From: Komagataella phaffii GS115
Taxonomy: Eukaryota > Ascomycota > Pichiomycetes > Pichiales > Pichiaceae
Length of the DNA: 64,000 nt
Reading direction: 5' to 3'
NCBI RefSeq assembly: GCF_000027005.1
Contig: NC_012965.1
Span: forward strand, 1,785,001 to 1,849,000
The first letter of the stretch is position 1, and every line of letters begins with the position of its first letter. Position numbers and translations under genes: made by a program. Shown piece by piece: positions 1 through 64,000 of the stretch. A model generated the notes under the pieces. That model searched no databases. It was not told the DNA's origin and was given only the letters and a program-made list of their open reading frames with translations.

Positions 1-126
1 TGCAAGACTGTTTGTGACTGGGACAGTTAGGCAACATAGAATCAGGAATGCTGTGCCTATGAGCTGAAGCAAAAACGCCACAATCTGTGAAAACAGAACA
101 CGACTTCGAAACTTATGAATACTCAT
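1..126 (-). CDS. N-terminal fragment of a membrane protein, SUR7/PalI-like (partial, runs off the left edge)
   Basis: Reading the minus strand from the ATG at 126, the frame stays open for 42 codons to the window edge. It gives a short basic N-terminus (MSIHKFRSR) followed by a strongly hydrophobic stretch of about 25 residues ending in a TVPVTNSLA-like turn. This layout, a basic start, one membrane segment, then a VPV..SL turn, resembles the first transmembrane helix of fungal SUR7/PalI (Rim9)-type four-span plasma membrane proteins. The family call is inference from 42 residues only. The gene is transcribed in the same direction as FAB1 upstream of it, so 127-489 should hold its promoter and the FAB1 3' end. 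Confidence 0.45.
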   Translation of the reverse strand, partial: MSIHKFRSRVLFSQIVAFLLQLIGTAFLILCCLTVPVTNSLA

Positions 127-489
127 GTGACGAAGCAGGGTTGTATCAGAGGAGTAACTATATTAGTTTACCAACTGTTATTATTGGTTAATAAAAGTGG
201 GCAAAAAAAAACCAAAACGCGTGGGTTGTTGAGGGTAGAGAACAGAAATGGAAAAGCCTGCTAAATTTATCTTTGTGATAAACAACATTAGCAAGGAGTA
301 TAGAAAGGTTGCCTCGAATGGCGGAATCATTAATTTTCGATTGTTCCATATGCATGGCAGACTAGTTCTACATGAACTATGTTTGTCCCCTTCGCTACGC
401 GGTACGAGTTCGGCGCATACCAAGGCTGCCAATTATTAGCCCAGACGCGGATTAAATTTTCTCTGAAAAGAAAAACAAGAGAATGTGGA
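127..489. other. intergenic: FAB1 3' flank and promoter of the left-edge gene
   Basis: No ORF here looks coding. Short open frames on both strands (181-432 minus, 248-439 plus) show no recognisable motif. The stretch lies between the FAB1 stop and the ATG of the partial gene on the same strand. It includes an A-rich tract near 203-212. Confidence 0.5.
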
Positions 490-2697
490 TCAGGTGCCCT
501 GGTACCAGCAGTCTGGGACCATCAGTATGTACCGCTCCATAGCCTCTCTAAACCTATTCTTGTACTGCTTCGGTGTAACGACCGTGGGCTCCTTGGTTGG
601 AGCACCTCCACCTCCACCCACCAAACCTTTCTCCTTGACCCAACTCTCCAGCTTCTTATCCCAAGTGAATGTTCTAATACAATCAATGATACCCACCACT
701 AGTTCATGTCTATCGGAGTCAATCCCGATGACCAAAGAATAATCCATAACGTTCATCTTGGCAAGGAACAACGTATCATTCCATAACGATGCACGAAGGA
801 GTTTCTTCGCATGTTCATCAATAAACAATGGAGATTCGTAGATATACTCCACCATGTTTTCGTCTAAGAGAACTTCGTTCTCTTTACCTGTCTGTTCCAC
901 ATGTCTGTTCCTCATCGATCCCTTCAGGTCGAAAATGCGAGAGGTTTTCCTTCCGTAAAATAAATTTTCCATGATTAAAACAGCCATCTGCAAATTCTTG
1001 TTGGTTACGGTGTTCTTGATTTGAATCGTATAAAAGCCAAAAACTTTGGCCAACACAGTGGGAAGATCATGAAACAGTGCTTGTGAAAAATACTCAAAGT
1101 AACTGGGAGCAAAATTCACAAAGGAATCGAGCTCTGAAGTAGTCAATTGTTTGATGATAAATCGGTCATCCAAAGTTTTCAAAAACGCAGACCCACTCTT
1201 TCCACCTGTAGAAACCCATTTCACACATCTTGAGAGACTTTGTATAAACTTATCATCACACCCACATTGTGTTCTGAACGCGTCGAACTGTTCTGCAAAG
1301 AAAATCTTGCAAGAAAGAAGTGACGGCCCTTCTTGAAACTGATATTTCAAATGAATGGCCGTCTTTTTCAACATTATTCTTTCCAGCTCTGATATTCCAG
1401 TTTTGGATATATTGCCTTTATCAGCAGGTCCTCCGACTTGATTGCTTAGAATACTTCCGTCCTTTGCGGAACTATGAACCGAAAATCCATCGTCATTGGA
1501 GGAGGGCACGACACCCCTAGCCTCCTTAACCGATCTCAACTTATCATTGTAATCCGATGTACTTAGACAAAAGGCAATCAAAGAACTAGGTTCATCTTCT
1601 CTGACCAAAACATCCGAGTCTACAAAAACGTGTTCTGAAGACTTCAAGGGATAAGCGAGAGGTTTCCATAAAGCTGCTGAACGATCTGCCCAGAAATTAC
1701 TCAATGTTTTGATTAATGGAACCTTCTCGGTTGGCGTGATCTCTTCGTCAAGTTTGACCAAAAGGTCTTCCCTCGCTTTGGGCCTTTCCTTCGATGATAG
1801 GTTGGGACTAGAATTAGAGACGCCTTTTCCTTCAAATGAAGAGCTGTGTACTAGTGGGATCCTTCTTGAAGGATTCACGAGACCATCTTCCAATGCTTCA
1901 ATCGCATTTTTGTAAATTGCAACCCGTGGATTTGAAGAGATGACAGGTATGGCTCGATAGGTCTTTATCTTCTGTTTTTCTCTTTCTCTCTGTTTCTCAA
2001 ATTCCATAGATATTTCATCAAAAGGTAATTCATTAAACATGTTTGCCAGGCGCTGCACTCTCCCTATTGGCGTATTACTTCCTGGAGGTGAATCCCCAGG
2101 AACTTCTCTTGGTGACGCAGTGTCTTTGTTGCTAAAGGATCTTCCTCGTTTCAATTCCGCCTCCAGTTCTAGAGTTCCTATGGGCATTTTTGATGAACCA
2201 GTTTCTTCACCTGCCCACTTTCGGTGCTCTGGGGCACTCTGGGGTAGAAACTTCTCGACCGAAGGTTTAGAAGAGACGTTGAATGAAGTTGGCGAGCCGT
2301 TGGATGCTACTATGCTAGTCCTGTCTGGTATTACTATTGGCCTTGCCTCCTCTTCCTTTTCACTTGCAACTGCAAACTCTTCATTATCACTCTCCCGTTG
2401 GGACTCCTTAGGATTTTCATCATGCTCTTGTTTTTTTGATTTCTCGCTTGATTCTTCAGGTTCTTTGTCACTGAAAAGTTTGCGCAAATAATAAGATGTG
2501 ATTCTACTGACATCCTTTTCACTTGGCAGATAGTTGGCTTCAAAGGACTGAAACTCGGAATCCCATCCCACCGACAGATCTTGAACTTTTCTGACGATCC
2601 CATTTAGGCATAGATGCTCGTCCACCTTTGTTGTATTGTATAGTTCCATGGCTTCATTCTCAATTTTGGTTGACTGTTGCAAGAGTTTGTCCTTCAA
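490..2697 (-). CDS. FAB1: Fab1 C-terminal part: PIP kinase domain (second frame of a split gene)
   Basis: This frame continues FAB1 after a frame change at 2694-2713. It has no ATG at its start; the first codon is TTG. About 400 residues of acidic, Ser-rich linker come first. The phosphatidylinositol phosphate kinase domain then fills the C-terminal third, with SGSAFLKTLDDRFIIKQL (nucleotide-binding lobe), DLKGSMRNRH near residue 594, MDYSLVIGID near 654 and IIDCIRTFTWDKKLE near 670. These are the signature motifs of type III PIP kinases (Fab1/PIKfyve), which make PI(3,5)P2 from PI3P on vacuolar and endosomal membranes. Both halves together give about 1,995 residues, somewhat below S. cerevisiae Fab1. 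All catalytic motifs are intact, so the split looks recent, technical or recoded rather than an old pseudogene. Confidence 0.85.
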   Translation of the reverse strand: MKDKLLQQSTKIENEAMELYNTTKVDEHLCLNGIVRKVQDLSVGWDSEFQSFEANYLPSEKDVSRITSYYLRKLFSDKEPEESSEKSKKQEHDENPKESQRESDNEEFAVASEKEEEARPIVIPDRTSIVASNGSPTSFNVSSKPSVEKFLPQSAPEHRKWAGEETGSSKMPIGTLELEAELKRGRSFSNKDTASPREVPGDSPPGSNTPIGRVQRLANMFNELPFDEISMEFEKQREREKQKIKTYRAIPVISSNPRVAIYKNAIEALEDGLVNPSRRIPLVHSSSFEGKGVSNSSPNLSSKERPKAREDLLVKLDEEITPTEKVPLIKTLSNFWADRSAALWKPLAYPLKSSEHVFVDSDVLVREDEPSSLIAFCLSTSDYNDKLRSVKEARGVVPSSNDDGFSVHSSAKDGSILSNQVGGPADKGNISKTGISELERIMLKKTAIHLKYQFQEGPSLLSCKIFFAEQFDAFRTQCGCDDKFIQSLSRCVKWVSTGGKSGSAFLKTLDDRFIIKQLTTSELDSFVNFAPSYFEYFSQALFHDLPTVLAKVFGFYTIQIKNTVTNKNLQMAVLIMENLFYGRKTSRIFDLKGSMRNRHVEQTGKENEVLLDENMVEYIYESPLFIDEHAKKLLRASLWNDTLFLAKMNVMDYSLVIGIDSDRHELVVGIIDCIRTFTWDKKLESWVKEKGLVGGGGGAPTKEPTVVTPKQYKNRFREAMERYILMVPDCWYQGT

Positions 2698-5600
2698 CTG
2701 TAGAATTTTTTTTGACCTTCTTGCATTTTGTCTATTGTCATCGAATCAACCTTCACTCTATCCAAACGCTCTTGGACTGAGTTAAAAAACGCTCTAGCTC
2801 TTGTCAATGTATGCTGCAAAGTATCGTGCTTCAAATTTATATCAAATTCAGGGTTCCAATGCATAGTAAACTTGGGCACAACGAGATCTAATGTATCAAC
2901 TGTCGAGTACTCTATGCGAACTGCCAAATCGTTCAACCCAAAGTACCTAATATGATCTTTGTAAAAATCATGTGTACAGCTTCCAATCACAGAAGTTTTT
3001 TTGCTGTAGAAAGACAACTCTAAGTATTTGCCGAATGAGTATTTCCAAGCCTGATCCGACATCAGCACAACTGGGGTATTAGTTCGGCAAATCTTACAAT
3101 AGCTCCACATTAACAAAGTGTTTTGCAAGCCTGGAATTTTACATGCAAAAGGCTCGACGACAACATCAAGTTTGCCTCTGTCATGTACATATGATCTAAA
3201 ATGATCCATAAGTTGAAGTCCACAACCTTCAGAACATGCATTTGCAGCATTGTGAGAAACATGTTCGATATACTGTCCCAGACTAATATCATTCTCCAAA
3301 TAAAAATTGATCTCTAAAACTTCAGGACCTACACACGGTGTTGCATTTTTTGTTGAGACTAGGTTGTAAAGGAACACAATGCTCTGATGGTGGTTGAATT
3401 CCAACATTAGGGTGGAGTGAGCACAAAACAATTCCCATTGTCTTTGTTGTGAGTTCAATAAATGTCTTAGATGTTCTCTTTGAAATTCTAGTTGATAAAC
3501 TGCTATCTCATATAAGCGATTTGGTTCAATATCAGCATGAATATTAAAATTGAGAAGACTCATATACTTCTTAGTTACAGCCAGCTTACTACTACCTTTT
3601 GATGAACATTCATTCTTGAAATCAATAAACAGTTTGCTCAGCTCGGACAGTTGCTTTAGTAACTTTCGGACATTGATTAGAAGCGATGGAAGAGGTCTCA
3701 TTACCCCTGGAGATGACGAGAATATCGTTTCACGGTATTTATTCAAAAAACTTTCATAGGAAGGGGGTAAGAATTCGTATGCCTCGTTTCCGATCAAACT
3801 TGTGTTATATCTAAAGGAGTCTGAACCACTATATTCACTATCTTGAGAATCATAAGTTTGAAGAAATTGGTGTTCAAGTACCTTTTTTTCTAAATTAAGG
3901 TTAAAGAAAACATAAATCAGACTGGTCAAGGAAGCTTTCACATTAGGATCGTCATTGATGAGAATAGTGCAGCCAGTATTCGATTCACATTCAGTAAAAT
4001 AAAAGTAGGTTTTAACGATAGAATCGTGTAGGTACGTTCTTTCTTCAAACAACCCACACATTCCCAATCTTGGCTTCAATGCTAGTTTATCAATTGATGA
4101 CACAATATCAGCGTTGGTCATCTTGGAGAGCCTCTCTATAATCTGAGGCTTGATATCAGACGCAACCGTAATTGAGGCATCATCTAACATTTTCAGTGCA
4201 AGTCCGCTAATAGAAGCACCAATCAGAACGATATCTGGATTCATGGCTATTATTCTATCCACTAACTTTCTTGTATACTCTTCTTCCTGTGCAATCATAG
4301 GTTCCAAAGATGTAAATCCTTCGCTCGCATAAGCAACTGGAAACATAATAAGACATATTTTTGGAAAGCTTATCTTTCTAGACATACTTTTCAACGGTAA
4401 AATCTTGGAAAAAACGACACCATTTAGTAATTGACTGTCTTCCACTTTAGCACCATAAATCCTTTTTACTTTGAAATTTCGGTGCAGGTCGTAACCATTC
4501 GATATATCAAGGTTGATACCTTCAATACTTTGCAATATCTCAAGCAATTTCTTTTCCCAAAGTTCTGTGTTCGAAACTGAGTTCACTGTGAGTATTTGCT
4601 GCAGTAGTTTCTTGCCGTGAGCCTCACATATAAGATTGAAATTTTTGTTAACTATAGAAAATAGTCTGCTTCCGGAAGATTTGGAGTCAGGATCATCACC
4701 ATGTCCAAAATTGAAAATGGAGTCAGTGTTAGGCACTAAAGACAAATCCGGCTCACCTGGGTTCTCGGTGTTTCTAAACCTGGCTCTTTGGTTCATACGG
4801 GATTTCTTGGGACGCATTCTGTTTTTGACTCTGTTTAACGACGTATAGTTCTTAGTATCAATAATCCTTGAATCAGGAAGGGATACCAAGTCATTATCCA
4901 TGCTCCCCTCAACTCGCTGCACCCGACGCTCCGACGGAGTAGTCTCCATTTTAATAGGGGTTCTTAAATTTTTCTCTGAATTGAGATCATACTTGTAAGA
5001 TCCTTGTATTCCTTGATCAGAGTTTAAGGCGGTGTATAAGGACATAGAACGTTCATTTTCATTTTCTGAGTCAGAGTTTCCAAATACGTGAGACCGATGG
5101 AAAGTACCCAGAAGATCTGAAATGTTTGATTGATCATCTTCGAGTACTGATTGATTTTTTTCGGTACTTTCTGGATTGTTCTGGGAGTTGAAATTGAAGT
5201 TAAAATTGAAACTAAAACTTGATTTGGGTTTATTTCTATCATCGACACTAAACGAGGCACTGTGTTCATTTGTATTCCTCCTTGACCTGGAGTCAAGTCT
5301 TCGACTGGTTGGGATCTCAACAGCCTCCCCTGTCCTGGTCGCTGGAATGGCCATCATTGGAGGAGGCTGTGGAGGTTCACCTTCCAAGGAGACACGTGGT
5401 GACTGATCTATATCATATTTATGTGTTGAGTTGGTTCTTGTCCTTGTTCTAATAGGCCTCAAAGACTCTTCAGGAATGCTGTCGTCATCAGTTGACATAT
5501 CATCTTCTAGTCTGTCAGCTACGTTCACACAGAGTTGGCATACTCTAATCCTCGCATTGATGTGAAACTTTTCGCCAGATATGAATAAGGTACAACCGCT

Positions 5601-6467
5601 ACAGAAAATCTTACCACAGATTCTGCAGTGATGTTTTCTTCTGAATGTTGTGAAACGTTTCTCACAAAGACAACATTTCTTGGCTGAACTGTTCTCCAAC
5701 CAATATTCTTTGGTAATACCACTCCCCAGAACATTTTCTGACATGTTTATGTTGAAAAGAAACTTTCTTGAAAAGGATAACGCTATTTCACTGTATGTCG
5801 AATCTGTCTCACTTGGAGCATAATGATGATCTTGGCTTTTAAGGGATTGAGCAACACTAGGAATTCTTCGAAGGCTTCTCTTGGAAAATTGCTTAGCTAG
5901 TAAAGGATTGTGGTGCGAGTGATTCACCTTGATTGAGGAGTCGATTACTGGTTCAGCCACGTTTCCCTTCGGTTTGACTAGTGAAGGAATTAGAGGGGAA
6001 TTGGTCAAGCTTTTCTTTGATGTTAACGTGGCATCGTACGAACTTTTCTCCTTCTCGTTGTATTCTGTATCTTCGTCTGCGTGTGAGATTGGCACCACTT
6101 TGGAAAACTCTGCGTCCTCCTCCTCTAACTCGGGGTTCATCAAAACTGGAGGTGGTCGCACGGGAGCTACATCAGTGGGAATATTATCGATAGGATTCTC
6201 ATCATTCAGCACTGAGTTTTTTGATATGGATCTAGATTTTATTCTAATGGTGCTGATATCAGAATTGCTCTGTTTTTTTGTGGGCTCTTGAGCTTCAATG
6301 TCAGCCTCTAGGTCTTGGGGAAATGATAAGAGGCCACTGTTTTCCGTAGGGATCAATTGAGGGTCATTACGGACTTTAGAATCTGGAAGTGATTCCTGAT
6401 GTCCACCCGCCTCCTTGGCCTCATGGGAGTTGGCCGAAATGCCACCACCTTCTATGGGAATTGGCAT
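2694..6467 (-). CDS. FAB1: Fab1 N-terminal part: FYVE and CCT-like domains (first frame of a split gene)
   Basis: The frame starts at an ATG at 6467. A FYVE zinc finger lies at about residues 253-318, with CCLCEKRF, the PI3P-binding FRRKHHCRICG motif and the closing CQLC pair. A low-complexity Ser/Asn-rich stretch follows. The GroEL/CCT-like domain of Fab1 lies at about 640-850 (FSKILPLKSM, RLGMCGLF), followed by the conserved Cys-rich region (CSEGCGLQLMDH, CKICRTNTPVVLMSD). FYVE plus CCT plus PIPK is unique to Fab1/PIKfyve. The frame ends at a TGA at 2694-2696, just after a run of eight A on the coding strand, exactly where the kinase frame begins. The FYVE domain recruits the enzyme to PI3P membranes and the CCT domain binds Vac14/Fig4 in the family. 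Confidence 0.88.
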   Translation of the reverse strand: MPIPIEGGGISANSHEAKEAGGHQESLPDSKVRNDPQLIPTENSGLLSFPQDLEADIEAQEPTKKQSNSDISTIRIKSRSISKNSVLNDENPIDNIPTDVAPVRPPPVLMNPELEEEDAEFSKVVPISHADEDTEYNEKEKSSYDATLTSKKSLTNSPLIPSLVKPKGNVAEPVIDSSIKVNHSHHNPLLAKQFSKRSLRRIPSVAQSLKSQDHHYAPSETDSTYSEIALSFSRKFLFNINMSENVLGSGITKEYWLENSSAKKCCLCEKRFTTFRRKHHCRICGKIFCSGCTLFISGEKFHINARIRVCQLCVNVADRLEDDMSTDDDSIPEESLRPIRTRTRTNSTHKYDIDQSPRVSLEGEPPQPPPMMAIPATRTGEAVEIPTSRRLDSRSRRNTNEHSASFSVDDRNKPKSSFSFNFNFNFNSQNNPESTEKNQSVLEDDQSNISDLLGTFHRSHVFGNSDSENENERSMSLYTALNSDQGIQGSYKYDLNSEKNLRTPIKMETTPSERRVQRVEGSMDNDLVSLPDSRIIDTKNYTSLNRVKNRMRPKKSRMNQRARFRNTENPGEPDLSLVPNTDSIFNFGHGDDPDSKSSGSRLFSIVNKNFNLICEAHGKKLLQQILTVNSVSNTELWEKKLLEILQSIEGINLDISNGYDLHRNFKVKRIYGAKVEDSQLLNGVVFSKILPLKSMSRKISFPKICLIMFPVAYASEGFTSLEPMIAQEEEYTRKLVDRIIAMNPDIVLIGASISGLALKMLDDASITVASDIKPQIIERLSKMTNADIVSSIDKLALKPRLGMCGLFEERTYLHDSIVKTYFYFTECESNTGCTILINDDPNVKASLTSLIYVFFNLNLEKKVLEHQFLQTYDSQDSEYSGSDSFRYNTSLIGNEAYEFLPPSYESFLNKYRETIFSSSPGVMRPLPSLLINVRKLLKQLSELSKLFIDFKNECSSKGSSKLAVTKKYMSLLNFNIHADIEPNRLYEIAVYQLEFQREHLRHLLNSQQRQWELFCAHSTLMLEFNHHQSIVFLYNLVSTKNATPCVGPEVLEINFYLENDISLGQYIEHVSHNAANACSEGCGLQLMDHFRSYVHDRGKLDVVVEPFACKIPGLQNTLLMWSYCKICRTNTPVVLMSDQAWKYSFGKYLELSFYSKKTSVIGSCTHDFYKDHIRYFGLNDLAVRIEYSTVDTLDLVVPKFTMHWNPEFDINLKHDTLQHTLTRARAFFNSVQERLDRVKVDSMTIDKMQEGQKKFYS

Positions 6468-6558
6468 AGATGGATAAATACACAGGTGAAATGAATCAAA
6501 TCATGTTTAGAAGACGTATATAGTATTTACGTAGATATTCGCGAAACCTTATCATCTC

Positions 6559-8820
6559 TCAACTTGCCCAGGGATTATCCTCTTCCCAAGTCTTATGGAC
6601 AGCAGAGGTAGGGACTTGTAAATCGGAGAATACTTCATTGACTTGAACATTGTTACCCTCAGTGTCATACTCACCCTCATTTTTTGTTTCATTGTCCATA
6701 TCTCGCTCTTGCTCTGCAATGTTGAAAAGATCGTCTTCAATTTCGAGAGGGAGCGTGGGTTGGAATCTACTAAAGATGCCATCATTGAAATTTCCATGAT
6801 CATCACAACTGTACAGTCTGGTAAGTTCTAGAAGATTTGGGAGCACCACTCCGGAGATGTAATTCTCATTCAACAGAAGTTTCTCTTCATTACCCTTGAA
6901 ATGAACGTTTTTGTCTCGGGGATAGTTGGTAGAATCTAAAATCGATTTTAGAAAGATGTTCAATTTCTTGTCAATTCTTTGCTCTTCGATCTCATATTTG
7001 TAGCTCTTTGATATTTTCAGTAATTGAACTGGGGTTAGAGTCTTGAAACTGTCTAATGTTTTCCTAAGCATATCTTCATCTCCTAATGAGCTGGCTACTT
7101 GAATAAACTGCAGGAGTTCTATTAAGGGTAAAAGCATGTGTTTGCCGATGCTGAATAAATTACTGTAGTAGAAGCTGGAGTCATTTGAGTTGTTGGGTTC
7201 ACTCTTAAACCTTGTGACGTTTCGAAGGGATATTTGATTGTCAACAATCGATTCAGGAAATCCCTCGTCTTGAAAAGTCATACTCTGTAGCTTGTGAGGC
7301 TTAAGATTATTCGTTCTTAGCCAGTCTTCCACTGTGGAGATGTTCAATCTGATCTGCATCGCTACAAGTCTGGTGTGATATTTCTTTGTAGACAAAACTT
7401 TGTTGAACATTGTTGAGCCTAACCAATAAAGCACTTGTGACAATGTTTGCTGTTTCATCAATTCATTGACATTATGCAAATCTAGCACGTACATTAAAGC
7501 ACCTAAAGTCTGTATCACCTTTATCGGTGATGGCTTCATCTGCTCTTTGGCCGAAGGTGGATATAACATTTCTATGATCTCTTCATAGGTTGATTTGTGT
7601 ATATTTTTTCTGTTTTTGAACAGTTTCCAATCACTTTTGAATACAACATTGTCCAGATCCGGGACACTATGATAATTAAGCATGCACTCGTCAACCAGCA
7701 GATTTAATTTATAGTTAATGCTGAAAGCCAATTGACTTTGCACTGCTTGTATGCAATCAACTAGTTCCTGTAACAACTTTGGGTATTTAACAAAAAATTG
7801 GCATGCACCGTCCTTCAATAGATAGTAGTAAACAAAATTCAGCACCGAAAGCCAGTAACTTATCTGTAAAATATCCAAATTGTTTGCGTCCTCGAGCGTG
7901 GTGATACCACCAGTGGAGTTGCTGAAAGTTCTAACTCTGGTTAGAAAGAGGCGAAGGAAATTCAGTACTAGGCCTGGACTTTCTAATTTCGAACTGGCAT
8001 ATCGAAGACATTGATATACTATGGCTGCAGGGTACACGGTATTGTGAGAATACTTCTCAGGTAATGAGAAGATATAGTCAATCAACTGTGGTATATTCTC
8101 ATCAAAAAATTGAACGTACTGTCCCGGAAGTATGACGCTAAAGTCAAATAGTTGATCTTTACCACTCACCAACACGTCCAGATTTTCGTCAGCGGGATTG
8201 AAGTTAGAGGATTTGTAAAGTGTATTTTCACGACTGAAGGATGTATCTTCCAAATCATTTGACAAGCTGTGCAAAGAATTATTATCTGATGGAACTAAAT
8301 CGGATGCATGAGTATTGGACAGCAAGCCGTGTGTCTGATAGTAATTGAACATTTCACTTCCGGGGGTCGCCAAATCCACTGCACAACTTGTGCCCTTGCT
8401 TGACTTCTTCAGAGGATCGGCGCCTGCAGAGAGCAGATCTGTCACTAAGGGCTGATGACTCAAATAAGTAGCCCACATAACTGGGGTCCAACCCAGGAGT
8501 AAATCCTCTTGGTTTACGTCAGCTCCAGAAGAAATTAACAAATTCATGCAGTCTTGGTGATTGAAACAAATTGCAAAAACAAGCGGAGACAAACCAGATT
8601 TGTCCAAATCGTTAAGCCGATGTCTATTTTCCTTGACAAAAGACGCTAATTTCGCCAAGTCGCCATTAGAGGCTAACAGACATAACGTCGATATGGGATC
8701 ACCCTTTCCGCCTATTAGCTCTAATGACTTCTTGGCAGCTAGTATCTTAGAGTAATTGATGTCAGTTGACGATACCAAGGAAGAGGCCTGTTTTAGTGCC
8801 TTCCATGGGTCCAATTCCAT
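6559..8820 (-). CDS. ankyrin-repeat and dilute (DIL) domain protein
   Basis: A 753-residue protein from an ATG at 8820. Ankyrin repeats occupy about residues 70-165 (LDKSGLSPLVFAICFNHQD, LGWTPVMWATYLSHQPLVTD). A dilute domain follows at about 300-510. It is recognised by ISYWLSVLNFVYYYL, then SQVLYWLGSTMFNKVLSTKKYHTRLVAMQIRLNIS, which closely follows the class V myosin globular-tail pattern. The C-terminus is acidic and ends in WEEDNPWAS. Fungal proteins with ankyrin plus DIL are known as a conserved but little-studied family; no motor domain is present. By analogy with the myosin V tail it may be a cargo or vesicle adaptor, which is inference. It lies 91 bp downstream of FAB1 on the plus map and points the same way. 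Confidence 0.8.
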   Translation of the reverse strand: MELDPWKALKQASSLVSSTDINYSKILAAKKSLELIGGKGDPISTLCLLASNGDLAKLASFVKENRHRLNDLDKSGLSPLVFAICFNHQDCMNLLISSGADVNQEDLLLGWTPVMWATYLSHQPLVTDLLSAGADPLKKSSKGTSCAVDLATPGSEMFNYYQTHGLLSNTHASDLVPSDNNSLHSLSNDLEDTSFSRENTLYKSSNFNPADENLDVLVSGKDQLFDFSVILPGQYVQFFDENIPQLIDYIFSLPEKYSHNTVYPAAIVYQCLRYASSKLESPGLVLNFLRLFLTRVRTFSNSTGGITTLEDANNLDILQISYWLSVLNFVYYYLLKDGACQFFVKYPKLLQELVDCIQAVQSQLAFSINYKLNLLVDECMLNYHSVPDLDNVVFKSDWKLFKNRKNIHKSTYEEIIEMLYPPSAKEQMKPSPIKVIQTLGALMYVLDLHNVNELMKQQTLSQVLYWLGSTMFNKVLSTKKYHTRLVAMQIRLNISTVEDWLRTNNLKPHKLQSMTFQDEGFPESIVDNQISLRNVTRFKSEPNNSNDSSFYYSNLFSIGKHMLLPLIELLQFIQVASSLGDEDMLRKTLDSFKTLTPVQLLKISKSYKYEIEEQRIDKKLNIFLKSILDSTNYPRDKNVHFKGNEEKLLLNENYISGVVLPNLLELTRLYSCDDHGNFNDGIFSRFQPTLPLEIEDDLFNIAEQERDMDNETKNEGEYDTEGNNVQVNEVFSDLQVPTSAVHKTWEEDNPWAS

Positions 8821-9242
8821 AATCCAATGGTAATTGCAAAGCTAACAGCAGATACAAAACGAGGTAGAGTGTGAGAGGGTCCGAAATATGAGGAATGGCT
8901 AATGTATAGATGGAAGAATCGACTGCTCGAATATGACAAGCGAGAGCTGGTGAAACTTATGCTGACTGATGTACTAAGTAACGATGTGTTTACCAATTGC
9001 GCTAATGTCCACCATGAAGGATTAGGTAACTACTTAAAGCATGCGAAATTATCATTATGGATTGTAACGTTAGAAGGAGGGACAAATTAGCTTCTTTCGT
9101 TTAATACGCTGGTAATGGCCCCATTTACCCTCACGTCATCATGCAAGCCTCTGAGGGTGTTTGTGTTACCAGATATAGACGGCAACGGTACCTTTGTCAT
9201 CGTCTTTTTCCATGAAACTAGCAACATTGCAATCGGCTATCA
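8821..9242. other. divergent promoter region with one unassigned small ORF
   Basis: This separates the ankyrin-DIL gene (minus) from the four-TM gene (plus). A plus-strand ORF of 62 codons with an ATG (8902-9090) lies inside. Its composition is protein-like (basic start, then mixed charged and hydrophobic residues), but I recognise no family and cannot tell it from chance. I see no RNA gene. Confidence 0.4.
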
Positions 9243-10379
9243 ATGACTTTTAATATTAGATACCATTACACCAAACATAATGCTCAACTATGGAGCGCTA
9301 CAATGTTCTGCGTATCAGCTGCACTGGCTTTGATGATCCTTTTTCTGATTCAACAGTATAACACCAGTTTCATGAGCTCTTTAGTTTTCAAAAAGAACGA
9401 CTTGGAACCAAGCGATGCCAGTTTCTTTGAGAGATCTCCGTTCAATCAGATTGACTACGGGAATCGAACCCATGGACTAGCGCCGCTGTTCAAATTAGAA
9501 TCTTCCATGAAACCAGTTTTCCTGGAAGAAGGTGACTTGGAAGTATCTTGCAATCATGATGATTCTGTCACATTGGCCTGTTCTTACAAGGGTCGGGTGA
9601 AGACTCCTCGTTATTACATCGAAGAGATCACCTTTGAAAACTTTCACCAAGATAGAATGCCCTTCAGGTTTCATTGGGATAGAAATGCGACTATCAATGA
9701 TCCGGGAAATAAGCTTACATTCAATAAGCTAGCGCAGTACTTTTTTCTGTTTGAGACATTGCACTCTGAAGAGGACACTTACTCCAACATTGATGATTTC
9801 GTCTACTATGATGCATTCAATGAGTTATACCATAAAGTTGAAGCATATTATTCCGGAGCTGTTTACTGGAGAATAGTGACTACCAACTTTATTAGTGTAA
9901 GCTTGGTGGTCTTATTTTTCTTTCATGTTATGTTGACGGTTTCCAAGAGACTTGCGAGCCAACGTGTTCAGTCCGAGGATGAGAGTACTAATATTCATCT
10001 AGATAAAGAGGCTACTAGGGACATGGATGTTCCAATGCCTCCATCCCAAACCTCTGGACAAACTACTACTTCTACGGACATTGAATCAGACCGTGATGAG
10101 ACTCAGTTGGCAGTGAAAAAGTTTTATCACCAACTGCAAATATTTAGCAAAGCTCAGGGGATTTTAATGATATTTCATCTCTTTGCATTTGTCTTCTTAA
10201 TGCTTATAATTTCAGTTGCAGATTCTTTGATTATCTCGTCTTTTTCAGAAGGATTGGTCAGTGCCGCCGACAGGAGCAGCGTAGAATCTCAGAATAAGCC
10301 TCTTTCTCAGTATTTGATTGGAATAATAATCATTTACTCGGCCTACTATATACTATTATACCGGGCATCCCTTTATTGA
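9243..10379 (+). CDS. unrecognised four-transmembrane protein
   Basis: 378 residues from an ATG at 9243. Four hydrophobic segments can be seen at about 18-37, 213-236, 302-327 and 352-372. Between the first and second lies a ~175-residue hydrophilic domain with two potential N-glycosylation sites (NRT, NAT) and paired Cys in CNHDDSVTLAC, suggesting a lumenal or extracellular domain. An acidic, Thr/Ser-rich loop (about 240-300) between segments 2 and 3 would be cytosolic. I do not recognise the family. The coding region contains a perfect tRNA T-arm on the minus strand (9457-9473), reported separately. Codon use looks like that of its neighbours. Confidence 0.7.
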   Translation: MTFNIRYHYTKHNAQLWSATMFCVSAALALMILFLIQQYNTSFMSSLVFKKNDLEPSDASFFERSPFNQIDYGNRTHGLAPLFKLESSMKPVFLEEGDLEVSCNHDDSVTLACSYKGRVKTPRYYIEEITFENFHQDRMPFRFHWDRNATINDPGNKLTFNKLAQYFFLFETLHSEEDTYSNIDDFVYYDAFNELYHKVEAYYSGAVYWRIVTTNFISVSLVVLFFFHVMLTVSKRLASQRVQSEDESTNIHLDKEATRDMDVPMPPSQTSGQTTTSTDIESDRDETQLAVKKFYHQLQIFSKAQGILMIFHLFAFVFLMLIISVADSLIISSFSEGLVSAADRSSVESQNKPLSQYLIGIIIIYSAYYILLYRASLY

Positions 10380-10509
10380 AGTATTATGTTTGCTACAACT
10401 GTTTTTGGTTATGGTTTTAATAGAGGATTCTTAAGTAGTTTAATTAGAGCGTTCGAGGTGTCAGAAAATATACTAAACTTGGAATGCGCTAGTAGATTCG
10501 TCTAACAGG

Positions 10510-11895
10510 ATGAATATTGGCATCATTGGAGGTGGGATTTCCGGTTTGAAATGTGCCCAAGTCCTCAATGACCACGGGCTCAAGATTGAAATCTTGGAAG
10601 CAAGAAATAGGCTTGGAGGGAGAATCAAAACGCATAGAGATGGAATTCATGGTGTCCCATACGATCTTGGAGCCTCTTGATTCCATGACACCTTGACAAA
10701 CGAGCTATTCGACCAGGTCGTCGCCGACAAGAAGAACGGTAAAGATTATGAGCTTGTTTATGATGATGGCAAACCATTGTACGTTTTGGAAGATGAAGGA
10801 GTGCTGGACTACGATTATGAAAAATTAGAACAGGTCAAAGCTGAAGCCTGCAAGTATATTGAGTTGAGATACTTTGAAAATTTGAACCTAACTGATGTAC
10901 CTTTGAAGGACACTGTTCAGTCGTATTTGACCAGGCAAGAAGGTCTCTTAACAGAAAAACAGCAACTTTACGTAGGACAAATGCTTAGAGATTTGGAACT
11001 ATGGCATGGAGTGTCTTGGGATGAGATGAGTAGTAAGTATGCACTAGTTGACAATGTTGGAAGAAATTGTTATAATAAAAGTGGCTACGACCAAATTGTT
11101 GACTCTCTACGTTCTTCCATCCCTGAGTCTAGTGTTCGATTGGAATGTGTTGTGAATCGGATAGAACGTGGTGGAAGGAAAGTGAAAGTTCATTCCAATG
11201 AAGGTGTCAAGGAGTATGATTTCGTCATTGTTACAGTTCCGCAAAGTATCCTTCAATTAGGTCCCAATGAAGAAGGTAGCATATTGTGGGAGCCTAGCCT
11301 GCCTGAATTGCTGACACAATCGTTGAAAAAGATTCATTTCGGGTTTCTAGGAAAGTTTATCTTTGAGTTCGATCAACTTTATTGGGATAGAAGTATTCCT
11401 GACAGGATTGTTTCAATTGCAACTCCTGGTAAAGAGACGAACATAAACGCAATTCCTGAAACCTGGGAATTTCCAGTTTTATTCTTGAACCTACATCGAA
11501 TGTTTGGGAAGCCTGCACTGTTGGCATTTACCCAAGGAAGATTGACAAAGCATTTAGAGTCCTCTCCGGAACTTTCTTGGGGCTACTTCAAACCTATCTG
11601 GAAAAAGGTCTGCCAAAAAAATATCCCTGATCCAGTCAACATTGTGAGTTCTAACTGGAGTGTGGATCCCTTCTCAAGGGGATCATATTCAGCCTGTCTT
11701 GCTGGAGATGACCCCATGGATCCAATAATTCAACTAAGCAAAGGTCTTGATAATGTGAGGTTTGCCGGAGAGCACACTATTTTTGATGGAGCTGGAGCAG
11801 TTCATGGGGCCTGGTTGAGCGGTCAAAGAGAAGCCAATTATGTTCTAAGAAAGTTGGATCTGATACCAAAATCAGATCAAGATGATGACTGGTAA
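10510..11895 (+). CDS. FMS1: Fms1-like polyamine oxidase interrupted by one in-frame TGA
   Basis: Translation from the ATG at 10510 gives a flavin amine oxidase N-terminus: the Rossmann motif MNIGIIGGGISGL, then IEILEARNRLGGRI, then DLGAS. A TGA at 10678-10680 (codon 57) interrupts, and the same frame resumes FHDTLTNELFDQVV. In the Fms1 family this position reads GASW-HHDTL, so a Trp codon TGG has become TGA. The rest, to 11895, is intact and ends with the FAD-binding motif FAGEHTIFDGAGAVHGAWLSGQREA. A read-through product would be 461 residues, near the usual family length. Fms1 oxidises spermine to spermidine and 3-aminopropanal, feeding pantothenate and hypusine synthesis. Without read-through only a 56-residue stub would form, or an N-truncated form lacking the FAD dinucleotide motif. 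Confidence 0.8.
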
Positions 11896-11967
11896 TATTA
11901 ATATGTAACTTTTCAAAAATACAGAGTATGTACAGTAGTAATTAGAGGGCTTTTAGCTTTTAGGGAT

Positions 11968-12891
11968 TTACAAGGGCAGAGATTTACAGGTGCAGGGGCT
12001 ACTGGCACATATGCAATTTGAATCGAAAGACTTTTTAAGATCTTGGAGAAACTTGTCTATCGTTGACTCATGCTCTGATGACAGTCGGAACATTTCGTCT
12101 TCAAAGTCCGCAATTCTTAATCCATTATGGTAACCGTTAATGTTTCCATGCTTTGCACAATTAAAGCAATGACAGTTATCATCCGGGCAACAGCACTCGT
12201 TCAAATCTTCAATGGTGATGTTATTGCTTATAGTTTGTTGTTTCTCTGGTTGATAGTTGTGATCCTTTTCTGAAAATAGCGTACCAATAGATTCTAATTT
12301 TACTGGACCAAACGGTTGAACATGATTCTTTGTTGAGTTCAAGTTATGAACTTCACATGAAGGACAGTTACAAGATTCAGGGTCGCAAGCACAACTTCCA
12401 GGGACACTACATCCATCCGCCAGATACCCTTCATAAACCTTCTCTGTTTTTATTCCCGGGGAAGATTTCCTGTTAATCCGAGCCCTCTTTTCCGGTTCTA
12501 ACAATTGTAATTGATCATCTGTGTTCTGTATCACCTTCTTGTCAGAGGCTGTGAGGATAATCACAGCGTTCTTCCCACTTCCTGAACAACAGTTCCTCGC
12601 TTTGTTCTCTGAGGAGGAAGAGTCCGTTCCGTTTGTATTCGCACAGCAACTCGGTGGATCCGGCGAGTCCTCAACTTTGGTTTGGTGTTCTCCGTTGCAA
12701 CAGGACTCTTTGACCTCTGTTGTGGTAAGCGTTTTCTCGTTCAATATGGCTATTCTGTGGTTACAACTGGGGGATGGCCTTCCTCTTGACCGCACCTTCA
12801 TGAGAGGTCTCTCGGCGTGTTTACAAGTGGAAGATCGGTGTCCTCTAATACAACGTATACACGCATATTTTTCGCCGTCTACTATGATCAT
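11968..12891 (-). CDS. MAC1: Mac1-like copper-fist transcription factor
   Basis: 307 residues. The copper-fist DNA-binding domain is at the N-terminus: Zn ligands C11, C14, C23 and H25 in YACIRCIRGHRSSTCKH, followed by the minor-groove RGRP motif at 36-39. Two Cys-rich repeats of the form CxCx4CxCx2Cx2H follow: CACDPESCNCPSCEVH and CCCPDDNCHCFNCAKH. Two such C-terminal repeats are the hallmark of Mac1 (and Cuf1-type) factors. There Cu(I) binding silences activation, so copper-uptake genes are induced only in copper shortage. Ace1-type factors have a different, metallothionein-like arrangement. Several extra Cys-Cys pairs occur in the linker. At 307 residues it is shorter than S. cerevisiae Mac1. 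It is divergent from UBC7. Confidence 0.78.
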   Translation of the reverse strand: MIIVDGEKYACIRCIRGHRSSTCKHAERPLMKVRSRGRPSPSCNHRIAILNEKTLTTTEVKESCCNGEHQTKVEDSPDPPSCCANTNGTDSSSSENKARNCCSGSGKNAVIILTASDKKVIQNTDDQLQLLEPEKRARINRKSSPGIKTEKVYEGYLADGCSVPGSCACDPESCNCPSCEVHNLNSTKNHVQPFGPVKLESIGTLFSEKDHNYQPEKQQTISNNITIEDLNECCCPDDNCHCFNCAKHGNINGYHNGLRIADFEDEMFRLSSEHESTIDKFLQDLKKSFDSNCICASSPCTCKSLPL

Positions 12892-13112
12892 AACACTGTA
12901 TCCCTGTATCCCTCCTTAAAGACAAGAACCCTTCAAAGATAAACGTTGAACAATCTGCCCCAATTTTTCTTTTTGCTTATCTAATTTGCTCAATTTATTT
13001 TTCATGCAGGTAAGTCGTTTACGAGTTGAGCGTGGGTGGAAAGCGAGGTGCATAGGAGCCAGACAAAATCAAGCGATTAAGCGTCATACCAATTGGAACG
13101 CTAAGACCAAAG

Positions 13113-13616
13113 ATGCCTCCCAAATCAACCGCTCAACGACGGTTATTCAAGGAATACCAGCAGCTATCCCGTGATGCCCCTGAGGGGATAATTGCGGGCC
13201 CTCTGGATGAAGATGATTTGTTTTATTGGGAATGTCTGATAGAGGGACCAAAGGATACTCCATACGAGAATGGGGTATTCTCTGCTCAATTGACATTTCC
13301 TAAGGATTACCCATTGTCACCGCCCAAACTCAAGTTCAATCCACCATTGATTCACCCAAATATTTATGCGGATGGAACGGTTTGCATTTCAATCTTACAT
13401 CCTCCAGGAAATGATCCATTGCTATACGAACGACCTGAAGAACGCTGGTCTCCGGTGCAAAGCGTCGAGAAGATTCTACTTAGTGTAGCTAGCATGCTGG
13501 CTGAACCAAATGTTGAAAGCGGTGCCAACATAGATGTGTGCAAGATATGGAGAGATGACAGACCAAAATTTGATGCTATGGTCAGAGAACAAGTCAGAAA
13601 GTCGCTGGGGCTGTGA
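13113..13616 (+). CDS. UBC7: E2 ubiquitin-conjugating enzyme Ubc7
   Basis: 167 residues with the complete UBC fold. The HPN motif ([16 protein letters not shown]) places the catalytic cysteine at C91. It is followed by the acidic-loop insertion [18 protein letters not shown] typical of the Ubc7/UBE2G2 class, then [24 protein letters not shown]. Ubc7 works at the ER membrane with Cue1 and the RING ligases Hrd1 and Doa10 in ER-associated degradation. The length matches the family. The ATG at 13113 is the first in frame and fits the conserved N-terminus. It links functionally with the UGGT gene at 25921, which also serves ER glycoprotein quality control. Confidence 0.93.
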
Positions 13617-13875
13617 GAACTAAAGAGTCCGATGTATATAATGAAAATAGATGAAAGAACGTTAAGGCATTAACTGAGTTCCCCCTACCCTATTGCCTCA
13701 TCCTGAGTGAAGTTGATACTATCCTCGCGAGCAGACTCTCCACACCCGCCTCCGTCTCCGTCTGAACCCGACATGCTGGGCTCCCAACCAGCGATTTTTC
13801 CCCAACTCTCCAGATTTGAAAAATCGAAAGTCATCACCCACTCTTCTCTTTTTTTGGTTTCTCCTATTCGACCAA

Positions 13876-16800
13876 ATGACTGAAAATACAGAAGAAAAGA
13901 CTTCAAAAAGAGGTTCGTATCATATGGTTATAAAGATATCAATTATTCCGAGTTTTTCTTATTAACAATTATTGTTTAGAGGTAATTAAACTTCTCATTC
14001 ATTTGCCGGGGAAGAAGGAAAAGATTGAACTCCAGTCCTTAGTATCTGGTTCAATTGAAGATGTAGCTAGCACCATCACATCTCTTTCCACGACAAACTG
14101 CTTTACTTGCTTCAAACTGGCCACACTTGAAGGCTTCGAGCTCGACTCGCAGATCACATTAGAAGAGCTTTTAGAGGGGGAAGATATTGAAGTTTTAGAA
14201 CTTGTCCTAAAAGAGATGGCGTACACCGAAAGGGACGCCAGAGAACATATCAAACATGTCAGAAATGTTGTTGATCTGGAGCCTGTTGGATCTTCCAACT
14301 TTGGTGTGAATGCTGGAAGCTCTCGTTTCGCCCTTCTGAACTTGGATCCAGTTTCCATCAAAAGTCCCAATGAAGATACCGAAGAAGCAAAGGAAACCGA
14401 AAACACTACTGCAGAAACTGAGAAAAAAGAATCCGCAAAGAAACCTGAGCTTTCAGACGAGGAGAAGAGGCCAATTTCTGAATTTGTAAAATCATTCTTT
14501 GATTTTGAGACTGATACTAAAAAGGTGTCCTTGACTGCGCACGCCAATAGTCTCAAATTGTCTTTGAAACCAGCTGTCGAGGCTATCGTACTGTCCTCTT
14601 GGAACCCGCCCACTCCGAGACAAAAATTGAACGGTGATTTACTGTATCTTTATGTTCAAACTATAGAAGGAGAAGTGTACCATATCACTTCTCATGTGTC
14701 TGGTTTTTTTGTGAACAAATCCACTTTTGCCAAATTTGATGGCTCTTCAAAGACATTGCCTAATAGTCAGGGAAAGCCAAGAGTCAACAAGTCGCATTCA
14801 TTGCTTTCCTTGTTAAACAATCTTTCTCCCGCTTTGAATAGGCAGTTGGTCGCAAATAGAGAACTATTGGCCAAATTCGACTCAGCGGTTTATCAACCGG
14901 CAACTAATGCTACTCTTGCTAATCCATGGATAGTAGATTTGCCACTAGATGCCCCTCATCCTGATTTGGCAAAGACTCAATCTCTGTATGTTGACGGTGG
15001 TATTGACGGTGCTGATCTCATTAGAGACTGGAACGATGACTATCAAAATATCCGTGAGATGCCCAAGTCAACTTTTCAAGAACGCAACCTCAGGGAACGG
15101 TTGCTAAACAAAACTTCGGCCGATTTCACTGAAGCTGCAATCAAGACTGCCATTTCAATCGTCAACAAAGAATTTCTGCCTTTGAACCCTGAAAACAAGC
15201 CTGAAGAGCACATATTCCTTCGAAACGGTATCTTTTATTCTTTGGCCGTTGATGGTGTGGGACAATTTGCCAAAACTGGTGGTGATGAAGCTGCCAGGGC
15301 AGCAACTAATAGAGACTTGGCTTCCATTCGTTATCTCAACCGGTTAGATGTGAGTAACGTTTGTCATCTTTGCACTGCCATTGTGGATTATTGTGGGCAG
15401 AGAGTTCTTTGTCAAACTCCGGTTCCAGGAATTTTCACTGGGGTCGCATCCGATACCGACGGTGACTCTGAATCTGAATCTCCATCAGATGTTCTTTATG
15501 GTGGGTCAGAAGCTAATACCCGGTTGTCAAGTAATGAAAAGTTTGTACCAAAACTCAAACCAATTGCACAAGCTTTTCATTTGAAAGAACATAAAGTCTG
15601 GACAAAGGATGGATCCCAGTCTACCAGCCTAGTCACTTCCATCGAAACCAAAGGAATGAAGGGTAACGATGGTCGTTCTTACATTATGGACTTGTACCGA
15701 ACTAGTCCTTTGGACATTGAGTTCATTGAGGCTCACTATAATCCAGATGCAGATTCATCTTATCCTCATAGAGAAGTCACCTTAAGGCACGAAGCCATTG
15801 AGGAATGGTGGAGAAGGCAAGTCAGCGTTTTGGTAAACAATGAAACTCAAAAACTAGAGGAAAAAAGTTCTGAAGATTCTGCATCTGAAAAAGGTGGAGA
15901 GAAAAAGCCTGTTATCGCTATTGATCCTGATGCCTGCACGTTGAATCCAGATGCTTTTTCCTTAAACAAAGCTGTAGCTCCTTCACCAGAAGATTTAAAG
16001 GAATTGGAAGAGGATGAATCCAGAGTTCGTGAAGTGTCTAAGTTTGTTACCGAAATTTTGATTCCAGAGTTTTTGGACAATATCGCAGATTCGAATATAA
16101 TCACTCCTATTGACGGAGCCCATCTGTCAACTCTTTTGCATACGCAAGGAATTAACATTCGTTACTTGGGTGTGATCGCTTCCATGATTGTCGATCGTTT
16201 GAATAAGTATGAAAATGAGCTCATCGAATCCAGAAAGAAAATAGAAGGAATAAACGAAGCACTAGAGAAGAAGAAGGCTGAGGCCAGAAAGCAGCTCAAA
16301 GAACAAAAGAAAAAATCCGAAGACTCGCCAAAGGAGGAATCGAATGAAGATTCTAAAGAAGAAACAACTGATAGAGCTGACTTCTACCCTGTTAAATCTT
16401 CTCTCAAGTCTCTTCTTACTGTGGTTACCCAAGAAATTATTGCTAGATCTACGAAGCACCTCTTGAGAAAACAAATCGCTTCTTTGCCGCTTCCTTTTGC
16501 CCCTTATGTCATCACTCATATTTTCAACTGTTTATTGGGTTCAAAATTCAATCCAGAACCTAAGATATTCGTTGACGAGAATTTGTCCATTTATGATGCA
16601 GATCTTTCTTTCACCCAATGGACTTCAAAGGATGTTGTTGAATTAATTAGTAAAGAGGCCTATGTAAGATTCAGATACATTATTCCTGATACTTGGTTTA
16701 CAGAAATTAACGAGATCGTCCTTCTTCGTGAAATTAGTACCAAGTTTGGTCTCCAAATTAAGGGACGCAACTACCAGTTTACTGCCGCTCGATCTACTGA

Positions 16801-17830
16801 AGCTGAGGTAACTCCAGAATCTAAACAAGCGAAGAAGGGCAGGAAGACTAAAGAACTTGCTTCCGAAGTCTCCACAAATATCACCACTACTGGAGTATTT
16901 TCGGTTGATGACATTGTGGCCATCGTACCTATCGTTAAAGAATCCACGTTCCGTTCGACTCTGGTGGAAGAGGTCTGGGAGAGTGGTAGAACATTTATTG
17001 CAAAGAAGGAGAACGAACAGGGAGTTGCTCTTCTGAATCAGGCAACTACTCTGTATGAGCAAGTGTACGGTCCAGTTCATAAAGAGGTTGCTGACGCCTA
17101 CAGTTTATTGGCCCAAAACTATGCGGAACTTTCCTCGTTCGGAGAAGCTGCAACTCTCAGTAGAAGATCTGTGAATTTGACCGAGAGGACTGCAGGCTTT
17201 GACTCATATTCTACTGTTCTTGCCCTAATCAGTAGCGGCTACTTCGAAAATCAGAATGGGGACTATTTGAACTCTCTGAAGATCTACAAGAATGCTCTAC
17301 AGTTGTGGAAAACTATATCTGTGATGGAACACCCTACTGTTATCAGCACGCTGGAAAGCGTCGCTTCAAACTTGCAGAACCTAGGGCTCCATGCTGAATG
17401 TTTGGCCGTCTTAGAGTACGTTCTGAAGTTGAGTGCCAAAGTCAACGATGAAGACTCCACCATTACCGCTCTCCAATTATTCAAACGTGGTCAAACTAAG
17501 ACTCTGTTGGAAGACTTTAAGGGAGCTCTTGCCGATGTGTCAACTTCTTACAAAATTTTCAGAAAGAATGCTGGTATCGATGATTCTACTACAGCATGGA
17601 TTTACAAATTGATGTCACAATTGACTAAATATTCTGTGATCACTGCTCAAGAGCAGCAAAAAATGAAGCCGAATGGTGAACGTGTTAATAAGAAGTCTTC
17701 CAAGTCAGCTGAAAAGAAAAAGGCAACTACTAGTACGGACGAAACTACCCCAGATCCAGTGATCGCTAATCAGTCAATCGAAGAGATTATGAATTTCATC
17801 GAAGGAACTGCACCATCTATCAAAAAATGA
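13876..17830 (+). CDS. CLU1: Clu1, clustered-mitochondria protein (two exons)
   Basis: The long frame has no ATG at its 5' end; it opens within IHLPGKKEKIEL. An upstream ATG at 13876 gives 12 codons plus one base. A donor GTTCGT at 13913, a TTATTAAC branch-like sequence near 13959 and TTTAG at 13975-13979 define a 67-base intron. Joining 13876-13912 to 13980-17830 restores REVIKLLIHLPG, the expected start of the CLU N-terminal ubiquitin-like domain, and gives 1,295 residues, close to S. cerevisiae Clu1. The CLU domain lies at about residues 330-560 (RDWNDDYQNIREMPKSTFQERNLRERLL). The eIF3-p135-like region and a C-terminal set of TPR repeats (about 1010-1200) follow. Clu1 is needed for normal mitochondrial distribution, binds mRNAs of mitochondrial proteins, and was once described as an eIF3-associated factor. 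Confidence 0.92.
13913..13979 (+). other. intron of CLU1
   Basis: 67 bases with donor GTTCGT, branch-like TTATTAAC and acceptor TTTAG. Removing it joins a phase-1 exon end (G) to AG and leaves an uninterrupted frame into the conserved CLU N-terminus. Confidence 0.82.
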
Positions 17831-17883
17831 GGTAATATATCCCTTGTATATAGTGATATGGATATACTTGTATATACAGAAGG

Positions 17884-20463
17884 TTATAGGTCTTCTTCGA
17901 TGATATCACCGAATTCCCAACATCCCAAATGGTTCCTTTTAGCATCTGCCTCCAGTTTCTGTAACGTCTCCAACTCTGTTGAAAGGAGTTTCTCCTTTGG
18001 TGTGAGCTGCTTTTTAACAATTGCAAGTCCATTTCGTACAAGCTCATTGTTGATAGGGTAAACAATGTCTTGCTTAATCTTCTCTCCATCGTAGAAAGTT
18101 ACATCGGATTCAATATCGGAAGTTGGGTTGGGGAAATTCACACAAGCAACTAAGTTCTTACCAGCTGTCAGATCAGCAAAGTAATCAAGTGCTTTCGAAA
18201 GATAATCCTTGGGCTGGCTAGGCGGTAACTTCAGTAACGATAACTGCGCAGAATGAGCTTGGGGTGGTAAACTGTTAGCATCAAACTGAGAAGGTAATGC
18301 AAGCAAAAAGGAAGAGGATGTTAATACGTCGGTGTTTCCATAGTCAATGTGTTTTACTTCATAAGTATGGTTCGTTTTGTCAACTGAGGTAACAATTGCA
18401 CGGTAATACTTGTTGTTCTCCGAAAACTTAGCAGCAACATAGTCACCTACCTTGGGTGGCCTTGACAATGACGGTTTGTTGGTCCTAAAATAAGCGTGGA
18501 ATTGTTCCATAAATGCAGGAAGTTTTGCTTGATTAGAGTCTAAGATCTGATAAGAAACGGCTCCATTATCAGAAATATCAGTGATAATCACATCTAGATA
18601 TTTCTTATCGATTGTCAGGTTTTCTACTGGAGCGATGACTTCTTCAAGTTGAGCTTCAGCTTCGTAGTTCTCCCAAACACCGACCTTCTGCTCTTGAGCT
18701 AGTTTTTCAGCCTCCAAGAATTGGCGTTCAAACTTGGTTTGTGCTAATGAACCCCCGTGCACTTCAGTAAATCCATGTTCCAACAAATCTAGCTGTAACG
18801 GAACTGACTCGTTTGATAGGTACAAATTACCAATGAATGCACCCGTTCTATCCATTCCATAGACGTCAAAGTGAACATCTCTTTGAGCAGCTCTTTGAGA
18901 AACATAACTCGAGGCTTCTTTGTACAAAGGTGAATCTCTTGGAACAGAGCTATTGGAGAGGCCTCCTAGAACCAAGGTCAACTTGAGACCCTCCCTTGGG
19001 AGAAGTATTTTAAACCTGTTAAACCCTGATACGTGTTCTACGACACCAGAAATACGCGACCTATTTTGCAAAGAATTGAAGAACGTTTTGGCTTTGGTTT
19101 GTTTTTCACTAGCGTCAACTATCCTCTCAGCATCAGGGGTTTTACCATGCAATCCCAGTTTCTTGGAGATAGCTTCAGCCTCCTTTTCAACCAAAAGATC
19201 CCAGTCGGAAGATCTGTCGTCATCACCTCTCTTGTGTTTGATCACCTTTGCATAGCCTGCAGCAACTATTAAAGTAGACAGATTTTTTCCATTACTCAAC
19301 GTAATAGAGACCAAAGGTCTTTCTTCAAGTTGCTCGCTTTTTGGTCTGATAGCTTCTACTTTGACTTTTGAATGATCGCCAATAGCCAGCTTACGTACAA
19401 ACTCACGTGCAACTGGTACAAATGTTGGGGAATCCATTTGACGGGGACCACGCAAAGAAGCTAACTGAACTGTTAACTCTGAGTTATCTTGCAGGGTCAG
19501 TTGAAGGGTATCAGCGGAGATAATACGAGAAATAGTCGCATTAAAGACTGAACCAATTTTCAAAGAGTTTGAAGTAGATCTAGGAGCGGTGACGACAGAG
19601 TCGGAGGATTGTTTCCAAATACCTTGGCCACTAGTTTTGGCTTTTCTCTCCAGTTCTCGGAAGTGTGACATACCTTGAGATCCAACCAAAGTGGATTGCC
19701 AATCCGAGACTTCGGCCAAGCCTGATTCCAAAAGTCTATCAGAAATGTTACCAGCAGGATGAATAATTTTGCACACTGGAATTCCAGAGGATGAGTTGCC
19801 TAAGGGAGTTACTTTCAATGACTTGCCCAATAATCTTGTTTCCACAAATATTTTGCTTTCTTCTCCAAATGGTTCAGCAGGTTGGTCCGAAGAGGCAGTT
19901 CTAGGAGCACGAACACCTGCAATTAGTATAGGCAAAATAATGTGCTCCTTATCGTTCGAAATGATGCGAGCAATGAGCCTGTCTCCTGAGATTACTCTTT
20001 CGATAATACTGTCATATGTTTCGCCAATTGAATCATTAGGTACACTTGAAAGCACAGAGATGGACGGTACGTCATCCGCGTGTAGTCCCACCTTTTCTGC
20101 CGCGGATTTCTCTTCGATTTCTCGTAGATGATCGTATTCTTCATCGTCAAACTTATCGTTTAGTTTAGCACCTCCCTTTTCCAACACATACTCCACCAAG
20201 CTCGGAAAAATTGGAGCAGAAATATCACCAAATTCCTTTCCAGTGCTAGTAGTATAGGTTATCCAAAACTTGATCACTTTTCCAATCAATAATGTCCTTA
20301 ACAGTTCTTTCGATTCGAAAGCGTATGGTTCACCATTACGTGGAGCATGAATATGAGCCAATGATAAGACTCTTTCGGAACCGCTGGCGTTATTGGGAGG
20401 AGTCAGCACGAGGGTGTCTCCAGAAAGAATATTCTTGACCTTGGCACTGAAAACTTTAGGCAT
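17884..20463 (-). CDS. SND1: Tudor-SN (p100) multi-nuclease-fold protein
   Basis: The ATG at 20463 (PKVFSAKVKNILSGD) gives 859 residues. An earlier in-frame TTG is not a plausible start. Four tandem staphylococcal-nuclease-like folds cover about residues 1-600, each opening with a (V/A)xxVxSGDT-like strand. A Tudor domain at about 655-715 (VGDYVAAKFSENNKYYRAIV, then VKHIDYGNTD with its aromatic cage) is inserted into a fifth, partial SN fold. This architecture is exclusive to Tudor-SN/SND1, an RNA-binding protein tied to RNA decay, stress granules and splicing in other eukaryotes. S. cerevisiae has no orthologue, and its gene called SND1 is unrelated. The gene converges on CLU1 with only 53 bp between the two stops. 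Confidence 0.92.
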   Translation of the reverse strand: MPKVFSAKVKNILSGDTLVLTPPNNASGSERVLSLAHIHAPRNGEPYAFESKELLRTLLIGKVIKFWITYTTSTGKEFGDISAPIFPSLVEYVLEKGGAKLNDKFDDEEYDHLREIEEKSAAEKVGLHADDVPSISVLSSVPNDSIGETYDSIIERVISGDRLIARIISNDKEHIILPILIAGVRAPRTASSDQPAEPFGEESKIFVETRLLGKSLKVTPLGNSSSGIPVCKIIHPAGNISDRLLESGLAEVSDWQSTLVGSQGMSHFRELERKAKTSGQGIWKQSSDSVVTAPRSTSNSLKIGSVFNATISRIISADTLQLTLQDNSELTVQLASLRGPRQMDSPTFVPVAREFVRKLAIGDHSKVKVEAIRPKSEQLEERPLVSITLSNGKNLSTLIVAAGYAKVIKHKRGDDDRSSDWDLLVEKEAEAISKKLGLHGKTPDAERIVDASEKQTKAKTFFNSLQNRSRISGVVEHVSGFNRFKILLPREGLKLTLVLGGLSNSSVPRDSPLYKEASSYVSQRAAQRDVHFDVYGMDRTGAFIGNLYLSNESVPLQLDLLEHGFTEVHGGSLAQTKFERQFLEAEKLAQEQKVGVWENYEAEAQLEEVIAPVENLTIDKKYLDVIITDISDNGAVSYQILDSNQAKLPAFMEQFHAYFRTNKPSLSRPPKVGDYVAAKFSENNKYYRAIVTSVDKTNHTYEVKHIDYGNTDVLTSSSFLLALPSQFDANSLPPQAHSAQLSLLKLPPSQPKDYLSKALDYFADLTAGKNLVACVNFPNPTSDIESDVTFYDGEKIKQDIVYPINNELVRNGLAIVKKQLTPKEKLLSTELETLQKLEADAKRNHLGCWEFGDIIEEDL

Positions 20464-20720
20464 TGGTGACAAATGAAAGAAGGATGAAGGAAACTAGGGC
20501 GTAAATCACCCACCGAATCTAACACCTCATCACGCCAATAGCCCTGATCTCGCGAAATCCGACATCTTGGAACTGTGATGACTGGTGTTCTGATGTGATT
20601 TTACCAAGTAGAAGTGAAAATTTCCTAATTGGGAAATAGTACTTAAACACGAAATAGGTAGATTGGAATCTCAAGAGACAAGCTAATTATTCACTGAACA
20701 AACTTTAGCATTTTGTTGAT

Positions 20721-21722
20721 ATGAACAAGGAGTTGATCACTAACTCCATCAGGGATCTGATACCGATCCAACCTGAGCCATTCCCCGGTCCATTGATAGC
20801 AAAAGTTGACGATTTTATCACTGGATCAAGACTTAAAGCCGGTCTCCTAAAGCAAAATCAAGAGTTTGCCAGAACCCATATATGTGCATTGTTGGCTATT
20901 GAAAGTCTGGGTGAGAAGTTTTCCCTTCCAGAGCCACTGGTAGAAAAGATTCCTCTGCCAAAGACAGGTTTGAAAAAGGTCTTGAATCACTTTAGACGGG
21001 AACTGAAAGTAACTCGTGTTCCCATTAGTGATCAGAATCCCTTCCAAAAAGGTAGGCAAAATCCCACAATGGCTCCAGAAAAAAGAACCAAATCAAAGGA
21101 GGCCGAAGTTTTAGAGGATATTGGACTTCCATCGCCCATGAGTACCCCCGGCAAAAGTAACACATTAACAGAGAAAAAAAAAAGGCGATCTCCAATTAAA
21201 GGGAAATCTTCGACGCCAAGCACGCCTAGTTCGTCTCCTCGTAAACAGATGACTGTCACAATTCCCCAATTCACAGCATTTTGTGCAAAGTTCTACATTC
21301 CTAGTGAAACAATCCGTCCAATGTTGGGAACTTTCTTCAAATTTAGTGAAAAAATCAAAAACCCTTGGTGCCTACTCTGCGGTTTGGTAGCATTTGCATA
21401 CATAAAACTCAACAATAGAGAAATCAAAGCAAAATTGGGAGCAAAAACCAATCTCTACAACAAACTTCATGCCTTGCAAAATGGAGGGATGCTTAAAAAA
21501 GATATCCACTATTGGTGCAATTTGATTGAAAAGCTAATTATTCAGGAACGATGGGTTCAAGATTTGATATATTCCGTAAATGAAGGCCCATTTGGGGAAG
21601 AAAGATATGGGTTTGGTGATATGTTAACTCATAACGTGCGATATGCTACGTCCAACAGTTTGAAGGACAACCATGAACAATGGCTGAAAGACGTGAATTG
21701 TTTTTTAGTAGAGCAGATTTAA
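20721..21722 (+). CDS. ORC6: origin recognition complex subunit Orc6
   Basis: 333 residues. The N-terminal cyclin-box-like fold contains LLKQNQEFARTHICALLAIESL and ends in the conserved KVLNHFRREL. The C-terminal fold has NPWCLLCGLVAFAYI and LIEKLIIQERWVQDLIYSV; these blocks match fungal Orc6. The linker (about 115-180) is basic and Ser/Pro-rich, with consensus CDK sites TPGK, SPIK and SPRK. In S. cerevisiae, CDK phosphorylation of Orc6 and Orc2 prevents relicensing within a cell cycle. Orc6 binds Cdt1 and supports loading of MCM helicase. ORC2 is in the same window at 54454. The gene is divergent from Tudor-SN and 215 bp ahead of POP5. Confidence 0.86.
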   Translation: MNKELITNSIRDLIPIQPEPFPGPLIAKVDDFITGSRLKAGLLKQNQEFARTHICALLAIESLGEKFSLPEPLVEKIPLPKTGLKKVLNHFRRELKVTRVPISDQNPFQKGRQNPTMAPEKRTKSKEAEVLEDIGLPSPMSTPGKSNTLTEKKKRRSPIKGKSSTPSTPSSSPRKQMTVTIPQFTAFCAKFYIPSETIRPMLGTFFKFSEKIKNPWCLLCGLVAFAYIKLNNREIKAKLGAKTNLYNKLHALQNGGMLKKDIHYWCNLIEKLIIQERWVQDLIYSVNEGPFGEERYGFGDMLTHNVRYATSNSLKDNHEQWLKDVNCFLVEQI

Positions 21723-21937
21723 TAGATTAGAGTTTTTTTACATGAAATAAACGTAATCAGCTTTCCATTTCTGTTCCCCGTTCTGACAGTATGTTCCTAC
21801 TAGTTCTTGAATGGAATAATCATTTAGCTAGGATACTTCTGTTATCAAAGTAGTCCTCGAATTTTTCTTCTCTGGCAGCTCAAGGTTCTCAACAGAAGCT
21901 TCAAACTCTGCTATCTAGTGAATTACTCCCGCTAAGC

Positions 21938-22435
21938 ATGGTTCGTCTGAAAAACAGATACATTCTGTTTGACATATTGTATCCTCAAGAGATAGACGAC
22001 TTTTCAAGAAGCAAAGCATTGGTGGCCATGCACAAGTCAACGTCTTCTCAGGTGAATCCACAGACAATTCTCATAGCACTAAGAAACTCTCTGAAACAAA
22101 ATTTTGGAGATCACATAGCAGGCATAGCAGGTTCAACTGCCCAGACCAAATATTTCAGCAACAAAACATCCACAGGAATAATACGTTGTCCAAGAGACTC
22201 TTTTAGATATACATGTGCCGCTCTTTCTTTAATAACTCACTTGGAAGGCCAAAGGATATTGATCAGAATAGTCCGAATAAGCGGAACGATAAGGACCTGT
22301 GAACGGTATGCTGTGAAGAAAAATAAGGAAACTTTAACCTTATTGCATAAAGATCACAATAATGTGTTGGATTTAGTATTTGGAGGAAACCAAAAAATTC
22401 CTTCTTTTGATACGGATAATGACGACGATGAATAG
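21938..22435 (+). CDS. POP5: RNase P/MRP protein subunit Pop5
   Basis: 165 residues. The start VRLKNRYILFDILYP is the Pop5/Rpp14 family signature. The centre carries LRNSLKQNFGDHIAGIAG and TGIIRCPRDSFRYTCAALSLI, with the RCPRD..Y block conserved from archaeal Pop5 to human POP5. Pop5 stabilises the catalytic RNA core in RNase P (pre-tRNA 5' maturation) and RNase MRP (pre-rRNA processing). The C-terminus is acidic (DTDNDDDE). It converges on PRP45, with the two stops about 53 bp apart. The ATG at 21938 directly precedes the conserved block. Confidence 0.92.
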   Translation: MVRLKNRYILFDILYPQEIDDFSRSKALVAMHKSTSSQVNPQTILIALRNSLKQNFGDHIAGIAGSTAQTKYFSNKTSTGIIRCPRDSFRYTCAALSLITHLEGQRILIRIVRISGTIRTCERYAVKKNKETLTLLHKDHNNVLDLVFGGNQKIPSFDTDNDDDE

Positions 22436-22488
22436 AATACTTGTAATTAGAAATTAGTAATTAAATAGGTCATAAGTGGTGGTTTCAT

Positions 22489-23859
22489 TTATTGTTTGGT
22501 ACGCTTGTAGGCCTCCTCAGAGTGTTTATCCTGAACTTCGTCTTCTGAGGCTGGTCGCTTACCAGATTCCTTTTCAAACCTAATCGGCCCGCCAGTTGAT
22601 GGCTGTAAACCATCACTGCCACTAAACCCAAGTTTTGCCTTTCCCAAAACTTCAAACTTGGCATTTTTGTTTATTTTCCTTAGTTCCTCGTCAGAGTTAA
22701 CATCATCCTGTAATGTCTCTAGTTGTTTGGGCCGATATATAGAGGAGATGACTTCCTGGGCAGCAAATAACGGTTCATTGTAGATCTGATCCTCACTTGA
22801 CTTGGCATTCGTTCCTGAAGCTTTTAAAAACAATCTCGAGTCAAATCGTGATTCCATGGACTGTGTTCCTTTGCTACTCTGACCTAGCACGACCTCGTTA
22901 GAAATGTCTCTATCCTTCGTGAAGGCTGCAATCTGAGATTCATCTTGGTTTCGGGTCAACTTTAGTTCTCTCTCTGCTCTACGACGTCTTTCTGCCCGGA
23001 TGGCTTCTCTCTCTGACAATCCTGCCAACTTGGAATCGTCAGTGCTTTCCCTGCCCCTTTGGGATTTTGCTAATCGTGCTTCCCTGGCCTTGACAGCCAT
23101 CAATCTTAATTTTTCTTCCTGCTCTAGTCTCTCCTTCTCTTTTATCTTCTTTTGGACTTCATTCCTCAGTTTGATATTTTCTCTTGCTGACTTGTCTGCT
23201 TTTTCTAGCGCCTCTGCAAGATTGGAAAATCCCACTTGGTTTACATTCGTTCTATCTGGATCATCTGCCATAGCAGCCATCCTTTTGTCCACAGCAATTG
23301 TGAACCCCTTGGGATTTTTCCAGTTGGATACCGCAGGAGGAATATGCCACTTCTTCTGCTCTTCGTTGCTAGCTTTCTTGGATGACGTATGTAATACCGG
23401 TGGTGGTGGTGGAGGAGGACCGGGGGGCACTTTTCTGTGTCTGACACTGGACGGGAGCATAGGATCCTTTTGTCTTTCAACAATCTTTATGGTTCTTTGC
23501 TGTGCATTACCATCTAATGATGCAGGTGTATACTTTACAAACTGTGGGCCGTTACTTGGCTTACCAATGCTGCTTGGGTTAGCGGCATGCAGCTTATCGT
23601 TGATGATTCTTTCCAAAGCCCGTTTCGTTCTTTCAGTACAGCTTGCTATCTCTTCTTCGGAAGGTCTGCTAAGATCAATATTTTTTGTTGTGTGTCTTAA
23701 CGGTATCAAGTCCCCATATGATGCCTGTTGGTAATTTACTGTGCTGAGTTCTTTGGCTTCTAGGGGGATCAATATTTGATTCTTATTTTGACTCCTATGA
23801 GGAATACTTCTCTTGGGTGCGTTCTTAGGCTCCGGCAAGAAGCTGCTGATCGATTGCAT
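22489..23859 (-). CDS. PRP45: SNW/SKIP splicing factor Prp45
   Basis: The ATG at 23859 gives 456 residues (MQSISSFLPEP); a TTG two codons upstream is discounted. The SNW domain covers about residues 165-330, with KYTPASLDG ahead of it, a PPGPPPPPPP run, the diagnostic VSNWKNPKGF, and a Lys/Glu/Arg-rich helical segment (EREAIRAERRRRAERELKLTRN). The tail has YNEPLF and a basic, charged end. Prp45 is a component of the Prp19-associated spliceosome. It threads through the catalytic core and helps Prp22 release mRNA. The large open frame on the opposite strand is a composition artefact of the charged repeats. Confidence 0.93.
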   Translation of the reverse strand: MQSISSFLPEPKNAPKRSIPHRSQNKNQILIPLEAKELSTVNYQQASYGDLIPLRHTTKNIDLSRPSEEEIASCTERTKRALERIINDKLHAANPSSIGKPSNGPQFVKYTPASLDGNAQQRTIKIVERQKDPMLPSSVRHRKVPPGPPPPPPPVLHTSSKKASNEEQKKWHIPPAVSNWKNPKGFTIAVDKRMAAMADDPDRTNVNQVGFSNLAEALEKADKSARENIKLRNEVQKKIKEKERLEQEEKLRLMAVKAREARLAKSQRGRESTDDSKLAGLSEREAIRAERRRRAERELKLTRNQDESQIAAFTKDRDISNEVVLGQSSKGTQSMESRFDSRLFLKASGTNAKSSEDQIYNEPLFAAQEVISSIYRPKQLETLQDDVNSDEELRKINKNAKFEVLGKAKLGFSGSDGLQPSTGGPIRFEKESGKRPASEDEVQDKHSEEAYKRTKQ

Positions 23860-23955
23860 TTCCAACTGCTGAAGACTAAAGAGAATGAACTCTTAGGTCT
23901 ATACTATTATAATTATACAAGATACTAGATAGAAAAATATTCGCGGGATCATTTT

Positions 23956-25758
23956 TCAAATGAAAGGTTCATAGTGCTTCACGGCGAGAGGTTTAGAAGA
24001 ATCCAACCTTGCCTGCTCCTCTTCGGAGTAAACTATGCGATTCTTGGAAAGTGGTATTTGGCACATCTTTTCAATTGATGTCTTGAGTTTTTCGTCTTCT
24101 TTTGATAACTCATTGAAAAAGGAAAATAATTCTCCACGCGAGTAATACTTTGGCTCACCATCTTTGAAGACGAATTCCCCCGTTTCCTTATTCTCATCGA
24201 TAGACTTACTTATAACATCTGTATCAACTAACACAAATGAAATACTACTACCAGGGCAATCATACTTGGCATTGAGTAGCAGTTTCTCCAAAATGGCTCT
24301 GAGACCTCTTGCACCTGTACCATTCTTGATCGAGATCTCGGCTATCCTTCTGATTGCCTTGGAAGTGATAGCAAGTTTGACATTGACAGTGTCAAAGAAA
24401 TGCACATATTGCTTTAGTATCGAGTTCCTGGGCTCAGTCAGGACAGCCACAAGATCATCAACTGTTAAAGGAGAAAGTGAAGATACAATCGGAAGCCTGC
24501 CGATCAGTTCTGGAATCAACCCATAATTCTGTAGATCCGTAGAAGACACAAGTTCCAGAGCTGAAACTTTTGATCCATCTGGAAGTGTAACATATTCTAA
24601 TGTAGATTTGTCGGAAACTGAGTCTGTTTCAGAAATATCTTTCGACTCATCAGTATCGAATCCAATAGAGTTCTGCTTCAGCCTATAAGCAACAATCTTA
24701 TCTAGGTTCACAAACGCTCCCAGGGTTAAAAATAAGATATTTGTAGTGTCAACGATATAATTTTCCTTGTCCTGATTTGTAGCTTTGCCATTCAATCCGA
24801 ACTGATTATGATCAGGAGCATTGCTCCTCTTGCATTGAACCGTAACTGTAGTACCTTCAACCAGTTTTAAAAGGCCTTGTTGAACACCCTCTCCTGCAAT
24901 ATCTTTGGTTCCTGTATAGACAGAGGGCTTGGCCAACTTGTCTATTTCATCCAGCACAATAATTCCCTTTTCACACCTTTCAATATCGTAGTCTGAATCA
25001 ATTAGCAACTTTTCAATACAGCTCTCAATATCCTCGCCAACATAACCAGCCTGGGTCAAGGAGGTACAATCTTGAATTATAAATGGAACCTGCAGACATT
25101 TAGCGAGAGTCTTAGCAATCAGGGTCTTGCCTGATCCAGACGGTCCCAGCAAAAGAACATTTGATTTCTCCAAATCCGGAACATAATCTGGGTCATTTTC
25201 GTCCTCAAATTCTTTAGTAACATTTGGAAACCCATTCTCAACATTTTCTTCAGAGGAATCGACCTTCTGATTCCGTTTCTGAGCCTGGTTATTTATTCGA
25301 ACATAATGAGTGTAAACTGCGACCGACATTATCTTCTTGCACTTCTCTTGTCCCACGATGAACCTATCCAGGTATTGTTTCAATTGCTTTGGGGTGGGTA
25401 ATTTTGCCACTGGTGGTTGGATCGTTGAATTCGTTTCGTCGTTGGTTTCCTTAAAATTAAGTTGAGGAGATTCGTGTGAACTGTCCGATGTATTACGTTC
25501 CTCTTCGACTGTAGCACCCTTGTCTTTCACAAAGGATGTCTCTGCAATATCAGCTGATCTAAAGCCGTTTTTAATAAAGAAGTCCGGGTTTGACTCATTG
25601 TCCTTAACTTCATTACTAGTTGGTACAGGCAATTTTGGTTTCTGTTCGTTCCGATTCCTTGAATTTCCGCCACCTATGTCTGAATACCACCTACCATTAT
25701 GCATTGGTAGTCGCCCGTAGGGAAACAGTGCTCTTTTCAGCAAGGATATCCTTATCAT
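23956..25758 (-). CDS. MCX1: mitochondrial ClpX-type AAA+ unfoldase Mcx1
   Basis: 600 residues. The first ~25 (MIRISLLKRALFPYGRL) are basic and amphipathic, as expected for a matrix presequence. The AAA+ core follows: PTPKQLKQYLDRFIVGQEKCKK (ClpX N-box), Walker A GPSGSGKT near 203, Walker B IIVLDEIDK near 266, the pore and box VII region GEGVQQGLLKLVEGT, and NFGLIPEL-like sensor motifs (YGLIPELIGRLPI). As in yeast Mcx1, the bacterial four-Cys zinc domain is absent. In S. cerevisiae Mcx1 acts without ClpP and activates ALA synthase Hem1 by partial unfolding, which would link to HEM13 in this window. It is divergent from the UGGT gene. Confidence 0.92.
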   Translation of the reverse strand: MIRISLLKRALFPYGRLPMHNGRWYSDIGGGNSRNRNEQKPKLPVPTSNEVKDNESNPDFFIKNGFRSADIAETSFVKDKGATVEEERNTSDSSHESPQLNFKETNDETNSTIQPPVAKLPTPKQLKQYLDRFIVGQEKCKKIMSVAVYTHYVRINNQAQKRNQKVDSSEENVENGFPNVTKEFEDENDPDYVPDLEKSNVLLLGPSGSGKTLIAKTLAKCLQVPFIIQDCTSLTQAGYVGEDIESCIEKLLIDSDYDIERCEKGIIVLDEIDKLAKPSVYTGTKDIAGEGVQQGLLKLVEGTTVTVQCKRSNAPDHNQFGLNGKATNQDKENYIVDTTNILFLTLGAFVNLDKIVAYRLKQNSIGFDTDESKDISETDSVSDKSTLEYVTLPDGSKVSALELVSSTDLQNYGLIPELIGRLPIVSSLSPLTVDDLVAVLTEPRNSILKQYVHFFDTVNVKLAITSKAIRRIAEISIKNGTGARGLRAILEKLLLNAKYDCPGSSISFVLVDTDVISKSIDENKETGEFVFKDGEPKYYSRGELFSFFNELSKEDEKLKTSIEKMCQIPLSKNRIVYSEEEQARLDSSKPLAVKHYEPFI

Positions 25759-25920
25759 CCTTTCGCCACGTAATGTACTGCGTATGACCTCAGGGTAGTT
25801 GAGAGGTTGAGCTGAACCCCTGGACCCAAGATTAGCGAAATTCAGGCCAGATCAACGCTTCTACTACCCTCCACTGATCACTTTCATCTCCAAGCTACGC
25901 TATCAACATCGTTTGAGAAT

Positions 25921-28900
25921 ATGATTAATCATGTCTTAATATTGTTGACATACTTATGTCTGTCCGTGTTTGCATCTGAAAAGTTTGTTGATATCAGTTT
26001 GAAGGCCAATTGGTTCAAAACTCCTTTCCCACTGTTACTACTGGAGACAGTTGCAAGTGAGAATGAATCAGGCTTTTACACAATACTTGACGCCATGTTT
26101 GACGTCTCATTTGAATCTTTAGAGCTAGAAGATGAAGATTTGCAATTTGAAGCTGTTCCTTTTGTTAAATCTGATGAAGAATTGTACGAAAAATGGTCTC
26201 ATAGGGCTGGGGCATCGATTGAAAAGTCGATAACTGATATATATCTTGCAAACAAGTACTATGCTCCAAGGGTTCAATCACATTACCAGCACTACAATGA
26301 AGTTCGGTCCTCAATTTTAGGTGACAAGTGTGGAACTAATCCTAAGGCGTGGCTCTATTTCAATAGTGAAGTATACTGCAACTCCGATGATGTCTTCGCA
26401 TTGAAAACTGGCGGCAAGACGGGCCCACCACAAATCCTGCCATTCGATAGAGTCATTGGTGTCAGAAATGATGAAGTTCCTGTTGCAATTATTTATGGGG
26501 ATTATAGAAGCCCTCTTTTTTCACAGTTTATCTCTAACTTGGCGGGATTCGTCAAAGATGGTAGACTGAGATTAGCTTGGAGGTATATTTCTGACGAATC
26601 CGTTTTGCAAAAAGAAACTCTAGCTGGGTATGGTGTTGATCTAACTTTAAAGAGAACTGACTATATTGTTATTGACGACAGAGATATAGTTCTTGACAAA
26701 TCATTAGAAACAAAGCCCATTGCGGCTGAATCCGATAACTTTTGGGATGTTTACTCCAAAGAGATTGAGCCTGTATCTGAGAAATACATTAGGGCATTGG
26801 GTTACAAACTTTCACTTTATATCAAGAGCCTTGAAGTGTCCGAGAACGAAAAGTTGGCAATTCTCACTAAGTTGATCCAAGACTTCCCAAAGTTTGCATC
26901 TTTCATTGATCGTCAGGTAACGGATACTGAAGTGGAGGAGATCATTGAGGATAGTTTGGAAAACTCAATTAATGATTTACCTCAGGGTGTGTATATTAAC
27001 GGGGCTGTAGTTGACCAATCCAAGTTAAATTATATGGAGATCTTGAATATTTTGAAGAGAGAATATGCATTCATCGATGACATAACCAAGTTCGGAGTTA
27101 CAGGAACCCATGCACAGGATATCATGAGGCGTTTTGCTGCTCACATTTCCGATAGGTCAGTTAACAACACTATGTTCAAGAGATTTGATATTAGAGGCCA
27201 TGGAGAAGCTGTTTTTTACTTGAATGATATCGAAACTGATCCTCAATATTCTGGACTTTCAAGCTCTAGAAAATATTATACGACATCAGTTGCTCCAGGT
27301 GAGATTCCCCCTGTGAGAGAGAACATTCACGAATCAGTGTTCGTCATAGATCTAGCAGATCATAATCAGGTTTACACGTTGCTACAATTTTCATCTGTAA
27401 TGCTTTCTAACAGGATACCACAAAGAGTGGGCTTTGTTCCACTTATTTCTGATAAGTTAAGTGAAGAGATTACTTTGCAGTTTTTATCCATCTTTCAAGC
27501 TAAGGGCATAAACCAGGGAATAAAATACTTGCATGATATTGCCATGAATGTCTTAGGACAGACTCCAAGGGATATAATTTCCGTTGAATCGATCACTAAG
27601 GTCCCTGTTTCTGATAAGAAAAATCTGCTTTCCAAAATCAACGAGTTCATCAGTTCCTTTTCAATTGACCACCCACTACTTATTACGAATGGTAAGTTTT
27701 TTGATTTCGTGCAGAACTGGCAGTATCATTCCGCTAGAGAGATATTTCTGGACATACTTGACCTGAGCAATGCGATCTCCAGCGGTGCACTTTCTGAAGA
27801 TATGAGAGCCCAAGACTACATTTACCTTGGATCTCACACTTCTAGGAATGTCCTTATCATAAATGCAATTTGTGAAGAAACCAACCTTCCATCCCTTGTT
27901 TCTTATGATGATTTAGAAGTCTTCGAATCAATTTCACAGAACCAAAATCGGATTGCCACAGTTGTCATAGATGGCCAACCAGATTCGATCCCAATTACGT
28001 CCTGGTTACTAGGAAACTGCAAGGATAAAAGGTTTTTGCAGCAGCTCCGTCATTTGATAACTGCTGCATCTGAGTTGGACCCTATCAAGATCAAAGTCTA
28101 CGAAACTTCTTCAAACTCTGATTTTTCATCGAGCCTACAGACAGCCATAAACAAGTCTTTGGTGGATGTGATAGCGTTCATTGATAACGAACTTGAAAAA
28201 ATCAATGTGCATTCCCCAGACACCGTATTGAACGACGAAACCATAGATTTTGTCCACAATGTTTTCAAAATCAAGCTCTCCAAACCAAATGATATGTACT
28301 TAATTCTTAATGGAAGGGCTATTAAGATTAGAGATAAGGACATATTACTGAAAGACACTGATCTCAAACTGCTAGTTGAATACGAAATAGATTTCAAGTT
28401 GAGAATCGCTCATGAACTGTTTTGCGAGTACAACATCTCTGAACCCAAGAGTTTGGATACTTTTGAATTGTTTGAGTATTTCACTATGGGCATCTCCAAT
28501 ACATACTTCTTTGGTGACAATTATCACCCAGATCAACGGGTATTCCCAAGATATAATACTGGCCTTCTCAATGATGCAGTCTCCATTGAAGTTTCAAACT
28601 CTGGGCCATCTATCATGGATGTGACCGTGATCATAGATCCTCTTCAAGAAGAGTCTCAAAAGCTAATATCGTTGCTCTCGTTGTTTGAAAAATTGGAAAG
28701 CCTTAAGCTTAACATTATCCTGAAACCACAAGAAGCTAGGGAGTTAAACATTAAACGATTTTATCGTGGAGTATTTCCTAATTCAGTGAAATTTTCCTCC
28801 GCAGGAGATGCTATTGATAATGAAGATAAAGGCCTTTTCACACTGGTACCAGAAAAAACCTTGTTTACATTAGACTTGGACGTTCCTAACCCGTGGATTG

Positions 28901-30273
28901 TTGTGATTAAGGAAGCTGCCACCGATTTGGATAATGTACTATTGGAAAATTCAGGTGATGTGACAGGTGTCTATGAGCTGAAATCGCTTCTAGTTGAAGG
29001 GTATGCACTTGAGAAGAACACAAAATATCCACCTGTAGCTTTACCCATAGAGCTTGTGGGACATTCCGACACAAGTATTATGGCCAATTATGGATATTTC
29101 CAATTGCAAGCGAACCCAGGATTGTGGAAATTTGTTGTCAAGCCCCATACTAGGGGCTCAGATATCTATCGATTGGCGAACGTTACAAGTAAGTCTAACG
29201 GTGATACACTTCAGTACACCATTATTGACGAGACTGCTATAATCTTTGTCTTGGATATGAATGGAAATGTTATTCTGCCTGTGTTTGACAGGAAACCTGG
29301 CCAAGAGAATGCATCTCTAATTGGCAATACAGCAACTACTGAAAAAGATACAGGCCTCAGCAAATTTTTGTCTTCATGGCGAAAACAAGAACAACCGAAG
29401 AATGCTGATATCAACATTTTCACAGTTGCTAGTGGGCATCTATATGAGCGATTCTTGTCAATAATGACAAACTCTGTAATGAAGCACACCAAGCATACCG
29501 TCAAGTTTTGGCTAATTGAGAACTACATGTCACCCACGTTCAAGAAGAATTTACCCTTCCTTGCCCGAGAGTTTGGGTTTGACTATGAACTGGTCAACTA
29601 TAAGTGGCCAGCATGGCTGAGGGGTCAAAGGGAGAAACAACGAACTATCTGGGGATATAAGATTTTGTTCTTGGATGTTTTGTTCCCTCAAAGCCTCGAT
29701 AAAGTGATATTTGTTGACGCGGACCAAATAGTTAGAACAGATCTAAAGGAGCTTGTGGATTTGGACCTTGAAGGTGCGCCTTATGGATATACTCCAATGT
29801 GCAACGACAGGGAAGAGATGGAAGGGTTTAGATTTTGGAAACAGGGATATTGGCAGAAGCTCTTGGGTGATACTCTAAAGTATCACATCAGTGCCCTGTA
29901 CGTGATTGACTTGAAAACTTTTAGGCAGATTGCTGCCGGTGATAGGTTGAGACAACACTACCAGCAACTTTCTCAAGATCCAAATTCTTTGTCAAACCTA
30001 GATCAAGATCTACCAAATAATCTTCAGCACCAAATCAAAATTTTTTCACTCCCTCAAGAGTGGCTGTGGTGTGAAACTTGGTGTAGCGATGAGAGTTTAA
30101 AGAAGGCAAAGACGATAGACCTTTGCAACAACCCTTTAACCAAGGAACCAAAATTAGACAGAGCACGAAGACAAATTCCAGAATGGACCCAGTATGATGA
30201 TCAAGTGCAGCAAATTATAAACGAAGCATCTGCAAGCGCTAGGGAATCCATCACTGAACATGATGAGCTTTAG
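25921..30273 (+). CDS. UGGT1: UDP-glucose:glycoprotein glucosyltransferase (UGGT)
   Basis: 1,450 residues. A signal peptide covers about 1-19. The long folding-sensor region with thioredoxin-like domains follows. A C-terminal GT24 glycosyltransferase domain spans about 1155-1430: INIFTVASGHLYERFL, VKFWLIENYMSP, the metal-binding FVDADQIVRTDL near 1265, then YHISALYVIDL and LPQEWLWCETWC. The protein ends in HDEL, the yeast ER-retention signal. UGGT re-glucosylates misfolded Man9 glycans to return clients to the calnexin cycle. The S. cerevisiae homologue Kre5 has lost this activity, but here the DxD and flanking motifs are intact, so real UGGT activity is likely (inference). It shares a 162-bp divergent promoter with MCX1. 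Confidence 0.93.
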   Translation: MINHVLILLTYLCLSVFASEKFVDISLKANWFKTPFPLLLLETVASENESGFYTILDAMFDVSFESLELEDEDLQFEAVPFVKSDEELYEKWSHRAGASIEKSITDIYLANKYYAPRVQSHYQHYNEVRSSILGDKCGTNPKAWLYFNSEVYCNSDDVFALKTGGKTGPPQILPFDRVIGVRNDEVPVAIIYGDYRSPLFSQFISNLAGFVKDGRLRLAWRYISDESVLQKETLAGYGVDLTLKRTDYIVIDDRDIVLDKSLETKPIAAESDNFWDVYSKEIEPVSEKYIRALGYKLSLYIKSLEVSENEKLAILTKLIQDFPKFASFIDRQVTDTEVEEIIEDSLENSINDLPQGVYINGAVVDQSKLNYMEILNILKREYAFIDDITKFGVTGTHAQDIMRRFAAHISDRSVNNTMFKRFDIRGHGEAVFYLNDIETDPQYSGLSSSRKYYTTSVAPGEIPPVRENIHESVFVIDLADHNQVYTLLQFSSVMLSNRIPQRVGFVPLISDKLSEEITLQFLSIFQAKGINQGIKYLHDIAMNVLGQTPRDIISVESITKVPVSDKKNLLSKINEFISSFSIDHPLLITNGKFFDFVQNWQYHSAREIFLDILDLSNAISSGALSEDMRAQDYIYLGSHTSRNVLIINAICEETNLPSLVSYDDLEVFESISQNQNRIATVVIDGQPDSIPITSWLLGNCKDKRFLQQLRHLITAASELDPIKIKVYETSSNSDFSSSLQTAINKSLVDVIAFIDNELEKINVHSPDTVLNDETIDFVHNVFKIKLSKPNDMYLILNGRAIKIRDKDILLKDTDLKLLVEYEIDFKLRIAHELFCEYNISEPKSLDTFELFEYFTMGISNTYFFGDNYHPDQRVFPRYNTGLLNDAVSIEVSNSGPSIMDVTVIIDPLQEESQKLISLLSLFEKLESLKLNIILKPQEARELNIKRFYRGVFPNSVKFSSAGDAIDNEDKGLFTLVPEKTLFTLDLDVPNPWIVVIKEAATDLDNVLLENSGDVTGVYELKSLLVEGYALEKNTKYPPVALPIELVGHSDTSIMANYGYFQLQANPGLWKFVVKPHTRGSDIYRLANVTSKSNGDTLQYTIIDETAIIFVLDMNGNVILPVFDRKPGQENASLIGNTATTEKDTGLSKFLSSWRKQEQPKNADINIFTVASGHLYERFLSIMTNSVMKHTKHTVKFWLIENYMSPTFKKNLPFLAREFGFDYELVNYKWPAWLRGQREKQRTIWGYKILFLDVLFPQSLDKVIFVDADQIVRTDLKELVDLDLEGAPYGYTPMCNDREEMEGFRFWKQGYWQKLLGDTLKYHISALYVIDLKTFRQIAAGDRLRQHYQQLSQDPNSLSNLDQDLPNNLQHQIKIFSLPQEWLWCETWCSDESLKKAKTIDLCNNPLTKEPKLDRARRQIPEWTQYDDQVQQIINEASASARESITEHDEL

Positions 30274-30556
30274 GATCGGAAATAGAGAGATAAACAGTTG
30301 TAATGAATAATAGTAAGTACATTTAATCAAATGTTATTTATTAAGTTTTGAGATACTCCTGACGCACGCTAATCACAAGTAGTTAACAGTAATGCATATA
30401 GTAAGTGTTAGTTAATGAGTGTTTTGGCACAAATGTTGTGCTTTCAGACATGTAATATCTATACATATAGAAATAGACAACGTTTTATATATCAATCTTC
30501 CAAACTTTTCGTTCTGGGTGATATAGCTCGTAATTTGTTTAATTGTGCTGATGTAA

Positions 30557-30628
30557 AGCGCCGTGACGCAGTGGAAGCGTGTAGGGCTCATAACCCTAAA
30601 GTCGATGGATCGAAACCATCCGGCGCTA
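30557..30628 (+). tRNA. initiator tRNA-Met (CAT)
   Basis: 72 bases forming a full cloverleaf without an intron. The acceptor stem AGCGCCG pairs with CGGCGCT, followed by discriminator A. The anticodon stem TAGGG/CCCTA holds the loop CTCATAA, with anticodon CAT at 30589-30591. The T-loop reads ATCGAAA rather than TTCGANN. With the A1-T72 pair and the three G-C pairs at the base of the anticodon stem, this identifies the eukaryotic initiator and not the elongator. Confidence 0.95.
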
Positions 30629-30631
30629 CTC

Positions 30632-30636
30632 TTTTT
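30632..30636 (+). terminator. RNA polymerase III terminator of the initiator tRNA
   Basis: A run of five T starts four bases after the tRNA 3' end on the coding strand, the usual yeast Pol III termination signal. Confidence 0.7.
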
Positions 30637-30764
30637 GAGTTTCTTCGTGCCTCTTTCATTTTCTGGTATGGATCAAAAAACGGGATCAATTGATAATAAT
30701 AGGAAGGACCATTTAAACACAAGTATTAGTCATTGATTCTGCTATATAAATATTGATTTGTAGA

Positions 30765-33446
30765 TTATTTCTTGGAAACCTTTTTATCTTTCTTCGATAA
30801 CAAGGAAAGGCTGGCAGTTGAAGAACTGGGATCAGAGTGATTAGACAGGGAAGCATGACTGAAGCTTCGCCCGATATGTAGGAAGGAACTTGTTCTGGTT
30901 CCCAACGAAGGCCTTGAAATTGGACGACTTGGAGTTTCACTTTGACTGGCAGTGCCAGAGGGATTAGAACTGGGTAGGTGGGCGATATATGCGGAAGGTG
31001 GCAGATTAATTTTCAGCTGTGATGATGAGGAGGTATCTGATCCCTCATCTAGTGGATTCGAACTCCAGTTGAGCTTATCGTTAGCTCCCATATTTCTCTT
31101 GGTTAGATTGAGTGAGGACTGGTTTCTTGATATTGCGGGAGAGTTGCCGTTGCTCGATCCTCTAGACTTCGCCAGGTCCATGATGCTTGTATGGCTTTCC
31201 AAAGTAGGTGAACGTAAAGGAAGCCTCAGCGCACTATAAGATCTTGAACTTGACTGATTGGAATCAATTGAGTTCCGATCTTGGGACGATTGTGCTATTT
31301 TTAGTCTTCGGTTCAGTTGTTCCATATTAATACCTGAAGATGACGAAGGTGGGACGTACACAGGAGTTGGCTCATCCATAACTTCATTCTTCACGGCAGT
31401 TTCATAACTAGGAACCCTGGAAAGCAGATTGTCATCCCAATCCAAGGTTGAGGAGATATTATCCTTTGAGTTAGCTCTTGATAAATGCTGAATGGGACTC
31501 AATATTCCAGGTGTTGCAAAGTCCAAGATGGGAGATTTTGGAACCCTCAGAGTACCTGTTGAAAACTCTAAAGAGTCTAATTGATTGATGTGAGGAGTTG
31601 AGCCTTGAGAGTCAAAAACAAGGGAATCACGGGCATCTCTATTTTCGTCGTCTTCATCTTCACCGTCACTTAACGTGAAAATAGGCTTATTTCGATTAAG
31701 TTTTGATTCAGCGTTACTTGGCTCACTTTCTTGCGATCCCCTTCGTGTATTCAAAGCCCTCAACTGCCTGACTAGCTGATCACTGGCGTTGATTGATGAC
31801 GAATTTGGTGAAATATTGAGGGCAAAGTAAGAACTAGCACGAGAATGTGCTTGAGTAGATGGAGTAGTTGAGTTACCATTAGCCCCTGCATTGATTATTC
31901 TGGGACTTGTCGTACCAGAGGTTCCAGGAGAAGCTAATGGAGTACCATAGTTGTCTACTGGTACGTCGAAGACGTGGTTTTCATAATTTGGGGGTGCCAT
32001 TAGATCAATAGTGTTTGTTTTCACTGGCGGATTCTCATGTAGTGGGGTATTGGCACCAGACTCTCCACGAGACCTGAATAATACGGTATCACTTCCTGAG
32101 CGAGTGTGAGCAGGAGCAGGGGGTCTATTATTCTTTCCCTCAACTGATGGATCACCAATCTTTGCGGCAATTACTGGAACAAATGGACTAATGAATAGAA
32201 TCACAGGTAGCGTTCCTCTCAACTCAGAAATGTGTCCATCACTATTCAGTAGTCCAATATTGAATTTCAATTTGTGTCTAATTTTGACACTTCCAGCAAT
32301 ATCTGAATCAGGAGAGCATTTGTCCAACGAATTTTCCAGAGGGAGAGTGGTCCTTATTTCCCATTTCTCGGTGGAAAACAAAAATTCTTCGTTCTGAAAA
32401 AAGACACCATTTATATCTGGTTCCAATTGCCATATGTTCTTGCCATCTGCAGTCTTTGATGGCTTTTTCATATGCTTCTCGGAAACAATTCGTTCTCCGG
32501 TTTGACTTCCAGTAGCAGTTTTGTAGTTATATTGTTCAATGACAGTAAGCGAGATGTTTCCCAGTCTTAGACCCTTCGATAATGGCACCAAAATTATCTC
32601 CAATGGATTCACGGATCCTATTGCCATGGCACGATTTGGTATGCTGACACAATAATCAACCTTATTTGGCCAAGTATTGTCCACAGCAACTGTTTCTGTT
32701 AATTCAGCGGCATCAGAATTCATCGTTCTTATAACTCTCAAATGTTTTCTAGCAAAAATGTTAGAAACAAACCTACTTCTCTCGAGGTTGGCTTCAAGCT
32801 CGTACACTAAAGAAGCACCGGGAGCCCCTTCCAACGATTCGGGAATATCCCCAGGTAACACAGTAGAGAATGGAATCTCATAGTTTCCCTGGCCAAGTGT
32901 GTGAGATTCAGTTTTTGTGGAGGAGAGATTTGCCAATGTCTGAAGACTAGTGGACGATTTTGATTTTGCTCGTACCGTATTGGACAAACTTTTCAGGGAT
33001 GAAGAGGAGGAGTTGTTGGACTTTGAAATACGACCCGTAGTTAAACCTGTAAGACTAACTGCGGAACCCGATTGACCAGCAGGTACACTGTCGGAATAAC
33101 TTTTGTCTTTGTGCATGTAAATATCGTAAAGGTCTTTGAAATACTCACTTATGTTTAGGTCATCCCAACAGAACTCAAAAACGATTTTCTTGTACTTATT
33201 TTCTTTTGTAGCATGTCCACTTGCGGTTGCATATGTCTCCTTCCATCTAAACCTGAGGGTGGCGACTAGTCTGAGAGACAGTTTTTTAATTGGCATGGGC
33301 TCCAATACAGACAATACTATCACTCCTGACAAAAGAGCAGAGGCGGCATCTTCATGCGACCCTTTAAGGAGAATAACATCATTTTCACAAGACCTGATCC
33401 GTATGTCAAACAAAGTGGTTTGCTTGGAAACCTTTCTCCGTGGCAT
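30765..33446 (-). CDS. ROD1: alpha-arrestin of the Rod1/Rog3 type
   Basis: 893 residues. The arrestin N fold starts at once (TTLFDIRIRSCENDVILLKGSHEDAASALLSG), with the C fold at about 260-440. The order and wording of the first block match S. cerevisiae Rod1/Rog3 (Art4/Art7). A long, disordered Ser/Thr-rich tail carries PY-type sequences, PPNYENHVFDVP near 490 and VPSYETAV near 690, which recruit Rsp5 in the family. These adaptors drive ubiquitination and endocytosis of sugar and other transporters in response to carbon source, controlled by Snf1. The tail has a basic end (KKDKKVSKK). I cannot tell Rod1 from Rog3. The ~690 bp upstream region contains an inverted repeat reported separately. 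Confidence 0.85.
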   Translation of the reverse strand: MPRRKVSKQTTLFDIRIRSCENDVILLKGSHEDAASALLSGVIVLSVLEPMPIKKLSLRLVATLRFRWKETYATASGHATKENKYKKIVFEFCWDDLNISEYFKDLYDIYMHKDKSYSDSVPAGQSGSAVSLTGLTTGRISKSNNSSSSSLKSLSNTVRAKSKSSTSLQTLANLSSTKTESHTLGQGNYEIPFSTVLPGDIPESLEGAPGASLVYELEANLERSRFVSNIFARKHLRVIRTMNSDAAELTETVAVDNTWPNKVDYCVSIPNRAMAIGSVNPLEIILVPLSKGLRLGNISLTVIEQYNYKTATGSQTGERIVSEKHMKKPSKTADGKNIWQLEPDINGVFFQNEEFLFSTEKWEIRTTLPLENSLDKCSPDSDIAGSVKIRHKLKFNIGLLNSDGHISELRGTLPVILFISPFVPVIAAKIGDPSVEGKNNRPPAPAHTRSGSDTVLFRSRGESGANTPLHENPPVKTNTIDLMAPPNYENHVFDVPVDNYGTPLASPGTSGTTSPRIINAGANGNSTTPSTQAHSRASSYFALNISPNSSSINASDQLVRQLRALNTRRGSQESEPSNAESKLNRNKPIFTLSDGEDEDDENRDARDSLVFDSQGSTPHINQLDSLEFSTGTLRVPKSPILDFATPGILSPIQHLSRANSKDNISSTLDWDDNLLSRVPSYETAVKNEVMDEPTPVYVPPSSSSGINMEQLNRRLKIAQSSQDRNSIDSNQSSSRSYSALRLPLRSPTLESHTSIMDLAKSRGSSNGNSPAISRNQSSLNLTKRNMGANDKLNWSSNPLDEGSDTSSSSQLKINLPPSAYIAHLPSSNPSGTASQSETPSRPISRPSLGTRTSSFLHIGRSFSHASLSNHSDPSSSTASLSLLSKKDKKVSKK

Positions 33447-34136
33447 TTCTCAACTGGAGAGGATACGATCAAGTCGATGATAACTTGGGTAGACTGGCTT
33501 AGGGGCTAGGGATGCAAAGATACCTAGGGCTAAAAAAACACAGGACGTCCTCGAGTGTTTGGTAAAAATAGGTGCCCTTTGGGTATTAATGTCTGATAAG
33601 AAAATAGGCAGTAGTGAATCTGCTTATAGTCTTTGAGTTAATTATGATCTTGAGATAAGAAGAGATGGGAGGTAGATGCAAACTTCACAGTATGGTTTGG
33701 CTATGTGCGCGCGATAAAGAAGTTGCAGAAAGAAAGGTCCGTTGGGTCATCTACGAGATGCACTGAAGATCTAGAGTCCAAAAATGGGGGAGATCCAGGT
33801 ATGAGAAGCATGAGTCATGTTCACTGGAGACTGTCCTTCATTTGATTTAAGTGGCCACACTTTGAATTGATAGGTGGGTAAATTTAGAATGCGTCAGGTG
33901 AATCGTCGTTTCCAGTTTCGGAAAAACCTTTACTATGCGGATGAAACGGCATGATTTTTCCGAAATTCATAGCTTTTTTTTGCTTGTCCTGCTTTTCCAA
34001 AAATTATCACGGAATATCACACACAACCGGAATATTCAGATTTAATTATATAATCTGCTACTAACTATTCTTACTATTTTACGATTATTGCTTGCAATGC
34101 ATCCCATAGTTCCGCCGGCTGCTAGTTTTATTTTTT
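33447..34136. other. ROD1/ROG3-like promoter and ATG18 3' flank
   Basis: About 690 bases with no convincing ORF. An exact 11-base inverted repeat, TTTCGGAAAAA at 33916-33926 and TTTTTCCGAAA at 33955-33965, lies about 475 bp upstream of the arrestin ATG. A plus-strand TACTAAC near 34059 resembles an intron branch point, but I found no matching exon pair. Confidence 0.5.
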
Positions 34137-35768
34137 TTACCCGTCATTGACATCAGTCAGCAACGAATATTGACTCAATAGTGTACAATCACCCCCTCTC
34201 TCAGTGTCTAGACCAAAGTTGTAAAAAAAACCCTCAGAACTAACAACCATAACATGAAGAAGCTTTTGATGAAAGGTGGAATCCGACGTGCTACTCGAAT
34301 TGTCGACATCTTCGTGCTCACCCAATTGAAGTAGCTCTCCTTGGCCGACACTGTTCCCAATAGCAACTACTGTCTTCGTATCCTTCGATGCAGGAACTTT
34401 TAGCGACGCAAAGTGTCGATTGGGTTCCAGTAAAGATGAGAACTTAGGATGAAGATAGGGACCCATTTTCTCTGCAGCTTTTCTTCCGAGGCTTTGAGAA
34501 GTTCTTCTAATCATCCGTGCAACACTTCTCCTGGCACTATCCACATGAGGCTCGATCTTATCGCCAATACTTTCTTGACTTCCATATGAGCCAAGAGAGG
34601 TGGTTGAGGATACCCTTCTAGGCACCGTTAACGATGAATTGAATCTTTCTTCAGCCAGTTCGTCATCGATGTCTTCTTCCAATTCATCATCATCCGAGTT
34701 ATCATTCTCCACCAATTCATCAACATCTGGATCTGAGTCTGAATCTACCAAACTGGATGGTTTGGAGCCTTGTTTTTGTTTCATACTTTGCTTGTACCGT
34801 TGCAAAGCCAGCTTCTGATTTTTACTCCACCGAGATGGCATGGTATTATTAGCTTCATCCTGACCCAAGCGGAAAATATGAACGGTCTCGGTGGCAGAGC
34901 TAGCGCATACAAACCGATTGTCCTGACTGAAAGATAGACAATAGATCTTTGTGGGGTAAGTGCCTCTTCGGAACTGATACAATTTGACACCAGTTTCCAC
35001 ATCAAACACCCTGACTATGGTACCTTTATTTGAGGCAGTTGCTAGTAGTGTACCATCACTGCTTAGCGCAATAGCTGACAATTGGGCCTTATGGGCTTCA
35101 ATGACGGATATGGGTTGTAAAGTGTGAGAATTAAATATGATCACATCCCCATTTCTCAGATTTGAAGAGTTTGCGTTGACATTTTCGGGGATGTTTTCCA
35201 AATGAGATCTATCGTTGTCATTGGTGGTTCCTTTTGTGGAAGTTTCTTGCCTGTTTGGAAGTTTTGGAGGAGAGGGATAAGCTAGTATATTGTTTTCTGT
35301 GGAGGAGGAGAGGGCGATCAAGCCCTCTGGATTGCTTGGGGTCTCTATAGTGTGTAAAATCCTCATAGTGTTAATATCATAAATATAAATAGTGTCTTCC
35401 AATAGCACAACCATTCGTTCTCTGTTCATCTTCACAGCGAGAATACTTGTTGGAAAAGTCAGTTCACATATGATCGATCTACGTTTTGTGTTGAATACTT
35501 TGAGTTTTCTTGGTGAAGAGTCAGGTAGTTCTCCTAAGCCAACAATGGCCACTAGGGACGAGGAGAAGAGCATCTCAACTATGCCTATGCTAGTATCAGC
35601 AAGGCTGAGGCATTTTGTGAACGGTTCAACGTTAAATATCTTGTATCCGGACTGGTAGCCAACTGATACGCAAGTGGAATCTTGGTTGAAGTTGGCAAAG
35701 TTGATGGACTCGTGTGTTACTTGGGCATTGCCGGTACTCTTATCAGCCTCATCTGTAGGTTGCGACAT
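34137..35768 (-). CDS. ATG18: PROPPIN WD-repeat protein Atg18
   Basis: 543 residues. Seven degenerate WD-type blades start at [25 protein letters not shown]. The phosphoinositide-binding FRRG motif appears in [20 protein letters not shown] at about residue 265, preceded by [27 protein letters not shown]. An acidic, Ser-rich insertion (about 330-370) sits in a late blade. Atg18 binds PI3P and PI(3,5)P2, serves autophagosome formation with Atg2, and controls vacuole morphology downstream of Fab1. The orthologue in this yeast was described as GSA12, needed for pexophagy. So the kinase making one ligand (FAB1) and its reader lie in one window. It is divergent from FDH1. Confidence 0.93.
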
Positions 35769-36896
35769 TAGATGGTTATCTTGAATGGTATTTGTAAGGA
35801 TTGATCTCGAAGGTTGTATATAGTCGTGCCGTGCAAGTGGAGGAGAATGAAAGAAGATGTAAGAATTCTGGCCCTTGCACCTGATCGCGAAGGTGGAAAT
35901 GGCAGAAGGATCAGCCTGGACGAAGCAACCAGTTCCAACTGCTAAGTAAAGAAGATGCTAGACGAAGGAGACTTCAGAGGTGAAAAGTTTGCAAGAAGAG
36001 AGCTGCGGGAAATAAATTTTCAATTTAAGGACTTGAGTGCGTCCATATTCGTGTACGTGTCCAACTGTTTTCCATTACCTAAGAAAAACATAAAGATTAA
36101 AAAGATAAACCCAATCGGGAAACTTTAGCGTGCCGTTTCGGATTCCGAAAAACTTTTGGAGCGCCAGATGACTATGGAAAGAGGAGTGTACCAAAATGGC
36201 AAGTCGGGGGCTACTCACCGGATAGCCAATACATTCTCTAGGAACCAGGGATGAATCCAGGTTTTTGTTGTCACGGTAGGTCAAGCATTCACTTCTTAGG
36301 AATATCTCGTTGAAAGCTACTTGAAATCCCATTGGGTGCGGAACCAGCTTCTAATTAAATAGTTCGATGATGTTCTCTAAGTGGGACTCTACGGCTCAAA
36401 CTTCTACACAGCATCATCTTAGTAGTCCCTTCCCAAAACACCATTCTAGGTTTCGGAACGTAACGAAACAATGTTCCTCTCTTCACATTGGGCCGTTACT
36501 CTAGCCTTCCGAAGAACCAATAAAAGGGACCGGCTGAAACGGGTGTGGAAACTCCTGTCCAGTTTATGGCAAAGGCTACAGAAATCCCAATCTTGTCGGG
36601 ATGTTGCTCCTCCCAAACGCCATATTGTACTGCAGTTGGTGCGCATTTTAGGGAAAATTTACCCCAGATGTCCTGATTTTCGAGGGCTACCCCCAACTCC
36701 CTGTGCTTATACTTAGTCTAATTCTATTCAGTGTGCTGACCTACACGTAATGATGTCGTAACCCAGTTAAATGGCCGAAAAACTATTTAAGTAAGTTTAT
36801 TTCTCCTCCAGATGAGACTCTCCTTCTTTTCTCCGCTAGTTATCAAACTATAAACCTATTTTACCTCAAATACCTCCAACATCACCCACTTAAACA
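35769..36896. promoter_or_regulatory. ATG18-FDH1 divergent intergenic region containing the FDH1 promoter
   Basis: 1,128 bases without a plausible ORF. For FDH1 I see a TATA-like TATTTAAG at 36784-36791, about 106 bases before the ATG, and a CCAAT sequence near 36515. Upstream at 36136-36150 is a perfect 15-base palindrome, TTTCGGATTCCGAAA. Several CYCC elements, the core recognised by the methanol regulator Mxr1 in this genus, occur in the proximal 250 bases (for example in the CCCCCAACTCCCTG stretch near 36690). FDH1 promoters of methylotrophic yeasts are methanol-induced and glucose-repressed; that this one is so is established for the genus, not read from the bases. Confidence 0.7.
36136..36150. 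promoter_or_regulatory. CGG-N3-CCG palindrome, putative zinc-cluster factor site
   Basis: TTTCGGATTCCGAAA is self-complementary about its central T. Inverted CGG triplets with a 3-base spacer are the format used by some Zn2Cys6 dimers. It lies 747 bases upstream of the FDH1 ATG and 368 bases upstream of the ATG18 ATG. Confidence 0.4.
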
Positions 36897-37994
36897 ATGA
36901 AAATCGTTCTCGTTTTGTACTCCGCTGGTAAGCACGCCGCCGATGAACCAAAGTTGTATGGTTGTATCGAAAATGAATTGGGTATTAGACAATGGCTTGA
37001 GAAGGGCGGCCATGAATTGGTTACTACATCAGACAAAGAGGGTGAAAACTCTGAGTTAGAAAAGCACATTCCTGACGCTGATGTGATTATTTCCACTCCA
37101 TTCCATCCAGCCTACATCACGAAGGAGAGAATCCAAAAAGCCAAGAAGCTGAAGTTGTTGGTCGTTGCTGGTGTCGGTTCCGACCACATTGACTTGGACT
37201 ACATTGAACAAAATGGCCTAGATATTTCGGTCCTAGAGGTTACTGGTTCCAACGTTGTTTCAGTGGCTGAGCATGTCGTTATGACTATATTGAACTTGGT
37301 GAGAAACTTTGTTCCAGCTCACGAGCAAATTGTTAACCACGGCTGGGACGTTGCTGCCATCGCCAAGGACGCCTACGATATCGAAGGTAAGACCATCGCA
37401 ACAATTGGTGCTGGAAGAATTGGTTACAGAGTCTTAGAGAGACTTGTGGCTTTCAACCCTAAGGAATTGTTGTACTACGACTACCAAGGTCTTCCAAAAG
37501 AGGCCGAGGAAAAAGTTGGTGCCAGAAGAGTCGACACTGTCGAGGAGCTGGTTGCTCAAGCCGATGTTGTTACCGTCAATGCCCCACTGCACGCAGGTAC
37601 TAAGGGTTTAGTTAACAAGGAGCTTCTGTCCAAGTTCAAGAAGGGTGCTTGGTTGGTTAACACAGCCAGAGGTGCCATCTGCAATGCTCAAGATGTCGCT
37701 GATGCCGTTGCATCTGGTCAATTGAGAGGTTACGGTGGTGACGTCTGGTTCCCTCAGCCAGCTCCAAAGGACCATCCATGGAGAGATATGAGAAACAAGT
37801 ACGGATACGGAAACGCCATGACTCCTCATTACTCAGGTACCACTTTGGACGCCCAGGTCAGATATGCCGAAGGTACCAAGAACATCTTGAACTCATTCCT
37901 TACCAAGAAGTTTGACTACAGACCTCAAGATGTCATTCTTTTGAACGGTAAGTACAAGACCAAGGCTTATGGTAATGACAAAAAGGTCGCATAA
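36897..37994 (+). CDS. FDH1: NAD-dependent formate dehydrogenase Fdh1
   Basis: 365 residues. It opens [20 protein letters not shown], as in other methylotrophic yeast FDHs. The NAD-binding Rossmann motif is [17 protein letters not shown] at about 166-182. Catalytic-site motifs are [37 protein letters not shown] and the C-terminal [16 protein letters not shown]. The enzyme oxidises formate to CO2 with NAD+ and ends the dissimilatory methanol pathway in the cytosol. Codon use is strongly biased to preferred codons (GGT, GTC/GTT, AAG, TTG), unlike most neighbours, fitting a protein made in very large amounts on methanol. No PTS1 is present (it ends NDKKVA). Confidence 0.97.
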
Positions 37995-38198
37995 TTGAAA
38001 TGTATTTAATTTGATATTAAGTAAATGAATGATTATGACTTTATGAATTCGCAATGTTTTCTCCTTGATTATTTCTGTATTGTATTGGAATGATTATAGA
38101 ATACTCATATATTGATTATAGTATTAGCACATAAAACGTTTGTTGTTAAACTCACTTCCGTACGCAACCATTTCTATTTCTAGCTATCTTGATAAGGT

Positions 38199-39098
38199 TC
38201 ACTGCTCCTGTACTTTGAGTTTCTCCTTCAAACTTCTCACCTCCTCCTTCAGAAGACCGATCTCAATGTCTTTCTGTTTAGACCGTCCGTAACTCAGCAT
38301 TTTTGCCATTTCTTCATTTTCTTTAGTCAACGAACGTAGTTTAGTCAACACCTTGTGAGCGATCTCCTGCTCATCGTACCGTCCATCTTTCGTAATTGCT
38401 TGATATTGTCCTTGTACTGGATTCATCGCAATTGCGGTTAAAACGCACTCTAATCGTTCTTTGGTGTCTTCAAGCTCAGATTGTACATCGTTCAGTTTAG
38501 TAGACATTTCTGTGTACAATTGCTCGTAGTTACCAATGTGCGACGATCCGGACATTGCATCGTTTTTTCCTTGGCTCTCCATTTCTAGCTTCTCTTGGTT
38601 CAATTGCTCAACCTCTTTCTCTAAAGCTTCAATCTGGGAGTTTTTGTATTGCAGCTCTAGAGCTAGAAGTTGAGCGGAATCTTCACGCTTCTTGTGGCCA
38701 TTGTCGTTGCTATTTGAGTTAAAGGGCTCTTGATACACCGACATGTAAGTGTAATTGTTGCCAAACTTACTAACTCCAGGATTCAGAGACTGTCTGTATG
38801 GGGTGTTGTCTCCCATAAATGTCATTCCACTGTTATTAAGAGGCGAGGTCTGCGGTTGTTGTTGTTGGCCGACTCCGGTCATAAAATCATTGTGAAAGCT
38901 AGTATTGGTTGAAGGAAACAATGAAGCCTTATAGTTGCCTTTTGTTTGCCCAACCGTAGAAGAGCTGCCAATTGTTGAGGCTACTGTATCCAATGACCCA
39001 GAGGAATCTGCACCCTTTCGCTCGAAGTTAGTAAACTGATGGCCGTTTTCTTTCGATTCAAGTAGGCCCAACGTACGTAGTAATTCAGCATTATCCAA
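38199..39098 (-). CDS. MUM2: Mum2/WTAP-family coiled-coil protein (5' end unresolved)
   Basis: The frame encodes up to 299 residues but begins without an ATG (TTG at 39098); the first in-frame ATG is at about residue 72. The N-terminal half is Ser/Asn/Gln-rich. A coiled coil covers about 140-299, with LALELQYKNSQIEALEKEVE and KVLTKLRSLTKENEEMAKMLSYGR. The latter block is the WTAP/Mum2 signature. In S. cerevisiae Mum2 joins Ime4 and Slz1 in the mRNA m6A methyltransferase complex, active in meiosis. A small upstream exon is likely. One frame-consistent option is an ATG at 39297 spliced at 39286 to 39099, but its donor GTATTT is weak. UBP14 ends just upstream on the same strand. Confidence 0.72.
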   Translation of the reverse strand: MDNAELLRTLGLLESKENGHQFTNFERKGADSSGSLDTVASTIGSSSTVGQTKGNYKASLFPSTNTSFHNDFMTGVGQQQQPQTSPLNNSGMTFMGDNTPYRQSLNPGVSKFGNNYTYMSVYQEPFNSNSNDNGHKKREDSAQLLALELQYKNSQIEALEKEVEQLNQEKLEMESQGKNDAMSGSSHIGNYEQLYTEMSTKLNDVQSELEDTKERLECVLTAIAMNPVQGQYQAITKDGRYDEQEIAHKVLTKLRSLTKENEEMAKMLSYGRSKQKDIEIGLLKEEVRSLKEKLKVQEQ

Positions 39099-39331
39099 TC
39101 TAGGCTTATAAGTATAAAATTAACCAGGAACGAAGGTTTGATTACAAGGAAGCTCAGGCCCTTGTTTGAATTGGTAGACTCGTGTATTCCCCTATTATAA
39201 AATTCGAGGAAGCGTCCTGCATCTGTCAATCTCTTCACAGGGATGAGATGGGATTCGTGCATGCATTCATTCTCTTGAAAAAATACTTTGACACCATAAT
39301 GTTGACGATGTTTCAATCCGATCTAATCTGG

Positions 39332-41722
39332 TCATAAATCGTCTTTACTTCCCACTTTCGCAAAAATGTAAAGATACCCATTGGACTCCATCTCCTTGAT
39401 GTTGGCTTCATCTGCCAACACCACCTTTTCGTCATTGAACAAAATCCACCTTGGTTGTCCATCGATCTTCTTCTTGATAAACACCACGTAATGGCCAGAA
39501 TGAACAGTGATTCCTTTATGGCATATAACAGCCAATAATTTGTACTCAGGTCTCTTTATGGATTCTTTCACAATAAGCTCGCTGATCTGCTGTTCTTGCG
39601 ACTTTGCTTTGGGTGGCCCATCTGGAATCTCTCCATCATCATCGGGATTCGAAAATAACCACTCAACCGCAGCTTCTATGTTGATATTATTAAGTATCAG
39701 GGCTTTCTTTGCCAATTTTGACGTAAAGCCCATAGAAACAAGATTATCTACCAATTCTTGGCTTGGTTCAATTGCGGGTTTGCTGCTGCTGCTATCTTTA
39801 GGCAACTCAAATGGAGAGTCAATATCAGGATCTTCCATATGACTAAAGAGCCAATTCATAGCATCTTCAGCAGACAAGTTGCCAGTATTAAATAAAGCCT
39901 TCAAACATCGATTATTTGGAAAGCCCATCGCTTCAAGTTGTTGGATAGCTTCTGGGTTGGGTTCAAATCCGGTTTCTTCGGAATCGGAAACATCTTCGGG
40001 CATTAACGATTCTCCTTCAAGTAAGCCTTGTGATCTCAGGTTTGAGAGATCGATCCTTTCCAAAGTTTTTTCTTCCGCTCTTTTGAACAAGATTGGAACG
40101 TCGGTCTTGATTGGTACCCAATTCTTCAACTTGATCCTCTCTGTTGACACCGTCAAAACATCAGGGAACGTTTGCAATGACTGACTTTTGACAAGTTTTT
40201 CCCCTTGACAAAATGAACATTTGTGTTCGATTTCTTCTTCCTGAGCCCAATTTTTGAAACAAGACTCAAAGGTTACAGGTTGATATCTTTCTCTACCATC
40301 ATCATCAATATCCAACACTGTGTCTTCCACGGGGAGGGCTAAACTGTTTGTGACCTCCTTTATAAACCTGACACTAGAACAAGTAGAACATTTCAATTTG
40401 TTCTCCAGCACAAAATGGAGCGGCGAGTTAGGAGGATTCTCTTCAGACACATACAATTCGTCAATCTTGTCCATGATATAAAGCCAAAATTCATAAGCAT
40501 CTTGTTGCTTCATGGTAGAAAATTCTGGATGATTCTGACCAATTAAATTCTTGAATCCAAAAGGCTTTATCCCACGTTGAAACTTTATTTCCTCAGTCGT
40601 TGAATAATCAGGGATGGAATATCTTCCCGAAAGAAGTCCATCCGCTATTTTTATAAGCTGTATGTTTAAATCAGTATTAGGAGTAGTCAATCGATCAATT
40701 GGGAAATCTCTATTGAGAAAAAATTCTTTGTACGACCGAAGGGAGAACAATGTTTGCAAAACACTTGCGAGATAACAGGAGTTTCCCAAGTTCTTGAACC
40801 CAGTCAATTCTCGACCGAAAACAGGAACCAATGACTTCCCATCTTTTTGATCCATGTTAAAGTCCCATTTGACATTCTGCTCAATTTGAAGTTCAGTGAG
40901 GTTCTTCTCAGTTTTTACCACTTCATGAATATTGATACCAAATCTTGATAGGTACTTGCCAAGTTCAGGCACTTTAACTTCATCATTACAATTATAACAA
41001 TAACAGTCTGCAGAATCTGAGGATAGAGAGCCTAGCTTTACAGCGATATTATGGTTTTCATGACTTTCAAAGTGAGACAACGCATGGGAATTTCCCGGAA
41101 TACCTCCAAACTGTTGCCTTCCGCATCCTAGACTACCACAAACAACACATATCCACAAGTTCTCCTTCAAGTCGCATGATTGACATTGGGTAAGGTCTAA
41201 ATCTTCTATAGGTTGCTGAACGATGTCAAAACAATGATGGCAGGGCAGAATTTCTTGTTCCCAAGACTTGATCTCTTCTTTCCTTTCATTGGAGCTTGAA
41301 TGCAAGACAGTTTCAACTATTGAATTAGTACTAGCTGGAAGATCTTCCTGCTTTAAGGGAAACTGATCATCACACGAAGAGCAAAAAAGGGCAGTTTGAA
41401 TGTTAAATAAATCTTCTTCCGATTGATCTTTGATTTCTAATTTGGCAATCTTTTCTGGACTTTCTTCGCCCTCTTTTCTTTCTCTTTTGGGTTTGAGAAC
41501 TTTCTTCAAATTTAAGTACAAAGTGTGATCAAATAGAGCGGAATGGAGTTGAGTATGGTTCAGATCGCCTCTGGAAAATGATTGAAAGCAATGCAAGCAA
41601 ATATCGAGACCTTTCGGTTCGAACGCTGTATCAAAACACAGCATGCAGTCATCTTTAAATACCGGAGTGCCCTTTGTCGGAGCTTTAATGTTGTCAGCAC
41701 TATTAAAGTGTGTGCAAGCCAT
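39332..41722 (-). CDS. UBP14: ubiquitin-specific protease Ubp14 (USP5/isopeptidase T type)
   Basis: 796 residues. Zinc fingers lie at about 20-50 and 180-250, the latter the ZnF-UBP (CQSCDLKENLWICVVCGSLGCGR, HALSHFESHENHNIAV) that binds the free ubiquitin C-terminus. The Cys box LTGFKNLGNSCYLASVLQTL places the catalytic Cys near 316. Two UBA domains, at about 617-660 (AIQQLEAMGFPNNRCLKAL) and 683-725 (LVDNLVSMGFTSKLAKKAL), interrupt the catalytic domain. The His box HKGITVHSGHYVVFIKK closes it. Architecture and length match Ubp14/USP5, which recycles unanchored polyubiquitin chains and so protects the proteasome. Confidence 0.95.
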   Translation of the reverse strand: MACTHFNSADNIKAPTKGTPVFKDDCMLCFDTAFEPKGLDICLHCFQSFSRGDLNHTQLHSALFDHTLYLNLKKVLKPKRERKEGEESPEKIAKLEIKDQSEEDLFNIQTALFCSSCDDQFPLKQEDLPASTNSIVETVLHSSSNERKEEIKSWEQEILPCHHCFDIVQQPIEDLDLTQCQSCDLKENLWICVVCGSLGCGRQQFGGIPGNSHALSHFESHENHNIAVKLGSLSSDSADCYCYNCNDEVKVPELGKYLSRFGINIHEVVKTEKNLTELQIEQNVKWDFNMDQKDGKSLVPVFGRELTGFKNLGNSCYLASVLQTLFSLRSYKEFFLNRDFPIDRLTTPNTDLNIQLIKIADGLLSGRYSIPDYSTTEEIKFQRGIKPFGFKNLIGQNHPEFSTMKQQDAYEFWLYIMDKIDELYVSEENPPNSPLHFVLENKLKCSTCSSVRFIKEVTNSLALPVEDTVLDIDDDGRERYQPVTFESCFKNWAQEEEIEHKCSFCQGEKLVKSQSLQTFPDVLTVSTERIKLKNWVPIKTDVPILFKRAEEKTLERIDLSNLRSQGLLEGESLMPEDVSDSEETGFEPNPEAIQQLEAMGFPNNRCLKALFNTGNLSAEDAMNWLFSHMEDPDIDSPFELPKDSSSSKPAIEPSQELVDNLVSMGFTSKLAKKALILNNINIEAAVEWLFSNPDDDGEIPDGPPKAKSQEQQISELIVKESIKRPEYKLLAVICHKGITVHSGHYVVFIKKKIDGQPRWILFNDEKVVLADEANIKEMESNGYLYIFAKVGSKDDL

Positions 41723-42000
41723 AGTCCAACAGTGTCTACAGTATAAAGGTGAAGATTAGGTTCTGCAGTTAGATCCAGACTCGAAATACTGGTTTGGTCT
41801 TCGCGAAGTGCCTTTACATCTGACAAGCTACTCCCTTCAAGTGATCTGGGGTAACGATGGGAACAATGTCTATAAATAGCAGCTTTACAATAGGCGGTAA
41901 TTGGAGCAGCACCTAATACCATAAAGTATAATTCATTGCCTGGATATGATGGTCTTAATAGAGTCGTAGATGTGTACACACTTATAAACGTTGGACATCA

Positions 42001-43689
42001 CTAAGCAACGATGAGATCTCGGTAATATGAAAAGAATGCTTGAGTGAGACCAACGAGGGCGATTGTGATGCCAGATGAGACTGAACTGCCTGAAGAGGAG
42101 TCACTGCTGCTTCCACTGCTGCTATCACTTGCACTACTGCTGGTGCCTTGAGTTTGTACGTTGCCATAATCACACCAACCATTCACTGGAAGACAATTGA
42201 TATATTTGCACCACCGGCAGCTATCGGAACTCTCACTACCCTTCTTTTGGAAATTATGAATCAAGAAATAAAAGTAAAGGATGGCCGTAACTAAGGCTGC
42301 CACACGGACAAGCAGCCATATGAAAAATTTGGTACTGTGCCGAGAGGTCTTGAGATGCGAGCTCCAGTTCTTCAATTTTTCCTTTTGAGATGTGCGTTCT
42401 GTGTATATTTTGTTATAGTATCCCTTGTCATAGACAAAGAAGGGATCATCAATAAGTGTAAGCCCCAGAAGTAAACCCATGGCAAATCCTCCAATATGCG
42501 CAAAATTGTCTAAGCCAGGTAGCAAACCAAGAAAGAAGATAATGACCAGTTCAACTATTGAGACTATGAGAATTACCTTGAAGTTTCTGACAGGTACTTG
42601 CTTACCTTTCACGCCACCGAAATGGGCTGTGCTTTTTGTCGTAATCAGTAGTAATATGTTGACAGCCATGACACCAAGAAGTGCTCCAGAAGCACCCGTC
42701 GAGCTAACACCTACTGGAGAGAAGTTGGATCCTAACACAAAGCCTGCTACACCAGATGCCAAGTAGATGGTACCATATCTGATTGGTCCAATGACTCGTT
42801 CAATGTTGTAGGCTAGCGTCATTTGTAGTAGCAAATTGAAAATAATATGAATAAATCCAGCGTGTAGAAACATTGGAGTAATCATCCTCCACCATTGATC
42901 TGGCAATGGCTGACCCGTAGCGCTGTCCACCTGTTTAAACCCGCCAAATGAGCACAACTCTTCCAAGGAACAGACGTTTGTTTCATATGTGGTAGAATTG
43001 GGACACGGCCATAACTGGTTCACATTATCGGTGTAACCTGGGATAGAGGTCATACACGGAAGGTATCGGGATCCCAATGAAATTTGGACGTAGGAAGACG
43101 GACCAAGCATAGGATTGAAGTAAGGCTGTGTTTGAAATGGGTTTCCATTATGGTAGCTTCCTGCTTTCGCAAGCTCGTAGATGAATACTGAAATATCAAC
43201 TAGTGTAATGAATATAGTGAAGTATGCAAAATTATGACGTTTGAACCAGCCAAAACGAGATGAATCTTGTTCTTGAGGATTTTTAGGTAAACCAGAGTAC
43301 CTTCTGTTCATGATAGGGGGCGGTGGTAACGGGGCTGAGACATTGGGTATGAACTGTTGACTTTCACCAGAAGGGTTGGTTGGGTAATCTGCTTGCCGGT
43401 TATAATATTCCCAAGGAGCGCCACGCTGATACGGCTGCTGATATGGGTTCCTATTATATGCTTGAAATTGTTCATCGAAAACAGGCCGGGGCTGCGCTAA
43501 TGATTGACTGTATGTATTATTCTGAAAGGGGGAGCCACGAGGCGTAAGGAAGTCTCTTGAGTCATTAGTTGTTGACGAAGAAATGTCGGTATCCGACCTC
43601 TTTAAAGAGTCGCATTCGGTTTGATGAGATCTGTTGGACCTACTCATGAACTCGTGATACGATTGGACTGGAGGGATATTCGGATTCAT
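42001..43689 (-). CDS. rhomboid-family intramembrane serine protease with Ser-rich tail
   Basis: 562 residues. A ~150-residue Pro/Asn/Gln-rich cytosolic N-terminus precedes the first membrane segment (about 155-175). The rhomboid core has the WR motif WWRMITPMFLHAGFIHIIFN, the catalytic serine motif STGASGALLG, and the catalytic histidine in LDNFAHIGGFAMGLLLG. After the last core helix comes a Cys-rich patch (CRWCKYINCLPVNGWC), then a Ser-only-like stretch, then a hydrophobic C-terminal segment (GITIALVGLTQAFF). The order, 6+1 helices with a long N-terminus, fits the secretase-type eukaryotic rhomboids and not mitochondrial Pcp1. The tail resembles a GPI-attachment signal, odd on a multispan protease. 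Substrates are unknown. Confidence 0.85.
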   Translation of the reverse strand: MNPNIPPVQSYHEFMSRSNRSHQTECDSLKRSDTDISSSTTNDSRDFLTPRGSPFQNNTYSQSLAQPRPVFDEQFQAYNRNPYQQPYQRGAPWEYYNRQADYPTNPSGESQQFIPNVSAPLPPPPIMNRRYSGLPKNPQEQDSSRFGWFKRHNFAYFTIFITLVDISVFIYELAKAGSYHNGNPFQTQPYFNPMLGPSSYVQISLGSRYLPCMTSIPGYTDNVNQLWPCPNSTTYETNVCSLEELCSFGGFKQVDSATGQPLPDQWWRMITPMFLHAGFIHIIFNLLLQMTLAYNIERVIGPIRYGTIYLASGVAGFVLGSNFSPVGVSSTGASGALLGVMAVNILLLITTKSTAHFGGVKGKQVPVRNFKVILIVSIVELVIIFFLGLLPGLDNFAHIGGFAMGLLLGLTLIDDPFFVYDKGYYNKIYTERTSQKEKLKNWSSHLKTSRHSTKFFIWLLVRVAALVTAILYFYFLIHNFQKKGSESSDSCRWCKYINCLPVNGWCDYGNVQTQGTSSSASDSSSGSSSDSSSGSSVSSGITIALVGLTQAFFSYYRDLIVA

Positions 43690-43838
43690 TGTGCCATTAA
43701 AGAAGGTAAATGTACGCGCAGAGGTTATTATAGTATGTATATATCATCTAGTGAATTTTTCGCGGTACGTGTTTTACATGATAATGGAAGCTTACCTAAT
43801 CAGAACCGTTGCAGGATCAAACTTTCTTTGCGGCGAGA

Positions 43839-46800
43839 TTATCTTCTCTCGTACACTAGTGTATGCAGGGCTGCATATCCCAAAATAACGAAGATTCCAA
43901 ACATTACGGCCAGGGATATTATGTCAATGTTAAGAGCTCCTACATCAAAACCAAATGTGCTCAATATCACAGCTCCTGGAACCTGAATGTCCAAACCATA
44001 TTTGTGTTCCCTCAACATCAATCCGTTCACCTCGTTGACTGTCAAAGCCTCATATCCGTAATGGAATACCGAAAGGTTCTGGAACCAGTTTATTTGAACC
44101 GGAATGGACTCCTTATTGATAAACAATCCCGCAAAGAGTAAGGAAAATAGCATGACCAATACACCTACCATTGTAGCAGCACCTGGCTCCTCAAACACAA
44201 TTCCGATAATGAAGACTTCTATCGAAGTGGCTAGGTTGAAAAGTACCATTATGAGAAGGGACCTCTGGAACTTACCATCGTCCATGTTCAGGCCGACCAG
44301 AGGATATATTATCACCATCAATAGTAACGGTGGAAAGATCCTTAAAGGCACCACATCACAAATCATCTTACTCAAATAGTAACTTAACGGATGGTAATAC
44401 TGATTTGCTCTCTCTCGAATAAAGACAATTCGTTCAATGGAAAAGATGTGTAATCCAGTCAAGGAAGAAAACCCAAACATAGTCAAAAGGAAAAAGAACA
44501 ACCCCAACCTATTTTGGAACCCGCTGATATCATTGGCGACATCATAGTAGAGGTAAGAACAGAATAATCCCATTGTAATCGATAACACGTAATGCGATAA
44601 CAATAATCTAGGATTTCTATATGTGTTCTTGAATGTTCTTGAGCATAAAATCAATAGTTGTTGAACAAAAGTGGCCCCTTTGGGTCGTTCTTGGTTGACA
44701 AGCGATTTGAATCCGTTGCTGGAGAACTGCTCATGCAGATGCTCAATTTCGGACTTTAATTGCTCATAGAGCGACGATGATGTAAAAAGTTTATGAATCT
44801 TACGCTTGGTTTTGGAGGATGAAGGCGATTCTTGGTATTCTTCTCGATGTACAGCATAGTGCTCCCACTCTCTGGAAAGATTTTCACCTAAACTATCGGA
44901 ACTCTCGATGACTTTATGGATGTCGTTTTCCTCAGAATGGTCCAATACGGATATTACTCTTTCATCGGTGGTGATATCAACCAAAAAGTCGGCAATGTTA
45001 TACCCTGTGGGGCATTTGTATCCATGGTCAAGGAAAAATTGGTTGCAATGTCCCATTTGGCCAGAGTACACCAAATAACCGTCTGCTAAAAGTATTAGCT
45101 TATCGAAGAGTGCCACAATATTCGACCTTGGCTGATGAATGGTGAAAATAATAGTTCTGTTGAAATCACGGGCCAGTTTAACCAAACATTCGATTACATT
45201 GTGAGCATTAAAAGCATCCAATCCCGACGTTGGTTCGTCTAAGAATAAGAACGAAGGAGATGTAACCAACTCACACGCTATAGACACTCTTCTTTTTTCA
45301 CCTCCTGAAATCCCTCTTTCAAAGTCAGAGCCAATCACCTTGTCCTTAATATGCAGAATACGCAACTCAGATAAAATTTCTAAAACTCTTATTTTCTTTG
45401 AGGCAGTAGACATATCACGAGGGAGTCTCAACAAGGCAGAGTTCAAAACTGTTTCGTAAACTGTCAAGGTTGGAATAAGACAATCCTCCTGGTCAACAAA
45501 GCCACTGATTGCACTGAAGCTGTCGAGGTGTTTCTTCGTAGTCAATTTTTCACCGTCTAAATAGAGATTGGCAGTTTTCGAACCCGTTTTATTCTTACCC
45601 GAAAGTATATCCAATAGAGTTGTTTTACCGGCACCAGATCCTCCCATTATTGCCAGGCATTCTCCAGGATTTACAGATCCCATAGAATCTTGAAGAACTT
45701 CTTTTCCGTCAATCTCATAAGAAACACTATCAAACGAGAACACTACTGGATTCTTGGTTTGCAGAAAACTGTCTCCATCAGTACCGTCCTCTCCATTATC
45801 ATCCCCAAGAGTTGGGCTCTGGGGAGACCGTGAAAAGAGAGGAGATTTAGAAATTCCATAGACGCTTGCAATAATAATTATGCCCGAAGCAACCACGGCA
45901 ATGGCCAAAGCTTCTAAGTCTCTTGAAGTGTGCCTTCTTTTGTGAGGAATGTCAAAACCGGGGATTTCACTTTTGTGCAGGCATTCTCCAGATTGACAAT
46001 GAAGTGTGATATATGGGTCACCAAAGACATTTTGAATCAAGTCGTTCATGCTGGGTTCAGAAAATTTGCAGTCCTGTCCTTCCAGACTACAAGAAAAGTC
46101 CGCTGGTCCTTTAATAGTCTCTACAAGGAAGTCAGAGATATCAATTGAGCCACTCTTTCCACACAGGGTTTTGCCAGCAAGACATTTACATGAAACTTCG
46201 TCACATCGATAGTGAGTTGTATTTGCAGCGAGATCATAATCCAAATTGCAGTCTGACAATCCACAATAGAAAGACTCATCTTCCTGAATCCAGAACTGGA
46301 AGTCACAAGCTTGTGCTGTCTTGTTGCAACTAAAGGTAACTTGGGGCAAGTCACCATTCAATATCTGCAAAATCTTTGCATTGGTTACATTACAGAGTTG
46401 GTGGAACTTGTTGACAATTATTCCAGATTGATAGCAAGTTCCTTTGAGGTCACCAGGTACGAACGAATCGCAAACCGAATCTTCCAAACACAGGTTGCAG
46501 TTGATACCACCCCATCCTGCTTCACAATCACATGGCTCCTCGGGTGATGGTCTCAATGGACGATTACGCCCATCTTGCAAGCCTCCACAGAGAGGCTCCG
46601 AGCAATCGGGTCCACCAAATCCATCTAGACACTCACATTGACCTGTAAACTCGTTACACGCAGAAAACTGCTTGCATTCAAAGTTGGCTAGGTTACAATT
46701 GAAAACAGGAGGACACTTGTCATCATCATCTTTTGTGCTCGCTATAGCATTAGCTGCCTGCACTAATCGAAGAGCCAATGTCAGGGCCAGAACCACAAGC

Positions 46801-46880
46801 ATTGAACTGGTTCTTATAATTTGATGGGTGAAGAAGAAGGGAAGCAAATGTGTTTGAAAGAAAAGTCGGTTGCGAAACAT
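43839..46880 (-). CDS. ADP1: ABCG-type transporter Adp1 with EGF-like ectodomain
   Basis: About 1,013 residues from an ATG at 46880; a second ATG at 46802 begins a cleaner signal peptide (MLVVLALTLALRL) and is an equally good start. A Cys-rich, EGF-like ectodomain follows (CNLANFECKQFSACNEFTGQ), then a membrane segment near 325. The nucleotide-binding domain comes next, with Walker A GGSGAGKTTLLD near 413, signature ISGGEKRRVSIACELV, and Walker B LFLDEPTSGLD. A six-helix membrane domain ends the protein (FQNRLGLFFFLLTMFGF, LFAGLFINKESIP). The EGF-plus-ABCG half-transporter layout is specific to fungal Adp1. Its substrate is not firmly known in any yeast. Confidence 0.93.
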   Translation of the reverse strand: MFRNRLFFQTHLLPFFFTHQIIRTSSMLVVLALTLALRLVQAANAIASTKDDDDKCPPVFNCNLANFECKQFSACNEFTGQCECLDGFGGPDCSEPLCGGLQDGRNRPLRPSPEEPCDCEAGWGGINCNLCLEDSVCDSFVPGDLKGTCYQSGIIVNKFHQLCNVTNAKILQILNGDLPQVTFSCNKTAQACDFQFWIQEDESFYCGLSDCNLDYDLAANTTHYRCDEVSCKCLAGKTLCGKSGSIDISDFLVETIKGPADFSCSLEGQDCKFSEPSMNDLIQNVFGDPYITLHCQSGECLHKSEIPGFDIPHKRRHTSRDLEALAIAVVASGIIIIASVYGISKSPLFSRSPQSPTLGDDNGEDGTDGDSFLQTKNPVVFSFDSVSYEIDGKEVLQDSMGSVNPGECLAIMGGSGAGKTTLLDILSGKNKTGSKTANLYLDGEKLTTKKHLDSFSAISGFVDQEDCLIPTLTVYETVLNSALLRLPRDMSTASKKIRVLEILSELRILHIKDKVIGSDFERGISGGEKRRVSIACELVTSPSFLFLDEPTSGLDAFNAHNVIECLVKLARDFNRTIIFTIHQPRSNIVALFDKLILLADGYLVYSGQMGHCNQFFLDHGYKCPTGYNIADFLVDITTDERVISVLDHSEENDIHKVIESSDSLGENLSREWEHYAVHREEYQESPSSSKTKRKIHKLFTSSSLYEQLKSEIEHLHEQFSSNGFKSLVNQERPKGATFVQQLLILCSRTFKNTYRNPRLLLSHYVLSITMGLFCSYLYYDVANDISGFQNRLGLFFFLLTMFGFSSLTGLHIFSIERIVFIRERANQYYHPLSYYLSKMICDVVPLRIFPPLLLMVIIYPLVGLNMDDGKFQRSLLIMVLFNLATSIEVFIIGIVFEEPGAATMVGVLVMLFSLLFAGLFINKESIPVQINWFQNLSVFHYGYEALTVNEVNGLMLREHKYGLDIQVPGAVILSTFGFDVGALNIDIISLAVMFGIFVILGYAALHTLVYERR

Positions 46881-46955
46881 CCGCGATAAGCTCAACGGTG
46901 GTGGGGCATCTAGGGGAATAATAAGCTTAGATAATAAATTACATAATACAGATGT

Positions 46956-48083
<1,128 letters not shown>

Positions 48084-48248
48084 TTAGTTAGTAAGACCAA
48101 TGGCAGAAAAAAGCTGAGGGTTATGTAGTGTGGAGTGAGTTTCTGAGAGAGACTCCGCATTAAGAAAAAGAATCTTTCAAATCACGTGGTCGCAGAGGTA
48201 CTATTATCTTCAAGATGAAACTTCGAAAATCATGGAAACCTCAACCGC

Positions 48249-48255
48249 TGAGTCA
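48249..48255. promoter_or_regulatory. Gcn4-type site TGAGTCA upstream of ARO3
   Basis: Exact Gcn4/AP-1 core, 190 bases upstream of the ARO3 ATG. Aro3 is a classical target of general amino acid control in S. cerevisiae. Confidence 0.65.
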
Positions 48256-48342
48256 AGTCAACGTCAAATGTCTGATCTCATGCTGTCAACACATCCACAG
48301 TCTCGCTGTTGTTTTAACTTACTGGCATCTTTGATAGTTCTG

Positions 48343-48349
48343 TGAGTCA
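48343..48349. promoter_or_regulatory. second Gcn4-type site TGAGTCA upstream of ARO3
   Basis: A second exact core in the palindromic context TGTGAGTCACA, 284 bases upstream of the ARO3 ATG. Confidence 0.6.
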
Positions 48350-48531
48350 CAATAAAGAGAAGAGAAAAAAGTTCAGAGAAAAAGAAAGATACATGATGAC
48401 ACAGAAAGATCGCGCATCACGTGTTAAACATTTCAACCGTGGATACGCAGATGATCTCTCATTTGGTGGTGGCATAGGTTTATTAAATCCCATTCTTATA
48501 TACAGTGTAAAACGGTTGAGCTGTTGACCTC

Positions 48532-50046
48532 TTAGATCCATTGGAGGTATTGTTCTCCATAATCGGAACTCTTGGTCTTGCGGTCTAGAACGTTCTGCAC
48601 TTTGAAGCTGACTCCCAGCTTGTCCTTGTACTTGATGTCGAAGTACTTCAATACCTCGTCTCTGGTAACACTGTACTGTCTATTGGAGTTGTCATTACCA
48701 GTAACATAGTTCTCAATTTCCAATTGCGTAGGAAGTCCGTGGTTGTAAGGATACTGGTCGTAGTTAACACCAAAGAACTGATTAATCCTAGCATTGGCGA
48801 GAACGTCGGCCTCGGAGCTGCCGTCTTCTCCCTCCTTCAAAGAAGAAGATGGTTTAGCCAAGGTAGATGCAGCGCTACCCTTCAGCAGGTTATCGACTAC
48901 CTCATCTGGGATATCCTGCAAAGTCTTGAAAGCAGGTTTGATGATCTTGTCCTCTGGATTAGTAGACTTTCTATTGATCAGGTTCTTGAGGATACGCTCA
49001 TTGAAGTCGTTAGGTTCAACTCCGGTCATCATGTTGTTTGCTAGAACCAGTTCGTTGGAAATAGCTTCGTAAATTTTAGATTTTGCAGATCTTTGTAGAA
49101 GTTCATATGCAACCTTCAAGGAGATTGGCGATTTCGATTGAAGAGTCTCGACAATCTTCAAAGCAAAATCTGAACCGTCGGCTTCCAAAGCACTGATCAC
49201 AGATTCAACGGAAGGGTTGGCCTTAGGGTCGAATGCAGCTTCGATGGTATTGAGTTCTTCTGGAGAAAATTTGAACTTGTAATCTTGAGGAATTGGTTCA
49301 ACAAAATCTTCAATAGCTTGGTCGACCATGCTGTAAAATTCCTTTGGAGATTTGTCTTCTTTGAACTGCTCTATGTTGGCCAGACGTTGCAACAACGCAT
49401 CAAAACGGTGAGAGGGGACGTAATGAGTACCAAATCCAGCGATCAAGGAATCAAAACCATGCAATTCGTCACCAGTCAGCGCCAAATAGTAGCCTAAATT
49501 ACCGTCTAGACGGGACAACCAGAAAGAAGTTCCGACGTCAGGAAAAAACCCTATGTTGGTTTCGGGCATGGCAAAACGAGTGGTTTCACAAACAACTCTG
49601 AAGGGTCCGTGAACCGATAGTCCAACACCACCTCCCATAACAATACCATTCACCAAAGAGACAATCGGTTTGTTGAAGGTTGCCAGGAGATAGTTGAGGT
49701 TGTACTCAGCGGTGAAGAATTCAACTGAACGGGCGATCTGGCCTGCCAGGTTATCTTTGGCACACTGGACCACATCACCACCAGAACAAAATGCCCTAGG
49801 TTCATCTGAACGTAGCACAATCAGATTGTTGGAGTCAGATTTGGAATATTCTAATAATCTGGGAACTATTTGATGGCACATGTCTGTGGAGAGAGCATTG
49901 AGTTTGGCTGATCTGTTAAGAGAGATCACTCGAGCTTTATTGTCGACATGAAAGCGGACATCAGTTGACATTCTAAGGATTGAGTTCAATTGAAACAGAC
50001 GCCTCTTAGCTATGGCGATGCTTGGAGGCTTTGATTGAGCAAACAT
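48532..50046 (-). CDS. EHD3: mitochondrial 3-hydroxyisobutyryl-CoA hydrolase Ehd3
   Basis: The frame runs upstream to 50202, but the first ATG is at 50046. This gives 504 residues, the family length, with a basic, acid-free presequence (MFAQSKPPSIAIAKRRLFQL). The crotonase fold covers about 30-230: KLNALSTDMCHQIVPRL, FCSGGDVVQCAKDN, and VNGIVMGGGVGLSVHGPFRVVCETTRFAMPE with the oxyanion-hole glycines. FPDVGTSFWLSRLDG and TGDELHGFDSL follow. The C-terminal half is the HIBYL-CoA hydrolase extension, and the DEV..YFDIKYKDKLG segment is shared with yeast mitoribosomal copies of Ehd3. The enzyme acts in valine breakdown; in yeast the protein is also called mS47 of the mitochondrial small subunit. 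Confidence 0.92.
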   Translation of the reverse strand: MFAQSKPPSIAIAKRRLFQLNSILRMSTDVRFHVDNKARVISLNRSAKLNALSTDMCHQIVPRLLEYSKSDSNNLIVLRSDEPRAFCSGGDVVQCAKDNLAGQIARSVEFFTAEYNLNYLLATFNKPIVSLVNGIVMGGGVGLSVHGPFRVVCETTRFAMPETNIGFFPDVGTSFWLSRLDGNLGYYLALTGDELHGFDSLIAGFGTHYVPSHRFDALLQRLANIEQFKEDKSPKEFYSMVDQAIEDFVEPIPQDYKFKFSPEELNTIEAAFDPKANPSVESVISALEADGSDFALKIVETLQSKSPISLKVAYELLQRSAKSKIYEAISNELVLANNMMTGVEPNDFNERILKNLINRKSTNPEDKIIKPAFKTLQDIPDEVVDNLLKGSAASTLAKPSSSLKEGEDGSSEADVLANARINQFFGVNYDQYPYNHGLPTQLEIENYVTGNDNSNRQYSVTRDEVLKYFDIKYKDKLGVSFKVQNVLDRKTKSSDYGEQYLQWI

Positions 50047-50614
50047 ACTGGTTCGGGGGTTGGAGCGTAGATATAAATTTTTTCTCGTGACTAGGCGGGG
50101 ATTGGCGCGGGTATTTAGGAGGCAACTAGGAGTAACTTGGAGGGGTGCGGATGGAAGGGTGTGAGGGAATGCTGAAAAAGCGATCGAGATATCTTGAACC
50201 ACAGGTGCCTGTCGGTAAGAGGGTTGTCAGTGGATGGTGGATGTCAGTTATTAGGCTAAGCATTTTCTCAGAAAGTAAACTGAAAATTAGAGTGAGAATC
50301 GCATGTTTTCTCGATGTTCCCGTTTGCTGTTAACTTTCTAAGCCCACATTAGCTGACCGGACACCAAGAATGAAAAGCACTGCGTTTCACACAGAATCAA
50401 TGATCCTAGTTTAAGTTGCTCTGCTTGACACAAGAACGCATTAGGGACCCAGTCTTCCACCAATTTGTTGTACTTCTTGTCTTGTTTCGTACCCGTCATC
50501 TCCTGCGACGTCTTGATGCCTATCACTTATACGATACACATCCCTACATCACTCCATACACCTCTATATAGTAATAATCACCTTTTTCAGTCTCAGTTCA
50601 GATCTTAGATACAC
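50047..50614. other. divergent promoter region of EHD3 and the sphingolipid desaturase
   Basis: 568 bases. Two open frames of about 62 codons (50145-50333 plus and 50338-50526 minus) show no recognisable features. I see no RNA gene or repeat. Confidence 0.45.
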
Positions 50615-51553
50615 ATGATAACTCACAGATCCAATAACGTTCAGTATGAAGTAACACCGCCTTCTGTGGAAGAAGATTTAGGCCCACAGTTTGAGTTCTA
50701 CTGGACCCGTCAAAAAGATCCACACAGTATCCGAAGGAAGCTAATTTTAGCCAAGCATCCGGAAGTAGCCAAGTTATGTGGACCCGAGTGGAGGACGAAA
50801 TATATTGCTTCCGCTGTCGTTCTTCTACAGCTCTCCATTGCATATGCTCTAAAGAATACACCAGTACTGTCTTTCAAATTTTTGGCACTTGCATACGTCG
50901 TTGGTGCTACTGCAAACCAAAACTGTTTCCTCTGTATTCACGAGCTGAGCCATAACCTGGCATTCAGAAAACCACTTCACAACAAACTATTCGCAATTTG
51001 GGTCAATCTACCCATTGGAGTCCCATATAGCGCTTCATTCCAACCATATCACCAACTCCATCACAAATTTTTAGGCGATGAAGTGCTGGACACTGATCTT
51101 CCAACGCCTCTAGAAGCGACTGTTTTGTCCTCATTGCTGGGTAAAGCCTTCTTCGCCACTTTCCAAATATTCTTTTACGCGTTGAGGCCCATGATGGTTA
51201 CGTCTATTGACATGACTTTTATTCATTTGTTGAACGTGCTGGTTTGCTTGGTTAGCGATTTTATCCTGATCAAGTTCGGCTCAGCTAACAGTTTATGGTA
51301 CCTGATATTGAGTTCCTTCTTTGCGGGTTCGTTGCATCCTACGGCAGGGCACTTCATAGCTGAGCACTATTTATTGGATCCTCCAAAGCATTATACCCAA
51401 TTCCAGGATGTTCCCCCGTTAGAGACTTACTCCTACTACGGAATGCTGAATTTGTTCACTTGGAATGTAGGATATCACAACGAGCATCACGACTTTCCAT
51501 TCATTGCTTGGTCTAAGCTGCCTCTTCTGAGAACCATAGCACATGACTTTTAA
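50615..51553 (+). CDS. DES1: sphingolipid delta-4 desaturase, frameshifted near the C-terminus
   Basis: 312 residues to a TAA at 51551-51553. The N-terminal lipid-desaturase-type block (FEFYWTRQKDPHSIRRKLILAKHPEVAKL) and the three His boxes are present: HELSHN, HQLHH and NEHHDFP. Together these mark dihydroceramide/sphingolipid delta-4 desaturase (Des1/DEGS). The frame stops at RTIAHDF, but the +1 frame continues the family C-terminus directly: NQPLPKHTSWVRVIVDF, then DENVLMYNRVKR, ending at a TAG at 51696-51698. A one-base difference in the TTTT at 51548-51551 separates the two; joined they would make about 360 residues. The enzyme makes the delta-4 double bond of the ceramide used for glucosylceramide. 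All catalytic His boxes precede the break. Confidence 0.9.
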   Translation: MITHRSNNVQYEVTPPSVEEDLGPQFEFYWTRQKDPHSIRRKLILAKHPEVAKLCGPEWRTKYIASAVVLLQLSIAYALKNTPVLSFKFLALAYVVGATANQNCFLCIHELSHNLAFRKPLHNKLFAIWVNLPIGVPYSASFQPYHQLHHKFLGDEVLDTDLPTPLEATVLSSLLGKAFFATFQIFFYALRPMMVTSIDMTFIHLLNVLVCLVSDFILIKFGSANSLWYLILSSFFAGSLHPTAGHFIAEHYLLDPPKHYTQFQDVPPLETYSYYGMLNLFTWNVGYHNEHHDFPFIAWSKLPLLRTIAHDF

Positions 51554-51852
51554 TCAGCCATTACCAAAGCATACCTCTTGGGTGAGAGTTATAGTTGACT
51601 TTATCTTCGACGAGAACGTTCTGATGTACAATAGAGTCAAGAGAGAGACCGCAAAGGACAAATCTGTCGATTCAAAAACCACCAAAACCCAAAGTTAGTA
51701 GATTACATAGTCGCTTTACAATGTTAACACTTGATCAAGATGCGTTCCAAGTACCTATTCGCGCTCCCGGCTTTTTTGAGATATCGTAAAAACACCAGAT
51801 TTCCACCTCTTCATCTGCTACTTCGAAGGCTAACGGCACTAACGATACAATT

Positions 51853-52011
51853 ATGGTGTCGGACATTAAACATGTGTACTCAAGGTATTTTTTTCATTTA
51901 CCTTATTACATGCTCACCACAAACGAGGCATTCGTTCTTCACTCGTTTGTCATAGTATTCATCACTTTCATTTCGTACGGGCTATACAGCTTACTATCGT
52001 ACTACATTTGA
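51853..52011 (+). CDS. TSC3: Tsc3/ssSPT-like small subunit of serine palmitoyltransferase (52 residues)
   Basis: A complete short ORF from ATG to TGA, 154 bases beyond the shifted desaturase tail and on the same strand. It encodes a short polar start, then YSRYFFHLPYYMLTTNEAF, then one hydrophobic helix (VLHSFVIVFITFISYGLYSLL) ending SYYI. The block YF-HLPYYML....F-LHSF....F matches the core of S. cerevisiae Tsc3 (YYIHLPFYLM.....FFLHVFF), and more loosely mammalian ssSPT. These microproteins bind and stimulate serine palmitoyltransferase at the ER, the first step of sphingolipid synthesis. At 52 residues it is shorter than Tsc3 but keeps the core. An in-frame stop lies 22 codons upstream of the ATG. 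Identification is by eye, without a search. Confidence 0.68.
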   Translation: MVSDIKHVYSRYFFHLPYYMLTTNEAFVLHSFVIVFITFISYGLYSLLSYYI

Positions 52012-52338
52012 CCACGCCTATTGGGCAGTATGGTGAAGAGTGTACCGCTAAAATAACAGGATGCTAGTGATTAAGAAAAGGTAAACTGGACAATAAAAAA
52101 ATGGTCGTGTTTTTTTTTGTTTTCCGGTGTATTTAAATGTATGTATAGTAGGAATAGATGAGATCGGATTAGGGTTATGTTGACTCTCTAAAAAGTTCCT
52201 GTTATTTCCTTCAGGTTACCAAAGGCGACGTGTGTCCGGTATCTGGACTCGTAGTACAGAAGGATTTAGGAGTTTAGGCCCAGAAGAGCTGTTAGTGAAG
52301 TTTCACCCTCACTGCCCCTGAAAAGCACATTGGGGTTT
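52012..52338. other. convergent 3' region of the Tsc3-like gene and the Ark/Prk kinase
   Basis: No coding frame seen. It contains a run of nine T near 52111 and the short inverted repeat CTGAAAA/TTTTCAG just after the kinase stop, which may help 3' end formation. Confidence 0.4.
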
Positions 52339-54255
52339 TCAGCCCTCCTTTAGTCCAGGTTCTCCAGTATCATCTAAAGCCAAGTCCTTGGTTTGTAAAT
52401 CTTCCGCAGAAAAGGAGTAGGGTTTCATGTTGGCAGTTGTAGGCTTCTGATTATCGGAATATTCTTCCATCCCATCCTCCAAATCAATAAGACTGCCATC
52501 GGCGACACGTGTAAACGAGCTAGTCCCTGTCTCTCCCGATGATAGAGGAATTACCTCTTGCTTAAGAGGACGAGTTGGAAAAGTTGCGGTGCCAGTTGGA
52601 GCATTAGAAGCTACCGCAACAGGAGGGGTGATCAATGATTGATGGACTTGTTGTGTCAATTTTTGAGCTACCATCTGTTGATATTGCAGTTGTTTGAACA
52701 GTTCATCCTGTTGGCTCAAACGTGAACGATGCACCGAAAGTATTTGAAGCTCCGCAGGAGTCAAATCCTTCTTGGCTTCAAGTCTCTTGTATTCATTGAA
52801 TTGTTCCATAGTCAGTTGGAGAGGCTTGATCTTGGTTTCATAATTTTGCAATGCCAGCTTCTCCATATATGCGTTCAATGCAAGAAACTCATTTGCTTCC
52901 GCAGGTGTGAGTGGTGCGTTGGAGCTGATTTTTTCTTGATAGACCATATACTTATTGGCTTTTTCATCCTGGACAGGAGCTGGCGTTGTCTCTGAGCTGC
53001 TGAGGTCGACACTGCCGTCAGCTTCACTTGTTTTTGTTGTCAGGTCCAAATGTGGGAACCGTTCCTCAACCTTATCCAGATCAACCTCTACACTGGAAAC
53101 GCTAAGGCCAGTGATATTCTTTTCTAAATTATCCGCCTTCAGTAAATGTTGCTGGTTCGTCAGGTTGACCACCGATTTAGAGACTTCTTCTTGAACATTG
53201 ATTCGGGCAACGTCATCCTGAAGGAATGCAAGCTGTGATTCATATATTTCCTTCAGTGGGTGACTGATAGGTGGTTGCAAGTTCTCCAAAAGCTTCTTAA
53301 AATCGTATTCTCCTTCTTGATAAAAATCAAACACTCTATCCAATTTGATATCACTATAAGTTCCCAGCAGTTGAATTACTAAGCTAGTCAATTGATAGCT
53401 ATTAGGTCGCAATGCGGGATCTTCCTGCAGCATAATCACGATGAGCCTCTTTAGTTTGGAAGAATAACGTGACTCATGTGGGAATTGGTAAGCAGAATGT
53501 AAAATCGCCAGTTCTCCAGTCTTTTCAAAAGGAGTGGTGTAGTAACACAACTTGTACAAGAATATCCCCAGTGCCCAAATGTCGCTCTTCTCGTTGATCG
53601 GCAAGCCTTTATATAAATCTACCATCTCTGGCGAACGATACTGAGGAGTTGTCTGACGCAGTATATCGTGAGATAAGTAATGGAATTCTTGGAAGGTCTT
53701 TGGGGCTCTTAGAACTGGGCAAGTGCTTCCAAAGTCACATAACTTGAAGTTATACTTGGAATCAATGAGCACGTTTTCAATCTTGATATCCCTGTGTATG
53801 AGCTTTAATTGATGCATGTAAAGAACTCCCAGACAGATGTCCAGCATAATTTTCAAGATTTTGGGTTCTGTAAGCTTGGTTTCTAAGTGACTGTTCATAT
53901 AATCTAGCAATGACTTATTCTCGCAGAGTTCCATCAGGACAAGTACCTCATAGCTTTGAGCAGAACCGGGCAAATGTGAAGCGTGCGAGTCATAGTAACG
54001 AACGACCTGACTACAGCCACTCAATCTTTTCATGACATCAACTTCTGATCGCAACTGATGAAGGCCATCCTTATCTGGAACGATAACTCTTTTCAGACAT
54101 GCAATATCAGAGTTGTGCTCTGAAGGGGATACTCGGACTTTATAGATGTGGGCAAAGCCTCCCTCCGAAATAAATTGGATCACTGTCACCTTATGTGAGC
54201 CAACTATCAGCTCAGTTCCAGGCTCTAGTTTTTCTAGCACTGCCAGTTTATCCAT
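52339..54255 (-). CDS. Ark/Prk (NAK-family) serine/threonine kinase
   Basis: 638 residues. The kinase domain covers about 18-295, opening with the NAK-type VTVIQFISEGGFAHIYKVR glycine loop. The catalytic loop is LIHRDIKIENVLID and the metal-binding motif KLCDFGS. The activation segment TTPQYRSPEMVDLY is followed by IWALGIFLYKLCYYTTPFE. This is the Ark1/Prk1/Akl1 and GAK/AAK1 class, which phosphorylates Pan1, Sla1 and other coat proteins to disassemble actin-linked endocytic sites. The C-terminal half is Gln/Glu-rich and probably coiled coil (about 450-545). I see no clear SH3-binding Pro-rich motif of the Abp1-recruiting Ark1/Prk1 type, so the precise orthologue is left open. Confidence 0.85.
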   Translation of the reverse strand: MDKLAVLEKLEPGTELIVGSHKVTVIQFISEGGFAHIYKVRVSPSEHNSDIACLKRVIVPDKDGLHQLRSEVDVMKRLSGCSQVVRYYDSHASHLPGSAQSYEVLVLMELCENKSLLDYMNSHLETKLTEPKILKIMLDICLGVLYMHQLKLIHRDIKIENVLIDSKYNFKLCDFGSTCPVLRAPKTFQEFHYLSHDILRQTTPQYRSPEMVDLYKGLPINEKSDIWALGIFLYKLCYYTTPFEKTGELAILHSAYQFPHESRYSSKLKRLIVIMLQEDPALRPNSYQLTSLVIQLLGTYSDIKLDRVFDFYQEGEYDFKKLLENLQPPISHPLKEIYESQLAFLQDDVARINVQEEVSKSVVNLTNQQHLLKADNLEKNITGLSVSSVEVDLDKVEERFPHLDLTTKTSEADGSVDLSSSETTPAPVQDEKANKYMVYQEKISSNAPLTPAEANEFLALNAYMEKLALQNYETKIKPLQLTMEQFNEYKRLEAKKDLTPAELQILSVHRSRLSQQDELFKQLQYQQMVAQKLTQQVHQSLITPPVAVASNAPTGTATFPTRPLKQEVIPLSSGETGTSSFTRVADGSLIDLEDGMEEYSDNQKPTTANMKPYSFSAEDLQTKDLALDDTGEPGLKEG

Positions 54256-54453
54256 AGTATAGAATGTGTTTTAGGAGTATTTTGGGTACGGAAAACCAGG
54301 AAGTAACGAAGTAGAGGATCTAAGCGAACTTGAGTATGATTACGTAACTGCTATCAAAGATTATTATCGCAGACCCTCTTTTAAAAGGAATTATCTATCT
54401 TGAAATATTATTGTTTATCTCTCCTTGCTTTTGGCTCTTTGCGTGATTTTGCT

Positions 54454-56055
54454 CTATAGAACCTCAGCTAGTAACTTCTCTATTTCTTCCGCAGAGAATG
54501 GAATATATACAATTTCTTGTCCGGACTCTCCCTTAGTAATCACTAACATCTTATGCTCGCTGAACTCGGCTAGGGTTGTCCTAAAGTTCAAGGTATTACT
54601 GGTAAAGAATTCCTCGATGGCCATGGTGTAAAGCTCTTTAAAGGGAACCCCTTGACGAACAGAACCAATTACAGGGGCTGCTGAGTTGGTGGAAATCGAA
54701 TCTGACATTTTTTCCAATTGAGCTGCTGCAAGAATTCCGTAGATACCACGCGCATTCGGAGTTAAAGAAGCTAGCACATATTTGGCACCCTTTGAACCAA
54801 CAAATTTCTTGGATTTGCCTATCTGCAACACATCCTTGAAAGACACTTCTATGCTGTAAGGGTCAAAGGTCGTAGCATCATGGAATACAAAATTGAACAG
54901 ACTAGCCCTGTTGGCATCCCACATTAACGGTGAGTCAACCCGATCAGTGGAGCAAATCAGCCAGATGGAATCGACGCTGACTAGTTGAGCCAGAAGAAGC
55001 TGATATTGATCTTGCTGTATAGACTCTCCGTCTAAAGTGTGCAGTATAATCACCAGTTTGGGGATTGTGGTAACTCCACCAGAAGGACCAGCTCGTCGGT
55101 GGAGGTATCTAATCGCATCTTGCGGTTGTTGCGGTACTATTGCTCTTCGCCTTTGTTGCTTGGTAAGGACTTGTTCCATACACAAACGTAGTAAATCTTG
55201 AAATGTAGAATCTGGGTTGTACCCGTTAAAAACTATGAATTGAGGTTTCTTCGATGAGGGCACATGCTGAAATCTGCCCATTAGGAATTTGGCAAAGTTC
55301 ATTAAGACTTCATATTTGGAGCCAACTCCATATAGACAAATGTTAAATCCTTGCAGTAGCTCGAAGTACCATTGAGTATGGAGTGTTGATATGTATTTTT
55401 TCATTTGGGATCGAGTAGAATACTCTAAGCTTCCACTCAACTTGAGTGTGCTCTCCAAGAACTTGTCATGTTCCAAAGACACTGCCTGATTCATTGTGTG
55501 ACCACTTGTTTTCTGGCGACTTTTATGCTGATCAAAGTACCCTTCATATCCATCTAAGAATAAGGCCTTATCATCCATGGTCGACAACTGCTGTTGAGCA
55601 TTGAGTTGAAATTCTTGCTCAAGATTTTCATTCAGCCCTGCCAAATGATTCTCTACCTCATGTTCTTCTTCGTGTTCCACGTGCACTGGTAGAATACCGT
55701 CCTCCTTGCTCGCTTTGATGATCTTTTCCACAACTGTGTATTCATCCCCGTCAAGGCCATCGTCAAAATCTTCATTTCCATCTTCCAGCAATGTTCTCTT
55801 TGTACTCAAGGCCTTCAGCAAAGCAATCCTGTTCAACTCATCGACCCCCCTTTTGATAGGAGATCTCAAACCATTTCTTCCTGTTCTGTTCGACCTTGGA
55901 GACCCTAGTCTGATGATGCCTCTCGTAGATAGTTCTGTATGCAATTGGGGTGTTTTTTTCCTAGGAGATCTTCTTTTCCTTGGGGATGCTCCTTCCAGAT
56001 TTATTATTCCACTTTTCCTTTTGGAAGGTGATTCAAAAATGTCAATGCGTGTCAT
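54454..56055 (-). CDS. ORC2: origin recognition complex subunit Orc2
   Basis: 533 residues. The basic, disordered N-terminus (1-75) holds several CDK consensus sites: SPSK, SPRK twice, and SPIK. The conserved ORC2 core begins near 190 (MNQAVSLEHDKFLESTLKLSGS), runs through WYFELLQGFNICLYGVGSKYEVL and QFIVFNGYNPDSTFQDLL, and includes IPKLVIILHTLDGESI. A C-terminal winged helix ends in the EEIEKLLAEVL helix. Orc2 is an AAA+-like ORC subunit without a working ATPase site. CDK phosphorylation of Orc2 and Orc6 blocks re-replication in S. cerevisiae; both proteins here have clustered sites. It is divergent from RPC11, 165 bp away. Confidence 0.93.
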   Translation of the reverse strand: MTRIDIFESPSKRKSGIINLEGASPRKRRSPRKKTPQLHTELSTRGIIRLGSPRSNRTGRNGLRSPIKRGVDELNRIALLKALSTKRTLLEDGNEDFDDGLDGDEYTVVEKIIKASKEDGILPVHVEHEEEHEVENHLAGLNENLEQEFQLNAQQQLSTMDDKALFLDGYEGYFDQHKSRQKTSGHTMNQAVSLEHDKFLESTLKLSGSLEYSTRSQMKKYISTLHTQWYFELLQGFNICLYGVGSKYEVLMNFAKFLMGRFQHVPSSKKPQFIVFNGYNPDSTFQDLLRLCMEQVLTKQQRRRAIVPQQPQDAIRYLHRRAGPSGGVTTIPKLVIILHTLDGESIQQDQYQLLLAQLVSVDSIWLICSTDRVDSPLMWDANRASLFNFVFHDATTFDPYSIEVSFKDVLQIGKSKKFVGSKGAKYVLASLTPNARGIYGILAAAQLEKMSDSISTNSAAPVIGSVRQGVPFKELYTMAIEEFFTSNTLNFRTTLAEFSEHKMLVITKGESGQEIVYIPFSAEEIEKLLAEVL

Positions 56056-56220
56056 TGTGACGAGAGTCTAACCTTAAAGACGAATCCTTCAGATCACTGA
56101 TATTTCGCGGACTTGAAGGTTGATATATTTTTTTTTCTACGCAGGAAGAGCACGAAGGGCTCTGCTGATACTTCAAACGTCTAACTAACAACTTCCAGCC
56201 ATAAGTTACGACCTGTAGTC

Positions 56221-56606
56221 ATGTTGATGTTCTGTCCCAACTGCCAGAATATGCTAACGGTAAGGTTTATTTGAGAGTCTACGTTCTGTAATGCGACTAA
56301 CACAATTAGGTGACGAAAGCAGCTGACTCTATCAATAGATTCAATTGTCCCACTTGTCCATATGAGTTCCCAATAGTGGGTATGCAGATGTATGAAAGAA
56401 AAGACCTGTCTAGAAAACAGGTAGACGATGTGCTCGGAGGAGCTGGGGCTTGGGATAATGTTGATCAGACTGGTGCTCAGTGTCCCATTGATAGTTGTGG
56501 GGGTGATAAGGCATACTTTTTTCAGCTTCAAATTAGGTCTGCTGACGAACCCATGACTACCTTCTTGAAATGTTGCAAATGTGGTCACCAGTGGAGAGAA
56601 AATTAG
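56221..56606 (+). CDS. RPC11: RNA polymerase III subunit Rpc11 (two exons)
   Basis: Exon 1 (56221-56259) encodes MLMFCPNCQNMLT with the first CxxC. Exon 2 (56310-56606) continues VTKAADSINRFNCPTCPYEFPI. Joined length is 111 residues, as in S. cerevisiae. The N-terminal zinc ribbon is Rpb9-like. The C-terminal ribbon, CPIDSCGGDKAYFFQLQIRSADEPMTTFLKCCKCGHQW, is TFIIS-like and holds the acidic pair of the RSADE hairpin needed for RNA cleavage. C11 gives Pol III its 3' cleavage activity and helps termination and re-initiation. Both zinc ribbons are complete only when the intron is removed. Confidence 0.95.
56260..56309 (+). other. intron of RPC11
   Basis: 50 bases with donor GTAAGG, branch CGACTAAC near 56294 and acceptor ATTAG. 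Splicing at these points keeps the frame exactly, phase 0 between Thr and Val. Confidence 0.9.
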
Positions 56607-56747
56607 AACGCACTAGATAATAGAAACTACAGACAAAACAAAAAATACTCATTCTTTTAGGACATTAATAGATATTTACAAAAATTAGGAGCTTGCAGTG
56701 AAAGTTCTCCCACAGATAGACCAAACATATCAACCTTTAAATACTCA

Positions 56748-57725
56748 TCATACCCATTCAATAGGATTTTGTAGTACCTGCAATAACTCCTCTTCTCTGG
56801 AGCCAGGCTCTGGATGATGATCATAGACCCAACCAGCTGTTCTTGGCAACGACATCAAAATACTTTCAACACGAGATCCAGGCGTTCTCAAACCAAATTG
56901 AGTACCTCTATCCAATACTAAGTTGAATTCGACATATCTTCCTCTTCTAATTTGTTGCCAGTTCTTCTCAGCATCAGTTGAAGGGGTGTCCATCCTTTTT
57001 CGAGTGATAGCGGGATAAGATTCCAAGAAAGCATTGAAACAATCTTCAACCAACTTCAGGGACCTCTCAGCATCAAACTCGTCAAAATCATCAAAGAAAA
57101 TACCCCCAATACCTCTAGTTTCATTTCGATGTTTGATCAGAAAGTATTCATCACACCACTTTTTGAATCTCGGGTACAAGCTAACATCGTGTTTGTCCAG
57201 GGCATCCTTATGGGCTTGATGGAATTGCTTGGCATCCTCGGGATACAGGTACGAAGGCGTTAAATCAGCACCGCCCCCAAACCACCAGGTGTGAGGCTTT
57301 CCAGTTTCATCCCAAGTTTCGAAGTAGCGATAATTCAGATGGGTAGTTGGAGCATGGGGATTATGGGGATGAATGACCAACGAAAGCCCACAGGCAAAGA
57401 ACTTCAGAGAGGTTCCCGCAGGCAGATCTAGCTTGGAGTGGTCATTTCTCATCTGGCTCACAGCTTGAGGAGGCAATACGCCATGAACCTTGGAAATATT
57501 TACACCAGCCTTTTCAAACACTCTTCCATCTTGAATAAGCATAGATCTTCCTCCTCCACCTTCGGCTCCTCTTTCCCAAGAATCAGAACGAAATTTGGTA
57601 TCGTTTCCTTCAATTGCCTCCAATGCAGCGACAATTTCGAGTTGCTTCCGCTGGATAAGCTCGAACATCCTTTGACGGATGGAATCATTGGGAGAGCTTA
57701 GATTGATATCAGAGTCGATGGCCAT
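56748..57725 (-). CDS. HEM13: oxygen-dependent coproporphyrinogen III oxidase Hem13
   Basis: 325 residues, the usual fungal length. Signatures are [22 protein letters not shown] at about 46-67 (glycine-rich substrate loop), [22 protein letters not shown] near 114-135 with active-site His and Arg, [18 protein letters not shown], and [12 protein letters not shown]. The C-terminus has [16 protein letters not shown] and the ESILMSLP block. The enzyme makes protoporphyrinogen IX from coproporphyrinogen III in the cytosol and needs O2. In S. cerevisiae it is induced in hypoxia and heme lack through Rox1/Hap1. The leader holds a TATA-like TATATAAAC on the coding strand near 57795. Confidence 0.96.
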
Positions 57726-57935
57726 TCTTTCTGTGAATGAAACAACTAAGTGTGGGGATATTCAAGTGTGTGGCTACAACCAACTCAAAGTTTATATAGG
57801 GTCCCATGAAACCTTTCGAGACAAGACGGAAAAATCATTCGACTACTCAATATGATGTAACCACATTAAATCTACCAGTAAAAATTAAAGCCATACTACT
57901 TACTCCTCGCTTGGGTCCAATCCGTAAATAAATAC

Positions 57936-58565
57936 CTATTTACTTCTCAATCTAGATCTCTTTCGTTTCGACTTGGTATTAACATGCGTCTTGTAATGTT
58001 GCATGCAGTTATCCTGACGGCTGAACCTAGCAGAACAGCCTTCGAAAGGACACTCATGCTTCTTTTCACCAGTGTGAATACGTGTGTGACGAGCTAAGTG
58101 GCCCGACGTTGTGAAAGACCTCTCGCAGATCTTGCACTTGTATTTTCTGATGGCTGTGTTGGGTGTAGAAGACACTACTGTATTGGGGAAGGACGCAAAT
58201 GGTTCCATAAACTTTTGTTGGTGAGGGAGGTCCTGCGCCTCCAGTGGTGGAGTGATGGAGGTGTGAATGTTGGGCCTCGTGACTCCCACGGTATTTAGGG
58301 GCTGATAAAATGCTTGCTCAGGTGCAGGTGCCCCTGTTGCAAATTGGGGTTGAATCCTGGGGGGATATTCAAGAGCAGCGGCAGTGCCCGCACTAGCCAG
58401 TAAAGATCTAAAGGAAGGTAGCTTGATCTCTTCTTCGTGAATGCCATGTCTTCCAGTGAGTGGTGGCCGTTGTATCACTTCCAATGTTGGAAGTTTCGGA
58501 TGTTGGGAGAATGATGTTGCTTGCGGTGCTGGCAAGGACACCATGTTGTAGACTTGAAAACTCAT
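57936..58565 (-). CDS. NRG1: Nrg1-like C2H2 zinc-finger repressor
   Basis: The ATG at 58565 ([13 protein letters not shown]) gives 209 residues; the frame extends further only to a TTG. Two adjacent C2H2 fingers close the protein. The first is [23 protein letters not shown] at about 143-165, joined by TGEKKHE to the second, [23 protein letters not shown]. The fingertip pair TTSGHLARH and [10 protein letters not shown] matches Nrg1/Nrg2, which bind CCCT/CCCCT and recruit Ssn6-Tup1 for glucose repression. A basic tail follows ([12 protein letters not shown]). In K. phaffii, Nrg1 is reported to repress methanol-pathway promoters, linking it to FDH1. A ~1 kb upstream region precedes it. Confidence 0.85.
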
Positions 58566-59616
58566 AACAGATAACCAAAACGGACGAAGTGTTATCACAA
58601 AGACAAAGTAGGATTCAACAGCTATTCTGGGGGCCAAAGGGCATATATATCTCTGGCCAAAAATCGAACACGGTAGTAAAAATAGAGTTGAGTGATTTTT
58701 GATGTGGCAAACCTGGCTGATAAAATTCTGGTTTCAGGGCCTATACTCTGCAAGGGTTGCGACGTTAATCTTGGCAACGTCCGAGAAACAACAAAAAAAA
58801 GCTTTTTCGGCGAGACGTGTGACCGACAATGATTGGACGGCACTCTCAAAAGGGGGGTAATAGGCACAGCTGCATGCGACGCTATATGACGTAGAATTCC
58901 AGAGTTCATGATATAGGAGCAAATTAGTAATTAAACAGTATTAATAGCTCTTATAATAGGCCTGCAAGGAGGCTTTGCCCTCAATAGTTAGGGATTAAAG
59001 TAAAAAGGTAACTACCTGAAATTTAGCTTTTTCAACTTGAAACGAACAATAAAAAACGCCCCCACCGGAAAAACAGGCTGAATCATAAAAAATGCCGATC
59101 AATTAATTGAGAGCATAAATATTTCTAATCATGCAGTATGTTCCGCGCAGAATGTGATTAAGGGTAAAATTACACAGCCCACATTTATACTTTCGGGACA
59201 ACCCTGAATAAAAATCCGTTCAACCGCGTGGTCGTGTATCACACAGTTCTCAACCTTGTGGGATGCTGGGAAGAAAAATTTACTAGCTATCGGTTTTGTT
59301 AGTAGCAATGTCTTCTATTTTATTTGGCCTCAGCCATGGGTAAGTTTTTAGGAGTAAGGATCGCTGAATAACCTGGTTGGATGATGAACATTTTTACAAC
59401 ATGAATTTCTTCACCTGAAATATTATGTGGATTCAGTAAAACAGAGCTTTTTAACCCTGACACCCAAGTTTTTCATCTCATGATCCTTTAAATAAAAGAA
59501 GAAATTGTCAACAACTAACCTCCTACTAGTGAAATGGAACGCGTATTTATACTTCAGTTTGTAATATTATAATTCATTCCTTTAATCTATTTCAATTTTG
59601 TGTTTTTGTATGTCGT
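58566..59616. other. long NRG1-ALG14 intergenic region with a cryptic spliced micro-ORF
   Basis: About 1,050 bases. Near NRG1 there is a TATA-like GCATATATATCTC at 58640-58653 and a GGGGGG tract near 58853. The distal half holds the candidate spliced transcript described separately. No tRNA or known small RNA was recognised. Confidence 0.5.
59308..59572 (+). other. candidate two-exon micro-ORF or spliced non-coding RNA
   Basis: ATG at 59308, then 32 bases to a perfect donor GTAAGT (59340-59345). A CAACTAAC branch sequence lies near 59508 and CTACTAG ends the intron at 59529. Joining 59308-59339 to 59530-59572 gives a 24-residue ORF (MSSILFGLSHGEMERVFILQ plus four more). Three splice signals in the right order and spacing suggest a real intron. 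The product is too short to recognise, and the exons could instead be part of a non-coding RNA. Confidence 0.35.
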
Positions 59617-60264
59617 TTAGACAAGGATTCCATGGTACTCGGTACGTCTATACTTTTGGGCCAATTCTGGCCATTGAACAACAAATCTGTCGGCAACCAA
59701 ATACAGCAACTTTCCTGACAAGCTCAATTCATTGACCCTGGTTAGTGATTCCATATAAATGATACGTGCGCTTGCTAGTCCCAGAATGTTCAGAACCACT
59801 ATACTGTACGCTAAGGGCACACAGGACCCAGGTCCATTCACCAGAAGGACGGACGGTATGTTTCCTTCTTTCCACTTCTTATCGAAAACAAGCACCTTCA
59901 TGGTTCCCAGCCAACACTTTAGCGTTCCTTGAATGCTTCTGAGTAGGCCATCACCTACGTTTCTGGCCCTCGGGACGGTATACACAGTTCCTTTAACCTG
60001 ACTCTTTTCCAACCTAAGAACCGAAGACTCGTCATTGCTTTGAACAATGAATGAATATTTGAACTTGTGGTCTAATTGAGAAAGGATGTTCAACATTTCC
60101 CCGGTATGACCCCCAGATCCCAAAAGGATCAAAACACTTAACGGTTTGTCTAATACTGGACTGACATCCTGAAGACGACAAAATGGGACACAGAAAATTA
60201 CACGTATGACAACAAGAGTCAATGATATCAATAAAGCCAAAAGACAGTAAATTGAAGTGGTCAT
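59617..60264 (-). CDS. ALG14: UDP-GlcNAc transferase anchoring subunit Alg14
   Basis: 215 residues. An N-terminal membrane anchor (about 5-30) is followed by the Alg14 signature VLILLGSGGHTGEMLNILSQL at about 44-64. Next come PRARNVGDGLLRSI, SVLLVNGPGSCVPLAYSIVVLNI and IYMESLTRVNELSLSGKLLYLVADRFVVQWPEL. Alg14 recruits the catalytic Alg13 to the cytosolic ER face. Together they add the second GlcNAc to dolichol-PP-GlcNAc in N-glycan assembly. The length matches yeast Alg14. It shares a 117-bp divergent promoter with the RING gene. Confidence 0.95.
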   Translation of the reverse strand: MTTSIYCLLALLISLTLVVIRVIFCVPFCRLQDVSPVLDKPLSVLILLGSGGHTGEMLNILSQLDHKFKYSFIVQSNDESSVLRLEKSQVKGTVYTVPRARNVGDGLLRSIQGTLKCWLGTMKVLVFDKKWKEGNIPSVLLVNGPGSCVPLAYSIVVLNILGLASARIIYMESLTRVNELSLSGKLLYLVADRFVVQWPELAQKYRRTEYHGILV

Positions 60265-60381
60265 CTCGTTGTAGGACGAACCAACAATAGTATACTTGTC
60301 CTACCCCAAACGTGCAATGGCTTTAGCGAAAATATTGTAACTTGATAATCAATTGCCTCTCATTCAACCAGATACAGCTGG

Positions 60382-60909
60382 ATGTCATCTCAGGCTAACA
60401 ATGGCCGTCGAAGGCCCACTCTCAGACAAATGGTAGAGACGTACCTGGAAAATAGACCCACCAGTCAGTCTCGAAGCAGTTTTAATGATGATCCTTATTC
60501 CGTAGTATCCATGCTTCTCAACCAGCTCCAGAGTAGTTCCAGTCTAGATTCAAACAGATTAGATTCTATGGTTGATTTGCTGAACTCTCTGGGGGATCAA
60601 ATAGACACAGATACTGCCAAGGGAGTTGATGATGCCTATTTAGATCAATTGGATAGAGTTAACGTCAAGCATTTATCTCCTGACGATACATGTCCCATTT
60701 GCACTAATGAATTTCACAACGATCCATACCCTTTGGTTGTGAGGTTGCCATGCAACAAGAATCACTATTTTGACTTAGACTGCATAGGACCATGGTTGCA
60801 TTTGAACAAGACCTGCCCGTTGTGTCGTGTTGACGTGACGAAAAGGAAGGAGATAGTACTACCCTCTGATAGTGAGGAGGAAGATGATTTTGACGACATG
60901 TATGGCTGA
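60382..60909 (+). CDS. RING-H2 protein, YBR062C-like
   Basis: 175 residues. An N-terminal helical, Ser/Asp-rich region (1-95) precedes a RING-type finger at about 101-147. It reads CPICTNEFHNDPYPLVVRLPC, NKNHYFDLDCIGPWLHLNKTCPLCR, with the order and spacing expected for Zn ligands and an E2-binding Ile and Trp. The tail is acidic (DSEEEDDFDDMYG). The finger and size resemble S. cerevisiae YBR062C, a substrate-recognition subunit linked to San1/GID-type quality control in some reports, so the role is uncertain. E3 ligase activity is inference. Confidence 0.78.
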   Translation: MSSQANNGRRRPTLRQMVETYLENRPTSQSRSSFNDDPYSVVSMLLNQLQSSSSLDSNRLDSMVDLLNSLGDQIDTDTAKGVDDAYLDQLDRVNVKHLSPDDTCPICTNEFHNDPYPLVVRLPCNKNHYFDLDCIGPWLHLNKTCPLCRVDVTKRKEIVLPSDSEEEDDFDDMYG

Positions 60910-60969
60910 GTTATAGTATTGTATATTTCTATGTACAAAAAGAAAACATTGAATATTCTGAGGGCATGA

Positions 60970-61701
60970 TTATGAAGTTTCTGGTGGAGTAGCTGGTGTT
61001 TCTGTAGGCTTCTTGGTTTCAGTATCTTTGCCTACATGAACAGCAAATTCAGGGTCTTTTAACAACTCAGCAACACGAGCTGCAATTTCAGGGTTAACGG
61101 ATGACGTCAACTGTGCAATGTTTAGTCCCGTGGAGTCAATATCTCCCTCTTTAGTCGGCGTAGAGGCAGAGAAATCAGGATCGACTGCCTCTTCGATGTA
61201 CATGTGAGCCTTCAGTCCAACACCTGTCACTGAATATTTATTCAAAACAGCCAACCAGATATCCACTACCTCAGGATTGGAGTCCCAAACTCTTAACAAT
61301 CTTGCATGCGTCCTACGTTCAAAATTCTCCTTAGATTTAGCATGAACGAAAGGGGCCCTTATCACTGTCCACCTTTCCCTTCTGGTTTCCAATGGTTTGG
61401 GACCAGTCAGTGGCAGACCAAGATAATATCCTGCCCGTAAGGCAAAGTCACAGAAGAAGTCCAGGTTTCTATTGTCAAAACTTCGCATAGTGATTTCAGC
61501 ACGTAATTCTCCATGCTTTACGGGGATCTTTAGTGGTGCATAGTGGTTCAGCTCCACAGACAGAGGCAGAGGTCTATTCGAACCTGCGACTTCCGTCTCC
61601 TCTGTGAGAACTTTCGGAGTGTATTGAGCAGCTGACTCGGTAGAGACAACATTCCATGCTCTAACAGAATGGTGAAATGGTCTAACCAGTCTTTTGAACA
61701 T
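60970..61701 (-). CDS. RSM10: mitochondrial ribosomal protein uS10m (Rsm10)
   Basis: The frame reaches 61752 only through a GTG; the ATG at 61701 gives 243 residues, starting with the basic presequence [16 protein letters not shown]. The S10 domain lies at about 75-180: [63 protein letters not shown] in outline, closing with [18 protein letters not shown]. The C-terminal extension is acidic and Thr/Pro-rich and makes it longer than S. cerevisiae Rsm10. It is a small-subunit head protein of the mitochondrial ribosome. It is divergent from TRM7. Confidence 0.93.
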
Positions 61702-61912
61702 GATTGAAGGAGTTGATATTGAAGAATTTTTGTCGAGAAAGTATTTTGTCACTTGGCGACAACATTGGCGGAGGATGGGTCCAACTAGAAAAATTTCGAG
61801 CCTTCTGTTGGAAGGTGCTTATCTAAAGAGAAGGGCCTAGGAAGAAAAACAAAAGAAAAAAAAGATTCTTGAAATTTCCAAGGTCCAGTTCCTCCTACGT
61901 TTTCACTACAGA

Positions 61913-62848
61913 ATGGGAAAAACCAGTAAAGATAAGAGAGATCTTTATTATAGAAGAGCCAAGGAGGAAGGCTGGAGAGCAAGGTCTGCTTTCAAGCTCT
62001 TGCAGCTTAATGAGCAGTTCAACCTTTTCAAAGATGTTCGCAGAGTGGTCGATCTGTGTGCAGCACCCGGATCTTGGTCTCAGGTCCTTAGCAGGGAGCT
62101 CTATGAAAAGCAGTCAAACAACAGTGAAACTCCCGCCAAAATTGTCGCCGTAGATCTACAACCAATGTCTCCAATCGACGGAGTGACCACTTTACAGGCT
62201 GATATCACTCACCCTAAGACGTTAGAGAAAATACTGGAAATCTTTGGAGGTGAGCCTGCAGACTTTGTCTGTTCAGACGGAGCTCCCGATGTTACTGGTC
62301 TACATGATTTGGATGAATATATACAAAGTCAACTTATTTTGAGTGCTTTACAATTAACTACCTGCATTTTGAAGCCTGGAGGATCGTTTGTGGCCAAAAT
62401 TTTTAGAGGAAAGGATATTGACTTGCTGTACTCCCAAATGGGTTTCTTATTTGAACATGTAACATGCGCTAAGCCAAGATCTTCCCGTGGTACATCGTTG
62501 GAAAGCTTCATAGTGTGTCAAGGTTACCGACCCAGAGATGGTTGGAAGGGCACCTTGGATGGAAAAAATTTACTTACACCAGAACTGTTCTTTGAGGATG
62601 TCAATCTTGGTAAGAGGATTAAGTTTGACTCCGATTTACCAAACACCAAAGATTTTGAAGAGGAAAGGCACGTCGCTCCTTTTATTGCATGCGGAGATCT
62701 TTCAAGCTATGATTCAGACGCAACCTACACCCTAGAGGAAGATTTCAGAACTGTAAGTCTGGATCCAGTGCAATCACCGACGGCTCCACCCTACAAAAAA
62801 GCGTTAGAACTCAAGAGGCTGGGTCAACTTAAAATACATGTAAAGTAG
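61913..62848 (+). CDS. TRM7: tRNA 2'-O-ribose methyltransferase Trm7 (FTSJ1 family)
   Basis: 311 residues. The start [20 protein letters not shown] holds the catalytic Lys region, followed by [19 protein letters not shown]. The SAM-binding motif is [19 protein letters not shown] at about 45-63. The catalytic Asp is in [20 protein letters not shown], and the second Lys in [14 protein letters not shown]. This K-D-K-E set is that of RrmJ/FtsJ enzymes. Trm7 methylates positions 32 and 34 of the anticodon loop of tRNA-Phe, -Trp and -Leu with Trm732 and Trm734. The C-terminal ~60 residues are variable and acidic, as usual. Confidence 0.95.
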
Positions 62849-62882
62849 TAGTAGTAATAATTTTGTCGTTTCTCTTCCTCGT

Positions 62883-63899
62883 CTAGTTAAAAAGACGGTT
62901 CTGGACACCGATTGACTTAGCTATCTCGATGTCAGCAGAGTTTATAAGCCCTTCACAGAAGGCATCTATTTGTCCACTTAAAACCAAGTTTTCCAATCTG
63001 GATGGTTCCGTTGGCAGCTTGAAATGTTTACACCATTCATAGGAATCTGTTCTCAGTAGCTCAGATTCGGTAGCGTTGGGGTTGCGTTTTAGCGTAGCTG
63101 CGTTCTCTTGTTCTCTCTTTGATACCCATTGACTGATTCTTTGCTGCTCACGAGACAAAAGTCTTTGATAGTAGTGGAAATTTCCCTGGTTGTGATTAAA
63201 ATGGTCGACTGTCTCCAACAATTGTTCTATGGTATTCAAATCTCCCTGGGTAGAGTTTCCGAGGGCCAATATTCTTTCACTCTCAGTAGAAACGTCGTCA
63301 GGAATGAGTCCATCAAGAGCACCTCCTACTAAAGACAGGTTACGGACCGTCAAAGGAACTTCCTTCAACAAATTTGAGAATGTCAGCTCTGCTGTACGTA
63401 GATTCTTTGTAATGAACTTTTCACGCATTTGGGATGTTTGGATTAACTGGGGGCTTAGAATGTAAGCTTTGAAGCTTACTAGTCCTTGTCTTGCCTTGGA
63501 GGTCTCATGAACGACCAATACTAACTCTGGCTGTCTATCAAGAGATTTGGCTCTTTGGTTGTGGAATTGAAGCATAGTTTCCAAGACTGATTGGGTAATG
63601 AATCTACCACCTTGGGAACACAGATACCAACCTGAAAACTGGGCACCAATTTTAGCCTTGTTCAACTCTTGCAAAGTTCTTTCCTGAAAATCTAAGTTGA
63701 CGTTTGAACGGAACGAGAATCCCTCTTCATTTTGATTGTGGTGGTTATTGTTGGTTGGAAACGAAAATACATGGGAAATCTTTACTGAGTCAGGGGTCTC
63801 GGGAAATCCAAATAGCGGACCACTTGCAGGGTGTGGCCAATGTTCGGCGCCTGATCTGGCAATTTTAAGAGCCACTGAGGCATTAAGTTCGTAGGACAT
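62883..63899 (-). CDS. translation initiation factor eIF3 subunit h
   Basis: 338 residues. An MPN domain covers about 5-170, starting with ASVALKIARSGAEHWPHPASGPLFGF, with the eIF3h-type strand IGAQFSGWYLCSQGGRFITQSVLETMLQFHNQ. It lacks the JAMM zinc ligands (no ExnHxHx10D), so it is a non-catalytic MPN protein. A helical C-terminal region (about 200-338) includes NHNQGNFHYYQRLLSREQQRISQWVSKRE, typical of eIF3h, which pairs with eIF3f in the octameric core. S. cerevisiae has lost eIF3h, so its retention says this yeast keeps a fuller eIF3. Rpn8 and eIF3f were considered; the GWYLCS and YYQRL blocks favour eIF3h. Confidence 0.8.
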   Translation of the reverse strand: MSYELNASVALKIARSGAEHWPHPASGPLFGFPETPDSVKISHVFSFPTNNNHHNQNEEGFSFRSNVNLDFQERTLQELNKAKIGAQFSGWYLCSQGGRFITQSVLETMLQFHNQRAKSLDRQPELVLVVHETSKARQGLVSFKAYILSPQLIQTSQMREKFITKNLRTAELTFSNLLKEVPLTVRNLSLVGGALDGLIPDDVSTESERILALGNSTQGDLNTIEQLLETVDHFNHNQGNFHYYQRLLSREQQRISQWVSKREQENAATLKRNPNATESELLRTDSYEWCKHFKLPTEPSRLENLVLSGQIDAFCEGLINSADIEIAKSIGVQNRLFN

Positions 63900-64000
63900 T
63901 GGTCTATTTATCCTCTATTAACGGTGTTGAACGAGAGAAAAATTTCTGGACAGGATTTTCAGTAGGAACAAAAGATCAAAGTCGTGTGCGAACTTATTTG

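Follow-up and report, generated by a model that had tools for sequence, protein, structure and literature searches.

A probable serine palmitoyltransferase small subunit of 52 residues in Komagataella phaffii: a Tsc3-like open reading frame in trimmed form

The synthesis of sphingolipids begins with its rate-limiting step, which is catalyzed by serine palmitoyltransferase (SPT). In Komagataella phaffii, a major protein-production yeast, an open reading frame (ORF) of only 52 residues lies between genes for a sphingolipid delta-4 desaturase and a protein kinase, and a preliminary description proposed that it encodes a microprotein of the Tsc3/ssSPT type. Does this locus really contain the small subunit of SPT? 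We addressed the question within a window of 64,000 nucleotides on chromosome 3 (C3; 2,245,428 bp) and in the whole genome (9,216,378 bp, four contigs). We consider it probable, with good confidence, that the ORF is the K. phaffii orthologue of Tsc3, a small subunit of SPT.

The ORF occupies positions 51853..52011 of the forward strand (start context ACAATTATGGT) and its product is MVSDIKHVYSRYFFHLPYYMLTTNEAFVLHSFVIVFITFISYGLYSLLSYYI. The frame is intact from the ATG at 51853 to the TGA closing at 52011 and translates into 52 residues around a YFFHLPYYM core, so that the complete ATG-to-TGA ORF with the YFFHLPYYML sequence, as first described, is confirmed from the DNA. The length of the ORF is no evidence by itself, since 117 ATG-initiated ORFs in the window are this long or longer. 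Of the 114 ORFs of 45-100 aa in the window, three have a 19-residue stretch whose hydrophobicity is no lower than that of the 52-mer, which is itself one of the three. Synonymous codon use falls below that of 99.4% of same-length in-frame windows from long genes, by a measure that is weak at telling frames apart (mean 0.056 in frame versus -0.001 out of frame, SD 0.065).

The 52-mer scored 36.4 bits with a profile drawn from 58 relatives, the ORF itself having been left out of it. None of 10,000 composition-preserving shuffles reached this value (top shuffle 12.9 bits); the runner-up among 1068 stop-to-stop segments of at least 30 aa in the window scored 6.7 bits, and the same-genome null, drawn from 200 kb and comprising 3346 segments of this kind, peaked at 10.2 bits. 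The 58 relatives, called 'yeast' by sequence, are 60 search hits minus the ORF itself (P0001) and P0063, which duplicates S. cerevisiae Tsc3 but for a frame-shifted C-terminus. It is important to note that the query alignments behind the relatives contained the window ORF, and the one yielding the 58 also held the N-terminal element discussed below, so this set may favour relatives that carry the element. In a PDB sequence search with E values up to 10, the sole match of the 52-mer was Tsc3 (8c80_D, E 0.0039). Together, the profile score and the PDB match support the proposed Tsc3/ssSPT-like nature of the microprotein; judged by its sequence, the 52-mer is homologous to yeast Tsc3, and the likeness goes beyond composition.

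Pfam family PF11779 matches residues 6-48 of the 52-mer (23.1 bits, E 5.9e-5), short of its curated cut-off of 29.8 bits. For yeast proteins this threshold appears to discriminate poorly: the precomputed PF11779 label is present on just 6 of the 58 relatives and absent from the other 52, S. cerevisiae Tsc3 (P0002) among these. With a 63-member profile made mainly of animal ssSPT proteins, the 52-mer obtained 2.5 bits, under its top shuffle (9.1). The two small K. phaffii ORFs (this one and another on chromosome 2, see below), S. cerevisiae Tsc3 (3.0 bits) and Cyberlindnera jadinii TSC3 all stay at or below 3.0 bits with that profile, and all four yeast scores are exceeded by the top score among 2,000 shuffles, whichever of the two small ORFs is shuffled. 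Since known yeast Tsc3 also fails to rise above shuffles, the mainly animal profile decides nothing; similarity to the family is thus found on the yeast Tsc3 side and not on the mainly animal one. A protein-collection search with the 52-mer returned itself alone, which says little about absence because that search requires shared 5-residue words. A fold search gave one weak match, which we do not count as evidence.

The reverse searches, from known proteins to the whole K. phaffii genome, disregard introns and score first-look candidates alone. S. cerevisiae Tsc3 (E 1.3e-5), Wickerhamomyces ciferrii TSC3 (E 9.9e-8) and PF11779 (E 0.0019) each pointed to a single locus, the 52-aa ORF; with PF11779, a match below the cut-off was also found in 1 of 14 control genomes. 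C. jadinii TSC3 placed the 52-aa ORF first of two matches (E 3.3e-8), the second being C2:632559-632720 (E 0.0101). A better Tsc3 orthologue elsewhere in the genome, which would have spoken against the proposal, did not emerge from these searches, the chromosome 2 ORF being the weaker match.

The surroundings of the ORF may provide a line of argument that is independent of its sequence. Convergent with it lies a gene for an AAK1/ARK-family protein kinase (52339..54255, reverse strand; closest PDB chains AAK1), followed by ORC2 (54454..56055, reverse strand). We name the kinase AKL1 by position, since another ARK-family kinase resides on chromosome C2. A ubiquitin protease gene (39332..41722, reverse strand) with UCH, zf-UBP and two UBA stretches, presumably UBP14-like from this domain make-up, is separated from the desaturase by four genes. 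On the other side there are a RING-finger gene (60382..60909, forward strand), which we take to be YBR062C-like, and TRM7 (61913..62848, forward strand; best PDB match 6jp6, a tRNA 2'-O-methyltransferase). The order on S. cerevisiae chromosome II is UBP14 (YBR058C), TSC3 (YBR058C-A), AKL1 (YBR059C), ORC2 (YBR060C), TRM7 (YBR061C) and YBR062C; a protein-collection record names YBR058C-A as TSC3, and a literature search for the TSC3-AKL1-ORC2 order found no statement of it. The 52-aa ORF adjoins the kinase and then ORC2, with the UBP14-like gene and TRM7 near, so its neighbours appear to be those of S. cerevisiae TSC3, although TSC3 is presumably oriented to the kinase in the opposite way there. 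The whole 38199-62848 block resembles S. cerevisiae YBR057C-YBR070W in a rearranged state with other genes inserted; alongside the UBP14-, AKL1-, ORC2-, YBR062C- and TRM7-like genes, it holds genes that we take to be MUM2-, NRG- and ALG14-like.

On the upstream side, the neighbour is the sphingolipid delta-4 desaturase gene (50615..51553, forward strand; Pfam FA_desaturase and Lipid_DES), of which the genome holds no other copy at E 1e-5. Its frame is closed by the TAA at 51551-51553. This frame halts at TTT TAA (51548-51553), while the +1 frame runs on from 51543 to 51698 on the same strand; the latter stretch has no Pfam match alone and looks like the C-terminal tail typical of delta-4 desaturases. 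The break may stem from an error in the sequence, from a genuine frameshift or from +1 slippage at TTT-TAA. The gap of 154 bp that had been reported after the desaturase is correct when the distance is taken from the end of the +1-frame tail (stop at 51698); from the desaturase's own stop at 51553 the distance is 299 bp. The two genes are indeed adjacent, and their suggested functional pairing is weakened: the ancient linkage of the small ORF seems to be with the kinase and ORC2, and the desaturase may adjoin it by mere coincidence.

Two ATGs stand upstream of the small ORF inside the 154-bp gap. One opens a uORF of 22 codons that ends before the small gene (51721..51789, forward strand), and the other a 71-codon ORF that overlaps the gene in another frame (51740..51955, forward strand; no Pfam match), a possible means of translational control. 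Because of these two ATGs, the 52-aa ORF would be poorly translated from an mRNA whose 5' end lies above 51740. We infer that either the 5' UTR of the gene is short or the uORFs regulate its translation.

The AlphaFold2 model of the 52-mer consists of two helices, residues 2-20 and 23-51 (mean pLDDT 88.6, pTM 0.52). The N-terminal one (codons 1-20, 51853..51912, forward strand) includes the YFFHLPYYM core and, by analogy with Tsc3, would lie on the membrane surface. The other (codons 23-51, 51919..52005, forward strand) is the single predicted membrane-spanning helix; the 19-residue hydropathy maximum of 2.08 starts at residue 26. The predicted model therefore has the layout expected of ssSPT/Tsc3 proteins, a surface helix plus one transmembrane helix.

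In comparison with S. cerevisiae Tsc3 (YBR058C-A; PDB 8c80 chain D), the 52-mer shares the two-helix core, the HLP(F/Y)Y motif, an acidic residue, Phe and LH opening the membrane helix, and a Gly inside that helix. Tsc3, however, has 80 residues; the 52-mer is without the N-terminal element, has Ser in place of Trp, and reads Y-M-L after HLP(F/Y) where Tsc3 reads Y-L-M. Identity is 40% to C. jadinii TSC3 (P0157), the highest among the 26 other rows of alignment A5, and 37% to W. ciferrii TSC3 (P0159). Both of these proteins start with MAGTFxYxxTNEER and are extended by ~30 residues at the C-terminus; the 52-mer has neither feature. With human ssSPTa (SPTSSA; PDB 7k0i chain C), the 52-mer has in common a short N-terminus and Y-M-L at the turn, the Met of this turn probably being the one that reaches the substrate in ssSPTa, although the sequence likeness is remote, as the mainly animal profile indicates. 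According to published work (PMC10550967), one Met of ssSPTa protrudes into the tunnel for the substrate and modulates which fatty acid is used.

Two hallmarks of yeast-type Tsc3 are lacking here, the elongated N-terminus with Y-x-P-T and the Trp in (Y/F)W-x-YY. The elongated N-terminus binds Lcb2 in yeast-type proteins. The Trp is present in 58 of 58 relatives, whereas the 52-mer reads VYSRYF, with Ser for Trp. A loose pattern for the Y-x-P-T element (aromatic residue or His, any residue, one of several, T) finds it in 52 of the 58, and by eye the remaining six carry it or a close form (YVDT, YYPT four times, EVPT); the 52-mer begins downstream of where it would sit. A six-frame profile search of the locus for the element in another frame gave nothing over noise. 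The shortest of the 58 relatives measures 74 aa versus 52 aa here, and Y-M-L at the turn, found in the 52-mer, is seen in none of the 58.

Might the gene simply be longer than the ATG at 51853 suggests? Upstream of 51853 the frame stays open for 21 codons without an ATG (51790..51852, forward strand), bounded by the TAA at 51787-51789, and this stretch belongs to the gene only if a further, hypothetical exon lies upstream. If such an exon were spliced in at or after 51790, the ATG at 51853 would be internal and the product a longer Tsc3, a scenario compatible with the Tsc3 role. The resulting 73-residue frame (21 codons plus the 52-mer) matches PDB Tsc3 with E 5.3e-6 rather than 0.0039; the added codons encode a polar, Ser/Thr-rich stretch with gene-like codon use (0.125 versus the in-frame mean of 0.056, in a short sample); and splicing raises the score with a profile of nine sequences from 22.9 bits to 33.3 bits in the best models. 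According to published work (PMC3547764), K. phaffii has 633 genes (11.9%) with at least two exons, and canonical introns average 99 bp. Yet the apparent gain of the 73-residue frame is mostly HMMER composition correction, since score plus bias rises little: from 27.5 to 30.9 bits in the PDB search, from 33.9 to 36.8 with the nine-sequence profile and from 47.9 to 48.8 with the 58-member profile. Among 22 one-intron GT-AG models (introns of 40-400 bp), tested along with the unspliced one, a GTAAGT or GTATGT donor occurred in none. A 99-bp intron with donor GTAAAA at 51786 and acceptor end at 51884, joining the 51721 ATG in frame, was rejected, as the score falls to 15.9 bits. We regard the longer protein as unlikely and keep the 52-aa reading because the gain is mostly a composition correction, none of the 22 models has a canonical donor, and the N-terminal profile is blank nearby.

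The second match of the genome searches deserves attention in its own right. It is a 91-aa ORF on the forward strand of chromosome 2 (G000:C2:632469-632744; L016:1970-2245), which lies near MTP18- and Dsc3-like genes. It corresponds to the 52-mer in the same core region but is longer at both ends, with a C-terminal extension, and sits on another chromosome. Used as a genome query, the 52-mer found it as its sole other match (E 0.012, 27% identity). With the 58-member profile it scored 30.0 bits, a value reached by none of 10,000 shuffles (top 15.4), and its whole open frame 26.2 bits; its best PDB match was Tsc3 (E 0.094), and its codon use is typical of genes. The genome searches with PF11779, S. 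cerevisiae Tsc3 and W. ciferrii Tsc3 missed it, it has no Pfam match, and as a search query it returned itself alone. From its sequence, we would call it a candidate second SPT small subunit.

Keeping this ORF in mind, one might suppose that the 52-aa ORF is what remains of a TSC3 gene in decay, its task having passed to the chromosome 2 ORF. The loss of the N-terminal element and the Trp would fit such decay, as would the two upstream ATGs and a codon use that is not gene-like here and typical in the chromosome 2 ORF. Against this stand an unbroken frame, a core that outscores the other ORF (36.4 versus 30.0 bits), the higher rank of the 52-mer for all three yeast Tsc3 queries, and the presence of the identical protein on a contig of different size; we find the relic scenario quite improbable. 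Even more so, we can hardly credit that the frame arose by chance and that its hydrophobic, Tyr/Phe-rich translation merely mimics Tsc3. The 117 ATG ORFs of equal or greater length in the window and a codon use like that of out-of-frame sequence would be in keeping with a chance origin, but it is residue order and not composition that drives the match, as the 10,000 shuffles indicate, and the ORF appears to sit at the position expected for TSC3, given the S. cerevisiae order. Overall, the 52-aa ORF is most likely a real gene of the known Tsc3 family, in trimmed form.

The suspicion that such a short gene may be unannotated has lost weight: a public protein collection contains the exact 52-aa protein, as one sequence on two contigs, in a record that either a curator or an automatic caller may have made. 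The longest contig has 2,263,464 bp, more than C3 of this genome, which suggests that the record stems from a different assembly. In a published annotation of K. phaffii (PMC4974788), ORFs were called with Prodigal, and such a procedure could have given rise to the record. In the portions of the literature covered by our search, no description of an SPT small subunit of K. phaffii or Pichia pastoris was found. A search for Komagataella together with serine palmitoyltransferase had one match, on fumonisins by its title, and a wider search had no Tsc3 in the best 25 of 282 matches.

The partners that a Tsc3 needs to be considered with are at hand in the genome: LCB2 at C3:1,398k, which among PDB chains comes nearest to the Lcb2 present in the Tsc3 structures, an LCB1-like ORF of 550 aa at C1:2,735k, named by eye, and a single ORM gene at C4:838k. 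In the glutamine-run ORF adjoining LCB2 (L006:2788-3933), part of the sequence is given as X. By analogy with S. cerevisiae and mammals, from which localisation, Lcb2 binding and SPT activation are all inferred, the 52-aa protein would be a short ER membrane protein with a surface helix (2-20) followed by a membrane helix (23-51), as modelled. It would attach to Lcb2 close to the membrane and render the Lcb1-Lcb2 enzyme, the source of 3-ketosphinganine, more active. A yeast TSC3 orthologue would be expected to stimulate SPT, and its deletion to cause temperature sensitivity with low LCB levels. Lacking the N-terminal element in the DNA as read, the protein resembles the human subunit in layout, and the two helices alone would have to hold Lcb2.

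It is tempting to speculate that K. phaffii has two diverged SPT small subunits, a minimal, clamp-less form whose gene adjoins that of the desaturase and a longer form from chromosome 2, which might steer SPT towards the glucosylceramide versus the inositol-phosphoceramide branch in the manner of mammalian ssSPTa and ssSPTb; this idea, drawn from analogy, is a long shot. If the chromosome 2 ORF were also a subunit, a two-subunit yeast would offer a simple model for the division of labour between mammalian ssSPTa and ssSPTb. A naturally trimmed Tsc3, for its part, would test whether activation needs the N-terminal grip on Lcb2.
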